From assembly GCA_026874595.1 (NCBI GenBank), contig CM049310.1, positions 39,561,558 to 39,625,557 on the forward strand: 64,000 nt of DNA. The letters are read 5' to 3'. The first letter of the stretch is position 1; the number at the start of each line of letters is the position of its first letter. Positions 1-64,000 of this stretch are shown here, piece by piece. The position numbers and the translations under genes were made by a program. The DNA comes from Sipunculus nudus. Lineage: Eukaryota > Annelida > Sipuncula > Golfingiida > Sipunculidae. The notes under the pieces are model-generated. The model did not search any database. It saw only the letters and a program-made list of their open reading frames with translations, and was not told the DNA's origin.

Positions 1-1140
1 TCAAAATTCTTCTCTGAAATCATCCATCCAAATGGTTCAATATTTCAAAGAAATGATTCCAGAGACAAGTTCTCTCAAATATGTTCAAATGGTTTTGGTT
101 TGATGAATTTTGGCCGGGTTACGGGAATTAGAAATTATTCATTTGGCAAGTAAGCATACTAACATAACAAACTCAGAAACAATAGGAGCTAGGATCACCA
201 AATTTTGCGCAATTGTTGGTTACGTGAATCATATTTTAAATTGCAGTTTTTGTGGCGCCATCTACATCGACGTGTTTTTTTTACGGTCAGAAACCTTGTA
301 ATTTCAGCCACTTTCAGCTTTAAAATGTTTTATGATGAAACTGTCAAGCTGAATGGTTTACTTTTTCATAAGAATATTCTAGGATAGGATTTCTTTTAAT
401 TGTATAATAATAGGTTGGGTCCATTGATTTTGGTAGATTCACAGAAAGCTTGAGTTGGTCTTGAGGCCATTAGCAAGCCTATTTCAAATTGAGGACCCAA
501 TAGAAATGTTTTCATTCATTTAATTATACTAGCAGATATATATATTTATATACACGATTTTGACACAAATGATGTTAAATGTGTAAGAAACACGTTGCTT
601 TTTATGCTTAATTATGTCAGAAAAAGTCATTATACCCGTTGGATTTTCACAGAGTCAGCACAATAGGTTAGGCCAGTAAACTTCAGGTTATAGCTTAGGC
701 GCAAGCTTTGATCTCTGAGTGCTCTCGCCTTCTGTATTAAACATTGGATTTCTTAAACAACCATTTAATGATTCATCTGGTACCTCATTCTAAACTTAAC
801 TTATACTTATGCATGGAATGGAACAGCAGTCTGAATGATGCATTCAAGTTTGGTTAAACGTATCCTTTTTCACAGTTTATTAGACAGAACGCGGATTAAC
901 AAAAGACTGGTTTATATCTGTACTTGTATAATCATCCTTCCCTAAGAGAGCGCGTGTTTAATTCTTCAAGTCAAGCATGACCACTGCTTGCTTGCGTTTG
1001 GATAGTGTAAGGTTTAAAAACCCCACGTTATTATTGTTCAGCACAGAATCCTGAGATATCTTCCTTAAACTTGATCCTTAGGCTGCGCATACCTGGCGGG
1101 CGGTATGCGAAAAAGATATTTTCGTTGGCAACACGAACGA
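1..1140. other. AT-rich flank, no gene recognised
   Basis: Only short open frames without recognisable motifs are present. I see no RNA gene, tandem array or transposon signature. The 3' flank of gene copy A (minus strand) begins just to the right. Confidence 0.5.
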
Positions 1141-1166
1141 CAGACACAATCTACAGATATATATTA

Positions 1167-1172
1167 TTTATT
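1167..1172 (-). terminator. polyadenylation signal AATAAA, copy A
   Basis: On the minus strand an AATAAA hexamer lies about 145 bases past the end of copy A. Hexamers at similar distances follow other members of the family, so this is probably the old 3' end. Confidence 0.4.
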
Positions 1173-1314
1173 AACGCAAAAGAGAAAATGAAAAATATCA
1201 CAGACATTTATTGCAGTTATGATGTTCAATATGCATGTGTCCAGGTATTGTAAAATAAATATCAAAATGTCACAGATAATAAACACCACGTTTCTGACAT
1301 TCATACATTCACTA

Positions 1315-1882
1315 TTAACACAAGTCCCTTCGGCTCTGGCCCAAGTCCAGATCACATATAATATCCATGCTTATGTCAGGTAAACAGTCTTCCCAGGATC
1401 TGAGCGAAATAATCTCCTCCAAGGACAACGCACTTTTACAGATGGCAGGGTTCGGTTGAGACGAACAGCAAGTTGACGGTGTGATGTCACCATCTACCGG
1501 TAGAGGGCAGCCTCTGTCTGTCGTCTGCTGCGCTTCTGGCGTTGCCATCTTCACAAGAAGATGCTGGTTGTGGCGCCCTCTGTCCTCGCTCCTCTTCAAG
1601 AAGTCCAGGGAATTTACTGTAATCTATGTGATACTCTGATCCGACTTTGATAGAGAGCGGCTGGTCTACTGGCACGTAGGGTTCTGTCGTCTGTCCTGTA
1701 TGTGACGTCATTTCGAGTTTCATCGTGAATTTATAGTGACTGTAATAATGATGGCCCAAGCCGTCTGTAAATTCCGCATGGTTATGTGCAGTGAAACGAC
1801 GCGAGTCACCCTGAAGTAAATAATCCCTTGACAGAGATGTCGTCTGCTGAAATGAATAAGTTGACATGAGTAGAGCTGCCAT
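1315..1882 (-). pseudogene. family copy A, frameshifted (short intronless gene of unknown function)
   Basis: This is one of nine members of the window's own gene family, and I do not recognise the product. Read on the minus strand it starts MAALLMS at 1880-1882, passes a Tyr/His-rich N-terminal part, then the family core VPVDQPLSI and YHIDYSKFPGLLEEERG. One extra base at about 1562 (AAGAAGATGC on the plus strand, where relatives read AAGAAGAGC) then breaks the frame. The rest is recognisable in the next frame from LLVKM to the acidic block LSLEEIISLRSWEDCLPDIS and ends RDLC, one residue longer than most copies. The tail resembles E and I more than D and H. With the frameshift the product would be 131 aa and lack the C-terminal block. 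It is probably a recent pseudogene, although a sequencing error cannot be excluded. Confidence 0.8.
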
Positions 1883-2029
1883 AGGATCACCTGTACCACT
1901 CGATCCTTCAATGAATTGAGTGTGAAACGTAGTTTCGTCGCCTATTGGTAGTTATTTCCACTCTGCAGAATTATCGACGTGTATGTTTCGAGGTTCTGAA
2001 ATCATCTGATGAGGAATTAGGTGGATTAT

Positions 2030-2290
2030 CCTTATATGATGGTAGCCGTCTTGTGCAGTGCTCAGAGTTTGTCACATCCAGCCAATGAGGACGCTTTGTT
2101 TCAAAGAACACTTGACAAACAACAGAGTGTGTTGATCTCTTATTAAATGCTCCTAAAAGAACAAAGAGAGCGGGTGTTCACGTCGCCATCCTGGCGTGAC
2201 CATGGTATGTCCAGTGTGGGAACTGGGGGTTTCTGTCAAGTACCAAACAATATTTGATGTTAATTAATTACGTACCGATGAACTGGTGGC
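2030..2290 (-). promoter_or_regulatory. upstream module of copy A (TATA, CCAAT, conserved blocks)
   Basis: On the minus strand TATAAG lies at 2032-2037, about 150 bases before the ATG. A CCAAT box (2082-2086 as written on the plus strand, so inverted relative to the gene) is about 45 bases further upstream. Beyond it are the blocks shared by the family: the TTTCAAAGAACAC stretch, AACAAAGAGAGCGGG, GGCGTGACCATGG and a degenerate CAAACAATATTTG palindrome near 2244. Conservation across paralogues supports promoter function, but part of it may only reflect recent duplication. Confidence 0.6.
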
Positions 2291-2981
2291 TTGAGAGAAC
2301 TGAACCGTGACCGGAAAACTCTCAAATAATATTCAATAATGCTTACAAACAATACCTTTATCTGTATATACTTCAAAAAGGCATGTTTTAGGATCAGCTC
2401 TTAAATTCATTGTGTCCACGTTTACAGCTGGGTGAGAATTTTTCTGAGTAACACCATTTAATGTAAAATGGCTTTACAGGTTACAACTTGATTGTGTCAT
2501 ATTTTCCATGCCGATTAAGCTTATCAATTATAACTTTTCTGACAATTTCAAGGAATTTTGAACTTCAATTTAAAATGTTTTATCATAAACAAATTTGTAT
2601 CAGGAGCGTTAGGACGGTATTAACGTTCTTGTTAAATACTAGATACCTTTTATATACATATTTCCCTATGATAAACGCATAGAAGTGTGTTTGTGTGCGG
2701 ATGGATTTTTTCCCTTATTTATGAAAAAAGCATATATTTCAGCACTGTGTAAACTGAAAAATGTAAAACCTAACTAATGGTGGGAAATGTCCATCTCTGA
2801 TCCAAATCTGTCCTGTCATTAAAGTTTACTGCAAAATGCATTCTGGCTATTATTTTCATGGTTGAATTATCAATATATATTTCCCTACCTCTTATTGTTT
2901 TTTCCCAATAAAATATGTTTATCATTAGCTAAATATGAGAATTACACCACACTGACTGCTTTCTCTCTGTAGTAGTATCCT

Positions 2982-3240
2982 GATAACTCATTAACTAATC
3001 CCAAAAGAGCAAAGAGAGCGGGGACTCTATTAAGGCGTGACCATGGGTTGTCCAGTGTGAGAACTGGGGTTTCTTGTAAGAACCAAACAATGTGTGATGG
3101 TAATTATTAACATGATCAAAGGAGTTATGGTTTGGCAGAATTGAAGCGTGACCGAGAAGCTGTCTGCCTTTACTTTATGTTGTTTACAAACTACCTTTCG
3201 TCTCAGTTTACTTCAAAGATTAATAAACTAATAAACTTAG
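2982..3240 (-). repeat. solo copy of the family upstream module, no gene attached
   Basis: This stretch repeats the distal part of the upstream module (AGCAAAGAGAGCGGG, GGCGTGACCATGG, AACCAAACAATG, GCGTGACCG and the following TTGTTTACAAACTACC). It has no TATA/CCAAT part and no gene next to it. It lies behind copy A's own module in the same orientation, so it is either a duplicated regulatory segment or the remnant of a lost copy. Confidence 0.6.
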
Positions 3241-3572
3241 GGATCACTACAGAAGGACTGATTCGGTGTTTACAATTACACGTACAGGAAAGCAATGAGT
3301 TAAATTTATCAAATTATCAAAATCAGATTTTATTCATTTTTTCAATGCAGAACTTTTTATTTAACTTTTAGAACTTGTTGTATTTTGCAACAAAGACAAT
3401 AAGTAATGATATTATTTAGTCAAATAATAATGCAATATTAATTTTATTAGACAAGTGGGTTTTAATCTTATGTCAAATCATAATCATAATACAAAAAAAA
3501 TTATTAAGAGACTGAAATTCTCCTCATAATCTAACAATTTATTTTAATTTGGTTCAATGTAATGAGATTATG

Positions 3573-3614
3573 CTCTCTCTCTCTCCCTCTCTCTCTCTTT
3601 ATCTCTCTCTCTCA
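3573..3614. repeat. (CT)n microsatellite
   Basis: This is an interrupted CT dinucleotide run. Nothing else is recognised between 3240 and 4190. Confidence 0.8.
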
Positions 3615-4292
3615 TAAGTAATAGTAACTGAACTCAAGCGGCACTGGACAATAACACAAAATTTTGATGCTTATAATTTGTCTATTTTATGACGTTTTGA
3701 ATATTTAAAAAAAAATTTTTTGGTACCTTGCATATACGCAGATATTATCGTTATGATTATAAGGGTGATATGGTTGCCAGTTCTACCTGGTGGTCGTTGG
3801 GACTTTCCCTTTGGGAAGCAATAATAATTTAGTATTGCGTATGTCTTTGCAGTGTTTTAGCTGAGTTCATAGTGTGCTTTATTGTATACGGCTCAAGAAA
3901 AATTAAAGCACTAAGTTACCGCCAGAAATACAGTTTTACTTATGATAATTATGATCTATTATAGGCCACGTCAGTGTTAACGTTGGTCCGCTGAGGACAA
4001 TGGTGACACCTGGTGGCGCTCTTTGGTGGGGAATCCACCTAAGTTTTGAAGAGTGTGCATGCATATCTCTAAATAAAATGCACCCGTAATGGGAAGTTTA
4101 AATACATGTGAACCAGAATGATAATTTGAATAAGCCAGAACATTAATTTTAAAAATATGTATATTCTAATGTGCATATTCTTAAACAGGCGTTATTTCTA
4201 TGACAGGAGTACTATAATGAGTAGGTCTGCTCGGGTCGGGTATAATCATAAAGTTATACACTCTGGTAGTGACATGGATGGCGAGGTTAATT

Positions 4293-4314
4293 GGGGGGGG
4301 GGGGGGGGGGGGGG
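4293..4314. repeat. 22-base G homopolymer
   Basis: This is an uninterrupted G run on the plus strand. Similar G or C runs occur near 13786, 22368, 26420, 30825, 30966, 48218 and 53943. Confidence 0.9.
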
Positions 4315-4748
4315 AAGGCAACCCACAGAATAATTTTCAGAAACCCCTGTCCCCAACCCCTCCCAGAAAATTATAAATTTCTTCACTCCAACCATATTAA
4401 ATGGAATACATATTTTGCTTAAATAGAGGATTTTATTATACATTAAACACTTTCTTTTTCATTATTTTTTTATTTGATTTAAACCATAAATATTCACCCC
4501 CGTAATCACGTATTCGTTTAACAACGTCATAGGCTAACATTTGTGATTATAAACTGAAAAAAAATAGGCAATAATTTTAGATTTTCCAATAAGAAATGCA
4601 AAATTAAATATTTATTGAGAAGAACACGAATTAATTACAAACTAGACATGTGGAAATTATTTTGAAATCATAAATTTTTTTTTTAGATATTTAATACTTT
4701 AAAAAAATCACTTAAATGTGAGGGGTGCCAATATTATATATAGGCTTA

Positions 4749-4750
<2 letters not shown>

Positions 4751-4810
<60 letters not shown>
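4751..4810. repeat. (TA)n microsatellite
   Basis: This is a run of about 30 alternating TA dinucleotides inside the first copy of the direct repeat pair. Confidence 0.95.
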
Positions 4811-4813
<3 letters not shown>

Positions 4814-5014
4814 AAATGTTCCCTGTATTGTGTGATATATCCACGCTCCGGTCACCGGATGAGGAAATGTTCATCCCAGGTGGCGCCCTTTCGTGGGTGT
4901 TCTCATCACGTGCGCAAATTACAATTTTTTTTTCACTCCAACCATATAATATGAAATACACATTTTGCTAAGACAAAGCAAAGGAAGCTTCTGTCATCCC
5001 ACCAGTCCATCGAC

Positions 5015-5165
5015 AAGTGATTAATTAACATCAAACATTGTTTGGTACTTCCAAGAAACCCTAAGACCACACAAAGGATCAACCATGGTCACGCCTGAAA
5101 GGCGACGACAGTACTCGCTCTCTTTGATCTTCATGGAGCAGTTAAAGTGCTATCAACACCCTTGT
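5015..5165 (+). repeat. solo copy of the family upstream module
   Basis: In plus orientation it contains CAAACATTGTTTGG, CCATGGTCACGCCTGAAAGG, GCGACGACA and CGCTCTCTTTG in the same order as upstream of copies C, D, F, G and H. It has no TATA part and no gene downstream. It lies between the two halves of the direct repeat pair. Confidence 0.65.
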
Positions 5166-6483
5166 TGTATGAAGAAAATATCTAAAAATGGTGCTTCAGT
5201 ACTTTACTATAACAATTAGAAATAAAAAAGCTGCATTGTTAACACAGTTCCAGCAGAGCAAAGGGTATATTACTAGCACTTAAAGGAGGTTATCTGGAGG
5301 GTATTTCTATGATATGGGTGATATAATCAGTAGTTCTGGTCTCGACGGGCATATTTATAAAGTTATACATTCTGATAGTGACATGCATGGTGAGGATCAT
5401 TGTATATGACCACAGATTTTGTTTTGGACAAACCACAGAAAAAATGGACGGAGATCCCAGTCCCCCCTACCCTCCCAGAAAATGATAAATGTCCTCACTC
5501 CAACCATATTAAATGGAATACGTATTTTGCTTAGACAAAGGAAATGTTTATACATTTTTACACTTTCTTTTTCATTATTTGAAACCATTTATATTCACCC
5601 CCTTTTCAGGCATTCTTTTATCAACGTCTCAGGCAAACATTTTTGATTATAAACTGAAGAAAGGCAATTATAAATTTTTCAATATGAAATGCAAATTAAA
5701 ATTGAATGTTTATTGAGGAGAACATAAATTAATTATACACTAAACATGTAATTATTTTGAAATCATAAAAGATATTTTTAGATATAAAATTTTACCCAAA
5801 AAAAAAAAAAATTAAATGTGTGGGGGCGCCATTATCATAGGTGTGGTGATGTTAAAGTACCCTACAGCGTGAAATATATCCGCGCTCCCGTTACCGGATG
5901 AGGAAAGGTTCACCTCCAGGTGGCATTCTATCGTGGGGTCCATGTAACGAGCGCAACATGTAACAAAAATATATGGGCCTGTAAACAAGTATGACTACAT
6001 GAGAAGCATTGAATCTGCTTGGAAACTGCTTTGCTACTCAGTAGGCTCGATCAATGTAGAACAATGCAAGATGTTGTAAAATTATACACACACGAATAGA
6101 GTCCACGGACTATCCATAGAATGTGGTTTTGTCTTACAAAATGTGGGGGTTAAGGTGGATAATTACGAAAATACAAGGAATGGTGCCAGAAGAGGCAGAA
6201 AATGAGAAAAGAAAAAAGATAAACTAAGGACCATCTAAAGAGCATCATTCTTACTGCTCTATATCCTCAGATGACAATGTAAGCAATCTGTCAAATAAAA
6301 AATATATGTATTGTTAAATTTACTAGTAAATTTAAAAATATTATCCAGGTGAGATCACCGTTTTTTCAATTACTTTTATTGAGCGAAACTTAGAATTATG
6401 CTCTTTTGAATTTCGAAGTGAGCCAGGTCGATTGGATTGATAATATTAAATTTGCTTGGATATTTCCATAACCCAAATCATTC

Positions 6484-6485
<2 letters not shown>

Positions 6486-6555
<70 letters not shown>
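6486..6555. repeat. (CT)n(AC)n compound microsatellite downstream of copy B
   Basis: On the gene's strand this reads (GT)n then (GA)n, about 220 bases beyond the stop of copy B. The same compound tract follows copies C and F, and a GA tract follows D, G and H. Confidence 0.95.
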
Positions 6556-6562
<7 letters not shown>

Positions 6563-6631
6563 ACACATACATACCAATAGCTTCAAATCCATCATGCAAA
6601 GAGAGACAAAGTCATACAAATACAATTTGTA

Positions 6632-6637
6632 TTTATT
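6632..6637 (-). terminator. polyadenylation signal AATAAA, copy B
   Basis: AATAAA on the minus strand lies about 140 bases past the end of copy B, between the stop and the (GT)n(GA)n tract. Confidence 0.45.
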
Positions 6638-6774
6638 ATGGCACATCGAGATTTTCATAACATATATTATGTGGTGTATATGACAGATATATACAAACAT
6701 AAAGAATTAACAGATATATATCACAGACAGTATCACAGTGGCACAATCCTTGCTTTTATATTATCAACAGCGAT

Positions 6775-7371
6775 TTACAAATCCCTCCGGTTCTGTCCCA
6801 GGTCCAGGTCACAGATCAAGTCCACACTGATATCAGGCAAACAGTCCTTCCAGGACCTGAGAGAGATAATTTCTTCCAAGGACAACAAACTCTCGTGGCT
6901 GCTCTCATTCTCACTGACCGCAGGATTCAGACGCGACAAACAGCAAGTTGACGGTGTGATGTCACCATCTACCGGTAGAGGGCGGCCTCTGTCTGTCGTC
7001 CACTGCGCCTCTGCCGTTGTCATCTTCACAAGTAGAGCTGGTTGTGGCGCCCTCTGTCCTCGCTCCTCCCCAAGAAGTCCAGGGAATTTACTGTAATCTA
7101 TGTGATACTCTGATCCGACCTGGATAGAGAGCGGCTGGTCTACCGGCACGGAGGGTTCTGCTGTCCGCTCTGCATGTGACGTCATCTTGAGGTTCACCAT
7201 GGGTTCGAATTGGCTGTAACAGTAGTGGTCCATGCCGCCTCCGTAATCTTCATAACTGTATGAGTTGTAACAATGCGAGTCACCTTGAGGAAAGTAATCC
7301 CTAGAGAAAGATGTCATCTGCTGTAATGAATGAATGAGCATGACATGAGTAGGGCTGCCATATTTTCGCAT
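6775..7371 (-). CDS. family copy B, rebuilt N-terminus, LINE in its promoter
   Basis: This is a 198 aa reading frame of the unknown family. From about residue 17 (QQMTSFSRDYF) it matches relatives throughout: Tyr-rich segment, VPVDQPLSIQVGSEYHIDYS, KFPGLLGEERG (Gly where others have Glu), LLVKM, and the acidic end block with SWKDCLPDIS (Lys for Glu). The family ATG with GCAGC still exists at 7359-7361 but is out of frame with the body, so an indel has hit the N-terminus. Translation would have to start at 7371 (MRKYGS) or at an internal Met at 7341. The TATA position has changed to TATTAG, and the LINE at 7564 cuts the promoter. The body is open, but expression is doubtful. Confidence 0.65.
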   Translation of the reverse strand: MRKYGSPTHVMLIHSLQQMTSFSRDYFPQGDSHCYNSYSYEDYGGGMDHYCYSQFEPMVNLKMTSHAERTAEPSVPVDQPLSIQVGSEYHIDYSKFPGLLGEERGQRAPQPALLVKMTTAEAQWTTDRGRPLPVDGDITPSTCCLSRLNPAVSENESSHESLLSLEEIISLRSWKDCLPDISVDLICDLDLGQNRRDL

Positions 7372-7423
7372 TTAACTCTCAATATTCCAATTAAATGACT
7401 GTACAGTGTAGTTCTGTTGGTAG

Positions 7424-8590
7424 TTGCAAGTTATATCCACTCTGCGGAATTTTCGACGCTTATGTATCGAGGCTCTGAGATCATCTGTTGAGGATTCACT
7501 GGGCAGTTTCCTAATATGTTGGCTGCCGTCTTGTGAAGTGCTCAGAGTTTGTCATATACAGCCCCTGATTGCGGATGTCCCCCTCTCATTTGACAATCAA
7601 TCAATTGTTGAACACTTACAGTCAGAATATAAGCTTGAGCTACGTTCTGAAATAAAATATCAATATGAAAGGACAAAAGAAGGACTCCTGACACATTACA
7701 AAAATGGAAACAGATTTGTTTTTGTGAAATCGCCTTTGGCAAACCCACTACCACGAAATGGACAAATTGGACCATTTCAGTGCAGATTTTTTCATAATGA
7801 TCAGTTCAAGGACCTGACCTGTATAGTATGTCACAAAAAAGGTCACAAACCAGGTAGCAAATATTGTGAGCATTACATACCTGATCAATCAATGGAAATT
7901 GTGTCTGGCCATGATGATATTCTCTCCAACTCCTTCCCTTGTTCTTTCGAAATGTACGGGAAAACTTTTAAAAGCGCTGAACATGCGTTTCAGTATAGAT
8001 GCGCATATGAATTGGACCAAGATGCGTTGGCCAATGAAATTGAAAACGCAAAACATGCAGGAGTTGCCAAGAGAATTGGCCAGATCTTGCACTCTGATGA
8101 ATCTGTGGACAGACATGAAATTGAAATTTTGGAAAATATCCTGTTAGAGAAAGCAGAACAGATCCCTGAATTCAAAGAAGCTCTCATGAAATCAGGTACA
8201 GCACCGATCGCCCTCACAGTTCAAGATAAACAGTGGGGAACAGGGCTGTCCAAATTTCTCTCCAGAGTCACCAAGGTGGATGCATGGCCTGGTAGGAACT
8301 TATATGGTGCCACACTTGAGAAAATAAGATCCTTTTATAGTGCGGAAAATCATGACAGAGAAAAAGCAACTAGCAATATAGCCTCAGTACAAGACCAAGA
8401 GTCCAACCAGGGTTTTCAAGGCATGGGAACACCGAAACGAAAACTATCTGAACAGTCACCTAATCAGCAAAAACATACAAGCTTAAGAGTTTCACTGAAA
8501 TCTCGCAGATATGACTTTAGCCCACAATCTGAACAAAGAGGTGTCGTCAAAGATCGTGTTTTTGAAGAAAGTGATGGAGAATATTATTAA
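7424..8590 (+). CDS. LINE ORF1: CCHC zinc knuckle plus NADAR (YbiA-like) domain, chimeric 5' end
   Basis: The open frame is 388 aa. Residues 1-46 are antisense host promoter DNA; LINE sequence starts at about residue 47-48. Residues about 48-105 look like the usual ORF1 N-terminal fold, but I am not certain of this. A zinc knuckle follows: C133-x2-C136-x4-H141-x6-C148. Residues about 165-305 form a NADAR/DUF1768 domain: LSNSFPCSF, then EHAFQY (E186), a helical KHAGVAKRIGQ part, EALMKSGTA, WGTGLS (271-276) and PGRNLYGATLEKIR. NADAR domains act on ADP-ribose-linked or related N-glycosidic substrates; bacterial members reverse guanine ADP-ribosylation. The tail (306-388) is basic and Ser/Gln-rich with a PKRKL patch that could be a nuclear signal. 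The stop is 43 bases before ORF2. The domain is uninterrupted. A role in nucleic acid binding is likely; the enzymatic role inside a LINE is inference. Confidence 0.85.
   Translation: MQVISTLRNFRRLCIEALRSSVEDSLGSFLICWLPSCEVLRVCHIQPLIADVPLSFDNQSIVEHLQSEYKLELRSEIKYQYERTKEGLLTHYKNGNRFVFVKSPLANPLPRNGQIGPFQCRFFHNDQFKDLTCIVCHKKGHKPGSKYCEHYIPDQSMEIVSGHDDILSNSFPCSFEMYGKTFKSAEHAFQYRCAYELDQDALANEIENAKHAGVAKRIGQILHSDESVDRHEIEILENILLEKAEQIPEFKEALMKSGTAPIALTVQDKQWGTGLSKFLSRVTKVDAWPGRNLYGATLEKIRSFYSAENHDREKATSNIASVQDQESNQGFQGMGTPKRKLSEQSPNQQKHTSLRVSLKSRRYDFSPQSEQRGVVKDRVFEESDGEYY
7500..7563 (-). promoter_or_regulatory. proximal promoter remnant of copy B, cut by the LINE
   Basis: Comparison with copies A and H shows the proximal block (AAGTGCTCAGAGTTTGTCATATACAG) continuing up to GCC at 7561-7563. 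There, relatives go on into AATGAGGACGC, the CCAAT box and its flank. Instead, LINE sequence begins. The distal module resumes at about 12557. Confidence 0.8.
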
Positions 8591-8633
8591 CAAAGTAAAA
8601 AAAAAAAAATAAAGGATATAAATACGAAAGACG

Positions 8634-10259
8634 ATGGAAAACCACATGACAGATTTGAATAGACAATTAAATATATGTTCATTAAATATAAGAGGTCTTA
8701 ATAATTATGATAAAAGGAAGAAATTATATACATGGTTAACATATAGAAATGTTCATATTACTTTTTTGCAAGAAACCTATTGCACTATAGTATCATCGAA
8801 TATAATTAATAGTTCATGGAAAGGTAAAATATTTCATAGTCATGCATCGTCACCACATAGCAGAGGTGTTGCAATACTATTATCAGATAAAATAAATATA
8901 AAAATTTTAAACATTCATTGCTGTAAAAATGGTAGAAAAATACTGTTGAATACGGAATACAAAGGTAAAAAATTATGCTTAGTATGTGTTTATGCACCGA
9001 ACAAAGAAGGGGAACGGAAACTTTTCTATAAGGACTTAGAGAAATGGTTAATGGAAAAAAGTGATTCTTTAAGATGTATCATTATGGGAGGTGATTTTAA
9101 TTGTTGTCTGCAAGATGATGATAGGAGCACGATGTCACATATGGAAGACCAAAGTAGAATACTATTGAAAAATATGTTAAATACTTTAAAGCTAACTGAT
9201 ATATGGAGCTGTTATGGCAGGTTAAATAACCGATTTACATGGTCAGAAAGGAATGTAAGCAGTAGACTTGACTATTTCTTTATCTCTAATTCTGAACTAT
9301 GGAACTGCTTAAATTATGACTGTGAATACGTACTGTCAGAGCAAAAAGAACATCGGCTGTCAGATCACAAAGCTATAAAGATATGTCTGGATTTTAAAGT
9401 AAGCATTAGAGGGCCGGGATATTGGAAACTAAACGTCAGCCGATTAAATGATCCAATTTTTATTGGGCTGATGAAAGACTGTATTGCCTCTAGTTACACA
9501 CGTTATAAACACAATTCTGCGAGGCTAGCTTGGGAAATGATAAAAATTAACATAAAAGAAGCAAGTATTAACTACTCTAAATCGAAAAGAAAAGAAAAAA
9601 ATAGTAGATTAGCTATGATAGACAAAAGGATTAAACAAATTTCACAGCTTATTAGTTTAAATTCAATAGCTAAGGATATAGAAAGATTAAAAGAAGAAAA
9701 GCATTTACTTGAAATAGAAAAAAATGAAATATTTGATAATATAACAAAAGGTGCTCAAATACGTAGTAGAGCTAATTGGATTGAACAGGGGGAAAAGAGT
9801 ACGAAATACTTTTTCAAGCTGGAGAATAAAAACCAGTCAGATAACACTATTTATAAAATCAGAGAAAACAATAATATAATAGAAGATGATGAAGGAATAC
9901 TAAATCATATAAATAATTATTACAAAAACTTATATACATCACACAATCCATGTGTGAAAGAGATACAGAAATATTTAAATAATATAAAATCTTTAAATGT
10001 TTTAAGTGATGAAGATAAAGATATATGTGATGCAGAAATGACAATGGATGAAATTAAAATTGCTGTAACTCAAATGAAGAAAAACAAGTCCCCAGGATTA
10101 GATGGCATCCCTATTGAATTCTACGTGACTTTTTGGGATGACCTAAAAGAGTTTCTATATAATGCTTTTATAGAATCGTATCGTCACAATAAATTATGTT
10201 CTACCATGCGTACAGCTGTAATATCAATATTATTTAAGTCAGAAAGGAGACAAATATAA
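8634..10259 (+). pseudogene. LINE ORF2 part 1: AP-like endonuclease and RT N-terminal region
   Basis: This part is 541 aa, starting MENHM. The endonuclease spans about residues 10-255 and keeps every expected motif: SLNIRGLN, FLQETY (E47), VCVYAPN (Y120), GGDFN (D154, N156), RLDYFF (D213) and LSDHKAI (D244, H245). These form the metal-dependent nicking centre used for target-primed reverse transcription. A Lys-rich linker follows, then the start of the reverse transcriptase with KKNKSPGLDGIPIEFY near residue 490. A single-base loss at about 10237-10245 (in the GAAAGGAG stretch) leads to a stop after FKSERRQI, while the YRPISL motif continues in the next frame. Confidence 0.9.
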
Positions 10260-11238
10260 TTTACATAATTATAGACCTATAAGCCTCTGTAACACTGATT
10301 ATAAAATATTAGCACAAGTATTAGCAAATAGATTGCAAAATATTTTACCAAAAATAATTGACCCAGATCAGACCGGATATATTAAAGGTAGATACATCGG
10401 AAATAATTTACGTCTTATTACGGACATATTTGAATTTGCTAAGAAATATAATAAAGAAGGGGGGTTAATTTTTCTCGATTTTACAAAGGCTTTTGATAGC
10501 TTAGAATGGAATTTTATGTTTGAAACTTTTAAAAAATCTAATTTTGGTCAGAACTTTATCAACTGGATTAAAACTATTTACAATAACCCACTTTTTACTA
10601 CAAAAAATAACGGATGGTTATCTTCAAAAAATGTAATGAAAAGAGGTATACGACAGGGCTGTCCAGTATCTGCATTACTTTTTATTATTTCAGTTGAAAT
10701 ATTGGCACAAAAAATACGAACAAATGATAATATTAACGGCTTTATTTTTGGCAGTAAAGAAATAAAACTTAGCCAATATGCAGATGATACTACTTTGACT
10801 CTGAGAAATGATAAATCAGTTTCAACTGCCTTGAAGGAAATTTATGAATTTGGAAACCTAGCTGGTTTAAAACTAAATATGGAAAAAACTACCGTTTTAG
10901 ATCTGGGAAATAATAAGAGGCATAAAGATCCAATAGGAGTAAAATGGACAAAACAGCCAGTGAAATGCTTAGGAATTTGGTTTGGATATGATGAGAAATG
11001 TATAGAAAAACTAAACTGGGAAGACAAAATTGATAAAATAGAGAATAACATAAAAATTTGGAAGTTGCGGAATCTAAGTTTAATTGGAAAAATATTAATT
11101 GTTAACACAATACTTTTATCCAAAATAGCATTACAAGCTTCGGTACTACCAATTCCGGACGGATTCGAAAAAAGAATAAACAAAGTTATTTATAACTATA
11201 TTTGGAATAAAACAGAAAAAATTAAAAGGTCAGTTTAA
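10222..11238 (+). pseudogene. LINE ORF2 part 2: reverse transcriptase palm
   Basis: This continues ORF2 in the next frame from GDKYNLHNYRPISL; the first Met is at 10333. It holds the catalytic core: GYIKGR, FLDFTKAFDSLEW (first Asp of the triad), RGIRQGCPVSALLF, and QYADD at 10774-10788 with both metal-binding aspartates. It ends at a stop at 11236-11238 after KIKRSV, again by a frameshift (between 11226 and 11237). The sequence resumes as LIRDIEEGG in the third frame. All key residues are present, so damage to this copy is limited to the indels. Confidence 0.9.
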
Positions 11239-12458
11239 TAAGAGATATAGAGGAAGGAGGTCTTAAAATGATCGATATTAATAGTTGGTTACTTTCATTT
11301 AAAGCTGCATGGGTACCAAGAATACTTTATGAAGAAAATAAATGGAAACATATCTTTAAATATTATTTACACAGCTGTGGGCTCCATACAGACTGGGTAT
11401 TTAACACAAACTGTGTATCAATAAAGCAGTTTTGCATATTGAAACATATACCCCAATTTTATAGAGAAGTGATATTAGCTTTTAATAAATGTAAGGTTAA
11501 AAGAGAGATTACTTCACCAGAAGATATTTTAAAACAACCATTATGGGGTAACACTGAATTTATGATCAATAATAAATGCTTATATTTTAAAGCCTGGGTT
11601 GAAGAAAATATAATTTATATTCGAGATGTTCTAAACAATGATGGCACTTTTATATCAGTCAGCAACCTTTTAAAGAAATTAAAAATAAAACACAATTGGA
11701 TATCGGAATATATACAGGTTAAAAATGCCGTTAAAAAGACTTTTTCTCTATTTCCAAAAGAACAATTCATAAAGAAATCGGTTTATCTAGAACACACATA
11801 CACGCTTGGTAAACATAATATTAATATATATAAGAAAAAATCAAAATTCTTTTACAATGAATTAGTAAGAAGAAATATGTCTTCTCCCAAACATCAAATT
11901 ATTTTGCAGGAAAAATTTAAAAAAGAATTAATAAGTTGGACAAAAGTCTATCAGTGTAAAATTAAAAACATGCCAACGAAAAAACTATCAGAATTTAATT
12001 TCAAATTATTACATGGCATTATTCCAACAGGTACCAAAATGTCCAAATGGAACTCAAATATTTCCCATCTTTGTAAATTTTGTAATGTAAATGAAAATGC
12101 TGAACATATGCTGTATGAATGTAAATTATTGAGGGAGATATGGGAAAATATTATGAAAATACTTCATATCCAGATAAACTGGGAAACGCTCGTAATTGGT
12201 CATAAATACGCACTGGATGGTAATTTTGTAAAAATGAACAATTTCATAATATCAGTAACTACGTATGCCATTTTTAAGTACAATATGCATTGTAAATATA
12301 ATGAAATTAGCCTATCAGAGAGTAAAATACGACAATATGTATCGCAAGATATTATGAAACATGTATATATTCAGAAATATTTAAAATACCCTTACTTGAA
12401 TCAAATTTTCATTGATAGATTTATAAAAATTAAAGATAGTATTTTATCTGTATGTTAA
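11226..12458 (+). pseudogene. LINE ORF2 part 3: RT thumb and C-terminal CCHC finger
   Basis: This is the C-terminal part of ORF2, open from about 11226 (first Met 11268) to 12458. It begins with GGLKMIDINSW, typical of the segment just after the palm in L1/Tx1 elements. Counting from that Met, a zinc finger lies at C269-x2-C272-x7-H280-x4-C285, within HLCKFCNVNENAEHMLYEC. The preceding KLLHG-IPTGTKM resembles the segment ahead of the finger in related elements. The last 100 residues are Lys/Ile/Asn-rich. Confidence 0.85.
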
Positions 12459-12507
12459 TATTGAATGTTTATTTATTTTTCATTATATTCTTAAATGTTA
12501 TTGTGCT

Positions 12508-12551
12508 GACAGATAAAAATGAATGTATTCATTCCATCCCCTCTATCTGTC
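12508..12551 (+). other. nested hairpin in the LINE 3' end
   Basis: GACAGATA (12508-12515) pairs perfectly with TATCTGTC (12544-12551). Between them ATGAAT-GT-ATTCAT (12519-12532) is a second perfect stem. The structure lies within the last 50 bases of the element. Some LINEs require a 3' stem-loop for recognition by their reverse transcriptase; that role here is inference. Confidence 0.55.
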
Positions 12552-12556
12552 GGAGT

Positions 12557-12800
12557 GGTCAAACAACCGAGCGTGTTGATAACTCATTAAAAGAACGAAG
12601 AGAGCGGGTGTTGTCGTCGTCATTCAGGCGTGACCATGGTTTGTCTGCTGCGAGGACCGGGTGTTTCTTTAGAAAACCAAACAATATTTGATGTTAATTA
12701 ATATGACAACTTAGGGACATAATTATAGTAAGACTAAGCTGAAGCGTGACCAGGTGTGGTATCTTCACGTTATGTTGTTAACAAACTATCCTTCATCTTA
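12557..12800 (-). promoter_or_regulatory. distal upstream module of copy B, displaced 5 kb by the LINE
   Basis: From TCAAACAACCGAG onward this matches the distal module of other copies: AACTCATTAAAAGAACGAAG, GAGAGCGGG, GGCGTGACCATGG, CCAAACAATATTTG, GAAGCGTGACC and TTGTTAACAAAC. It belongs to copy B but is now separated from its TATA region by about 5 kb of LINE. Confidence 0.8.
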
Positions 12801-13540
12801 AAGGATTTCAAAGAGTAAAGTGATCTAAAAAGTTATTACAACATAATGGCTAATTCAATGTTAATGATCAGAATAATAAATTAATAATAGATGGAATAAG
12901 TTTATTGATTAATAGTACATAATTCATAATTACAACATAGTGTAATAATTACTGAAATCTAGCAATAAACTCGTAATGCTATGAAATCTATACTGCTGAC
13001 CGACACAAAAAGTCAATAGGCTTATTTCCTCTGCATTCCCGCAGTCTCAAGATGATTAACACTAGTGTCATAAAATTACTTCACAACTATGAGGAAATTT
13101 AGCACTGAGTGACATAATTAAAAATACTCTTACCCCTAAATTATCACAATTTCATTCTCTGCAGGACAATCTACAAGTAGAATTAACATTTTACTATTGT
13201 AATAATAATAATTATAACATTTATAAACATCTCCTTACAACTTTTCGATAAGCAGTCCACTTTCGCATGTATACATGCGACTTTGTAACTGTACGCCCCC
13301 TCTTAGGTGGATTATGGTGTTCTCCATCATATTGTAAGGACAGCTTTTCCTGAACTCTGGATGACGGTTCGTTCAATGGATCAGGGATTATAAATTGAGG
13401 ACGTCCAGGTGCCTGAATACAAACATAATACTGTGGTTCCTGAAACATTATAGTTCTCTGAATATTCATTGACATTTTTATTTTGTATAATTATTGCTGT
13501 TCATTTTTAGTATATATTTTATTAAGGCCAGTTTGTTCAG
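12801..13540. other. AT-rich spacer with one unassigned small frame
   Basis: On the minus strand 13221-13475 is an 84-codon frame (start MSMNIQRT, containing PQYYVCIQAPGRPQF and KRGRTVTKS) with a non-random look. I cannot assign it. The corresponding segment at 30350-30510 has lost 17 bases and the frame, so it is not maintained there. It could be an exon or transposon relic. Confidence 0.3.
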
Positions 13541-13549
13541 CCCGTGTTG

Positions 13550-14180
13550 ATCTTATATTGGGAGACAGTTAGGGAGCGAGGAGGTAAATAAGTGAGGGAG
13601 CGAATGAGTGAGGTAACGACAAAGAGAGTGAGGGAATGAGAGAAGGAAGGGGAGAGCGTGAGGGATAGATTGATGGTTTTGGAAGTTTGGGACCAAGATG
13701 ATAAATTAGGAAGAGCAGATAAAGAGTAGAGCGAATGAATGGGAATGAGCGAAGAGACAGAGTGAGGCAGAGTGTTAGAAAGATGGGGGGGGGGGGGGGG
13801 GGACTGAAGGGACGGATAAAGAGTGAGTTTAAAGGAAGGACGAGGATGAGAGTGGAAGATTGAGTGAGAGATGGAGGGAGAAATTAAACGTGAAGAAAGG
13901 TGAGGGAGTGAAGGATGGAGTGAGCGAATGAGGAGGGGAGATGGTGAGAGTGATGGAATGAGAATATTGATTGAGGGAGAGACTGAAGATAAGTTAAGGG
14001 GGAAACGAGTGATGAGGGAGAGAGGGGGGAGGGAGCGAATGGAGGGGAGAGGGAGGACGCGAAATGGACAGAAAGAGAGGATGAGGGAGCGATTGAGGGA
14101 GGGATCGAATGAAGGAGGAGTGATGGAAGAAGCGAAAGAAAAGGAGTGAATAAAGAAGTCCGAAGGAAGAATGAGTGAGT
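13550..14180. repeat. purine-rich degenerate repeat (GAGGGAGCGA-type)
   Basis: This is a 630-base almost pure A/G stretch built from degenerate GAGTGAGGGAGCGAATGAG-like units, with a G run near 13786-13801. It resembles the reverse complement of the 23-bp array downstream of copy C, so C lies between two inverted, related tracts. A shorter homologue lies at 30600-31080 upstream of copy F. The long minus-strand frame across it is low-complexity Ser/Pro/Leu and not credible as a gene. Confidence 0.75.
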
Positions 14181-15100
14181 AGCGACAGAGGATATATCCT
14201 GTTGCATATTTATATCTGTATAAAGACGACATCAAGCAACAAACTTTGTGACTGAAAGACTTCATTATGTGACAATATCTCTGACAGTGTTTCATGATGC
14301 TGTCTCGTCTCTGCATGCGGACAATGTCTCTCATGGAATTTTGTATCAACATATATTATTATTCATAAAGAATGTTCTGTTATAAAGCTGTAAACGTTTG
14401 TATCAAAGTCACATTTTCCTCAGAAATTGGTGCGACTGTATTTATTTAACCATTTATTATAGGACTTCGAAAAAAAAAAAAAATTTATGTTCAGGCTACA
14501 ACGTTACAACTAAACAGGGAAAAGGACACCATTACAAAGGAAAAATTTTATCGAAATTATATTAATTTCTTGAAGAAATGTCCGAGCGACTGCCGCTCAA
14601 AATCAGAAAAAAAATACTACTGAAAATTAAATCATAAAATGATGCTGCCTAATAATTCCGCAATATTTATCCGCTTCTTCAGTCTTCTCAATACATTAAA
14701 CTAAATTAATATAAATAATAAGATTTAGACGAGAATTTCAGTGGCTGTAAATAAATATATTTGTATTAGAATTTATAATTGGAATAAGATTAAAACCAGT
14801 TCTCCTTTGTACAATATATTTATCCAATTTTTATCATCAATTTGGCCGCAAGCTAAAGAATCAGGTCCACATGACTGTTGTATGATCATATTTATTATAA
14901 ATTTAAGATTACAACATATTTTATTTCTATATGTTTAATTAAACATTTCTCAATTTATCAACATATATCAAAACACAATGTGAAAATTTAAAATACTCCA
15001 TAAGTTTTACTCAGGATATAAAAAAGACAAACCCTGCTTATGAATTAGATTGTAAACATGGAATCAGTCGTTTTGCAGTAATAACAAAGTTTATTGTATT
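14181..15100. other. AT-rich spacer, no gene recognised
   Basis: It contains short A runs and no convincing frame. The part from about 14640 on is repeated at 31075-31540 as part of the duplicated C/F block. Confidence 0.6.
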
Positions 15101-15460
15101 AATATTTAATGTAAGTTGAGATAAAAGGTAGTTTGCAAACAATAAAAAGTACAGGCAGACAGCTTTCCGGGTCACACTTCAATTCTGTTATACCACAATC
15201 CCCTGGTTAGGTTAATAATTAACAACAAACAATGTTTGGTACTTACAAAAAACAACCAGTCCTCGCAGTGGACAAGCCACGGTCACGTCTGAATGGCGAC
15301 GACAACACCCGCTCCGTTTGTTCTCTAAGAGCCGTTAATGAGTTATCAACACACTCTGTTGTTTGTCCAATGTTCTTTGAAACAACGCGTCCTCAGTGGC
15401 TGGATGTGAGAAACTCTGAGCACTTCACAAACAAGGTCATCATATAAGTATAATCCACAT
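15100..15460 (+). promoter_or_regulatory. upstream module and promoter of copy C
   Basis: In order it carries GATAAAAGGTAGTTTGCAAAC, CCGGGTCACACTTCA, the palindrome CAAACAATGTTTG at 15226-15238, ACGGTCACGTCTGAATGGC, the GCGACGACAACACCCGCTC block, TAATGAGTTATCAACACAC, TTCTTTGAAACAACGCGTC and TATAAG at 15443-15448. The inverted CCAAT box seen in D, G and H is mutated to AGTGG. The palindrome contains AACAATG, a fit to the SOX-type core. Order and spacing match the other copies. Confidence 0.65.
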
Positions 15461-15597
15461 CACTGCTTAACAGATGATCTCAGAACCTCAAGGCATTCAC
15501 ATCGATAATTCTGCAGAGTGTATATACTTAGAAATTCAGCGTCGAAACTACATTCCGCAGTAATTGCACTGAATGATTGAGTGTACTAGGTGATAAT

Positions 15598-16440
15598 ATG
15601 GCAGCTCTACTCATGTCAAGTTGGTGCTATCCATTACAACAGACAACAATTCTCTTAAGGGAGCATTTACTTCATGGCGACAACACATCAAACAGTAATG
15701 TGGATTTTACAGGTAACTTGGGTCATCGCTATCACAGTCAATGCGAATCCACGGTGAACTTCAAGATGACGTCACATACAGAGCAGCGGACCGTACCCTC
15801 CGTGCCGGTAGACCAGCCGCTCTCTATACAGGTCGGAACAGAGTATCACATAGATTACAGTAAATTCCCTGGACTTCTTGAAGAGGAGCGAGGACAGAAG
15901 GCGCCACAACCAGCTCTTTTTGTGAAGATGGCACCGACAGAGGCAGGGCATAACACAAGGAGAGGTTGCCCTCTACCGGCAGAATATAACATCACTCAAT
16001 CAACTTACGAGTCCATGATGAACCTCAAGATGATATCACATACACAGCAGACGACAAAACCCTCCGTGCCGGTAGACCAACCGCTCTCTATCCAGGTCGG
16101 ATCAGAGTATCACATAGATTACAGTAAATTCCCTGGACTTCTTGAAGAGGAGCGAGGACAGAGGGCGCCACAACCTGCTCTTCTTGTGAAGATGGATCCG
16201 GCAGAAGCGCAGCAGACGACAGACAGAGGCTGCCCTCTACCGGTAGATGGTGACATCACACCGTCAACTTGCTGTTTATCGCGGCAGAATCCTGAAATCA
16301 GTGAGAATGAGAGAAACCATGAGAGTTCGTTGTCCTTGGAAGAAATTATCTCTCTCAGGTCCTGGGAGGACTGTTTACCTGATATCAGTGTGGACTTGAT
16401 CTGTGACCTGGCCCTGGGCCAGAACCAGAGGGATTTGTAA
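15598..16440 (+). CDS. family copy C, long form with duplicated core
   Basis: This is an intact, intronless frame of 280 aa. I chose the ATG at 15598 because ATATGGCAGCTCTACTC is shared with the other plus-strand copies; an in-frame ATG at 15577 adds seven residues not conserved elsewhere. After MAALLMSSWCYPLQQTT come a variable segment, the first core (VPVDQPLSIQVGTEYHIDYS, KFPGLLEEERGQKAPQP) and an 88-residue tandem repeat carrying a second core. The shared end follows: TTDRGCPLPVDGDITPSTCC, then LSLEEIISLRSWEDCLPDIS and the acidic tail ending RDL. There is no signal peptide or membrane segment, and the end is rich in acidic and hydrophobic residues. I do not recognise the family. A small regulatory or transcription-cofactor-like protein is conceivable but unsupported by homology. 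Confidence 0.8.
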   Translation: MAALLMSSWCYPLQQTTILLREHLLHGDNTSNSNVDFTGNLGHRYHSQCESTVNFKMTSHTEQRTVPSVPVDQPLSIQVGTEYHIDYSKFPGLLEEERGQKAPQPALFVKMAPTEAGHNTRRGCPLPAEYNITQSTYESMMNLKMISHTQQTTKPSVPVDQPLSIQVGSEYHIDYSKFPGLLEEERGQRAPQPALLVKMDPAEAQQTTDRGCPLPVDGDITPSTCCLSRQNPEISENERNHESSLSLEEIISLRSWEDCLPDISVDLICDLALGQNQRDL

Positions 16441-16708
16441 ATCGCTGTTGATAATATAAAATCAAGGATTGAGCAAAGGTGATAATGTCAGTGATATATA
16501 TATATGTTAATTCTTTCTGTTTGTATAAAAAGATCTATGACATGGAGGGATTTGTAAATCCATATGAATAATTTATATGCAATGAAAGCATAACTGTGAT
16601 ATTGCCTGTGATATGTATAGACTGTTTTCCCCTTTACATGTACATGTATATATATATATATAATATATATTACATAATTACTGTTATAAATCTGTTATTG
16701 TATGACAT

Positions 16709-16714
16709 AATAAA
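16709..16714 (+). terminator. polyadenylation signal AATAAA, copy C
   Basis: It lies about 270 bases after the stop and is conserved at the same place after copy F (33157). The 3' untranslated region would end just before the (GT)n(GA)n tract. Confidence 0.55.
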
Positions 16715-16790
16715 TACATGTATAAATTATATAAGCCTGAGAATTTGCCTTTGTTTATGTCACCTTAACTCTCCGATCGGGTTAGTGTGC

Positions 16791-16794
16791 ATGT

Positions 16795-16850
<56 letters not shown>
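16791..16850. repeat. (GT)n(GA)n compound microsatellite downstream of copy C
   Basis: A pure GT run is followed directly by a pure GA run. It has the same order and relative position as after copies B (on its strand) and F. Confidence 0.95.
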
Positions 16851-16854
<4 letters not shown>

Positions 16855-16859
16855 TATTT

Positions 16860-17996
16860 CTTTGAGTGGGTGCACGGAATACCACAGATATACTCATTTT
16901 TTACACTTCCCGTATTACGGATTTGTATGCCCATTGAACAGTAAGGGAACAAATTCCCCCTTTACTCGTTTATAAACATAGGACTACACACAAATGTTCT
17001 CAACTGGTAACGTCACGTAGCTATAAACACAGTATCCAATTAATTATGAGAACACTCTAAGCAGTTTCATGCACTTATTTATACAGTTACCAGTTGGTAA
17101 CATAATTTGGCCTAGCACTTAATATGTCAATATTCGGAAATTCACGTGCAGCCTGATCTTGTACTCTAAATGCCAATTCATCAGCTAAGTGATAGTCTGA
17201 TAGAAATAAGCTGACCAAATTAATGAGTATACATGAACAAGAACAAAACCATAGTGCCACGCGTTAAAGCGCATGAAAACGGAAGTATTTTACACATAAA
17301 GTAAAACATACAAGCGTCCGTACCAAGGCCTTAATTAGACGCCATCTGGTGGCAGGTATAGGTTGAAACATTACCAAGGAGAATGTCTATGGGTAACGTT
17401 GTCACTTTCGAAAGTGGCACCCGATTTATAAACATTAATCAGTCATGTAAAAGATTTAGTCTGTGCGCTGAAATCACCACCAAATTTAGCATGCAACGTT
17501 TTTGTCATACATTTTTTTTTTACTTTTTAAAATCAATGCCATGATCACGCAATAGTAAAGCCTTAGACCTTGTGGCCGATCCTTAATCAATGTTATAACT
17601 AAGGGTGGTGACACATAACTGTTTTCACGCAACTACTCTTTCGCCACGCCTCGGAAATGCCAGTATTTGGCCTAGTAATGATGCAAAGTGTGTCATAGAA
17701 TAATATTAAACATGTCAGCCCATAAATCATGAGATGTTGACAAAATCTTTCAAATGGGGTATCGCATCATCATCTCTCAAAAACTACGCTGTTAAAAGTG
17801 GGCGAACTTGCAGCACCATTTATCATATATGGAATGAAGATAAACCTGTCGTTATGTTTATCAGATAACGAGCTTTTATGTACAAATATTATTGCAATGG
17901 TACACAAAATGCATGTTGTAACTCTTTCTAAAACAGCGAGATACAGAGTGGCCTCTATTAATTTTCATCACCGTCAGAGTGGCGGGTGTGTTCCAG
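16860..17996. repeat. 3' flank of copy C, duplicated at 33285-34424
   Basis: About 1.1 kb aligns with the flank of copy F at high identity, ending in both at CACCGTCAGARTGGCGGG just before the 23-bp arrays. Open frames here change phase between the copies, so I do not call a gene. Confidence 0.75.
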
Positions 17997-20900
17997 TCAC
18001 TGCTCCTTCACTCGCTTACTGACTGCTCCTTCACTCGTTCCCTTACTGCTCCTTTACTCGCTCCCTCACTGCTCCTTTCCTCGCTCCCTCACTGCTCCTT
18101 TACTCGCTCCCTCACTGCTCCTTTCCTCGCTCCCTCACTGCTCCTTCACTCGCTCCCTCACTGCTCCTTTCCTCGCTCCCTCACTGCTCCTTTACTCGCT
18201 CCTGGTCCTTTACTCGCTCCCTCACAGCTCCTTTACTCGCTCCCTCACTGCTCCTTTCCTCGCTCCCTCACTGCTCCTTCACTCGCTCCCTCACTGCTCC
18301 TTTCCTCGCTCCCTCACTGCTCCTTTACTCGCTCCTGGTCCTTTACTCGCTCCCTCACTGCTCCTTTACTCGCTCCCTCACTGCTCCTTTACTCGCACCC
18401 TCACTGCTCCTTTACTCGCTCCCTCACTGCTCCTTTACTCGCTCCCTCACTGCTCCTTTACTCGCTCTCTTACTGCTCCTTCACTCACTCCCTCACTGCT
18501 CCTTTACTCGCTCCCTCACAGCTCCTTTACTAGCCCTACTGCTCCTTCACTCGTTTACTGACTGCTCCTTCACTCGTTCCCTTACTGCTCCTTTACTCGC
18601 TCCCTCACTGCTCCTTTACTCGCTCCCTCACTGCTCCTTTACTCGCTCCCCCACTGCTCCTTTACTTGCTCTCTTACTGCTCCTTCACTCGCTCCCTCAC
18701 TGCTCCTTTACTCGCTCCCTCACTGCTCCTTTATTCGCTCCCTCACTGCTCCTTTATTCGCTCCCTCAGTGCTACTTTACTCGCTCCCTCACTGCTCCTT
18801 TACTCGCTCCCTCACTGCTCCTTTACTCGCTCCCTCACTGCTTCTTTCCTCGCTACCTCACTGCTCCTTTACTCGCTCCCTCACTGCTCCTTTACTCGCT
18901 CCTTCACTGCTCCTTTACTCGCTCCTTCACTGCTCCTTTACTCGCTACCTTACTGCCACTGTACTCGCTCCCTCACTGCTCCTTTACTCGCTCCCTCACT
19001 GCTCCTTTACTCGCTCCCTTACTGCTCCTTTATTCGCTCACTCAATGCTCCTTTACTCGCTCCCTCATTGCTCCTTTACTCGCTCCCTCACTGCTCCTTT
19101 ACTCGCTCCCTCACTGCTTCTTTCCTCGCTACCTCACTGCTCCTTTACTCGCTCCCTCACTGCTCCTTTACTCGCTCCTTCACTGCTCCTTTACTCGCTC
19201 CTTCACTGCTCCTTTACTCGCTCCCTTACTGCCACTGTACTCGCTTCCTCACTGCTCCTTTACTCGCTCCCTCACTGCTCCTTTACTCGCTCGCTCACTG
19301 CTCCTTTATTCGCTCACTCACTGCTCCTTTACTCGCTCCCTCACTGCTCCTTTACTCGCTCCCTTACTGCTCCTTTACTCGCTCCTTCACTGCTCCTTTA
19401 CTCGCTCCCTCACTGCTCCTTTACTTGCTCTCTTACTGCTCCTTTACTCGCTCCCTCACTGCTCCTTTACTCGCTCCCTCACTGCTCCTTTACTCGCTCC
19501 CTCACTGCTCCTTTACTCGCTCCCTCACTGCTCTTTTACTCGCTCCCTTACTGCTCCTTTACTCGCTCCCTTACTGCTCCTTTACTCGCTCCCTAACTGC
19601 TCCTTTACTCGCTCCCTCACTGCTCCTTTACTTGCTCTCTTACTGCTCCTTTACTCGCTCCCTCACTGCTCCTTTACTTGCTCACTCACTGCTCCTTTAC
19701 TCGCTCCCTCACTGCTCCTTTACTTGCTCTCTTACTGCTCCTTTACTCGCTCCCTCACTGCTCTTTTACTCGCTCCTTTACTGCTCCTTTACTCGCTCCC
19801 TTACTGCTCCTTTACTCGCTCCCTAACTGCTCCTTTACTCGCTCCCTCACTGCTCCTTTACTTGCTCTCTTACTGCTCCTTTACTCGCTCCCTCACTGCT
19901 CCTTTACTTGCTCTCTTACTGCTCCTTTACTCGCTCCCTCACTTCTCCTTTACTCGCTCCCTCACTGCTCCTTTACTCGCTCCCCCACTGCTCCTTTACT
20001 CGCTCCTTCACTGCTCCTTTACTCGCTACCTTACTGCCACTGTACTCGCTCCCTCACTGCTCCTTTACTCGCTCCCTCACTGCTCCTTTACTCGCTCCCT
20101 TACTGCTCCTTTATTCGCTCACTCAATGCTCCTTTACTCGCTCCCTCATTGCTCCTTTACTCGCTCCCTCACTGCTCCTTTACTCGCTCCCTCACTGCTT
20201 CTTTCCTCGCTACCTCACTGCTCCTTTACTCGCTCCCTCACTGCTCCTTTACTCGCTCCTTCACTGCTCCTTTACTCGCTCCTTCACTGCTCCTTTACTC
20301 GCTCCCTTACTGCCACTGTACTCGCTTCCTCACTGCTCCTTTACTCGCTCCCTCACTGCTCCTTTACTCGCTCGCTCACTGCTCCTTTATTCGCTCACTC
20401 ACTGCTCCTTTACTCGCTCCCTCACTGCTCCTTTACTCGCTCCCTTACTGCTCCTTTACTCGCTCCTTCACTGCTCCTTTACTCGCTCCCTCACTGCTCC
20501 TTTACTTGCTCTCTTACTGCTCCTTTACTCGCTCCCTCACTGCTCCTTTACTCGCTCCCTCACTGCTCCTTTACTCGCTCCCTCACTGCTCCTTTACTCG
20601 CTCCCTCACTGCTCTTTTACTCGCTCCCTTACTGCTCCTTTACTCGCTCCCTTACTGCTCCTTTACTCGCTCCCTAACTGCTCCTTTACTCGCTCCCTCA
20701 CTGCTCCTTTACTTGCTCTCTTACTGCTCCTTTACTCGCTCCCTCACTGCTCCTTTACTTGCTCACTCACTGCTCCTTTACTCGCTCCCTCACTGCTCCT
20801 TTACTTGCTCTCTTACTGCTCCTTTACTCGCTCCCTCACTGCTCTTTTACTCGCTCCTTTACTGCTCCTTTACTCGCTCCCTTACTGCTCCTTTACTCGC

Positions 20901-21730
20901 TCCCTAACTGCTCCTTTACTCGCTCCCTCACTGCTCCTTTACTTGCTCTCTTACTGCTCCTTTACTCGCTCCCTCACTGCTCCTTTACTTGCTCTCTTAC
21001 TGCTCCTTTACTCGCTCCCTCACTTCTCCTTTACTCGCTCCCTTACTGCTCCTTTACTCGCTCCCTTACTGCTCCGTTACTCGCTCCCTCACTGCTCCTT
21101 TACTCGCTCCCTCACTGCTCCTTTACTCGCTCCCTCACTGCTCCTTTACTCGCTCCCTAACTGCTCCTTTACTCGCTCCCTTACTTCTCCTTTATTCGCT
21201 CCCTAACTGCTCCTTTACTCGCTCCCTCACTGCTCCTTTATTCGCTCCCTCACTGCTCCTTTACTCGCTCCCTCACTGCTCCTTTACTCGCTCCCTTACT
21301 GCTCCTTTACTCGCTCCTTCACTGCTCCTTTACTCGCTCCCTCACTGCTCCTTTACTCGCTCCCTCACTGCTCCTGTATTCGCTCCCTCACTGCTCCTTC
21401 ACTCGCTCCCTCACTGCTCCTTTACTCGCTCCCTCACTGCTCCTTTATTCGCTCCCTCAATGCTCCTTTTCTCGCTCCCTCACTGCTCCTTTACTCGCTC
21501 TCTCACTGCTCCTTTACTCGCTCCCTCACTGCTCCTTTACTCGCTCCCTCACTGCTCCTTTACTTGCTCCCTCACTGCTCCTTTACTCGCTCCCTCACTG
21601 CTCCTTTACTTGCTCCCTCACTGCTCCTTTATTCGCTCCCTCACTGTTCCTTTACTCGCTCCCTCACTGCTCAATCACTCGCCCCCTCACTGCTCCTTTA
21701 CTCGCTCTCTTAGTGCTCCTTTAATCGCCC
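17997..21730. repeat. 23-bp minisatellite, array 1 (about 160 units)
   Basis: The tandem unit of 23 bp is built around CTCCCTCACTGCTCC plus TTTACTCG. The strand is strongly pyrimidine-rich. Variant units recur at 1081 bp (47 units), for example around 19678 and 20759, which shows higher-order duplication. Because 23 is not a multiple of 3 and the consensus has no stop codon in any plus frame, all three plus frames stay open for hundreds of codons and encode the same Leu/Ser/Pro-rich periodic peptide. I regard these frames as by-products of the repeat. Confidence 0.95.
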
Positions 21731-22540
21731 GATTACACTTTCTTGCCCCCTCCATCAACCCTCCTTAACTCACTCCCTCCCCTCTTCTCCTCGCCCCCTC
21801 CTTACCTAACTCCTTCTCTAAGCGCTCCCTCAATCTCCCTAGAACCCTTCTTCCCTGCCTCATCCGTCACCCATTCACTCATACTTTACTTGCTCTCTCG
21901 TTCTTTCTTTTCGCTCCCTCACTTTCTCGCTCTTTCTTCACTTATACCTCATTTTTAACTCTGTTGTTCTCTCATTCCCTCTCTCTTTCCATCTCCCTCT
22001 CTCCATCCGTCTCTTTTTCTCTCAGACCTCTTTTATTCATCTTTTGGCTCACTAGATAGCTCACACGCTTCCTCTTTCGATCGCTTCCGCTATCACTTAC
22101 TTCTCCCTCTTTCTTCCCTCACTCATTCACCTTATCCTTCCATCATTCACTCGATCGCTCCCGCTAATGTGACTCTGCCCCCCCCCCTCCACTTTCCCTT
22201 AACCCACACGTGCTTCTCAAGCACGTTCTCGTTTCCTCAGTCGGTCACCCTCTCGCCCCCTGCCTGACTTGCTCCCTCATCTCCCTCTTCTGCCACTCAC
22301 TCCTTCGCCCACTGACATATCCTCTCTGTCTCTGCAGCGTATTTCACACGCTCTTTACGTACCTGCCCCCCCCCCCCCCCCCCCCCCCGCTCCCTTATTT
22401 GTCACCTAACGCTCTGTTCATTCTGACCTGTTCCCGTTTTCACTAACATGGCCAGTCACCTCCCTCCCTCCTCCCGCCCCCCCCCCCCCCACACACACAC
22501 GCATAATACTCCCTTCCTTGTTTACCTGCTTTATTCACTC
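21731..22540. repeat. degenerate pyrimidine-rich edge of array 1
   Basis: C/T-rich sequence with decayed CTCCCTCACT-like motifs, a long C run near 22368-22388 and another near 22478-22490. It is probably an eroded end of the array. No gene is recognised. Confidence 0.65.
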
Positions 22541-24300
22541 ACTGATACCAAGGAGCTGACAGAAGCTATCTATAAGCTCCTTGCTTATACAGTGCTCTCT
22601 GATGAAGGACTCACCTCGGGGATGTGGATTTGTGGATGTGGGGCCTCGACGGGATGGGTGGAATAAGGACTTATCTGTTAACGTATGTATGTTTTAAGTC
22701 TATAACATTAAACCATCAATCTGTTTATTTAACAGGGACTTTAGGAAGATCAGACATAAACTGAACAAGTCAGTATGGACAAAAGTAAGAATATGAAATC
22801 CTTATATAATTTAAGGATTTGGGTGTGGAAATAAACGTTATCCCGCTCTAAAATTTTTCGATACACGTCCCCTTTCCATAAATCTCTAGATCCTACCCTT
22901 AACGCTGTCCTCAGTGTACTTTCATGTCGCATCCCCGCACCTGTATCGAAATCTGACAGGTTTTCTCCTCCCAGTTGATGAAAACTGTTTATTAATTATT
23001 ATTATAAGAGCTGTCATTATTGCGTACACACGAATACCCGGACGTCACATGTGGCATTTCGAGATTACGGGTATAGTAGTAATGATGACAATATTTATGA
23101 AATCTGAAAATAAGAGTATTTTGACTGATGTTACATACATATGTCATGTAGAATTATTTGAAAAAAATGTGATAAAGTGAGGGCTGAAGAAATGTAGTAA
23201 TTAGCCCAAACTACGAACCTATATGCTTTGAAAAATTCGTGCAAGACTGAAGAGCATCTGAATTCTCAGGTCCCTTGAGAAAAAAAGAACCAGAAGAACG
23301 TATCTGTGAAATTTGGCATAATGCTGTTCCGTTAGGGGAATATACAGAGAGGTGGCACACTCACAGACTTAGGAAACACAATGTCTTTAATTACCTGGGC
23401 TATACCTATAGTACTAATCCTTTTATCACACACCTGGGATGTTAACGAACCCAACACCTGGAACACAGCAACAATCGCTATTAATATTTTAAGTACAATA
23501 TACTTCATGGTAAAAAGCCTGGGACTGAGCACGAGCACAGCTCATTGGCAGCTCTTTACCGATTTGTTTCTTTTACAAAGATATGACCAAGTAATGGAAC
23601 AAAGATAATTGCGTGTGTCATTGAAGAACAGGATAAAGGAAATAAAGACAGGAATGTGAAAAATTAGTTTGATATAATAAAGGAAGTACAGAATCTTAAG
23701 GGCGAGCAGGGAAGTATGGATTGATGGATGGATGGATAAAAAAAAGAATGCATTTATACACATATTCATGTAAAAATCAGACAAATCGTTTTGTATCTTC
23801 TATGTAATTTTGTATGTATTCAAATTATTTCTTATTGAACGAGTAATTCCTATTAGGATCACCAAACAGAATCAAGTCAGTGTTTAGACTTATGTTCATA
23901 TCTAAACTTATAAAGGTGTTTATGTCTTTCTTGTTGATAAAGTGGGCAGTAATGGAAATAGTGGTGGATGTTGTCTGTTGAGCAGAAACAAAAAGCCTTA
24001 TAACATCACGGGCACAACACCATAACCTGTGTTAACTGGTCAAAACACGAGGGTAAACATTACAAAATTGAATTTATACCTGAAAAAGTAGGCTTGGCAT
24101 CATAATTTTGATCGTCATAGAATCAGTCCTATTTTGATCATTTTTTTTAATATTCTCTGTTCCTTTTCTTTCTTTTTTCTGGGTTTTTTTTCCTTTCATT
24201 TTTTTAAACTAACGATATCCGCATTGCCCAAAATATTCAGTAATTTAATACTTGCAATTAAACATGATGATAATTAATTTAATATATCACCTTAATCTTT
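22541..24300. repeat. left part of the D/G/H duplication block
   Basis: From about 22785 this aligns with 44260-45900 and 49205-50880. Shared landmarks are AAGTAAGAATATGAAA, ACACGTCCCCTTTCCATAA, TTACATACATATGTCA, ACCTGGAACACAGCAACAAT, and a GGAT tetranucleotide run that has expanded in the other copies. Frames on both strands near 23332-23608 look hydrophobic but differ between copies at their ends. I call no gene. Confidence 0.75.
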
Positions 24301-24640
24301 GAAGTATATTAAGATAAAGGATAGTTTGAAAACAACAGAAAGTGAATTTGGACATCTTACCCCGTCACGCATCACTTCAGTCTAACCGATGGTGCCTCTT
24401 CATGTCGTATTTATTAACATCAAACATTGTTTGGTTCACACATGAAACCCCATTCCTCACAGTGGTCACGCCTGAATGGCGACGACAACTCCGCTCTCTT
24501 TGTTCTTTAAGGAGCAGTTAATGAGTTATCATCACACTCGGTTGTTTTTCTAGTGTTCTTTGAAACATCGCGTCCTCATTGGCTGTTTATTACAAACTCT
24601 TGCACTTCACAAGACGGCAGCCATCATATAAGAAAGGCCC
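24300..24640 (+). promoter_or_regulatory. upstream module and promoter of copy D
   Basis: It contains AAGTATATTAAGATAAAGG, the palindrome CAAACATTGTTTG at 24421-24433, GTGGTCACGCCTGAATGGC, GCGACGACAACTCCGCTC, TTCTTTGAAACATCGCGTC, an inverted CCAAT (ATTGG, 24579-24583) and TATAAG at 24627-24632. The ATG lies about 150 bases after the TATA. A conserved CAGATGATCTCAGAAGCTC follows about 25 bases downstream of the TATA and probably marks the start of transcription. Confidence 0.7.
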
Positions 24641-24780
24641 AGGTCATTCCTCTTCAGATGATCTCAGAAGCTCAAGATATACACCACGACAATACAGCAC
24701 AGTTGATATAACTTGCAACTACCAAAAGAACTACACTGTACAGTCATATCATTAGGAAATCGAGTGTTCAGTGTGATAAT

Positions 24781-25365
24781 ATGGCAGCTCTACTCATATC
24801 AAGTTGGTGCCATCGATTGCAGCAGACGACATCGGTCTCAAGGGATTACTTTCTCCAGGGTGACTTGCATTGTTACAATTCATACAGTTATGAAGATTAC
24901 GGTAGCGCCATGGGACATTTCTGTTACAGCCAATACGAATCCATGGTGAACCTCAAGATGATAGCACATACACAACAGATGACAGAACCCTCCGTGCCAT
25001 TAGACCAGCCGCTCTCTATCCAGGTCGGATCAGAGTATCACATAGATTACAGTAAATTCCCTGGACTTCTTGAAGAGGAGCGAGGACAGAGAGCGCCACA
25101 ACCAGCTCTTCTTGTGAAGATGGCAACGACAGAGGCGCAGCAGACGACAGACAGAGGCTGCCCTCTACCGGCAGATGGTAACATCACGCAGTCAACTTGC
25201 TGTTTGTCTCGGCAGAATCCTGAGTTCAGTGAGAATGAGAGTGGTTGCGATTCGTTGTCCTTGGAGGAAATTATCACACTCAGATCCTGGGAAGACTGTT
25301 TACCTGATATCAGTGTGGACTTGATGTGTGACCTGGACATAGGTCAGAACTATAGGGATTTATAA
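24781..25365 (+). CDS. family copy D, intact short form
   Basis: A single exon of 194 aa. The order is MAALLISSWCHRLQQTT; a Tyr-rich stretch (YNSYSYEDY, residues about 38-46); SVPLDQPLSIQVGSEYHIDY, then SKFPGLLEEERGQRAPQP with LLVKM (about 72-113); a Thr/Gln/Cys linker (TTDRGCPLPADGNITQSTCC); and the acidic end block SLEEIITLRSWEDCLPDIS, then DLMCDLDIG and final RDL. No signal peptide, membrane helix or enzyme motif is seen. FPGLL within an acidic setting and the acidic/hydrophobic tail resemble short activation or docking motifs, but this is only analogy. It differs from H by point changes and lacks the TGACGTCA octamer that other copies carry at the KMTSH codons. It is convergent with copy E. 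Confidence 0.8.
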   Translation: MAALLISSWCHRLQQTTSVSRDYFLQGDLHCYNSYSYEDYGSAMGHFCYSQYESMVNLKMIAHTQQMTEPSVPLDQPLSIQVGSEYHIDYSKFPGLLEEERGQRAPQPALLVKMATTEAQQTTDRGCPLPADGNITQSTCCLSRQNPEFSENESGCDSLSLEEIITLRSWEDCLPDISVDLMCDLDIGQNYRDL

Positions 25366-25519
25366 ACTGCTAAGAATTATTTATACGCAATGATAGCAGA
25401 TCTGTGATATTACCTGTGATATGTATAGACTGTTAATGTTTATGCCTGTACGTGTATATACATTTAATGTATATCATATATCTGTTGGTATTATTACCTG
25501 TTGATCATATATGTGATAA

Positions 25520-25525
25520 AATAAA
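25520..25525 (+). terminator. polyadenylation signal AATAAA, copy D
   Basis: It lies about 155 bases past the stop, ahead of the GA tract. Confidence 0.5.
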
Positions 25526-25607
25526 TGTATAATTTATACTACCCAGACTTTGTCTCTGTTTGTGTGTCAAAATTTCTGTATCAGATTTGCGCGCCCGTGT
25601 GTATGTT

Positions 25608-25610
<3 letters not shown>

Positions 25611-25666
<56 letters not shown>
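25611..25666. repeat. (GA)n microsatellite downstream of copy D
   Basis: About 28 GA units. The tract recurs in the same position after G (47229-47282) and H (52209-52253), next to the conserved TTGCGCGCCCGTGTGTATGT. Confidence 0.95.
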
Positions 25667-25669
<3 letters not shown>

Positions 25670-25809
25670 CGGATCCAGGATTTGATTAAAAGGAGACTAT
25701 TTCGAAATGTTAGGCGGCCGATCATTGGATGACCTGGGGATGAAAAGGGGCCATCTGGAATTTACCTTCCCAGTCTTTAAACAAACAATTATATTTTTTC
25801 TCAGTAACT

Positions 25810-26750
25810 CCAGTACATTATATTAAGCTAAGATGACCTTAAGTCAAATAAACTACATCGATCATTTTAAATCTGTCACGTCTTGCCGCTCGTCTATCCA
25901 TCCGTTAGACAACATTCATGTCCTTTGGCCTGTCAATCTAAAATTCAACATACATTTAGATCATAGAGATAGAATTATTAATTCTATCTACATGCCAAAA
26001 TATAGTGAAAGAAGTTTCAAATGAAGGTGGTGGCGAAGGAACAAACAAGTGCAAAAAGGGGACAGTGGTATTGTAACATAGCTCACACTGCGTTTACACA
26101 GAAAAAAACTTAATTCAACCACACTTGTATGTAAAACCTGTTAAAAATCTGTACTTCTACAGTACCGATTATTTCATTATTTCATGTAAAATATATTTGA
26201 CATATTAGAGCTTTTAAAATCTGGTCCCATAATAAATAATAATATATTTACCGTATAATTATTCCCCGTACTGTAACTGTATTATTCGATCCATTAAAAA
26301 GACCAATCACAAAGAATAAGCCAGTCTTATTGAAAATTTCCAACTGATAGGCAGGAAATGGTATAATAATCATTAAATACTAGCTAGATGTATGCTATTG
26401 CCTAGCGATCACCACTTATAACGGGGAGGGGGGGGGGGGGGTAATTAGTAATACAGGAAAGGGACATTTACTGTATAATAATGGACGAGGAACCACAATG
26501 CTCCCCGATCAAGTCCACACCTACAGTACAGGTACAATAGAGCCTTCATGATCAACCGGAACCAAACCATAATCCGTGTTATCTGGTCAATAACAAGGAA
26601 AGGGGGGTGGGGGCGGTCACAAGGACGCATTTACACCTCGGAAAGTAGACTGAGCATCCGGGAGAATACAGGACACACACAGTTCAATTTATTAATGTCC
26701 TTTAATTATGATTGATAACATTGAATCAGTCCTTTTTTTTTAATAACTTA
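25810..26750. repeat. spacer between D and E, shared with the G and H blocks
   Basis: It contains an AAGCTAAGATGACC...CGTCTATCCATCCGTT segment like the bivalve-type dispersed repeat, a GATAGAATTATTAATTCTATC palindrome, and a G run near 26424. The same order is seen at 47430-48370 and 52390-53380. No coding region is recognised. Confidence 0.65.
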
Positions 26751-26754
26751 GTGT

Positions 26755-26925
26755 AAGGCGTTAGTCTTTGAAATATACTAAGATGAAAGGTAGTTTGTTA
26801 TCAACATAAAATGAAGGTAGACTGCTTGACGGGTCACGCTTCAGTTCGGTCACACTGTAATTCTTTGATTATGTTATTATTCAACATCAAACACTGTTTA
26901 GCACCTAAGAGAATCCATAAATGTT
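26755..26925 (+). repeat. truncated solo upstream module between D and E
   Basis: It holds AATATACTAAGATGAAAGG, GACGGGTCACGCTTCAGTTC and AACATCAAACACTGTTTAGC in the module's order, then stops before the CCAAT/TATA part. Matching relics are at 48375-48480 and 53385-53600. It points towards a gene that is no longer there. Confidence 0.65.
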
Positions 26926-27151
26926 TCTAACATGTCCTCATATTCTGAATATAAGATTAAGTTCTTATTATTTCCGAAGGTACAGAATGTTATTAAGTGC
27001 ATTTGGTTTTACTTGTCGGACTGTGTGAGAGTAATACTTAACAATATTATAGGTCATACATTACAAATGGCAATGTTAGGGTTCTAGTTTTGATAACATA
27101 AACTTGAAAACATGTGTTGCGGTTTCGCACTTACTTGCTCGCTCCCTCTAT

Positions 27152-27220
27152 TCCCCCCCCCCCCCTCTCTCTCTCTCTCACACACACAAACACACACACA
27201 TACACTCATACAACAGAGGA
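27152..27220. repeat. C run with (CT)n(CA)n tract downstream of copy E
   Basis: On the minus strand this reads (TG)n then (AG)n beyond copy E, the same order as after other members. Copy I has a shorter counterpart near 54640. Confidence 0.85.
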
Positions 27221-27271
27221 TCATTTAAAAACAACGATAAAAGGTATAATCCATATACTTATGTATATATG

Positions 27272-27277
27272 TTTATT
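27272..27277 (-). terminator. polyadenylation signal AATAAA, copy E
   Basis: AATAAA on the minus strand, about 125 bases beyond the residual end of copy E. The same hexamer lies after copy I at 54733-54738. Confidence 0.4.
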
Positions 27278-27400
27278 ATATAAATCACAACAGTCAGTAA
27301 TAAAAAATAAATAAATAAAAAATCTGATGTACCTCATATATGTATTTATCACAGAATAAAAAGTGAAATATCACAGTTTGGCGGCCAATGTTTAAAGTTA

Positions 27401-27979
27401 TCAACTGCACATGTCTCTCTGAGACAGACCAAAGTCCAGGTCACAGATCAGGTTCCCACTGATATCAGGTAATCAGTCCTCCCATGATCTAAGTGTGATG
27501 ATTTCTTCCAAAGACAACGGACTATCACCGAAGGACGGGTTTGGTTGAGACGAACAGCAGTTGAACTGTGTGGTATTCTCATCTATCGGTAGAGGGCAGC
27601 CTTTGTCTGTCGTCTGCTGCGCTTCTGTCATTGCCATCTTCACAAGTAGAGCTGACTGTGGCGCGCTCTGTCCTCTCTCCTCTTCAAGAAGTCCAGGGAA
27701 TTTACTGTAATCTATGTGATACTCTGATCCGACCTGGACAGAGAGCGGCTGGTCGACCGGCACGGAGGGTTCTGTCGTCTGCTCTGTGTGTGACGTCATC
27801 TTGAGTTTCACCATGGACTCGTATGGGCTGTAACAGCAGAGGGCCATGTTTTCTGTATAATAGTCATAACTGTATGAACTGTGGCATCGCGAATAACCCT
27901 GAGGAGAAAAATCCCGTGAGAAAGAATTCGTCTGCTGTACTGGATAGCACCAACTTGACATGAATAGAGCTGCCATCAT
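27401..27979 (-). pseudogene. family copy E, premature stop in the C-terminal block
   Basis: Read on the minus strand the frame starts MMAALFMSSWCYPVQQT, keeps the Tyr-rich segment and the full core (VPVDQPLSVQVGSEYHIDYS, KFPGLLEEERG), and enters the end block LSLEEIITLRSWED. There TGT (Cys in relatives) has become TGA. The frame then continues as LPDISG, NLICDLDFG and RDMCS to 27401. The 168 aa product would lack the acidic tail. The linker (DENTTQFNCC) and tail are shared with copy I, so the two form a subfamily. The usual promoter module is not evident upstream. It is probably a pseudogene, although a shortened product remains possible. Confidence 0.75.
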
Positions 27980-28780
27980 TATTTTTCGATATCTATGCCT
28001 CGGTGATATGACTTTAGATGTTCAGACTTTGGTAGTGTATCCATCTTGTGCACTATTGTTGGTATCTCTCTTGCGTGCGTATCTCTCTCGGTGTCCTGAG
28101 ATCACCTGTTAAGTGTGGGAAACCTCCGTAATTTATATTGAAAATGGAGGTAAATATTTGTTACGTCAGGATCCTGGACACAAAGAACAGTGTATCCAAG
28201 GACACTGACCACACAACGTAACCTGGGTTAACTGCATGGGTTTAAAAGAACAAACCACCACGGCTTGTTCACTGTTGGATCGTCGGGTATTCCTTTTTTA
28301 TTCCCCAACATTGTTTGAAGATAATTAATCACACGCCCCTGGCCCCCCAGTTTGACACAAATACAACGTGACCAATCAAGCGCCACATGCATCGTGCACT
28401 TCCTTTTGTTTGCTCACCAACCACGCTTGTACTAACTATACTTCAAAGAAGAGTCAGGTATACCGCATTACATTAATAGGATTGAACTAGTGCTATTGAT
28501 CAATCACAGTTGTTAGTACACGGAGTGAGGGTGTTATGGCAATTACTGAATAAAGCACTGTTTGGTTAAGTTAGATTACAAGATGAAATATTTTAGTTTT
28601 ACGAACTTCAAACACTCTCTACAACACTGCACTCGCTTGCAATTGGTCCCGAAATTTGTTACATTTATATTTGGTGCTCTTAGCATGGATGCCACGCGGA
28701 CCATCTGCGGGATACCATGTTTGATGTGGGTGAGTGGATCAGTGTTTATTTAGTTATTCTTAATGAAACAAGTTTATACA
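27980..28780. other. region upstream of copy E, no gene recognised
   Basis: Only a weak match to the GAGATCA.CTGTTAAG part of the family leader is seen near 28100. The CCAAT/TATA module is absent. A relic GACCAATCAAGCG and TTGTTTGC/CAAC stretch near 28370-28430 may be residual module sequence. Confidence 0.4.
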
Positions 28781-28783
28781 GTG

Positions 28784-28844
<61 letters not shown>

Positions 28845-28855
28845 TATATATGTAT
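28784..28855. repeat. (TA)n microsatellite, interrupted
   Basis: A TA run interrupted by short CA steps. Confidence 0.9.
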
Positions 28856-28894
28856 GGATATATGAGTTGTATGTATGTATGCATTATTATTCTT

Positions 28895-29690
28895 TTGATT
28901 ACACCATATTTATAAAGCACTCTTTTCACCCAAAGAGTTCTTAAGTGCTTTAAAATGTACATTTCAAATAAAATAATAAACAAAACATATATAGCTGATT
29001 TTCAAAATACTGATTGTACAATGACTAAATTTTATGCAGTATAGAATAATTAAACATAAAAAGTTAAAAAAAAACTTAAGATTAGAGGAGGGTGAATAAT
29101 ACGACTAGGATATAAAAAGACTGGTAGAGGTAAAAAATAAAAATCGTTAAAAAATATATATAGATTCACATGCCCGAGCTATAAATCATTGCAGATAATG
29201 TGTAGGTTCAAAGTGGACCTTTAAAAAATAAGTTTTAATTAGCTTCTTGAAACCAGAAAGTTTTTTTTTTATTTCTGTGATGCTCCTTGGACGTTTGTTC
29301 CACTGGTGCAGCATAACTGAAACAACGTTCTCCATAGGTTGTGGTCCGTATTTTTGGTTTTGCCAATGTTAAACATTTTTCTGACCGAAGTGATCTAGCT
29401 GGCCTATATATATATCTAACATGTCTCTGATGACTGACCATTCAGGGCATTATAAGTATTAAACATAGTTTGTTTTTTCTTCTGTTATGTATAGGGAGCC
29501 AGTGTAATTCTGCTAAAACGAGGGTTATATGACAGTGACGTGATGTTCTTGTGACTAGACGTGCTGCTGTGTTTTGAACTCTTTGTAATTTATCAATCTG
29601 AAAACTAGACAACCCTTTTTTTATTCTCATAACATAAAAATTACAGCAAATACAAATTACAAGACAATTACAAAGACACAAAACACATAT
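28895..29690 (-). mobile_element. L2/CR1-like LINE, 3' fragment
   Basis: On the minus strand this encodes the C-terminal end of a Jockey-superfamily ORF2: IDKLQRVQNTAARLVTRTSR, then ELHWLPIHNR, TYNALNGQSSETC, RPARSLRS, and TYGERCFSYAAPVEQ. These are the usual landmarks in the usual order. The frame is broken by a stop after SSETC and later changes. Beyond the coding end the strand continues to AAAGCACTTAAGAACTC and GTGCTTTATAAATAT, like the 3' ends of L2-type elements. The 5' part is absent. It is unrelated to the NADAR-bearing LINE. Confidence 0.8.
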
Positions 29691-30340
29691 ACAAAGACGT
29701 GTTGTTTAAATGTGATTTTACAAACATAACGTTTTGTGGTCGGTTGTCCATTCCGTCTGATGAAGACGCGCACCAGCGAAGCTGCCCGCCAGGTGGTAGG
29801 TCAGCCCTGTCCCTCTACACTACGAGATGCAGTGAGACAGCAAGCCACCCTAGTAAACAGCAATGCCGAGCAAGTCTCAGAAAGCCTGGGTGGAGTAATT
29901 TACAAAAACATAAAATGCATGTGTATATACATTCAGATAAAACTATATAATTAAAATCAGATCTTCTCATCTGATTCTAAAGGTACATGAGCTATTTTTC
30001 CGACACAAAAGGTATTATAAAGATAAACAACCTGAACGTATAAACAAGATCAGACACCATTCACCCATGGCCCATTCACCCTTACTTATATAAGGAAATC
30101 TTCAGTCAGAAATTTTCAAAACATCAACTATTTCACACCATTTCTTTAAATGTTTATAAAATATTCCTTTGCTATTTGCAATGTATCTGTCAACCCTTTC
30201 TATATCTCTTTACCTGCTTTTAAACACTACAAACAAGGAAGAACCATTTTCCTCTCTTTGCTTGTAGAGGACATATTTATACAGTAACAGAATCTGATTT
30301 TGCAGCCTGTTTTTATCAACAAGCGTGATACCATACAATA
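29691..30340. other. unassigned segment with one small open frame
   Basis: A plus-strand frame 29736-29954 includes KTRTSEAARQVVGQPCPSTL and RQQATLVNSNAEQVSESLGG, which looks protein-like and helical. I do not recognise it and see no splice or promoter context. It adjoins the L2-like fragment and could be a transposon relic or an orphan exon. Nothing else is seen to 30340. Confidence 0.25.
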
Positions 30341-31120
30341 TTTCCCCCTCTTAAGTGGATTATGGTGGTCTCCATCATATTGTAAGGACAATTTTTCCTA
30401 AACTCTGGGTGACGGTTCGTTCAGTGGATCAGGGATGTCCAGGTGCCTGAATACAAACATAATACTGTGGTTCCTGAAACATTATAGTTCTCTGAATATT
30501 CATTTGCATTTTTATTTTGTATAATTATTGCTATTCATTTTTAGTATATATTTTATTAAGGCCAGTTTGTTCAGCCCGTGTTGATCTTAAATTGGGAGGC
30601 AGTTAGGGAGCGAGAAGGTAAATAAGTGAGGGAGCTAAGTGCGAATGAGTGAGGATACGAGAAAGAGAGTGAGGGAATGAGAGAAGGAAGGGGAGAGCGT
30701 GAGGGATAAATTGATGATGGAAGTTTGGGACCAAGAGGGTAAATTAGGAAGGGCAGATAAAGAGTAGAGCGAATGAATGGGAATGAGCGAAGAGAAGGAG
30801 TGAGGCAGAGTGTTAGAAAGAATGGGGGGGGGGGGGACTGAAGGGACGGATAAAGAGTGAGTTGGATGGAGGGGTAAGGGTGAGAGTGGAGGATTGAGAA
30901 TATGGACTGAGGGAGAGTCGGAAGAAAAGTTTAGGGGGAAACGAGTGAGGAGAGGGAGAGCGAGGGGGGGGGGGGGGTAAGCGCGCGAATGGAGGGGAAA
31001 CGGAGGACGTGAGGTTGACAGAAAGAGAGGTTGAGGGAGCGAGTGATGGAGAAAGGGATCGAATGAAAAAAGTGATGCTGCCTGATAATTCCTAATGATC
31101 CGCTTCTTTAGTCTTCTCAA
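30340..31120. repeat. left part of the F block, including the purine-rich tract 30600-31080
   Basis: This repeats 13290-14180 and the junction into 14640, with internal deletions. The GAGGGAGCGA-type purine tract is shorter and contains G runs near 30825 and 30966-30978. It is the counterpart of the tract upstream of copy C. Confidence 0.75.
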
Positions 31121-31539
31121 TACATTAAACTAAATTAATATGAATAATAAGATTTAGACGAGAATTTCAGTGGTTTTAATTAAATATGTATGTTTTAGAA
31201 TTCATAACTGAAATAAAATTAAAACCGGTTTTCCTTTGTACAATATATTTATCCAATTTTCATCATCAATTTGACCGCAAGCTAAAGAATCAGGTCCACA
31301 TGACTGTTACATTATCATATTTATTATAACTTTAAGATTACAATATATTTTCTTTCTTACAAAAAAAGCTATAAAGTTTTGCAAGTTTATTAAACAGTCT
31401 CAATTTATCCACATGAATCAAAACACGATGTGAAAATATAAATTACTCCCTGTGTTTTACTCAGGAAATAACAAAAAGACAAACCCTGCTTATGAATGAG
31501 ATTGTAAACATGGAATCAGTCCTTCTACAGTAATACCAA

Positions 31540-31920
31540 AGTTTATTGTATTAATCTATGATGTAAGTTGAGATGAAAGGAGGTTTGCAAACAACAAAAA
31601 GTACAGGCAGACAGCTTTCCGGGTCACGCTTCAGTTCTGATAAACCATAATTTCCTGGTTAGGTTAATAATTAACAACAAACGATGTTTGGTACATGCAA
31701 GAAACCACCAGTCCTCACAGCAGAGAAGCCATGGTCACGCCTGAATGGCGACGACAACACCCTCTCCCTTTGTTCTTTTAATAGCCGTTAATGAGTTATC
31801 AGCACACTCTGTTGTTTGTCCAGTGTTCTTTGAAATAACGCGTCCTCAGGGGCTGGATGTGACAATCTCTGAGCACATCACAAGACAAGGTCATCATATA
31901 AGGATAATCCACGTCACTGC
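31540..31920 (+). promoter_or_regulatory. upstream module and promoter of copy F
   Basis: It has the same order as copy C: GAGATGAAAGGAGGTTTGC, TCCGGGTCACGCTTCAGTTC, CAAACGATGTTTGG, CATGGTCACGCCTGAATGGC, GCGACGACAACACC, TTCTTTGAAATAACGCGTC and TATAAG at 31897-31902. The inverted CCAAT has decayed to AGGGG, so both long-form genes lack it. Confidence 0.65.
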
Positions 31921-32051
31921 TTAACAGATGATCTCAGAACCTCAAAGCATTCACAGCGATAATTCTGCAGAGTGGATATAGTAAAACATTCAGAGTCGGA
32001 ATTACATTCCACAGTAATTGCACTGAATGATCGAGTGTAATAGGTGATAAT

Positions 32052-32891
32052 ATGGCAGCTCTACTCGCGTCAAGTTGGTGCTATCCTTACAACAGCCAAC
32101 AGCATTTACGTCATGTCGACTCACATTCTTCCACATCATACAGTCATGTGGATATTACAGGTAATATGGGTCATCGCTATCACAGTCAATGCGAATCCAC
32201 AGTGAACTTCAAGATGACGTCACATACAGAGCAGCGGACCGTACCCTCAGTTCCAGTAGATCAGCCTCTCCCTATCCAGGTCGGATCAGAGTATCACATA
32301 GATTATAGTAAATTCCCTGGACTTCTTGAAGAGGAGCGAGGAGGACAGAGGGCGCCACAACCAGCTCTTCTTGTGAAGATGGCATCGACAGAGGCAGGGC
32401 ATAAAACAAGGAGAGGTTGCCCTCTACCGGCAGTATATAACATCACTCAATCAACTTACGAGTCCATGATGAACCTCAAGATGATATCACATACACAGCA
32501 GACGACAAAACCCTCCGTGCCGGTAGACCAGCCGCTCTCTATCCAGGTCGGATCAGAGTATCATATAGATTACAGTAAATTTCCTGGACTTCTTGAAGAG
32601 GAGCGAGGACAGAGGGCGCCACAACCTGCTCTTCTTGTGAAGATGGCACCGACAGAAGCGCAGCAGACGACAGACAGAGGCTGCCTTCTACCGGTAGATT
32701 GTGACATCAAACCGTCAACTTACTGTTTGTCGCGGCAGAATCCTGAAATCAGTGAGAATGAGAGCAACCATGAGAGTTTGTTGTCCTTGGAAGAAATTAT
32801 CTCTCTCAGATCCTGGGAGGACTGTTTACCTGATATCAGTGTGGACTTGATCTGTGACCTGAACCTGGGCCAGAACCGGAGGGATTTGTAA
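32052..32891 (+). CDS. family copy F, long form with duplicated core
   Basis: An intact single-exon frame of 279 aa and the closest relative of copy C. It has MAALLASSWCYPYNSQ, a shortened N-terminal segment, a first core with one extra glycine (EEERGGQRAPQP), the tandem repeat (89 residues here) with a second core, then TTDRGCLLPVDCDIKPSTYC and the LSLEEIISLRSWEDCLPDIS end block with final RDL. Several substitutions between C and F are silent, and the frame is kept over 840 bases, so the long form has been maintained since the block duplicated. The function is unknown. Confidence 0.8.
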   Translation: MAALLASSWCYPYNSQQHLRHVDSHSSTSYSHVDITGNMGHRYHSQCESTVNFKMTSHTEQRTVPSVPVDQPLPIQVGSEYHIDYSKFPGLLEEERGGQRAPQPALLVKMASTEAGHKTRRGCPLPAVYNITQSTYESMMNLKMISHTQQTTKPSVPVDQPLSIQVGSEYHIDYSKFPGLLEEERGQRAPQPALLVKMAPTEAQQTTDRGCLLPVDCDIKPSTYCLSRQNPEISENESNHESLLSLEEIISLRSWEDCLPDISVDLICDLNLGQNRRDL

Positions 32892-33156
32892 ATCGCTGTT
32901 GATTATATAAAAGCAAGGATTGTGCAACGGTTATCATGTCAGTGATATATATATATATATATATATGTTAATTCTTCATGTTTGTATATAAAGATCTGTG
33001 ACCTGGAGGGATTTGTAAATCCCTATGGATAATTTATATGCAATGAAAGCACAACTGTGATATTGCCTGTGATATGTATAGACTGTTTCCCCTTTACATG
33101 TACATGTATGTATATAATATATATTACATTATTACTGTTATAAATCTGTATGACAT

Positions 33157-33162
33157 AATAAA
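33157..33162 (+). terminator. polyadenylation signal AATAAA, copy F
   Basis: About 265 bases after the stop, at the position equivalent to that of copy C. Confidence 0.55.
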
Positions 33163-33240
33163 TACATGTATAAATAATATAAGCCTGAGAAATTGCTTTT
33201 GTTTATATGTAACCCTAACTCTCTTATCTCGTTTGTGAGC

Positions 33241-33241
33241 A

Positions 33242-33276
<35 letters not shown>

Positions 33277-33277
33277 A
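33241..33277. repeat. (GT)n(GA)n microsatellite downstream of copy F
   Basis: A shorter version of the tract after copy C. Confidence 0.95.
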
Positions 33278-33284
33278 CGGTATT

Positions 33285-34424
33285 TCTTTGAGTGCACGGA
33301 ATACCACAGATATACCCATTTTTTACATTTCCCGTATTACGGATTTGTATGCCCATTGAACAGTAAGGGAACAAATCCCCCCTTTACTCGTTTATAAACA
33401 TAGGACTACACACAAATGTTCTCCATTGGTAACGTCACGTAGCTGTAAACACAGTATCCAATTAATTATGAGAACACTCTAAGCAGTTTCATGCACTTAT
33501 TTATACAGTTACCAGTTGGTAACATAATTTGGCCTTGCACTTTAATTTGTCAATATTCGGAAATTCACGTGCAGCCTGATCTTGTACTCTCAATGCCAAT
33601 TCATCAGCTCAGTGATAGCCTGATAGATATAAGCTGATCACATTCATGAGTATACATTAACAAGAACAATACCATAGTGCCACGTGTTAAAGCGCATGAA
33701 AACGGAATTAATTAATATTCATTTTACACCTAAACATACAAACGTCCGTACCGAGGCTATAATTAGACGCTATCCCGTGGCAGGTATCAGTTGAAACGTT
33801 ACCGAGAAGATTTGAATATCTATGGGTAACGTTTTCACTTTCAAAAGTGGCACCTGATTTATAAACATAAATCAGTCATGTATAAGATTAAGTCTGTGCG
33901 CTGAAATCGCCTTCAAATTGGGCGTGCAACGTTTTGGTAATATATTTTATTACTTTTAAACTCGATGCCATGATCACGCAAAAATATAGCATTTGACCGG
34001 GTGGCCGATACATAACCAATATTATAATTAAGGGTAGTGACACTTATCCGTTGTCACGCAACTACTCTTTGGCCACGCCTCGGAAATGCCAGTATTTGGC
34101 CTTGTAATGTCGGGAACAATGCAAAGTGTGTCATAGAATGATATTTAACATGTCAGCCCATAAATGTTTGACAAAATCTTCCGAAGGGGGTTTCGCATCA
34201 CCTCCTTGAAAAACTACGCTGTTAAAAGTGAGCAAACTTGCAACACCATTTGTCATATATGGAATGAAGATAAACCTGTTGTCATGTTTAACGAATAACA
34301 AGCTTTTTTGTACAAATATTATGGCAATGGTACAAAAAATGCATGGAGTAACTCTCTCCAAAACAGCGAGATACAGAGTGGCCTCTAGTAATTTCATCAC
34401 CGTCAGAATGGCGGGTGTGTTCCT
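33285..34424. repeat. 3' flank of copy F, duplicate of 16860-17996
   Basis: It aligns over its whole length with the flank of copy C and leads into the second 23-bp array at the same junction. I see no credible gene. Confidence 0.75.
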
Positions 34425-37400
34425 GTCACTGCTCCTTCATTCGCTCCCTCGCTTCTCCTTTACTCGCTCCCTCACTGCTCCTTTACTCGCTCCCTCACTG
34501 CTCCTTTACTCGCTCTTTTACGGCTCCTTTACTCGCTCCCTCACTGCTCCATTACTTGCTCTCTTACTGCTCCTTTACTTGCTCCCTCACTGCTCCTTTA
34601 CTCGCTCTCTTACTGCTCCTTTACTTGCTCCCTCACTGCTCCTTTACTCGCTCCCTCACTGCTCCTTTACTCGCTCCCTCACTGCTCCTTTACTCGCTCC
34701 CTCACTGCTCCTTTACTCGCTCCTTCACTGCTCCTTTACTCGCCCTTTTACGGCTCCTTTACCCGCTCCCTCACTGCTCCTTTATTCGCTCCCTCACTGC
34801 TCCTTTACTCGCTCCCTCACTGCTCCTTTACTCGCTCTCTTACTGCTCCTTTACTGGCTCCCTCACTGCTCCTTTACTCGCTCTCTTACTGCTCCTTTAC
34901 TTGCTCCCTCACTGCTCCTTTACTCGCTCCCTCACTGCTCCTTTACTCGCTCCCTCACTGCTCCTTTACTTGCTCCTTCATTGCTCCTTTACTCGCTCCC
35001 TCACTGCTCCTTTACTCGCTCCTTCACTGCTCCTTTACTCGCCCTTTTACGGCTCCTTTATTCGCTCCCTCACTGCTCCTTTACTTGCTCCTTCACTGCT
35101 CCTTTACTCGCTCCCTCACTGCTCCTTTACTCGCTCCTTCACTGCTCCTTTACTCGCCCTTTTACGGCTCCTTTATTCGCTCCCTCACTGCTCCTTTACT
35201 TGCTCCTTCATTGCTCCTTTACTCGCTCCCTCACTGCTCCTTTACTCGCTCCTTCACTGCTCCTTTACTCGCCCTTTTACGGCTCCTTTATTCGCTCCCT
35301 CACTGCTCCTTTACTTGCTCCTTCACTGCTCCTTTACTTGCTCCTTCACTGCTCCTTTAATTGCTCCTTCACTGCTCCTTTACTTGCTCCCTCACTGCTC
35401 CTTTATTCGCTCCCTCACTGCTCCTTTACTTGCTCCTTCACTGCTCCTTTACTCGCTCCCTCACTGCTCCTTTACTCGCTCCTTCACTGCTCCTTTACTC
35501 GCCCTTTTACGGCTCCTTTATTCGCTTTTTCACTGCTCCTTTACTTGCTCCTTCACTGCTCCTTTACTTGCTCCCTCACTGCTCCTTTACTCGCTCCCTC
35601 ACTGCTCCTTTACTCGCTCCCTTACTGCACCTTGACTCGCTCCCTCACTGCTCCTTTACTCGCTCCCTTACAGCTCCTTCACTTGCTCCCTCACTGCTCC
35701 TTTACTCGCTCCCTCACTGCTCCTTTACTCGCTCTCTTACTGCTCCTTTACTCGCTCCCTCACTGCTCCTTTACTTGCTCCCTCACTGCTCCTTTACTCT
35801 CTCCTTCACTTCTCCTTTACTTGCTCCCTCACTGCTCCTTGACTCGCTCTCCACTGCTCCTTTACTCGCTCCTTCACTGCTCATTTACTTGCTCCCTCAC
35901 TGCTCCTTTACTCGCCCCCTCACTGCTCCTTTACTCGCTCCCTCACTGCACCTTGACTCGCTCCCTCACTGCGACTTTACTCGCTCCCTTACAGCTCCTT
36001 CACTTGCTCCCTCACTGCTCCTTCACTCGCTCCCTCACTACTCCTTCACTCGCACTCTTACTGTTCCTTCACTCGCTCTCTCACTGCTCCTTTACTCGCT
36101 CCCTCACTGCTCCTTGACTCGCTCTTTCACTGCTCCTTCACTCGCTTCGCCATTGCTCCTTTACTTGCTCTCTCACTGCTCCTTTACTCGCTTTCTTACT
36201 GCTCCATTACTCGCTCCCTCACTGCTCCTTTATTCGCTCCCTCACTGCTCCTTCACTCGCTCCTTCACTGCTCCTTTACTCGCTCCTTCACTGCTCCTTG
36301 ACTCGCTCCCTCACTGCTCCTTTACTCGCTCCCTCACTGCTCCTTTACTGGCTCCCTCACTGCTCCTTTACTCGCTCCCTCACTGCTCCTTTACTCGCTC
36401 TCTTACTGCTCCTTTACTCGCTCCCTCACTGCTCCTTTATTCGCTCCCTCACTGCTCCTTTACTTGCTCCTTCACTGCTGCTTTAATTGCTCCCTCACTG
36501 CTCCTTGACTCGCTCCCTCACTGCTCCTTTACTCGCTCCTTCACTGCTCCTTTACTGGCTCCCTCACTGCTCCTTTATTCGTTCCCTCACTGCTCCTTTA
36601 CTTGCTCCCTCACTGCTCCTTTACTCGCTCCTTCACTGCTCCTTTACTTGCTCCCTCACTGCTCCTTGACTCGCTCCCTCACTGCTCCTTTACTCGCTCC
36701 TTCACTGCTCCTTGACTCGCTCCCTCACTGCTCCTTTACTTGCTTCCTCACTGCTCCTTTACTCGCTCCCTCACTGCTCCTTTACTCGCTCCCTCACTGC
36801 TCCTTTACTCGCTCCCTCACTGCTCCTTTACTCGCTCCCTCACTGCTCCTTCACTCGCTCCCTCACTGCTCCTTTACTAGCTCCTTCACTGCTCCTTTAC
36901 TTGCTCCCTCACTGCTCCTTTACTCGCTCCCTCACTGCTCCTTTACTCGCTCCCTCACTGCTCCTTTACTCGCTCCTTCACTGCTCCTTGACTCGCTCCC
37001 TCACTGCTCCTTTACTCGCTCCCTCACTGCTCCTTTACTGGCTCCCTCACTGCTCCTTTACTCGCTCCCTCACTGCTCCTTTACTCGCTCTCTTACTGCT
37101 CCTTTACTCGCTCCCTCACTGCTCCTTTATTCGCTCCCTCACTGCTCCTTTACTTGCTCCTTCACTGCTGCTTTAATTGCTCCCTCACTGCTCCTTGACT
37201 CGCTCCCTCACTGCTCCTTTACTCGCTCCTTCACTGCTCCTTTACTGGCTCCCTCACTGCTCCTTTATTCGTTCCCTCACTGCTCCTTTACTTGCTCCCT
37301 CACTGCTCCTTTACTCGCTCCTTCACTGCTCCTTTACTTGCTCCCTCACTGCTCCTTGACTCGCTCCCTCACTGCTCCTTTACTCGCTCCTTCACTGCTC

Positions 37401-40400
37401 CTTGACTCGCTCCCTCACTGCTCCTTTACTTGCTTCCTCACTGCTCCTTTACTCGCTCCCTCACTGCTCCTTTACTCGCTCCCTCACTGCTCCTTTACTC
37501 GCTCCCTCACTGCTCCTTTACTCGCTCCCTCACTGCTCCTTCACTCGCTCCCTCACTGCTCCTTTACTAGCTCCTTCACTGCTCCTTTACTTGCTCCCTC
37601 ACTGCTCCTTTACTCGCTCCCTCACTGCTCCTTTACTCGCTCCCTCACTGCTCCTTTATTCGCCCCCTCACTGCTCCTTTACTCGCTCCCTCACTGCTCC
37701 TTTACTCGCTCTCTTACTGCTCCTTTACTTGCTCCCTCACTGCTCCTTTATTCGCTCCCTCACTGCTCCTTTACTCGCTCTCTTACTGCTCCTTTACTCG
37801 CTCCCTCACTGCTCCTTTACTTGCTCCCACACTGCTCCTTTACTCGCTCCTTCACTGCTCCTTTACTTGCTCCCTCACTGCTCCTTGACTCGCTCCCTCA
37901 CTGCTCCTTTACTCGCTCCTTCACTGCTCATTTACTTGCTCCCTCACTGCTCCTTTACTCGCTCCCTCACTGCTCCTTTACTCGCTCCCTCACTGCACCT
38001 TGACTCGCTCCCTCACTGCTCCTTTACTCGCTCCTTCACTGCTCATTTACTTGCTCCCTCACTGCTCCTTTACTCGCTCCCTCACTGCTCCTTTACTCGC
38101 TCCCTCACTGCACCTTGACTCGCTCCCTCACTGCTCCTTTACTCGCTCCCTTACAGCTCCTTCACCTGCTCCCTTACTGCTCCTTCACTCGCTCCCTCAC
38201 TACTCCTTCACTCGCTCTCTTACTGCTCCTTTACTCGCTCCCTCACTGCTCCTTGACTCGCTCTCTCACTGCTCCTTTACTCGCTCCCTCACTGCTCCTT
38301 GACTCGCTCTTTCACTGCTCCTTCACTCGCTTCGTCATTGCTCCTTTACTCGCTCCCTCACTGCTCCTTCACTCGCTGTCTCACTGCTCCTTTACTCGCT
38401 CCCTCACTGCTCCTTGACTCGCTCTTTCACTGCTCCTTCACTCGCTTCGTCATTGCTCCTTTACTCGCTCCCTCACTGCTCCTTTACTCGCTTTCTTACT
38501 GCTCCTTTACTCGCTCCCTCACTGCTCCTTTATTCGCACCCACACTGTCCTTTACTTGCTCCCTCACTGCTCCTTTACTCGCTCCTTCACTGCTCCTTTA
38601 CTCGCTCCTTCACTGCTCCTTGACTCGCTCCCTCACTGCTCCTTTACTCGCTCCTTCACTGCTCCTTTACTGGCTCCCTCACTGCTCCTTTACTGGCTCC
38701 CTCACTGCTCCTTTACTCGCTCTCTTACTGCTCCTTTACTCGCTCCCTCACTGCTCCTTTATTCGCTCCCTCACTGCTCCTTTACTTGCTCCCTCACTGC
38801 TCCTTTACTCGCTCCTTCACTGCTCCTTTACTTGCTCCCTCACTGCTCCTTGACTCGCTCCCTCACTGCTCCTTTACTCGCTCCTTCACTGCTCCTTTAC
38901 TGGCTCCCTCACTGCTCCTTTATTCGCTCCCTCACTGTTCCTTTACTTGCTCCCTCACTGCTCCTTACTCGCTCCTTCACTGCTCCTTTACTTGCTCCCT
39001 CACTGCTCCTTGACCCGCTCCCTCACTGCTCCTATACTCGCTCCTTCACTGCTCCTTTACTGGCTCCCTCACTGCTCCTTTACTTGCTCCCTCACTGCTC
39101 CTTTACTCGCTCATTCACTGCTCCTTTACTCGCTCCCTCACTGCTCCTTTACTCGCTCCCTCACTGCTCCTTCACTCGCTCTCTCACTGCTCCTTTACTC
39201 GCTCCCTCACTGCTCCTTTACTCGCTCCTTCACTGCTCCTTTACTTGCTCCCTCACTGCTCCTTTACTCGCTCCCTCACCGCTCCTTTACTCGCTCCCTC
39301 ACTGCACCTTGACTCGCTCTCTCACTGCTCCTTTACTCGCTCCCTTACAGCTCCTTCACTTGCTCCCTCACTGCTCCTTCACTCGCTCCCTCACTACTCC
39401 TTCACTCGCACTCTTACTGTTCCTTCACTCGCTGTCTCACTGCTCCTTTACTCGCTCCCTCACTGCCCCTTCACTCGCTCTTTCACTGCTACTTCACTCG
39501 CTTCGTCATTGCTCCTTTACTCGCTCTATTACTGCTCCTTTACTCGCTCTCTTACTGGTCCTTGACTCGCTCCCTCACTGTTCCTTTACTCGCTCTCTTA
39601 CTGCTCCTTTACTCGCTCCCTCACTGCTCCTTTATTCGCTCTCTTACTGCTCCTTGACTCGCTCCCCTACTGCTCCTTTACTCGCTCCCTCACTGCTCCT
39701 TCACTCGCTCCCTCACTGCTCCTTTACTCGCTCCCTCACTGCTCCTTTACTCGCTCCCTCACTGCTCCTTTATTCGCTCCCTCACTGTTCCTTTACTTGC
39801 TCCCTCACTGCTCCTTTACTCGCTCCTTCACTGCTGCTTTACTTGCTCCCTCACTGCTCCTTGACTCGCTCCCTCACTGCTCCTTTACTCGCTCCTTCAC
39901 TGCTCCTTTACTTGCTCCCTCACTGCTCCTTTATTCGTTTCCTCACTGCTCCTTTACTTGCTCCCTCACTGCTCCTTTACTCGCTCCTTCACTGCTCCTT
40001 TACTTGCTCCCTCACTGCTCCTTGACTCGCTCCCTCACTGCTCCTTTTCTCGCTCCCTCACTGCTCCTTTACTGGCTCCCTCACTGCTCCTTTACTGGCT
40101 CCCTCACTGTTCCTTTACTCGCTCCATCACTGCTCCTTTACTCGCTCCCTCACTGCTCCTTTAGTCGCTCCCTCACTGCTCCTTCATTCGCTCTCTCACT
40201 GCTCATTTACTCGTTCCCTCACTGCTCCTTTACTCGCTCATTCACTGCTCCTTTACTTGCTCCCTCACTGCTCCTTTACTCACTCCCTCACTGCTCCTTT
40301 ACTCGCTCCCTCACTGCTCCTTTATTCGCTCCCTCACTGCTCCTTTACTCGCTCCTTCACTGCTCCTTTACTCGCTCTCTTACTGCTCCTTTACTTGCTC

Positions 40401-43400
40401 CCTCACTGCTCCTTTATTCGCTCCCTCACTGCTCCTTTACTCGCTCTCTTGCTGCTCCTTTACTCGCTCCCTCACTGCTCCTTTACTTGCTCCCACACTG
40501 CTCCTTTACTCGCTCCTTCACTGCTCCTTTACTTGCTCCCTCACTGCTGCTTGACTCGCTCCCTCACTGCTCCTTTACTCGCTCCTTCACTGCTCATTTA
40601 CTTGCTCCCTCACTGCTCCTTTACTCGCTCCCTCACTGCTCCTTTACTCGCTCCCTCACTGCACCTTGACTCGCTCCCTCACTTCTCCTTTACTCGCTCC
40701 CTTACAGTTCCTTCACCTGCTCCTTCACTGCTCCTTTACTCGCTCCCTCACTGCTCCTTGACTCGCTCTTTCACTGCTCCTTCACTCGCTTCGTCATTGC
40801 TCCTTTACTCGCTCTCTCACTGCTCCTTTACTCGCTTTCTTACTGCTCCTTCACTCGCTCCCTCACTGCTACTTCACTCGCTCCCTCACTGCTCCTTTAC
40901 TTGCTCTCTTACTGCTCCTTTACTCGCTCCCTCACTGCTCCTTTACTCGCTCCTTCACTGCTCCTTTACTCGCTCCTTCAATGCTCCTTGACTCGCTCCC
41001 TCACTGCTCCTTTACTCGCTCCTTCACTGCTCCTTTACTGGCTCCCTCACTCCTCCTTTACTGGCTCCCTCACTGCTCCTTTATTAGCTCCCTCACTGCT
41101 CCTTTACTTGCTCCCTCACTGCTCCTTTACTCGCTCCTTCACTGCTCCTTTACTTGCTCCCTCACTGCTCCTTGACTCCCTCCCTCACTGCTCCTTTACT
41201 CGCTCCTTCACTGCTCCTTTACTGGCTCCCTCACTGCTCCTTTATTCGCTCCCTCACTGCTCCTTTACTTGCTCCCTCACTCCTCCTTTACTCGCTCCTT
41301 CACTGCTCCTTTACTTGCTCCCTCACTGCTCCTTGACCCGCTCCCTCACTGCTCCTTTACTCGCTCCTTCACTGCTCCTTTACTGGCTCCCTCACTGCTC
41401 CTTTACTTGCTCCCTGACTGCTCCTTTACTCGCTCTCTCACTGCTCCTTTACTCACTCCCTCACTGCTCCTTTACTCGCTCCCTCACTGCTCCTTTACTC
41501 GCTCCCCTACTGCTCCTTGACTCGCTCCCTCACTTCTCCTTTACTCGCTCCCTCACTGCTCCTTTACTCGCTCCATTACTGCTCTTTTACTCGCCCCCTC
41601 ACTGCTCCTTTACTCGTTCCCTCACTGCTCCTTCACTCGCTCCATTACTGCTCCTTTACTTGCTCCCTCACTGCTCATTTACTTGCTCTCTCACTGCTCC
41701 TTGACTCGCTCTCTTACTGCTCCTTTACTCGCTCCCTCACTGCTCCTTAACTTGCTCCCTCACCGCTCCCTTACTCGCTCCCTCACTGCTCCTTTACTCG
41801 CTCTCTCACTGCTCCTTTACTTGCTCCCTCACTGCTCCTTTACTCGCTCCCTCACTGTTCCTTGGCTCGCTCCCTCACTGCTCCTTTACTCGCTCCCTCA
41901 CTGCTCCTTTACTTGCTCTCTTACTGTTCCTTTATTCGCTCCCTCACTGCTCCTTCACTCGCTCCCTCACTGCTCCTTTACTGGCTCCCTCACTGCTCCT
42001 TGACTCGCTCCCTCACTGCTCCTTGACTCGCTCCCTCACTGCTCCTTTACTCGCTCCCTCACTGCTCCTTTACTCGCTCCCTCACTGCTCCTTTACTCGC
42101 TCCCCTACTGCTCCTTGACTCGCTCCCTCGCTTCTCCTTTACTCGCTCCCTCACTGCTCCTTTACTCGCTCCATTACTGCTCCTTTACTTGCTCCCTCAC
42201 TGCTACTTTACTCGCTCTCTTACTGTTCCTTTATTCGCTCCCTCACTGCTCCTTCACTCGCTCCCTCACTGCTCCTTTACTTGCTCCCTCACTGCTCCTT
42301 AACTCTCTCCCTCACTGCTCCTTGACTCGCTCCCTCACTGCTCCTTTACTCGCTCCCTCACTGCTCCTTTACTCGCTCCCCTACTGCTCCTTGACTCGCT
42401 CCCTCGCTTCTCCTTTACTCGCTCCCTCACTGCTCCTTTACTCGCTCCATTACTGCTCCATTACTTGCTCCCTCACTGCTCCTTTACTCGTTCCCTCTCT
42501 GCTCCTCTACTTGCTCCATTACTGCTCCTTTACTTGCTCCCTCACTGCTCATTTACTCGCTCTCTCACTGCTCCTTGACTCGCTCTCTTACTGCTCCTTT
42601 ACTCGCTCCCTCACTGCTCCTTAACTTGCTCCCTCACTGCTCCTTGACTCGCTCCCTCACTGCTCCTTTACTCGCTTTCTCACTGCTCCTTTACTTGCTC
42701 CCTCACTGCTCCTTTACTCGCTCCCTCACTGTTCCTTGACTCGCTCCCTCACTGCTCCTTGACTCGCTCCCTCACTGCTCCTTTACTCGCTCCCTCAATG
42801 CTCCTTTACTCGCACCCTCACTGCTCCTTTACTCGCTCCCTCACTGCTCCTTAACTTGCTCCCTCACTGCTCCTTGACTCGCTCCCTCACTGCTCCTTTA
42901 CTCGCTCTCTCACTGCTCCTTTACTTGCCCCTCACTGCTCCTTTACTCGCTCCCTCACTGTTCCTTGACTCGCTCCCTCACTGCTCCTTTACTCGCTCCC
43001 TCACTGCTCCTTTACTCGCTCTCTTACTGCTCCTTTATTCGCTCCCTCACTGCTCCTTCACTCGCTCCCTCACTGCTCCTTTACTTGCTCCCTCACTGCT
43101 CCTTCACTCGCTCCCTCACTGCTCCTTGACTCGCTCCCTCACTGCTCCTTTACTCGCTCCCTCACTGCTCCTTTACTCGCTCCCTCACTGCTCCTTTACT
43201 CGCTCCCCTACTGCTCCTTGACTCGCTCCCTCGCTTCTCCTTTACTCGCTCCCTCACTGCTCTTTTACTCGCTCCATTACTGCTCCTTTACTCGCTCCCT
43301 CACTGCTCCTTTACTCGTTCCCTCACTGCTCCTTTACTCGCTCCATTACTGCTCCTTTACTTGCTCCCTCACTGCTCATTTACTCGCTCTCTCACTGCTC

Positions 43401-43632
43401 CTTGACTCGCTCCCTCACTGCTCCTTGACTCGCTCCCTCACTGCTCCTTTTCTCGCTCCCTCACTGCTCCTTTACACGCTCCCTCACTGCCCCTTTACTT
43501 GCTCCCTCACTGCTCCTTCACTCGCTCCCTCACTGCTCCTTTACTCGCTCTCTTACTGCTCCTTTACTTGCTCCCTCACTGCTCCCTCACTCGCTCCCTA
43601 ACTGCTCCTTCATTCACTCCCTTACTGCTCAG
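34425..43632. repeat. 23-bp minisatellite, array 2 (about 400 units)
   Basis: It has the same 23-bp unit and the same left junction as array 1, but is about 9.2 kb long. Variants with TTGACTCG, TTTACTTG or TTTATTCG are interspersed. A 690-bp (30-unit) higher-order repeat is evident: the runs starting near 36298 and 36988 are almost identical, as are those at 36712 and 37402. TGA and TAA appear only in variant units (CCTTGACTC, CCTTAACTT), so long open frames of up to 880 codons occur in all plus frames. Confidence 0.95.
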
Positions 43633-43637
43633 TAAAG

Positions 43638-44000
43638 ATGTGGAAAATAAAGGTTCAAGAGGCAATCGTAGGTAACGAAGTAAACGAATGTGATGAGCGA
43701 ACTGTAGAAAACGCAGATTTTGTTAAATTTAGAAGTTTTCATTCAAGCTGTTTCAGCCTTCTATTATTTGGTATGCAGCTCGAGAAATACCCGAGTCTTT
43801 ATCTAAGTTTCACTTTCTTGCACAAATTGTAGCTGTGTATATGGAATTACAAACAAACGAAGAACCTTTGTGTCACAACTGTGGTCTATTTTATAGACAT
43901 CCAGTGGCGCATGTATTACTATATTGTGACAGGTCAAAGGGGAACAGAGACAGATTGTGGGATTTTATCTGTAATTGCTGAGTGTCCATGTCTCTGCTCT
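43638..44000 (+). mobile_element. LINE ORF2 C-terminal fragment (zinc finger)
   Basis: After the array, a frame starting MWKIKVQEAIVGNEVNECDE and, in a shifted frame, EPLCHNCGLFYRHPVAHVLL then YCDR followed by RDRLWDFI resemble the end of a LINE ORF2. The finger is C-x2-C-x9-H-x4-C, with cysteine codons at 43871, 43880 and 43925 and His at 43910. There is at least one frame break. Only the last bases recur at 48907, because the tandem duplication starts at 43957. Confidence 0.55.
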
Positions 44001-46019
44001 ATTACACAATTTACCTGACGAAACTTCTCTTGAAGTTTTACCCGGAAAAGACTTCACTGCCCTGTGCCAGTGGTCAATTGAATTATGGTACATACTACTA
44101 TATAGATTTGCGTGTTATGTTGATGAAAATAAATGTTTCATTTTACAGTTAATTGATGACAAAACAATTAAACTTTTAAGACTTAGTCCTTGAGTTTTGA
44201 AATAGCTATTCAGGCTACAGAAACAACAAACCAGAAGAAATATTCTTTCTTTTATAAGTAAGAATATGAAACCCTTCTATGGTTTAGGGATTTTGGTGTG
44301 GTAATGAAAAATTATTCCGTATTAAAATTCGTCGATACACGTCCCCTTTCCATAAGTCGCTCCGCAGATAGATTCTAGCTTTAACGCTGTGCTCGGTGTA
44401 CTTTCACGTTGCATCCCCGTGCCCGTATCGAATCTGATAAGTTTCCTTCTCCCTGCTCATTATTAGAACTGCCATTTTGCGTGCACACACAAAAAAATGT
44501 AGTCACATGTCGCATGTCAAGATTACGATTATTGTTACAATTATGACAATAATTATGAAACCTGAAACTGAGAGTATTTCGACGGATGTTACATACATAT
44601 GTCAGGTAGAATGATTTTTAAAAATTATAAAGTGTGGGCTGAAGAAATGTAGAAATTAGCCCAAACTATACAAACCTACATGCCTTTAAAAAATTGTGTA
44701 AGATTGAAGAGTATCTGAATTCTCAGGTCACTAAAAAAAAAAAACAGAAGAAAGTATCTGTGAAATTTGCGATTTTAATCAAATAGAAATGCATTTAATT
44801 TTTTATATGAAGGTAACGCGTACATGATTGCAAACAGAAGTAATGTTCGAAAACATACAGATAAAATGTCCTTACTTTGCTTCTATGGATGACTCGAGTA
44901 AGTTTATAATCTAACGACACATGAATATAAATTAATATCACGTTAGATATTCGGCATAATGCCGTTCTGTTTGGGGAATATACAGAGAAAAGGAACACTC
45001 ACAGACTCAGGAACCACAATTTATTAATTTTCTTAAGACACCCGGGCTACCTATGGTACTAATCCTTTTATCACACACCTGAGATGTAAACGAACCCAAC
45101 ACCTGGAACACAGCAACAATTGCTATTAATATTTTTAGAACAATATACGTCATGGCACAAATTGCTTGGAACTGAGCACGAGCACAGCTCATTGGCATTT
45201 GTTTCGTTTACAATAATATGACCAAGTAATGGAGCAAAGATAATTGCGTGTGTCATTGAAGAACAGGATAAAGGAAATAAAGACAGGAATGTGAGAAATT
45301 AGTCTGATATAATAAAGGAAGTACAGAATCTAAAGGGAAAGCAGGTTAGTATGGATGGATGGATGGATGGATGGATGGATGGATGGATAAAAAAACGGAA
45401 TGCATTTATATACATGTTCATGTAAAATTAAGGCAAATCGTTAAGTAATCTCTATGTATTTTTTTATGTAATCAAATAATTTCTTATTTAACGAGTGACT
45501 ACTATTAGGATCACAAGACAGAATCATGTCAGTGTTTTAGACTTATGTTCATATCATTTTCACACTTATAAAGGTGTTTATGTCTTTCCTGTTGATAAAG
45601 TGGGCAGTTATGGAAATAGTGGTGGATGTTGTCTGCTGAAAAGAAAAATAAACCTAACAACTTTAGGGGAACAACACCATAACCTGTGTTAACTGCTCAA
45701 AAACAAGGTTAATGATTACAAGATTGCACTAATACCTGAACACGTGGACTGGGCATTATAATTTTGATCGTCATTGAATCACTCCTATTTTGATAATTTT
45801 TGTTTATTTTCTCTGTTTCTTTACTTTCCCTTTTTCTGTTTTTTTCTTTCATTCCTTAAACTAACAACATCTGTATTGCCCAAAATATTCAGTTATTTAA
45901 TATATCACCTTTCTCTTTGAAGTATATTAAGATGAAGGACAGTTTGTAAAGAACAGAAAGTGAATTTGGACACCTCACCCAGTCACGCATCACTTCAGTC
46001 AAGCCGTTGAAGCCACTTT

Positions 46020-46265
46020 ATGTCGTTTTAATTAACATCAAACATTGTTAGGTTCCCACATTAAACCCTAATCCTCACAGTGGACAAGCCATGGTCACGC
46101 CTGAATGGCGACGACGACCCCGCTCCCTTTGTTCTTTTAGGAGCAGTTAATGAGTAATCAACACACTGTTGTTTGTCCAGTATTCTTTGAAACATCGCGT
46201 CCTCATTGGCTGTATATGACAAACTCTTGCACTTCACAAGACGGTAGCCATCATATAAGAAAGGC
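46020..46265 (+). promoter_or_regulatory. upstream module and promoter of copy G
   Basis: Module blocks are CAAACATTGTTAGG (palindrome damaged by one base), CATGGTCACGCCTGAATGGC, GCGACGACGACCCCGCTC, TTCTTTGAAACATCGCGTC, inverted CCAAT at 46205-46209 and TATAAG at 46254-46259. Confidence 0.65.
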
Positions 46266-46407
46266 ACAGGTCATTCCCCTTCAGATGATCTCAGAAGCTC
46301 AAGATATACAGCACGACAATACAGCAGAGTTGATATAACTAGCAGCTACCAAAAGAACTACACTGTACAGTCATATCATTAGGAAATCGAGTGTTCAGTG
46401 TGATAAT

Positions 46408-46991
46408 ATGGCAGCTCTACTCATGTCAGGTTGGTGCCATCCATTGCAGCAGACGATATCGGTCTCAAGGGATTACTGTCTCCGGGGTGACTCGCATTGT
46501 TACAATTCATTCAGTTATGAATATTACAGAGGCGAAATGGGACATTACTGTTACAGCCAAAACGAACCCATGGTGAACCTCAAGATGACGTCACATACAG
46601 AGCAGACGACAGAACCCTCCGTGCCGGTAGACCAGCCGCTCTCTGTCCAGGTCGGATCTGAGTATCACATAGATTACAGTAAATTCCCTGGACTTTTTGA
46701 AGAGGAGCGAGGACAGAGGGCGCCACAACCTGCTCTTCTTGTGAAGATGACATCGACAGAAGCGCAGCAGACGACGGACAGAGGCTGCCCTCTACCGGCA
46801 GATGTGACATCACACAGTCAACACGCTGTTTGTCTCGGCAGAATCCTGAGTTCAGTGAAAATGAGAGTGGTTGTGACTCATTGTCCTTGGAGGAAATTAT
46901 CTCACTCAGATCCTGGGAGGACTGTTTACCTGATATCAGTGTGGACTTGATCTGTGACCTGGACATAGGTCAGCACTATAGGGATTTATAA
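46408..46991 (+). pseudogene. family copy G, one-base deletion
   Basis: It reads like copy H from MAALLMSGWCHPLQQT through the Tyr-rich segment, the full core and TTDRGCPLPAD. GATGTGACATC then stands where H has GATGGTGACATC, so one G is missing near 46804. The frame runs on to 46950 with unrelated residues and loses the acidic end block. That block is still readable in the proper phase to the TAA at 46989-46991. The open product would be 180 aa. It is a recent pseudogene or a sequencing indel; the neighbouring copy H shows the intact form. Confidence 0.75.
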
Positions 46992-47228
46992 ACTGCTATT
47001 GATTATACGCAATGATAGCACATCTGTGATATTGCCCTGTGATATGTATAGACTGTTGATCTTTATGCCTGGACGTGTTAATACATTTAATGTATATCAT
47101 ATGATTTCTGTTATCATAATCTGTTGACAATATATATATGGTATTATATATATTTTATATCTTCAGATTTTTTCTCTGTGTGTGGGTCACAATTTCTGTA
47201 TCAGATTTGCGCGCCCGTGTGTATGTTT

Positions 47229-47282
<54 letters not shown>
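47229..47282. repeat. (GA)n microsatellite downstream of copy G
   Basis: GA run beside TTGCGCGCCCGTGTGTATGT, as after D and H. Confidence 0.95.
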
Positions 47283-47284
<2 letters not shown>

Positions 47285-47299
47285 CCGGATCCGGGATCT

Positions 47300-48480
47300 G
47301 ATGAAAAGGAGAAGACTATTTAAAAAATGTTAGGGGGCCGGTCATTGGATGAATTTGGGATGAAAAGGGAACGATCTGGAATTATACTTCTCAGCCTTAA
47401 AAAAAATTATTTTTTTCTCAATAACTCCTGTACATTAAATTTAGCTCAGCTGACCATAATTCAAATATGATGATTTAAAATCTCTCCCGTCCGGCCGCCC
47501 GTCTATCTTTCCGTTACACAGTCTCATTTTCATGTCCTTAAACCTATCAATCTGAAATTCAACATACATTTAGATCATAGAGATAGAATTATTAATTCTA
47601 TCTACATGCCAAAAATATATATATTAAGCGAAGTTTCGAATGAAGGTGGAGGCGAAGGAACAAACAAGTGCAAAGGGGGCAGTGGTACTGTGATTTAGCC
47701 CACAGTGTTTTTACTCAGTAAAAAAAAACTTTACTTCTGCAGTACCGATTACTAAAAAAGTATTTCATCTTCCCAGTTACAACATACCCACATGTAAAAT
47801 ATATAAGACATATGAGAGCTTATATAATCGGAACCCATATTATTTTATTTATCTATTCCGTACACCTTTACCGTATAATAATTCCTCGTACTGTTACTGT
47901 ATTTTCGATCCATTTAAAAGTCACAAAGAATAAGCCAGTCTTGGAAGATTTTTCCAATTGATAGGCAGTAAATGGTATAAAAATTCAATACTAGTTAGAT
48001 GTAAGCATTGGGGTGGGGTGGATAATTAAAAGATATAGAAAGAGACATTTACTGAATGTGAAGGCCAAGGATGCTATAATCGTAATCACACACATTTGCA
48101 ACCTTACTTAGTTCAATTACATCTTATCCCCGATCAAGTCCACACACTGGGGTACAGGTACAATAGAGCTTACATGAACCACACCATAATCCATGTTAAC
48201 TGGTCAAGGAGGGCGAGGGGGGGGGGGGGGCAGTCACAAGGACTCATTTACACCTCAGAAAGTGGACTGATCATCCGGGAGCATAAAGAAGACACAGCTT
48301 GCTTTATTAATTACCTATAATTATAATTGCTAAAATTGAATCAGCCCTTCTGTTGTAATAACTTAGTGTATGGCGTTACTCTTTGAAGTATACCAGGATG
48401 AAGGGTGGTATGATATCAACATAAAGTGGAGGTAGACTGCTTGACGGGTCACGCTTCAGTTCTGTCAAACTGAGAGAGAG
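47300..48480. repeat. 3' flank of copy G, shared with D and H blocks
   Basis: It contains the TTTAGCTCAGCTGACC dispersed-repeat segment, GATAGAATTATTAATTCTATC, a G run at about 48218, and a truncated solo upstream module at 48375-48480 (GACGGGTCACGCTTCAGTTC). No gene is recognised. Confidence 0.65.
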
Positions 48481-51009
48481 AGGGTCTCGTTCGCACCCAT
48501 GCAGCGCTCTATACTGGGACTGACTGCTTCAAAGGTCCTGACGCTTCAAACCAGTCCATTTGCTAATAACAGGAAATAAGGATTCTCTGTCTGTTTGTCT
48601 GGATATTCAAAAGGTCTCGTTGAATGTAAATGAGATTTTTTTCAGGAAGATGGTCTTGATTGGTTAACTGCAAGTCGATCCGTGGATTGCGGAAAGGTTG
48701 TGCATCCTAGCTTTATATTAATTTATAATAAATTATTCAGTCCATTCTTTAATCGTTTTCATTATAAAAAAAACCTTTAAAAAATGTCATTATATCTATC
48801 CATTGTAACCAAACCTTTAAAAAGAAATAAATTAAACCAGTAGGATGTCTGTCGGTTTTATTTTACAGCAGCACGGTTATAATGTATCAAATCTTATTTC
48901 TCACGTGGGATTTTATCTGTAATTGCTGAGTGTCCATGTCTCTGCTCTATTACACAATTTACCTGACGAAACTTCTCTTGAAGTTTTACCCGGAAAAGAC
49001 TTCACTGCCCTGTGCCAGTGGTCAATTGAATTATGGTACATACTACTCTATAGATTTGCGTGTTATGTTGATGAAAATAAATGTTTCATTTTACAGTTAA
49101 TTGATGACAAAACAATTAAACTTTTAAGACTTAGTCCTTGAGTTTTGAAATAGCTATTCAGGCTACAGAAACAACAAACCAGAAGAAATATTCTTTCTTT
49201 TATAAGTAAGAATATGAAACCCTTCTATGGTTTAGGGATTTTGGTGTGGTAATGAAAAATTATTCCGTATTAAAATTCGTCGATACACGTCCCCTTTCCA
49301 TAAGTCGCTCCGCAGATAGATTCTAGCTTTAACGCTGTGCTCGGTGTACTTTCACGTTGCATCCCCGTGCCCGTATCGAATCTGATAAGTTTCCTTCTCC
49401 CTGCTCATTATTAGAACTGCCATTTTGCGTGCACACACAAAAAAATGTAGTCACATGTCGCATGTCAAGATTACGATTATTGTTACAATTATGACAATAA
49501 TTATGAAACCTGAAACTGAGAGTATTTCGACGGATGTTACATACATATGTCAGGTAGAATGATTTTTAAAAATTATAAAGTGTGGGCTGAAGAAATGTAG
49601 AAATTAGCCCAAACTATACAAACCTACATGCCTTTAAAAAATTGTGTAAGATTGAAGAGTATCTGAATTCTCAGGTCACTAAAAAAAAAAAAAAACAGAA
49701 GAAAGTATCTGTGAAATTTGCGATTTTAATCAAATAGAAATGCATTTAATTTTTTATATGAAGGTAACGCGTACATGATTGCAAACAGAAGTAATGTTCG
49801 AAAACATACAGATAAAATGTCCTTACTTTGCTTCTATGGATGACTCGAGTAAGTTTATAATCTAACGACACATGAATATAAATTAATATCACGTTAGATA
49901 TTCGGCATAATGCCGTTCTGTTTGGGGAATATACAGAGAAAAGGAACACTCACAGACTCAGGAACCACAATTTATTAATTTTCTTAAGACACCCGGGCTA
50001 CCTATGGTACTAATCCTTTTATCACACACCTGAGATGTAAACGAACCCAACACCTGGAACACAGCAACAATTGCTATTAATATTTTTAGAACAATATACG
50101 TCATGGCACAAATTGCTTGGAACTGAGCACGAGCACAGCTCATTGGCATTTGTTTCGTTTACAATAATATGACCAAGTAATGGAGCAAAGATAATTGCGT
50201 GTGTCATTGAAGAACAGGATAAAGGAAATAAAGACAGGAATGTGAGAAATTAGTCTGATATAATAAAGGAAGTACAGAATCTAAAGGGAAAGCAGGTTAG
50301 TATGGATGGATGGATGGATGGATGGATGGATGGATAAAAAAACGGAATGCATTTATATACATATTCATGTAAAATTAAGGCAAATCGTTAAGTAATCTCT
50401 ATGTATTTTTTATGTAATCAAATAATTTCTTATTTAACGAGTGACTCCTATTAGGATCACAAGACAGAATCATGTCAGTGTTTTAGACTTATGTTCATAT
50501 CATTTTCACACTTATAAAGGTGTTTATGTCTTTCCTGTTGATAAAGTGGGCAGGTATGGAAATAGTGGTGGATGTCGTCTGCTGAAAAGAAAAATAAACC
50601 TAAAAACTTTAGGGGAACAACACCATAACCTGTGTTAACTGCTCAAAAACAAGGTTAATGATTACAAGATTGCACTAATACCTGAACACGTGGACTGGGC
50701 ATTATAATTTTGATCGTCATTGAATCACTCCTATTTTGATAATTTTTGTTTATTTTCTCTATTTCTTTACTATCCCTTTTTATGTTTTTTTTTTCTTTCA
50801 TTCCTTAAACTAACAACATCCGTATTGCCCAAAATATTCAGTTATTTCATATTTTCAATTAAATATGATGATGGGTAATTTAATATATCACCTTTCTCTT
50901 TGAAGTATATTAAGATGAAGGACAGTTTGTAAAGAACAGAAAGTGAATTTGGACACCTTACCCAGTCACGCACCACTTCAGTCAAGCCGTTGAAGCCACT
51001 TTATGTCGT

Positions 51010-51250
51010 TTTAATTAACATCAAACAGTGTTTGGTTCCCACATTAAACCCTCGTCCTCACAGTGGACAAGCCATGGTCACGCCTGAATGGCGACGACGA
51101 CCCCGCTCTCTTTGTTCTTTTAGGAGCAGTTAATGAGTAATCAACACACTGTTGTTTGTCCAGTGTTCTTTGAAACATCGCGTCCTCATTGGCTGTATAT
51201 GACAAACTCTTGCACTTCACAAGACGGTAGCCATCATATAAGAAAGGCCC
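51010..51250 (+). promoter_or_regulatory. upstream module and promoter of copy H
   Basis: CAAACAGTGTTTG at 51022-51034, CATGGTCACGCCTGAATGGC, GCGACGACGACCCCGCTC, TTCTTTGAAACATCGCGTC, inverted CCAAT at 51188-51192 and TATAAG at 51237-51242. This is the most complete set in the window along with copy D. Confidence 0.7.
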
Positions 51251-51390
51251 AGGTCATTCCCCTTCAGATGATCACAGGAGCTCAAAATATACAGCACGAC
51301 AATACAGCAGAGTTGATATAACTAGCAGCTACCAAAAGAACTACACTGTACAGTCATATCATTAGGAAATCGAGTGTTCAGTGTGATAAT

Positions 51391-51975
51391 ATGGCAGCTC
51401 TACTCATGTCAGGTTGGTGCCATCCATTGCAGCAGACGATATCGGTCTCAAGGGATAACTTTCTTCAGGGTGACTCGCATTGTTACAACTCATACAGTTA
51501 TGAAGATTACGGAGGCGGCATGGACCACTACTGTTACAGCCAATACGAACCTATGGTGAACCTCAAGATGACGTCACATACAGAGCGGACAGCAGAACCC
51601 TCCGTGCCGGTAGACCAGCCGCTCTCTGTCCAGGTCGGATTTGAGTATCACATAGATTACAGTAAATTCCCTGGACTTCTTGAAGAGGAGCGAGGACAGA
51701 GGGCGCCACAACCTGCTCTTCTTGTGAAGATGACATCGATAGAACCGCAGCAGACGACGGACAGAGGCTGCCCTCTACCGGCAGATGGTGACATCACACA
51801 GTCAACACGCTTTTTGTCTCGGCAGAATCCTGAGTTCAGTGAAAATGAGAGTGATTGTGACTCATTGTCCTTGGAGGAAATTATCTCACTCAGATCCTGG
51901 GAGGACTGTTTACCTGATATCAGTGTGGACTTGATCTGTGACCTGGACATAGGTCAGCACTATAGGGATTTATAA
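51391..51975 (+). CDS. family copy H, intact short form
   Basis: A single exon of 194 aa with the same domain order as D: MAALLMSGWCHPLQQT, YNSYSYEDYGGGMDHYCYSQ, VPVDQPLSVQVGFEYHIDYS (Phe where others have Ser), KFPGLLEEERGQRAPQP, TTDRGCPLPADGDITQS, and the LSLEEIISLRSWEDCLPDIS end block with DLDIG and final RDL. The start is fixed by the shared ATATGGCAGCTCTACTC. With a complete upstream module and intact frame it is the best candidate for an active gene here. It is convergent with copy I. The function is unknown; no enzymatic, membrane or secretion signal is visible. Confidence 0.8.
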   Translation: MAALLMSGWCHPLQQTISVSRDNFLQGDSHCYNSYSYEDYGGGMDHYCYSQYEPMVNLKMTSHTERTAEPSVPVDQPLSVQVGFEYHIDYSKFPGLLEEERGQRAPQPALLVKMTSIEPQQTTDRGCPLPADGDITQSTRFLSRQNPEFSENESDCDSLSLEEIISLRSWEDCLPDISVDLICDLDIGQHYRDL

Positions 51976-52208
51976 ACTGCTATTGATTATACGCAATGAT
52001 AGCACATCTGTGATATTGCCCTGTGATATGTATAGACTGTTGATCTTTATGCCAGGACGTGTTAATACATTTAATGTATATCTTATGATTTCTGTTATCA
52101 TAATCTGTTGACAATATATTATGGTATTATATACATTTTATATCACCAGATTTTTTCTCTGTGTGTGTGTCACAATTTCTGTATCAGATTTGCGCGCCCG
52201 TGTGTATG

Positions 52209-52209
52209 T

Positions 52210-52253
<44 letters not shown>
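52209..52253. repeat. (GA)n microsatellite downstream of copy H
   Basis: GA run in the same position as after D and G. Confidence 0.95.
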
Positions 52254-52256
<3 letters not shown>

Positions 52257-52259
52257 CGG

Positions 52260-53919
52260 ATCCGGGATCTGATGAAAAGGAGAAGACTATTTAAAAATGT
52301 TAGGGGGCCGGTCATTGGATGAATTTGGGATGAAAAGGGAACGATCTGGAATTATCCTTCTCAGCCTTAAAAAAAAATTATTTTTTTCTCAATAACTCCT
52401 GTACATTAAATTTAGCTCAGCTGACCATAATTCAAATATGATGATTTAAAATCTCTCCCGTCCTGGCCGCCCGTCTATCTTTCCGTTACACAGTCTCATT
52501 TTCATGTCCTTTGACCTATCAATCTGAAATTCAACATACATTTAGATCATAGAGATAGAATTATTAATTCTATCTACATGCCAAATATATATATATATAT
52601 ATATTTAGCGAAGTTTCGAATGAAGGTGGAGGCGAAGGAACAAACAAGCGCAAAGGGGGCAGTGGTACTGTGATTTAGCCCACAGTGCGTTTACTCAGTA
52701 AAAAAATCTTTACTTCTGCAGTACCGATTACTAAAAAAGTATTTCATCTTCCCAGTTACAACATACCCACATGTAAAATATATAAGACATATGAGAGCTT
52801 ATATAATCGGAACCCATATTATTTTATTTATAATTATTCCGTACACCTTTACCGTATAATAATTCCTCGTACTGTTACTGTATTTTCGATCCATTTAAAA
52901 GTCACAAAGAATAAGCCAGTCTTGTTGAAGATTTTTCCAATTGATAGGCAGTAAATGGTATAAAAATTCAATACTAGTTAGATGTAAGCATTGGGGTGGG
53001 ATGGATAATTAATATATATAGAAAGAGACATTGACTGAATGTGAAGGCCAAGGATGCTATAATCGTAATCACACACATTTTCAACCTTAATTAGTTCAAT
53101 TACATCTCATCCCCGATCAAGTCCACACTCTGGGGTACAGGTACAATAGAGCTTACATGATCAACCGGAACCACACCATAATCCATGTAAACTGGTCAAG
53201 GAGGGCGAGGGGGGAGGAGGGGGGGGGGCAGTCACAAGGACTCATTTACACCTCAGAAAGTGGACTGATCATCCGGGAGCATAAAGGAGACACAGCTTGC
53301 TTTATTAATTACCTTTAATTATAATTGTTAAAATTGAATCAGCCCTTCTAATGTGATAACTTAGTGTATGGCTTTACTCTTTGAAGTATACCAGGATGAA
53401 GGGTGGTTTGATATCAACATAAAGTGGAGGTAGACTGCTTGACGGGTCACGCTTCAGTTCTGTCAAACTGTAAGTCTTTGATTATGTTATTATCTATTTA
53501 TGAACATCAAACACTGTTTAGCTCCTAAGAGTATCCATTGGGTCGGGTCCTCATATTGGACAGGTTATGGTCACGCCTGTATAGCTACCGGTGGTGATGG
53601 GTGTGGGGGGGGGGGGGTGTATTGGGTTTCCGTCTCAGAAAGAAAATTTGATCATATAATGAAGTGTAAACTATCCGATGTTATAAATAGCATATGAATT
53701 GATGCATTTTTTAAAATTATATTTATATTATTGTATTTAATATATATTAAATTATATGAAATTATATTCTAACATAAATACCAAATACCCATTTTGAAGT
53801 GACACTGCGAGAAGCACAGAAATAATAACAGCTTATTGTATGATGTTAAAATAAGTACTTCCCCTTCCAATCAAGAGAGGGAGTTGCAACCCAGGCTGCT
53901 CTGTCCACCTGGACCTGGC

Positions 53920-53958
<39 letters not shown>

Positions 53959-54880
53959 AGCGCAGTGCGTTTGTAGTTTACAGAAAGGGTCTCGTTCGCA
54001 CCCATGCAGCGCTCTTTACTGGGACTGACTGCTTCAAAGGTCCTGACGCTTCAAACCAGTCCATTTGCTAATAACAGGAAATAAGGATTCTCTGTCTGTT
54101 TGTCTGGATATTCAAGAGGTCTCGTTGAATGTTAATGAGATTTTTTTTCAGGAAGATGGTCTTGATTGGTTTACTGCAAGTCGATCCGTGGATTGCGGAA
54201 AGGTTGTGCATCCTAGCTTTATATTAATTTATATAAAAAAGTTATTCAGTCCATTCTTTATTCGTTATCATTATCAAAAGAGCAAAAAAAATGTCATCAT
54301 ATCTATCCATTGTAACCAAACCTTTAAAAAGAAACCAGTAGGATGTCTGTCGGTTTTATTTTACAGCAGCACGGTTATAATGCATCAAATCTTATTTCTC
54401 ACGGGCGCTCACATGCTGAATATAAGATTAATTCTTATTATTTCCGAAAGGATAGAATGTTATTTAGTGCATTTGGTTTTACTTGTCGGTCTCTGTGGAA
54501 GTTATACTCATCAATATTATAGGTCATACAATACAAAGGGTAATGTTAGGATTCTAGTGTTGATACCATAAACTGGGAAACATGTGTTGCGGTTATCTGT
54601 CATATTTTTTGCACTTAGTTGCTCGCTCCCTTTATTCCTCTCTCACACACACATACACACACTCATACAGAAGAGGACCATTTAACAAACAAACTATCAA
54701 AGGTATAATATATATATACTTATGTATATATGTTTATTATAAAAGGCACAACAATTAGTAATAAAAAATATTACTACTAAATAAATAAAAAATCACTCTG
54801 CTGTACCTCATTTATGTATTTATCACAGAATTAAAAGTGAAATATCACAGATAGTATCACAGATTAGCGGTCCATGTTTA
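52260..54880. other. spacer between H and I, no gene recognised
   Basis: The left part repeats the D-E spacer, including a solo upstream module at 53385-53600 (GACGGGTCACGCTTCAGTTC, AACATCAAACACTGTTTAGC, TATGGTCACGCCTG). A GA run with a following G run lies at 53924-53959. From about 54405 the sequence matches 26940-27150 next to copy E. The 168-codon frame at 54065-54571 crosses the duplication junction and is not credible. Confidence 0.6.
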
Positions 54881-54886
54881 AAGTTA

Positions 54887-55265
54887 TCAATTGCACATGT
54901 CTCTCTGAGATAGACCAAAGTCGAGGTCACAGATCAGGTTTCCACTGATATTAGGTAAACAGTCCTCCCAGGATCTGAGCGAGATGATTTCCTCCAAGGA
55001 CAAAGGACTATCACGGATGGATTGGTTTGGTTCAGTCGAACAGCAGTTGATCTGTGTGGTATTCTCATCTATCGGTAGAGGGCAGCCTCTGTCTGTCGTC
55101 TGCTGCGCTTCTGTCGTTGTCATCTTCACAAAAAGATCCTCGCTCCTCTTCAAGAAGTCCAGGGAATTTACTGTAATCTATGTGATACTCTGATCCGACC
55201 TGGATGGAGAGCGGCTTGTCTACCTGCACGGAGGGTTCTGTCGTCTGCTCTGTATGTGACGTCAT
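54887..55265 (-). pseudogene. family copy I, N-terminus lost and frame broken
   Basis: The minus-strand remnant starts at KMTSHTEQTTEPSV, keeps QPLSIQVGSEYHIDYS and KFPGLLEEERG, then lacks about 25 bases that encode the QRAPQPALL segment in relatives, which shifts the frame. The rest (FVKMTTTEAQQTTDRGCPLP, DENTTQINCC, LSLEEIISLRSWEDCLPN, DLDFG, RDMCN) is in the next frame. The N-terminal third and the promoter are replaced by the 107-bp minisatellite starting at about 55275. Linker and tail match copy E. It is not functional. Confidence 0.85.
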
Positions 55266-55299
55266 CTTTAGGGGCTACCTCCATGTCCCTTGCATCCAC

Positions 55300-58200
55300 C
55301 CAGCAATCACAGCAAAGCTGCCTCACTGATGGTTCTGCCAATGAGGACGACGACAGTGCTGGCCTCTTGGAGTAGTTTGTGGCGGCAGCACTGCCGACGA
55401 CGACAGTCACAGCAAAGCTGCCTCCCTGATGGTTCTGCCAATGACCACGACGACGACGACGACAGTGCTGGCCTCTCAGAGTAGTTTGTGGCGGCAGCAC
55501 TGCCGACGACGACAGTCACAGCAAAGCTGCCTCCCTGATGGTTCTGCCAATGACGACGACGACGACGACAGTGCTGGCCTCTTGGAGTAGTTTGTGGCGG
55601 CAGCACTGCCGACGACGACAGTCACAGCAAAGCTGCCTCCCTGATGGTTCTGCCAATGATGACGACGACGACGACAGTGCTGGCCTCTCAGAGTAGTTTG
55701 TGGCGGCAGCACTGCCGACGACGACAGTCACAGCAAAGCTGCCTCCCTGATGGTTCTGCCAATGACGACGACGACGACGACAACAGTGCTGGCCTCTTGG
55801 AGTAGTTTGTGGCGGCAGCACTGCCGACGACGACAGTCACAGCAAAGCTGCCTCCCTTATGGTTCTGCCAATGACGACAACGACGATGACGACAGTGCTG
55901 GCCTCTTGGAGTAGTTTGTGGCGGCAGCACTGCCGACGACGACAGTCACAGCAAAGCTGCCTCCCTGATGGTTCTGCCAATGATGATGACGACGACGACG
56001 ACAGTGCTGGCCTCTTGGAGTAGTTTGTGGCGGCAGCACTGCCGACGACGACAGTCACAGCAAAGCTGCCTCCCTGATGGTTCTGCCAATGACCACGACG
56101 ACGACGACGACAGTGCTGGCCTCTTGGAGTAGTTTGTGGCGGCAGCACTGCCAACGACGACAGTCACAGCAAAGCTGCCTCCCTGATGGTTCTGCCAATG
56201 ACGACGACGACGACGACGACAGTGCTGGCCTCTTGGAGTAGTTTATGGCGGCAGCACTGCCGACGACGACAGTCACAGCAAAGCTGCCTCCCTGATGGTT
56301 CTGCCAATGACGACGACGACGACGACAGTGCTGGCCTCTTGGAGTAGTTTGTGGCGGCAGCACTGCCGACGACGACAGTCACAGCAAAGCTGCCTCCCTG
56401 ATGGTTCTGCCAATGACGACGACGACGACGACAGTGCTGGCCTCTTGGAGTAGTTTGTGGCGGCAGCACTGCCGACGACGACAGTCACAGCAAAGCTGCC
56501 TCCCTGATGGTTCTGCCAATGACGACGACGACGATGACGAGAGTGCTGGCCTCTTGGAGTAGTTTGTGGCGGCAGCACTGCCGACGACGACAGTCACAGC
56601 AAAGCTGCCTCCCTGATGGTTCTGCCAATGACGACGACGACGACGACAGTGCTGGCCTCTTGGAGTAGTTTGTGGTGGCAGCACTGCCGAAGACGACGGT
56701 CACAGCAAAGCTGCCTCCCTGATGGTTCTGCCAATGACGACGACGACGACAGTGCTGGCCTCTTGGAGTAGTTTGTGGCGGCAGCACTGCCGACGACGAC
56801 AGTCACAGCAAAGCTGCCTCCCTGATGGTTCTGCCAATGACCACGACGACGACGACGACAGTGCTGGCCTCTTGGAGTAGTTTGTGGCGGCAGCACTGCC
56901 GACGACGACAGTCACAGCAAAGCTGCCCCCCTGATGGTTCTGCCAATGACCACGACGAGGACGACGACAGTGCTGGCCTCTTGGAGTAGTTTGTGGCGGC
57001 AGCACTGCCGACGACGACAGTCACAGCAAAGCTGCCTCCCTGATGGTTCTGCCAATGATGACGACGAGGACGACGACAGTGCTGGCCTCTTGGAGTAGTT
57101 TGTGGCCGCAGCACTGCCGACGACGACAGTCACAGCAAAGCTGCCTCCCTGATGGTTCTGCCAATGGCGACGACGACGACAGTGCTGGCCTCTTGGAGTA
57201 GTTTGTGGCGGCAGCACTGCCGACGACGACAGTCACAGCAAAGCTGCCTCCCTGATGGTTCTGCCAATGACGACGACGACGACGACAACAGTGCTGGCCT
57301 CTCAGAGTAGTTTGTGGCGGCAGCACTGCCGACGACGACAGTCACAGCAAAGCTGCCTCCCTGATGGTTCTGCCAATGACCACGACGACGACGACAGTGC
57401 TGGCCTCTTGGAGTAGTTTGTGGTGGCAGCACTGCCGACGACGACAGTTACAGCAAAGCTGCCTCCCTGATGGTTCTGCCAATGACGACGACGACGACAG
57501 TGCTGGCCTCTTGGAGTAGTTTGTGGCGGCAGCACTGCCGACGACGACAGTCACAGAAAAGCTGCCTCCCTGATGGTTCTGCCAATGAGGACGACGACGA
57601 CGAAGACAGTGCTGGCCTCTCAGAGTAGTTTGTGGCGGCAGCACTGCCGACGACGACAGTCACAGCAAAGCTGCCTCACTGATGGTTCTGCCAATGATGA
57701 CGACGACGACGACGACAGTGCTGGCCTCTTGGAGTAGTTTGTGGCTGCAGCACTGCCGACGACGACAGTCACAGCAAAGCTGCCTCCCTGATGGTTCTGC
57801 CAATGACGACGATGACGACAGTGCTGGCCTCTCAGAGTAGTTTGTGGCGGCAGCACTGCCGACGACGACAGTCACAGCAAAGCTGCCTCCCTCTTGGTTC
57901 TGCCAATTACGACGACGACGACGACAGTGCTGGCCTCTTGGAGTAGTTTGTGGCGGCAGCACTGCCGACGACGACAGTCACAGCAAAGCTGCCTCCCTAA
58001 TGGTTCTGCCAATGAGGACGACGACGACGACGACAGTGCTGGCCTCTCAGAGTAGTTTGTGGCGGCAGCACTGCCAACGACGAGAGTCACAGCAAAGCTG
58101 CCTCCCTGATGGTTCTGCCAATGACGACGACGACGACGACAGTGCTGGCCTCTTGGAGTAGTTTGTGGCGGCAGCACTGACGACGACGACAGTCACAGCA

Positions 58201-58715
58201 AAGCTGCCTCCCTGATGGTTCTGCCAATGACGACGACGACGACAGTGCTGGCCTCTTGGAGTAGTTTGTGGCGGCTGCACTGCCGATGACGACAGTCACA
58301 GCAAAGCTGCCTCCCTCTTGGTTCTGCCAATGACGACGATGACGACGACAGTGCTGGCCTCTTGGAGTAGTTTGTGGGGGCAGCACTGCCCATGACGACA
58401 GTCAAAGCAAAGCTGCCTCCCTCTTGGTTCTGCCAATGACGAGGACGACGAGGACAGTGCTGGCCTCTTGGAGTAGTTTGTGGCGGAAGCACTGCCAAAG
58501 ACGACAGTCACAGCAAAGCTGCCTCCCTGATGGTTCTGCCAATGACGACGACGACGACAGTGCTGGCCTCTTGGAGTAGTTTGTGGCGGCAGCACTGCCA
58601 ACGACGACAGTCACAGCAAAGCTGCCTCCCTGTGGCTTCTGCCAGTGACAAAGACAACGACAGTGCTGGCCTCTCAGAGTAGTTTGTGGGGCCTGCACTG
58701 ATGAAGACGACAGTT
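55300..58715. repeat. 100-112 bp minisatellite with inner (GAC)n (about 32 units)
   Basis: Each unit contains GTCACAGCAAAGCTGCCTCC, TGATGGTTCTGCCAATGA, a run of 4-8 GAC triplets, AGTGCTGGCCTCTTGGAG (or CTCTCAGAG) and TAGTTTGTGGCGGCAGCACT. Unit lengths are mostly 103, 106 or 109, stepping by 3 as the GAC run changes. On the minus strand about 100-codon frames result, one per unit in rotating phase; I regard them as repeat by-products. The array starts directly against gene copy I. Confidence 0.95.
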
Positions 58716-59190
58716 TGTGGTAGCAGCACTGATGACTACAACTGTCACAGCAAAGCTCCTTCCCCGTTGCTTCTGCCAATGACGACAATGACAGTGCTGG
58801 CCTCTTGGAGTAGTTTGTTGCAGTAGCACTGCCGACGACAACAGTCCGAGTAAAGCTCCCTCCCTGTAGCTTCTGCCAATGATGATGACAGTGCTTGTTT
58901 GTAGGATATGTTTGTGGCAGCAGCACTAACACAGATGACAACGACAGCAAAACTGTAGCTTTCTCCCTGTCGTGCCCACCAACCACGCTGCCAACAATAT
59001 TGTCAGCATGGAGTAGTTTATGGAGGTATCACTGCAAACGAGGAGAGTTGTGGTGGCAGCACTGACTTTGATGACAGTTAGATCGAGTAAAGCTCCCTCC
59101 TTGCAGCTTCTGCCAATGACAATGACAACAACAGTGCTTGTTACTTTGAGATGTTTGTAATGGCAGCAGTAATAAAGACGACGATGACAG
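58716..59190. repeat. diverged edge of the 107-bp array
   Basis: Four or five decayed units are still recognisable by GTCACAGCAAAGCT, CTTCTGCCAATGA and TAGTTTGTGG, with GAC runs shortened. They grade into the next array near 59190. Confidence 0.75.
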
Positions 59191-62100
59191 AAAGACCTGC
59201 GACACTATTGTAGCTTATTAACTGTCGCACTGGCACATAGTCACTGTGGCAGTATTGCAGCTTATTTATTGTGGCACACCGTCGCAGATTTAGGATATCT
59301 ACTGTGGTGTGTACTGTTGTACTTTCTCACTCGGACAGTTTTGTAGCTTATTGATTGTCACACATTGTCACTGCGACAGATTGTAGCTTATTAATTGTCA
59401 CACATGATCACTGCGACAGTATTGTAGCTTATTATTTGTCACATATAGTCACTGTGACAGTATCATAGCTGTAGTCCCTGCTACAGTAATGTAGCTTATT
59501 AATTTTCTCACATTGTCACTGCGACATTATTATAGCTTATTAATTGTTGCATATAGTGACTGCGAAAGTATTGTGGCTTATTAATTTGAGCAAAAAGTCA
59601 ATGCGACAGTATTGTAGCTTATTAGTTGATGCACATTGTCACTGTGACAGTATGATAGCTTATTATTTCTTGCATTGAGAAACTGGGATAGTATTGTAGC
59701 TTATTACTTATTACGTTTAGTCACTGTGACAGTATTGTAGTTCATAAATTCTCGCACATTTATTGTCACACGTTATGGCAGAAGTAGGATATTCACTAGG
59801 CAATGTGTCACAAACTGTCTCACGTGTCACTGAAACAGTATTATAGCTTATTGAATGTCGCATATAGTCCCTGCAACAGTATTGTAGCTTATTAATTCTC
59901 GCACATTAATTGTCACACATTATGGCAGAAGTAGGATATTCACTAGGCAAGATGTGTCACAAACTGTCTCAAGTGTCACTGAAACAGTATTATAGCTTAT
60001 TAATTGTCTCACATTGTCACTGCGACATAATTATAGCTTATTAATTGTCACCTATAGTGACTGCAACAGTATTGTGGCTTATTAATTGTCGGATAAAGTC
60101 ACTGGACAGCATTGTAACTGTCTCACATGTCACTGCGGCAGTATTGTAGCATATTTATTGTCACACATTGACACTGCAGCAGTATTGTAGCTTATTAATT
60201 GATGCATATAGTCACTGTGACAGTGCAACAGCTTATTAATTGTTGCATATAGTAACTGCATGTGACAGTATTGTAGCTTATTACTTGTCCCACATTGTCA
60301 CTAAGACAGTATTGTAGTTTATCAGCTGTCACGCATAGTCCCTGCAACATTATTGTAGCTTATTAATTGTTACATGTAGTCACTGTGACAGTATTGTAGC
60401 TCATTAATTCTCGCACATTAATTAATTGTCACACATTATGGCAGAAGTAGGATATTCACTAGGCAATGTGTCACAAACTGTCTCAAGTGTCACTGAAACA
60501 GTATTATAGCTTATTAATTGTCTCACATTGTCACTGCGACATAATTATAGCTTATTAATTGTCACCTATAGTGACTGCAACAGTATTGTGGCTTATTAAT
60601 TGTCGGATAAAGTCACTGGACAGCATTGTAGCTTATTAATTGACACACATTGTCACTGTGACAGTATAATACTTATTAATTGTTGCATTTAGTAACTGCA
60701 ACAGTATAGTAACTTATCACTCGTCTCATAGTCACTGCGACATTATTATAGCCTATTAATTGTCACATTAAGTCACTGTAACAGTATTGTAGCTCATTAA
60801 ATCTCGCACATTATTTGTCACACATTATGGCAGAAGTAGAATATTCACTAGGCAATGTGTCACAAACTGTCTCACGTGTCACTGAAACAGTATTGTACCT
60901 TATTAACTGTTGCACATGGTCACTGCCACAGTATTGTAGCTTATTGATTGTCACACATTGTCACTGCGACAGATTGTAGCTTATTAATTGTCACACATGA
61001 TCACTGCCACAGTATTGTAGCTTATTATTTGTCACATATAGTCACTGTGACAGTATCATAGCTGTAGTCCCTGCTACAGTATTGTAGCTTATTAATTGTC
61101 TCACATTGTCACTGCGACATTATTATAGCTTATTAATTGTCGCTTATAGTGACTGCGAAAGTATTGTGGCTTATTAATTTGAGCTAAAAGTCAATGCGAC
61201 AGTATTGTAGCTTATTAGTTGATGCACATTGTTACTGTGACAGTATGATAGCTGATTATTTCTTGCATTGAGAAACTGGGATAGTATTGTAGCTTATTAC
61301 TTGTCATGTTTAGTCACTGTGACAGTATTGTAGCTCATTAATTCTCGCACATTCATTAATTGTCACACATTATGGCAGAAGTAGGATATTCACTAGGCAA
61401 TGTGTCACAAACTGTCTCAAGTGTCACTGAAACAGTATTTTTAGCTTATTAATTGTCTCACATTGTCACTGCGACATAATTATAGCTTATTTATTGTCAC
61501 CTATAGTGCCTGCAACAGTATTGTGGCTTATTAATTGTCGGATAAAGTCACTGGACAGCATTGTAGCTTATTAATTGACACACATTGTCACTGTGACAGT
61601 ATAATACTTATTAATTGTTGCATTTAGTAACTGCAACAGTATAGTAACTTATCACTCGTCTCATAGTCACTGCGACATTATTATAGCCTATTAATTGTCA
61701 CATTAAGTCACTGTAACAGTATTGTAACTCATTAAATCTCGCACATTATTTGTCACACATTATGGCAGAAGTAGAATATTCACTAGGCAATGTGTCACAA
61801 ACTGTCTCACGTGTCACTGAAACAGTATTGTACCTTATTAACTGTTGCACATGGTCACTGCCACAGTATTGTAGCTTATTGATTGTCACACATTGTCACT
61901 GCGACAGATTGTAGCTTATTGATTGTCACACATGATCACTGCCATAGTATTGTAGCTTATTATTTGTCACATATAGTCACTGTGACAGTATCATAGCTGT
62001 AGTCCCTGCTACAGTATTGTAGCTTATTAATTGTCTCACATTGTCACTGTGACATTATTATAGCTTATTAATTGTCACATATAGTGACTGCGATAGTATT

Positions 62101-63350
62101 GTGGCTTATTAATTTGAGCAAAAAGTCAATGCGACAGTATTGTAGCTTATTAATTGTCTCACATTGTCACTGCGACAGTATTATAGCTTATTAATTGTCG
62201 CATATAGTTGCGACACTATTGAGGCTTATTAATTGTCGGATAAAGTCACTGTGACAGTATTGTAGCTTATCACTGGTCCCATAGTCACTGCGACATTATT
62301 ATAGCCTATTAATTGTCACATTGGGTCACTAGTGTAACAGTATTGTAGCTCATTAATTTTCGCACATTAATTGTCACACATTATGGCAAAAGTAGAATAT
62401 TCACTAGGAAATGTGTCACAAACTGTCTCACGTGTCACTGAAACAATATTGTACCTTATTAAATGTTGCACATGATCACTGCCACAGTATTTTAGCTTAT
62501 TAATTGTCTCACACTGTCACTGCAACAGTATTATAGCTTATAAATTGATGCATAAAGTCACTGCCACAGTATTGTAGCTTATTAATTGTCACACATTGTT
62601 CCTGTGACAGGATAAAAGCTTATCAATATGTTGCATATAGTAACTGCAACAGTATTGTAACTAATTAATTGTCGCACATTGTCACTGAGAGAGTTTTTTA
62701 ACATATTAATTGTCGCACATTGTCACTGAGACAGTGTTGTAGCTTATTAATTGTCTCACATTGTCACTGAGACAGTATGATAGCTTATTATTTGTCACAT
62801 ATAGTGACTGCGACAGTATTATAGCTGATTAATTGTCGCCTATAGTCGCTGCGACAATATTGTAACTTATTACTTGTCTCGTTTTGTCACTGACAGTATT
62901 GTTGCTTGTTACTTGTTGCACATAGTCCCTGTGACAGTATTATAGCTTATTCATTGTCACATATAGCCACTGTGCCAGTATTGTAGCTTATTAATTCTTG
63001 CAAATTAATTGTCACACATTATGGCAGAAGTAGGATATTCACTATAGGCAATGTGTCACAAACTGTCTCTCATGTCACTGAGACAGTATTGTAGCTTATT
63101 AATTGTCGCACATAGTCACTGCCACAGTATTGTAGCTAATATTAGTTGTCATACATTGTCACTGAGACAGTATTGTAGCTATTTAATTGTAGCATTTAGT
63201 CACGGCAACAGTATTGTTGCTTATTAATTGTTGCGCATTGTCACTGAAACAGAATTGTAGCTTATTAATTGTCACACTGGCATATAGTTACTGTGACAGT
63301 ATTGTAGCTTATTTATTGTGCACATTGCAACTGAGACAGCATTACAGCTT
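59190..63350. repeat. 40-45 bp minisatellite (about 95-100 units)
   Basis: The unit has GTATTGTAGCTTATTAATTG followed by TCACACATAGTCACTGNGACA. Many units hold the palindrome GTCACTGTGAC. A longer variant (CACATTATGGCAGAAGTAGG, then TCACTAGGCAATGTGTCAC) recurs at about 59765, 59900, 60425, 60815, 61360, 61760, 62375 and 63010. A higher-order repeat of about 936 bp is seen between about 60410-61340 and 61345-62270. There is no coding potential. Confidence 0.9.
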
Positions 63351-64000
63351 ATATACATAGAAACTTGAAGGAAAATGAAAATAAAAGATCCTCCCTTGTT
63401 ATTGGTCATAATTTCCATAGTGCGTGTGTAGATCCAAATACATTATTAAACTCCAATCATTTTCACTGATACTTATATCTGATCATGTTGTTTCAGTAAC
63501 TGTGGATTAACTGTGATATCCATTCATTAGCTCAGCTGACTATAAGTCATCTGAGCTATAGTCGTGGTCCTTTGTCCGTCATCCGTTCATCCGTCCTGCC
63601 GTAACCAGGGCACATTTTAAAACCGTTGGACCTACGAATCCAAAATTCTGCATACCATTACCCCAAAATCTCCTACTATCCAAAACATTTGGTCATTAGG
63701 CTTTCATTCCTTCGAGATAATAAGGAAAAACCTTTGTTTTTCATTAAAAAAAGCCATTGTTACACTTCAAGGCTGCCTAATATCAAAACCACTGATTTGT
63801 TTTTTATTATATTTAGTATTCCTATATTTCCATACATTTCCTATGCACATACCAAAATTTTGGTCAGTATTTGGTATTATTTTTAAGTTATGGGCCTAAA
63901 TATAATACAATTTTTGAAAATTCAGAAAATATATTTGCTCACATAACATGAGATATGCTGAAGCAGGAGACTTTTTTTTTAGCAATATAACTTTATTTAA
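63351..64000. repeat. right flank with a bivalve-type dispersed repeat
   Basis: ATTAGCTCAGCTGACTATAA, then CATCTGAGCTATAGTCGTGG, TTTGTCCGTCATCCGTTCATC and a diverged tail resemble an interspersed repeat common in bivalve genomes (from memory). The related start CTCAGCTGACCATAA also occurs at 47440 and 52420. The open frame 63626-63886 lies in this repeat and is not called. Confidence 0.5.

Follow-up and report, generated by a model that had tools for sequence, protein, structure and literature searches.

The window, a 64,000-bp stretch of the Sipunculus nudus genome, holds a LINE fragment on its forward strand (7568–12559). An open frame called as ORF1 (7424–8590, forward strand, 388 amino acids plus stop) runs into it from the upstream flank. 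Its codons upstream of ~7568 are host-derived, and the remainder is the C-terminal part of a 449-amino-acid frame that is present in other copies (L010 and L011). Consistent with this, matches to ORF1 elsewhere in the genome start at query residue 45 or later, and residues 7–50 match nearby host duplicates. The LINE-derived part begins with a second RRM-like domain (7568–7807, forward strand), followed by a zinc knuckle, CIVCHKKGHKPGSKYC (CX2CX4HX6C, 7820–7867, forward strand), found by a pattern scan of the window locus (L009) and the near-identical L010. The knuckle lies immediately 5' of a NADAR domain (Pfam match at 7919–8332, forward strand; the modelled fold spans 7883–8356).

ORF2 is represented on the same strand by an endonuclease domain (Exo_endo_phos by Pfam, 8676–9368), a reverse transcriptase in a different frame (RVT_1, 10261–10980) and a C-terminal zinc-binding region in the third frame (zf-RVT, 11931–12143). 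With endonuclease and reverse transcriptase in ORF2 and ORF1 upstream, the element belongs to the L1/Tx1 group, Tx1 being the name given to oyster elements in PMC12477816. The nearest solved structure to the window reverse transcriptase is human L1 ORF2p.

Both ends of the element are truncated. Over 7568–10084 it matches L010 at 99.3%, and its flanks match a duplicate locus, L059, at 96.9% (6903–7569) and 98.3% (12556–13200, where the compared stretch ends). L059 is the same site minus the LINE, and the insertion occupies the place of ~22 of its bases that have no counterpart in the window. All 11 other copies read at this end (L062–L072) run ~43–45 bases beyond the 3' limit of the window copy, into an A-rich tail; comparison with L059 revealed neither an A-rich tail nor a target-site duplication at the joints of the window copy. 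Of 41 matches to the 3' end, 38 (one of them the window copy itself) lie in LINE sequence and three in host flank. An intact window copy is ruled out by the comparisons with L059 and L010. Host DNA flanking the LINE has further local copies (contig 5 near 39552000, 39555000 and 39637000), which supply the undisturbed site, and a long (CT)n/(CA)n microsatellite lies upstream of the element (window 6486–6554).

A NADAR domain shared by LINE families

A preliminary description of this DNA proposed that a zinc knuckle is joined to a NADAR domain within a LINE ORF1. This proved correct: the domain scores 64.5 bits against PF08719 (gathering cut-off 35.1), its model has a YbiA-like fold, and the knuckle stands directly upstream. 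The fusion is also a trait of the family rather than of one copy. The 1.43-Gb genome contains at least 119 matches to ORF1 (106 best of 268 candidates scored; matches are pieces, several per locus), which span near-identical copies to families at ~45–54% and ~30% identity, and at least 141 matches to the NADAR domain (150 best of 204 candidates scored). Protein databases yielded 40 relatives at E ≤ 0.001, 37 of them with a Pfam NADAR entry, and three of the database relatives are named from Pinctada imbricata. Repeated genome matches and database relatives rule out a chance or one-copy accident.

Some relatives dispense with the domain. Two LINEs of this genome (L073 and L074) carry the front part of ORF1 and two knuckles without a NADAR, as does the database protein P0039, so the NADAR is an optional C-terminal module. 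In L073 and L074, endonuclease-like and reverse transcriptase frames come after ORF1. A second type of NADAR-bearing ORF1, L1-like with a coiled coil, comprises P0044, P0045 and P0050 and, in this genome, L006 (type assigned by eye); Pfam reports a NADAR and weak coiled-coil-type matches in the three proteins. In locus L006 the L1-type ORF1 (886–1935) is followed by an RVT_1 fragment (3110–3379), and its type-mates are L005, L008, L083, L085 and L094. Phylogenetic analysis included 55 of 62 aligned rows; the window row, which is nearly identical to L010, was left out together with L034 and five partial proteins. Neither a single clade of all LINE NADARs (p-AU 0.306) nor one uniting the five L1-type rows (p-AU 0.245) was rejected; independent captures of NADARs by LINEs thus lack support from the tree.

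NADARs also occur in other contexts in this genome. In one repeat family (L039–L042 and L046) a GDSL/SGNH hydrolase domain comes after the NADAR, and the catalytic set is kept; a search with this family gave 115 genome matches, including SGNH-only and other NADAR matches. In its member L040, a frame ~0.8 kb upstream has a PHD match that passes the cut-off and a weak C48-protease match that does not. A stand-alone NADAR frame in L001 (349–978, reverse strand) adjoins a weak GDSL-like frame (1372–1965, forward strand; E 0.0014, below cut-off). The NADAR frame of L055 lies on a 76-kb contig (contig 133) whose neighboring frames look bacterial by eye (tRNA synthetase-like and lipoprotein-like), and this contig is possibly contamination or a symbiont.

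Catalytic residue loss and constraint

Residues are numbered as in the Phytophthora nicotianae NADAR structure 8bau, following PMC11543638. Aligned to 8bau, the window NADAR retains E43 (the Glu at 7979–7981, forward strand), D130 and W133, so the pocket is not wholly lost. However, K50 (K95 of the E. coli C7 NADAR) is replaced by Cys (8000–8002, forward strand), R79 by Gln, W89 by Val and R93 by Glu, and E125 is missing. Ala-Leu occupies positions W-8/W-7 (8210–8215, forward strand), where relatives have the catalytic Glu, and there is no acid anywhere from W-10 to W-4. The Glu is at W-7 in many relatives versus W-8 in 8bau, and the strand register here is uncertain.

The loss extends well beyond this copy. 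The genome provided 42 LINE loci of the two-RRM type, drawn non-randomly from the retrieved matches and grouped by eye. An acid at W-8/W-7 occurs in none of the 35 that are readable there, and Lys at the K50 place in only 5 of 37 readable. The acid is kept by the other NADARs of the genome: stand-alone (7/7), SGNH-linked (6/6 readable of 7) and L1-type (6/6), the last of which have lost E43 (4/4 readable). Most database relatives have the full set: of the 41 two-RRM-type ORF1s examined, all retain E43, 38 retain Lys, and 34 of the 36 readable at the acid site carry the acid. The exceptions at that site are P0004 and P0001; the latter is nearest to the window family and carries His. Within the window family, W-8/W-7 reads Ala-His in 10 of 15 readable copies and Ala-Leu in the other five, the window included.

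How much each residue should weigh can be gauged from characterized enzymes. In the E. coli C7 NADAR, changing the K50 and E125 equivalents cost efficient guanine de-ADP-ribosylation, and the Lys (K95) is essential, although Arg in its place retained activity in vitro (PMC11543638). Because of this tolerance, only the acid is used to judge families b, c and d, in which Arg stands at the Lys place. Phage NADARs with His at the acid site are active (PMC11125620), so the Ala-His copies of the window family are not necessarily dead by that residue alone. Even in these copies, the Cys that replaces Lys would remain a mark against activity. The tree places P0041, which has both Glu and Lys, next to the window family, and a single clade of the acid-less L010, P0001 and LINE families b, d, e and f is not rejected (p-AU 0.141). 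The number of acid losses is thus not fixed by the tree.

Despite these losses, the domain is maintained. Between L010 and L030, dN rises from 0.39 in the N-terminal part of ORF1 to 0.56 in the knuckle and NADAR and 0.93 in the C-terminal tail, and the corresponding values between L048 and L052 are 0.40, 0.56 and 0.87. For L030 and L034 they are 0.20 (N-terminal part) and 0.24 (knuckle and NADAR), with dS saturated in both regions and the NADAR value overestimated; L034 has a frameshift inside the NADAR, and its C-tail comparisons (25 codons) are artefacts that were left unused. Identity between the window-family ORF1 and P0001 is 60% in RRM1, 67% in RRM2, 68% in the knuckle, 56% in the NADAR and 21% in the tail. 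These regional contrasts in dN and identity indicate that the NADAR is almost as strongly constrained as the RNA-binding half. The preliminary description had called for a dN/dS comparison across copies, which was informative only in part: near-identical pairs (L010–L011 and L030–L033) have too few changes, and the simple NG86 distances show dS saturation for most comparisons of LINE families, so the case for constraint rests on the regional dN contrasts.

TRIM-like host loci ending in a knuckle and a NADAR

A genome search with L047 uncovered five loci with frames that end in a LINE-type zinc knuckle and a NADAR. Four are on contig 5: L050 (28224098–28226017), L057 (28906531–28908558), L058 (28916994–28918676) and L047 itself (28928131–28930158). 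L057 is 90% identical to L047 over the whole length, and L058 matches it only from residue 96, with one stop within the match. The fifth, L054, is on contig 3 (12314595–12316289). A Pfam scan of L047, L050 and L054 placed RING, B-box and NADAR domains above the cut-offs in L047 and L050. In L054 the scan returned the NADAR only; this locus matches residues 8–332 of L047, the RING/B-box part, at 26% and does not pass the RING and B-box cut-offs. All five loci have a CX2CX4HX6C knuckle before the NADAR. The acid is missing from all five, and Lys is kept in four. No protein annotated by Pfam with NADAR together with RING/B-box came up in searches of protein databases, in which coverage of such animals is uncertain, and we found no report of such a combination in the literature searched, where coverage was limited.

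Synonymous and nonsynonymous divergence was compared for pairs covering four of the five loci (L047, L050, L057 and L058). The dN/dS ratios of the RING-coil part and the tail are 0.15 and 0.12 for L047–L050, 0.17 and 0.22 for L047–L057, and 0.19 and 0.22 for L047–L058. By these ratios (0.12–0.22), the tails in the contig 5 cluster are under purifying selection. Divergence is also mosaic: dS is 2.26 in the front and 0.49 in the tail for L047–L058, and 0.10 in the front and 0.47 in the tail for L047–L057. The pattern suggests exchange of tails among the TRIM-NADAR paralogues.

The three TRIM rows in the tree cluster (99/92 support), adjoin the window family and P0041 (94/75) and nest inside the clade of two-RRM-type ORF1s (99/99); the branch that includes them and leaves LINE families d and e outside has 91/78 support. 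Most simply, a TRIM-like gene would have acquired its knuckle and NADAR by capturing the latter half of a LINE ORF1. The resulting proteins are candidate LINE-derived sensors or restriction factors.

Possible roles of the LINE NADAR and relation to known systems

What does the NADAR contribute to the element? The LINE family is L1/Tx1-like, with an ORF1 protein of the order RRM, RRM, knuckle(s), NADAR. Judging from their folds, the RRMs and knuckles would bind the RNA of the element, which would put the NADAR at the C-terminus of ORF1 in the LINE RNP. As most database relatives keep the Glu-Lys-Glu set with which other NADARs hydrolyse ADP-ribose off guanine, the domain probably descended from an active NADAR and may still hydrolyse in those relatives. 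The families of this host have lost the acid, and the window family has lost the Lys as well. With modest confidence, we regard the window-family NADAR as a binding module that is maintained, most likely does not hydrolyse, and goes back to an active hydrolase. Selection may keep it for a nucleotide or ADP-ribose ligand that it still binds, or for a protein partner. There is some precedent in the nematode protein SNA-3, in which NADARs are needed in an RNP and one of the three lacks the residues (PMC9303266). The preliminary description had listed mere binding by the fold as an alternative, and this suits the window family better than hydrolysis does.

The main proposal of that description was that the domain removes ADP-ribose as a counter-defence. 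In its full form, an active hydrolase would strip the RNA, cDNA or target DNA of the element of ADP-ribose linked to guanine, or of a signal derived from NAD, in opposition to a host ADP-ribosyltransferase. Several observations favor such a role. Of the hydrolase families in a tested panel, NADARs alone reversed guanosine-base ADP-ribosylation of RNA (PMC11833690), six edible clams have a guanine-specific DNA ADP-ribosylating activity, with CARP-1 cloned from one of them (PMC11209040), and NADARs recur in RNA virus polyproteins, including those of bivalve picornaviruses (PMC9503650). Given that NADARs reverse the mark on RNA and clams place one on DNA guanine, an ancestral counter-defence role of the LINE NADAR is a reasonable conjecture, and de-ADP-ribosylation remains plausible for the database relatives that keep Glu, Lys and Glu. 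A search of this genome for pierisin/scabin-like guanine ADP-ribosyltransferases gave no match, but the control was silent too, in 14/14 genomes. For the window element the enzymatic reading is not supported by the residues present, with the acid missing from every readable two-RRM-type locus and Cys in place of Lys, and we consider it unlikely here. That the domain instead aids RNA processing of a transposition intermediate, as suggested for the oyster and Ectocarpus elements (PMC12477816), finds a precedent in the trans-splicing function of SNA-3 (PMC9303266). The portions of the literature consulted describe no RNA-processing activity for any NADAR, and the residue loss in the window family speaks against an enzymatic step, making this proposal a distinctly doubtful one. 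The catalytic losses, and the NADAR-less L073, L074 and P0039, which show that such LINEs can do without the domain, are also what one would expect of a functionless passenger whose loss is pending. The regional dN contrast argues against this, as does a fold shared by families in which roughly half of the residues differ, and we deem it very unlikely.

A separate question is the direction of exchange between LINEs and host. The knuckle-NADAR unit may have arisen in TRIM-like genes and then been captured by a LINE; TRIM and LINE tails form one lineage, and a tree in which the 41 LINE rows are held together to the exclusion of TRIM is not rejected (p-AU 0.106). The nesting of the TRIM rows among the LINEs is therefore not proof of direction, and the inference rests mainly on the knuckle, which looks native to ORF1. 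It occurs in CX2CX4HX6C form in 42 of the 43 database matches P0001–P0043, including the NADAR-less P0002 and P0039, and in L073 and L074. Pattern scanning of NADAR proteins of the stand-alone, SGNH-linked and L1-type kinds (P0044, P0045, P0046, P0050, L001, L039 and L006) did not find it. Together with the nesting, this renders an origin in TRIM-like genes improbable.

A bolder extension of the binding-module reading links the two sides. The TRIM-like proteins would be putative E3 ligases built from a LINE knuckle and NADAR, serving as bait or decoy that recognises the NADAR-LINE RNP or an ADP-ribose-type ligand, and the LINE NADAR, its enzyme activity lost, would have been retained as an interface for binding in that conflict. 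This is a tentative scenario and we lean against it, but were TRIM-NADAR genes found to act on LINEs, they would offer a rare example of a LINE protein turned into a restriction factor. ZAP and HELZ2 are reportedly subjects of work on action against L1.

The fusion of a NADAR to a LINE ORF1 is, as such, already known. PMC12477816, the only report of a NADAR in a LINE within the literature searched (coverage limited), describes NADARs in the Gypsy Pol of Ectocarpus and, drawing on Repbase, in several oyster Tx1 families, where the domain is part of ORF1. In that same limited literature we found no report of the residue loss or of NADAR-less sister ORF1s. The S. nudus loci add residue loss combined with constraint and, unexpectedly, a host TRIM-like counterpart of the unit. 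The Tx1 LINEs of Crassostrea gigas share with the window element both the L1/Tx1 affiliation and an ORF1 that carries a YbiA-type NADAR (PMC12477816). As far as families compared by description only can be distinguished, the S. nudus elements differ in the acid-less site of the readable two-RRM-type loci, the NADAR-less relatives in the same genome and the host TRIM-like genes that share the unit. The Ectocarpus Gypsy is likewise a retroelement with an acquired NADAR, but it is an LTR element of a brown alga with the domain at the N-terminus of Pol (PMC12477816). Compared with the NADARs of P. nicotianae (8bau) and E. coli (YbiA, 2b3w), the window domain differs at K50, R79, W89, R93 and E125. 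RNA viruses provide another case of an RNA-based selfish element that links NADARs to its replication proteins, although in positive-strand virus polyproteins and with ADP-ribosylated macromolecules as the proposed target (PMC9503650). SNA-3 resembles the LINE protein in having NADARs, one of three residue-less, in an RNP-associated protein, and differs in being a host trans-splicing protein with three NADARs and no retroelement (PMC9303266).

NADARs are tied to selfish elements and conflict. Since one clade includes both keepers of the catalytic set and, in one genome, losers that are under constraint, enzymatic and non-enzymatic readings are separable by comparison. On the host side, the primate TRIM5-cyclophilin fusions illustrate the swapping of a C-terminal recognition domain, in that case one that came from a host gene and binds viral capsid. 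The TRIM-NADAR proteins share the exchanged C-terminal domain of a TRIM, but theirs would derive from the retroelement's own ORF1. The nearest precedent we found for a host gene made from a LINE ORF1 is mammalian L1TD1, for which defence against L1 has been proposed (PMC4161310); it is almost wholly L1-derived, whereas TRIM-NADAR combines a piece of ORF1 with a RING/B-box protein.
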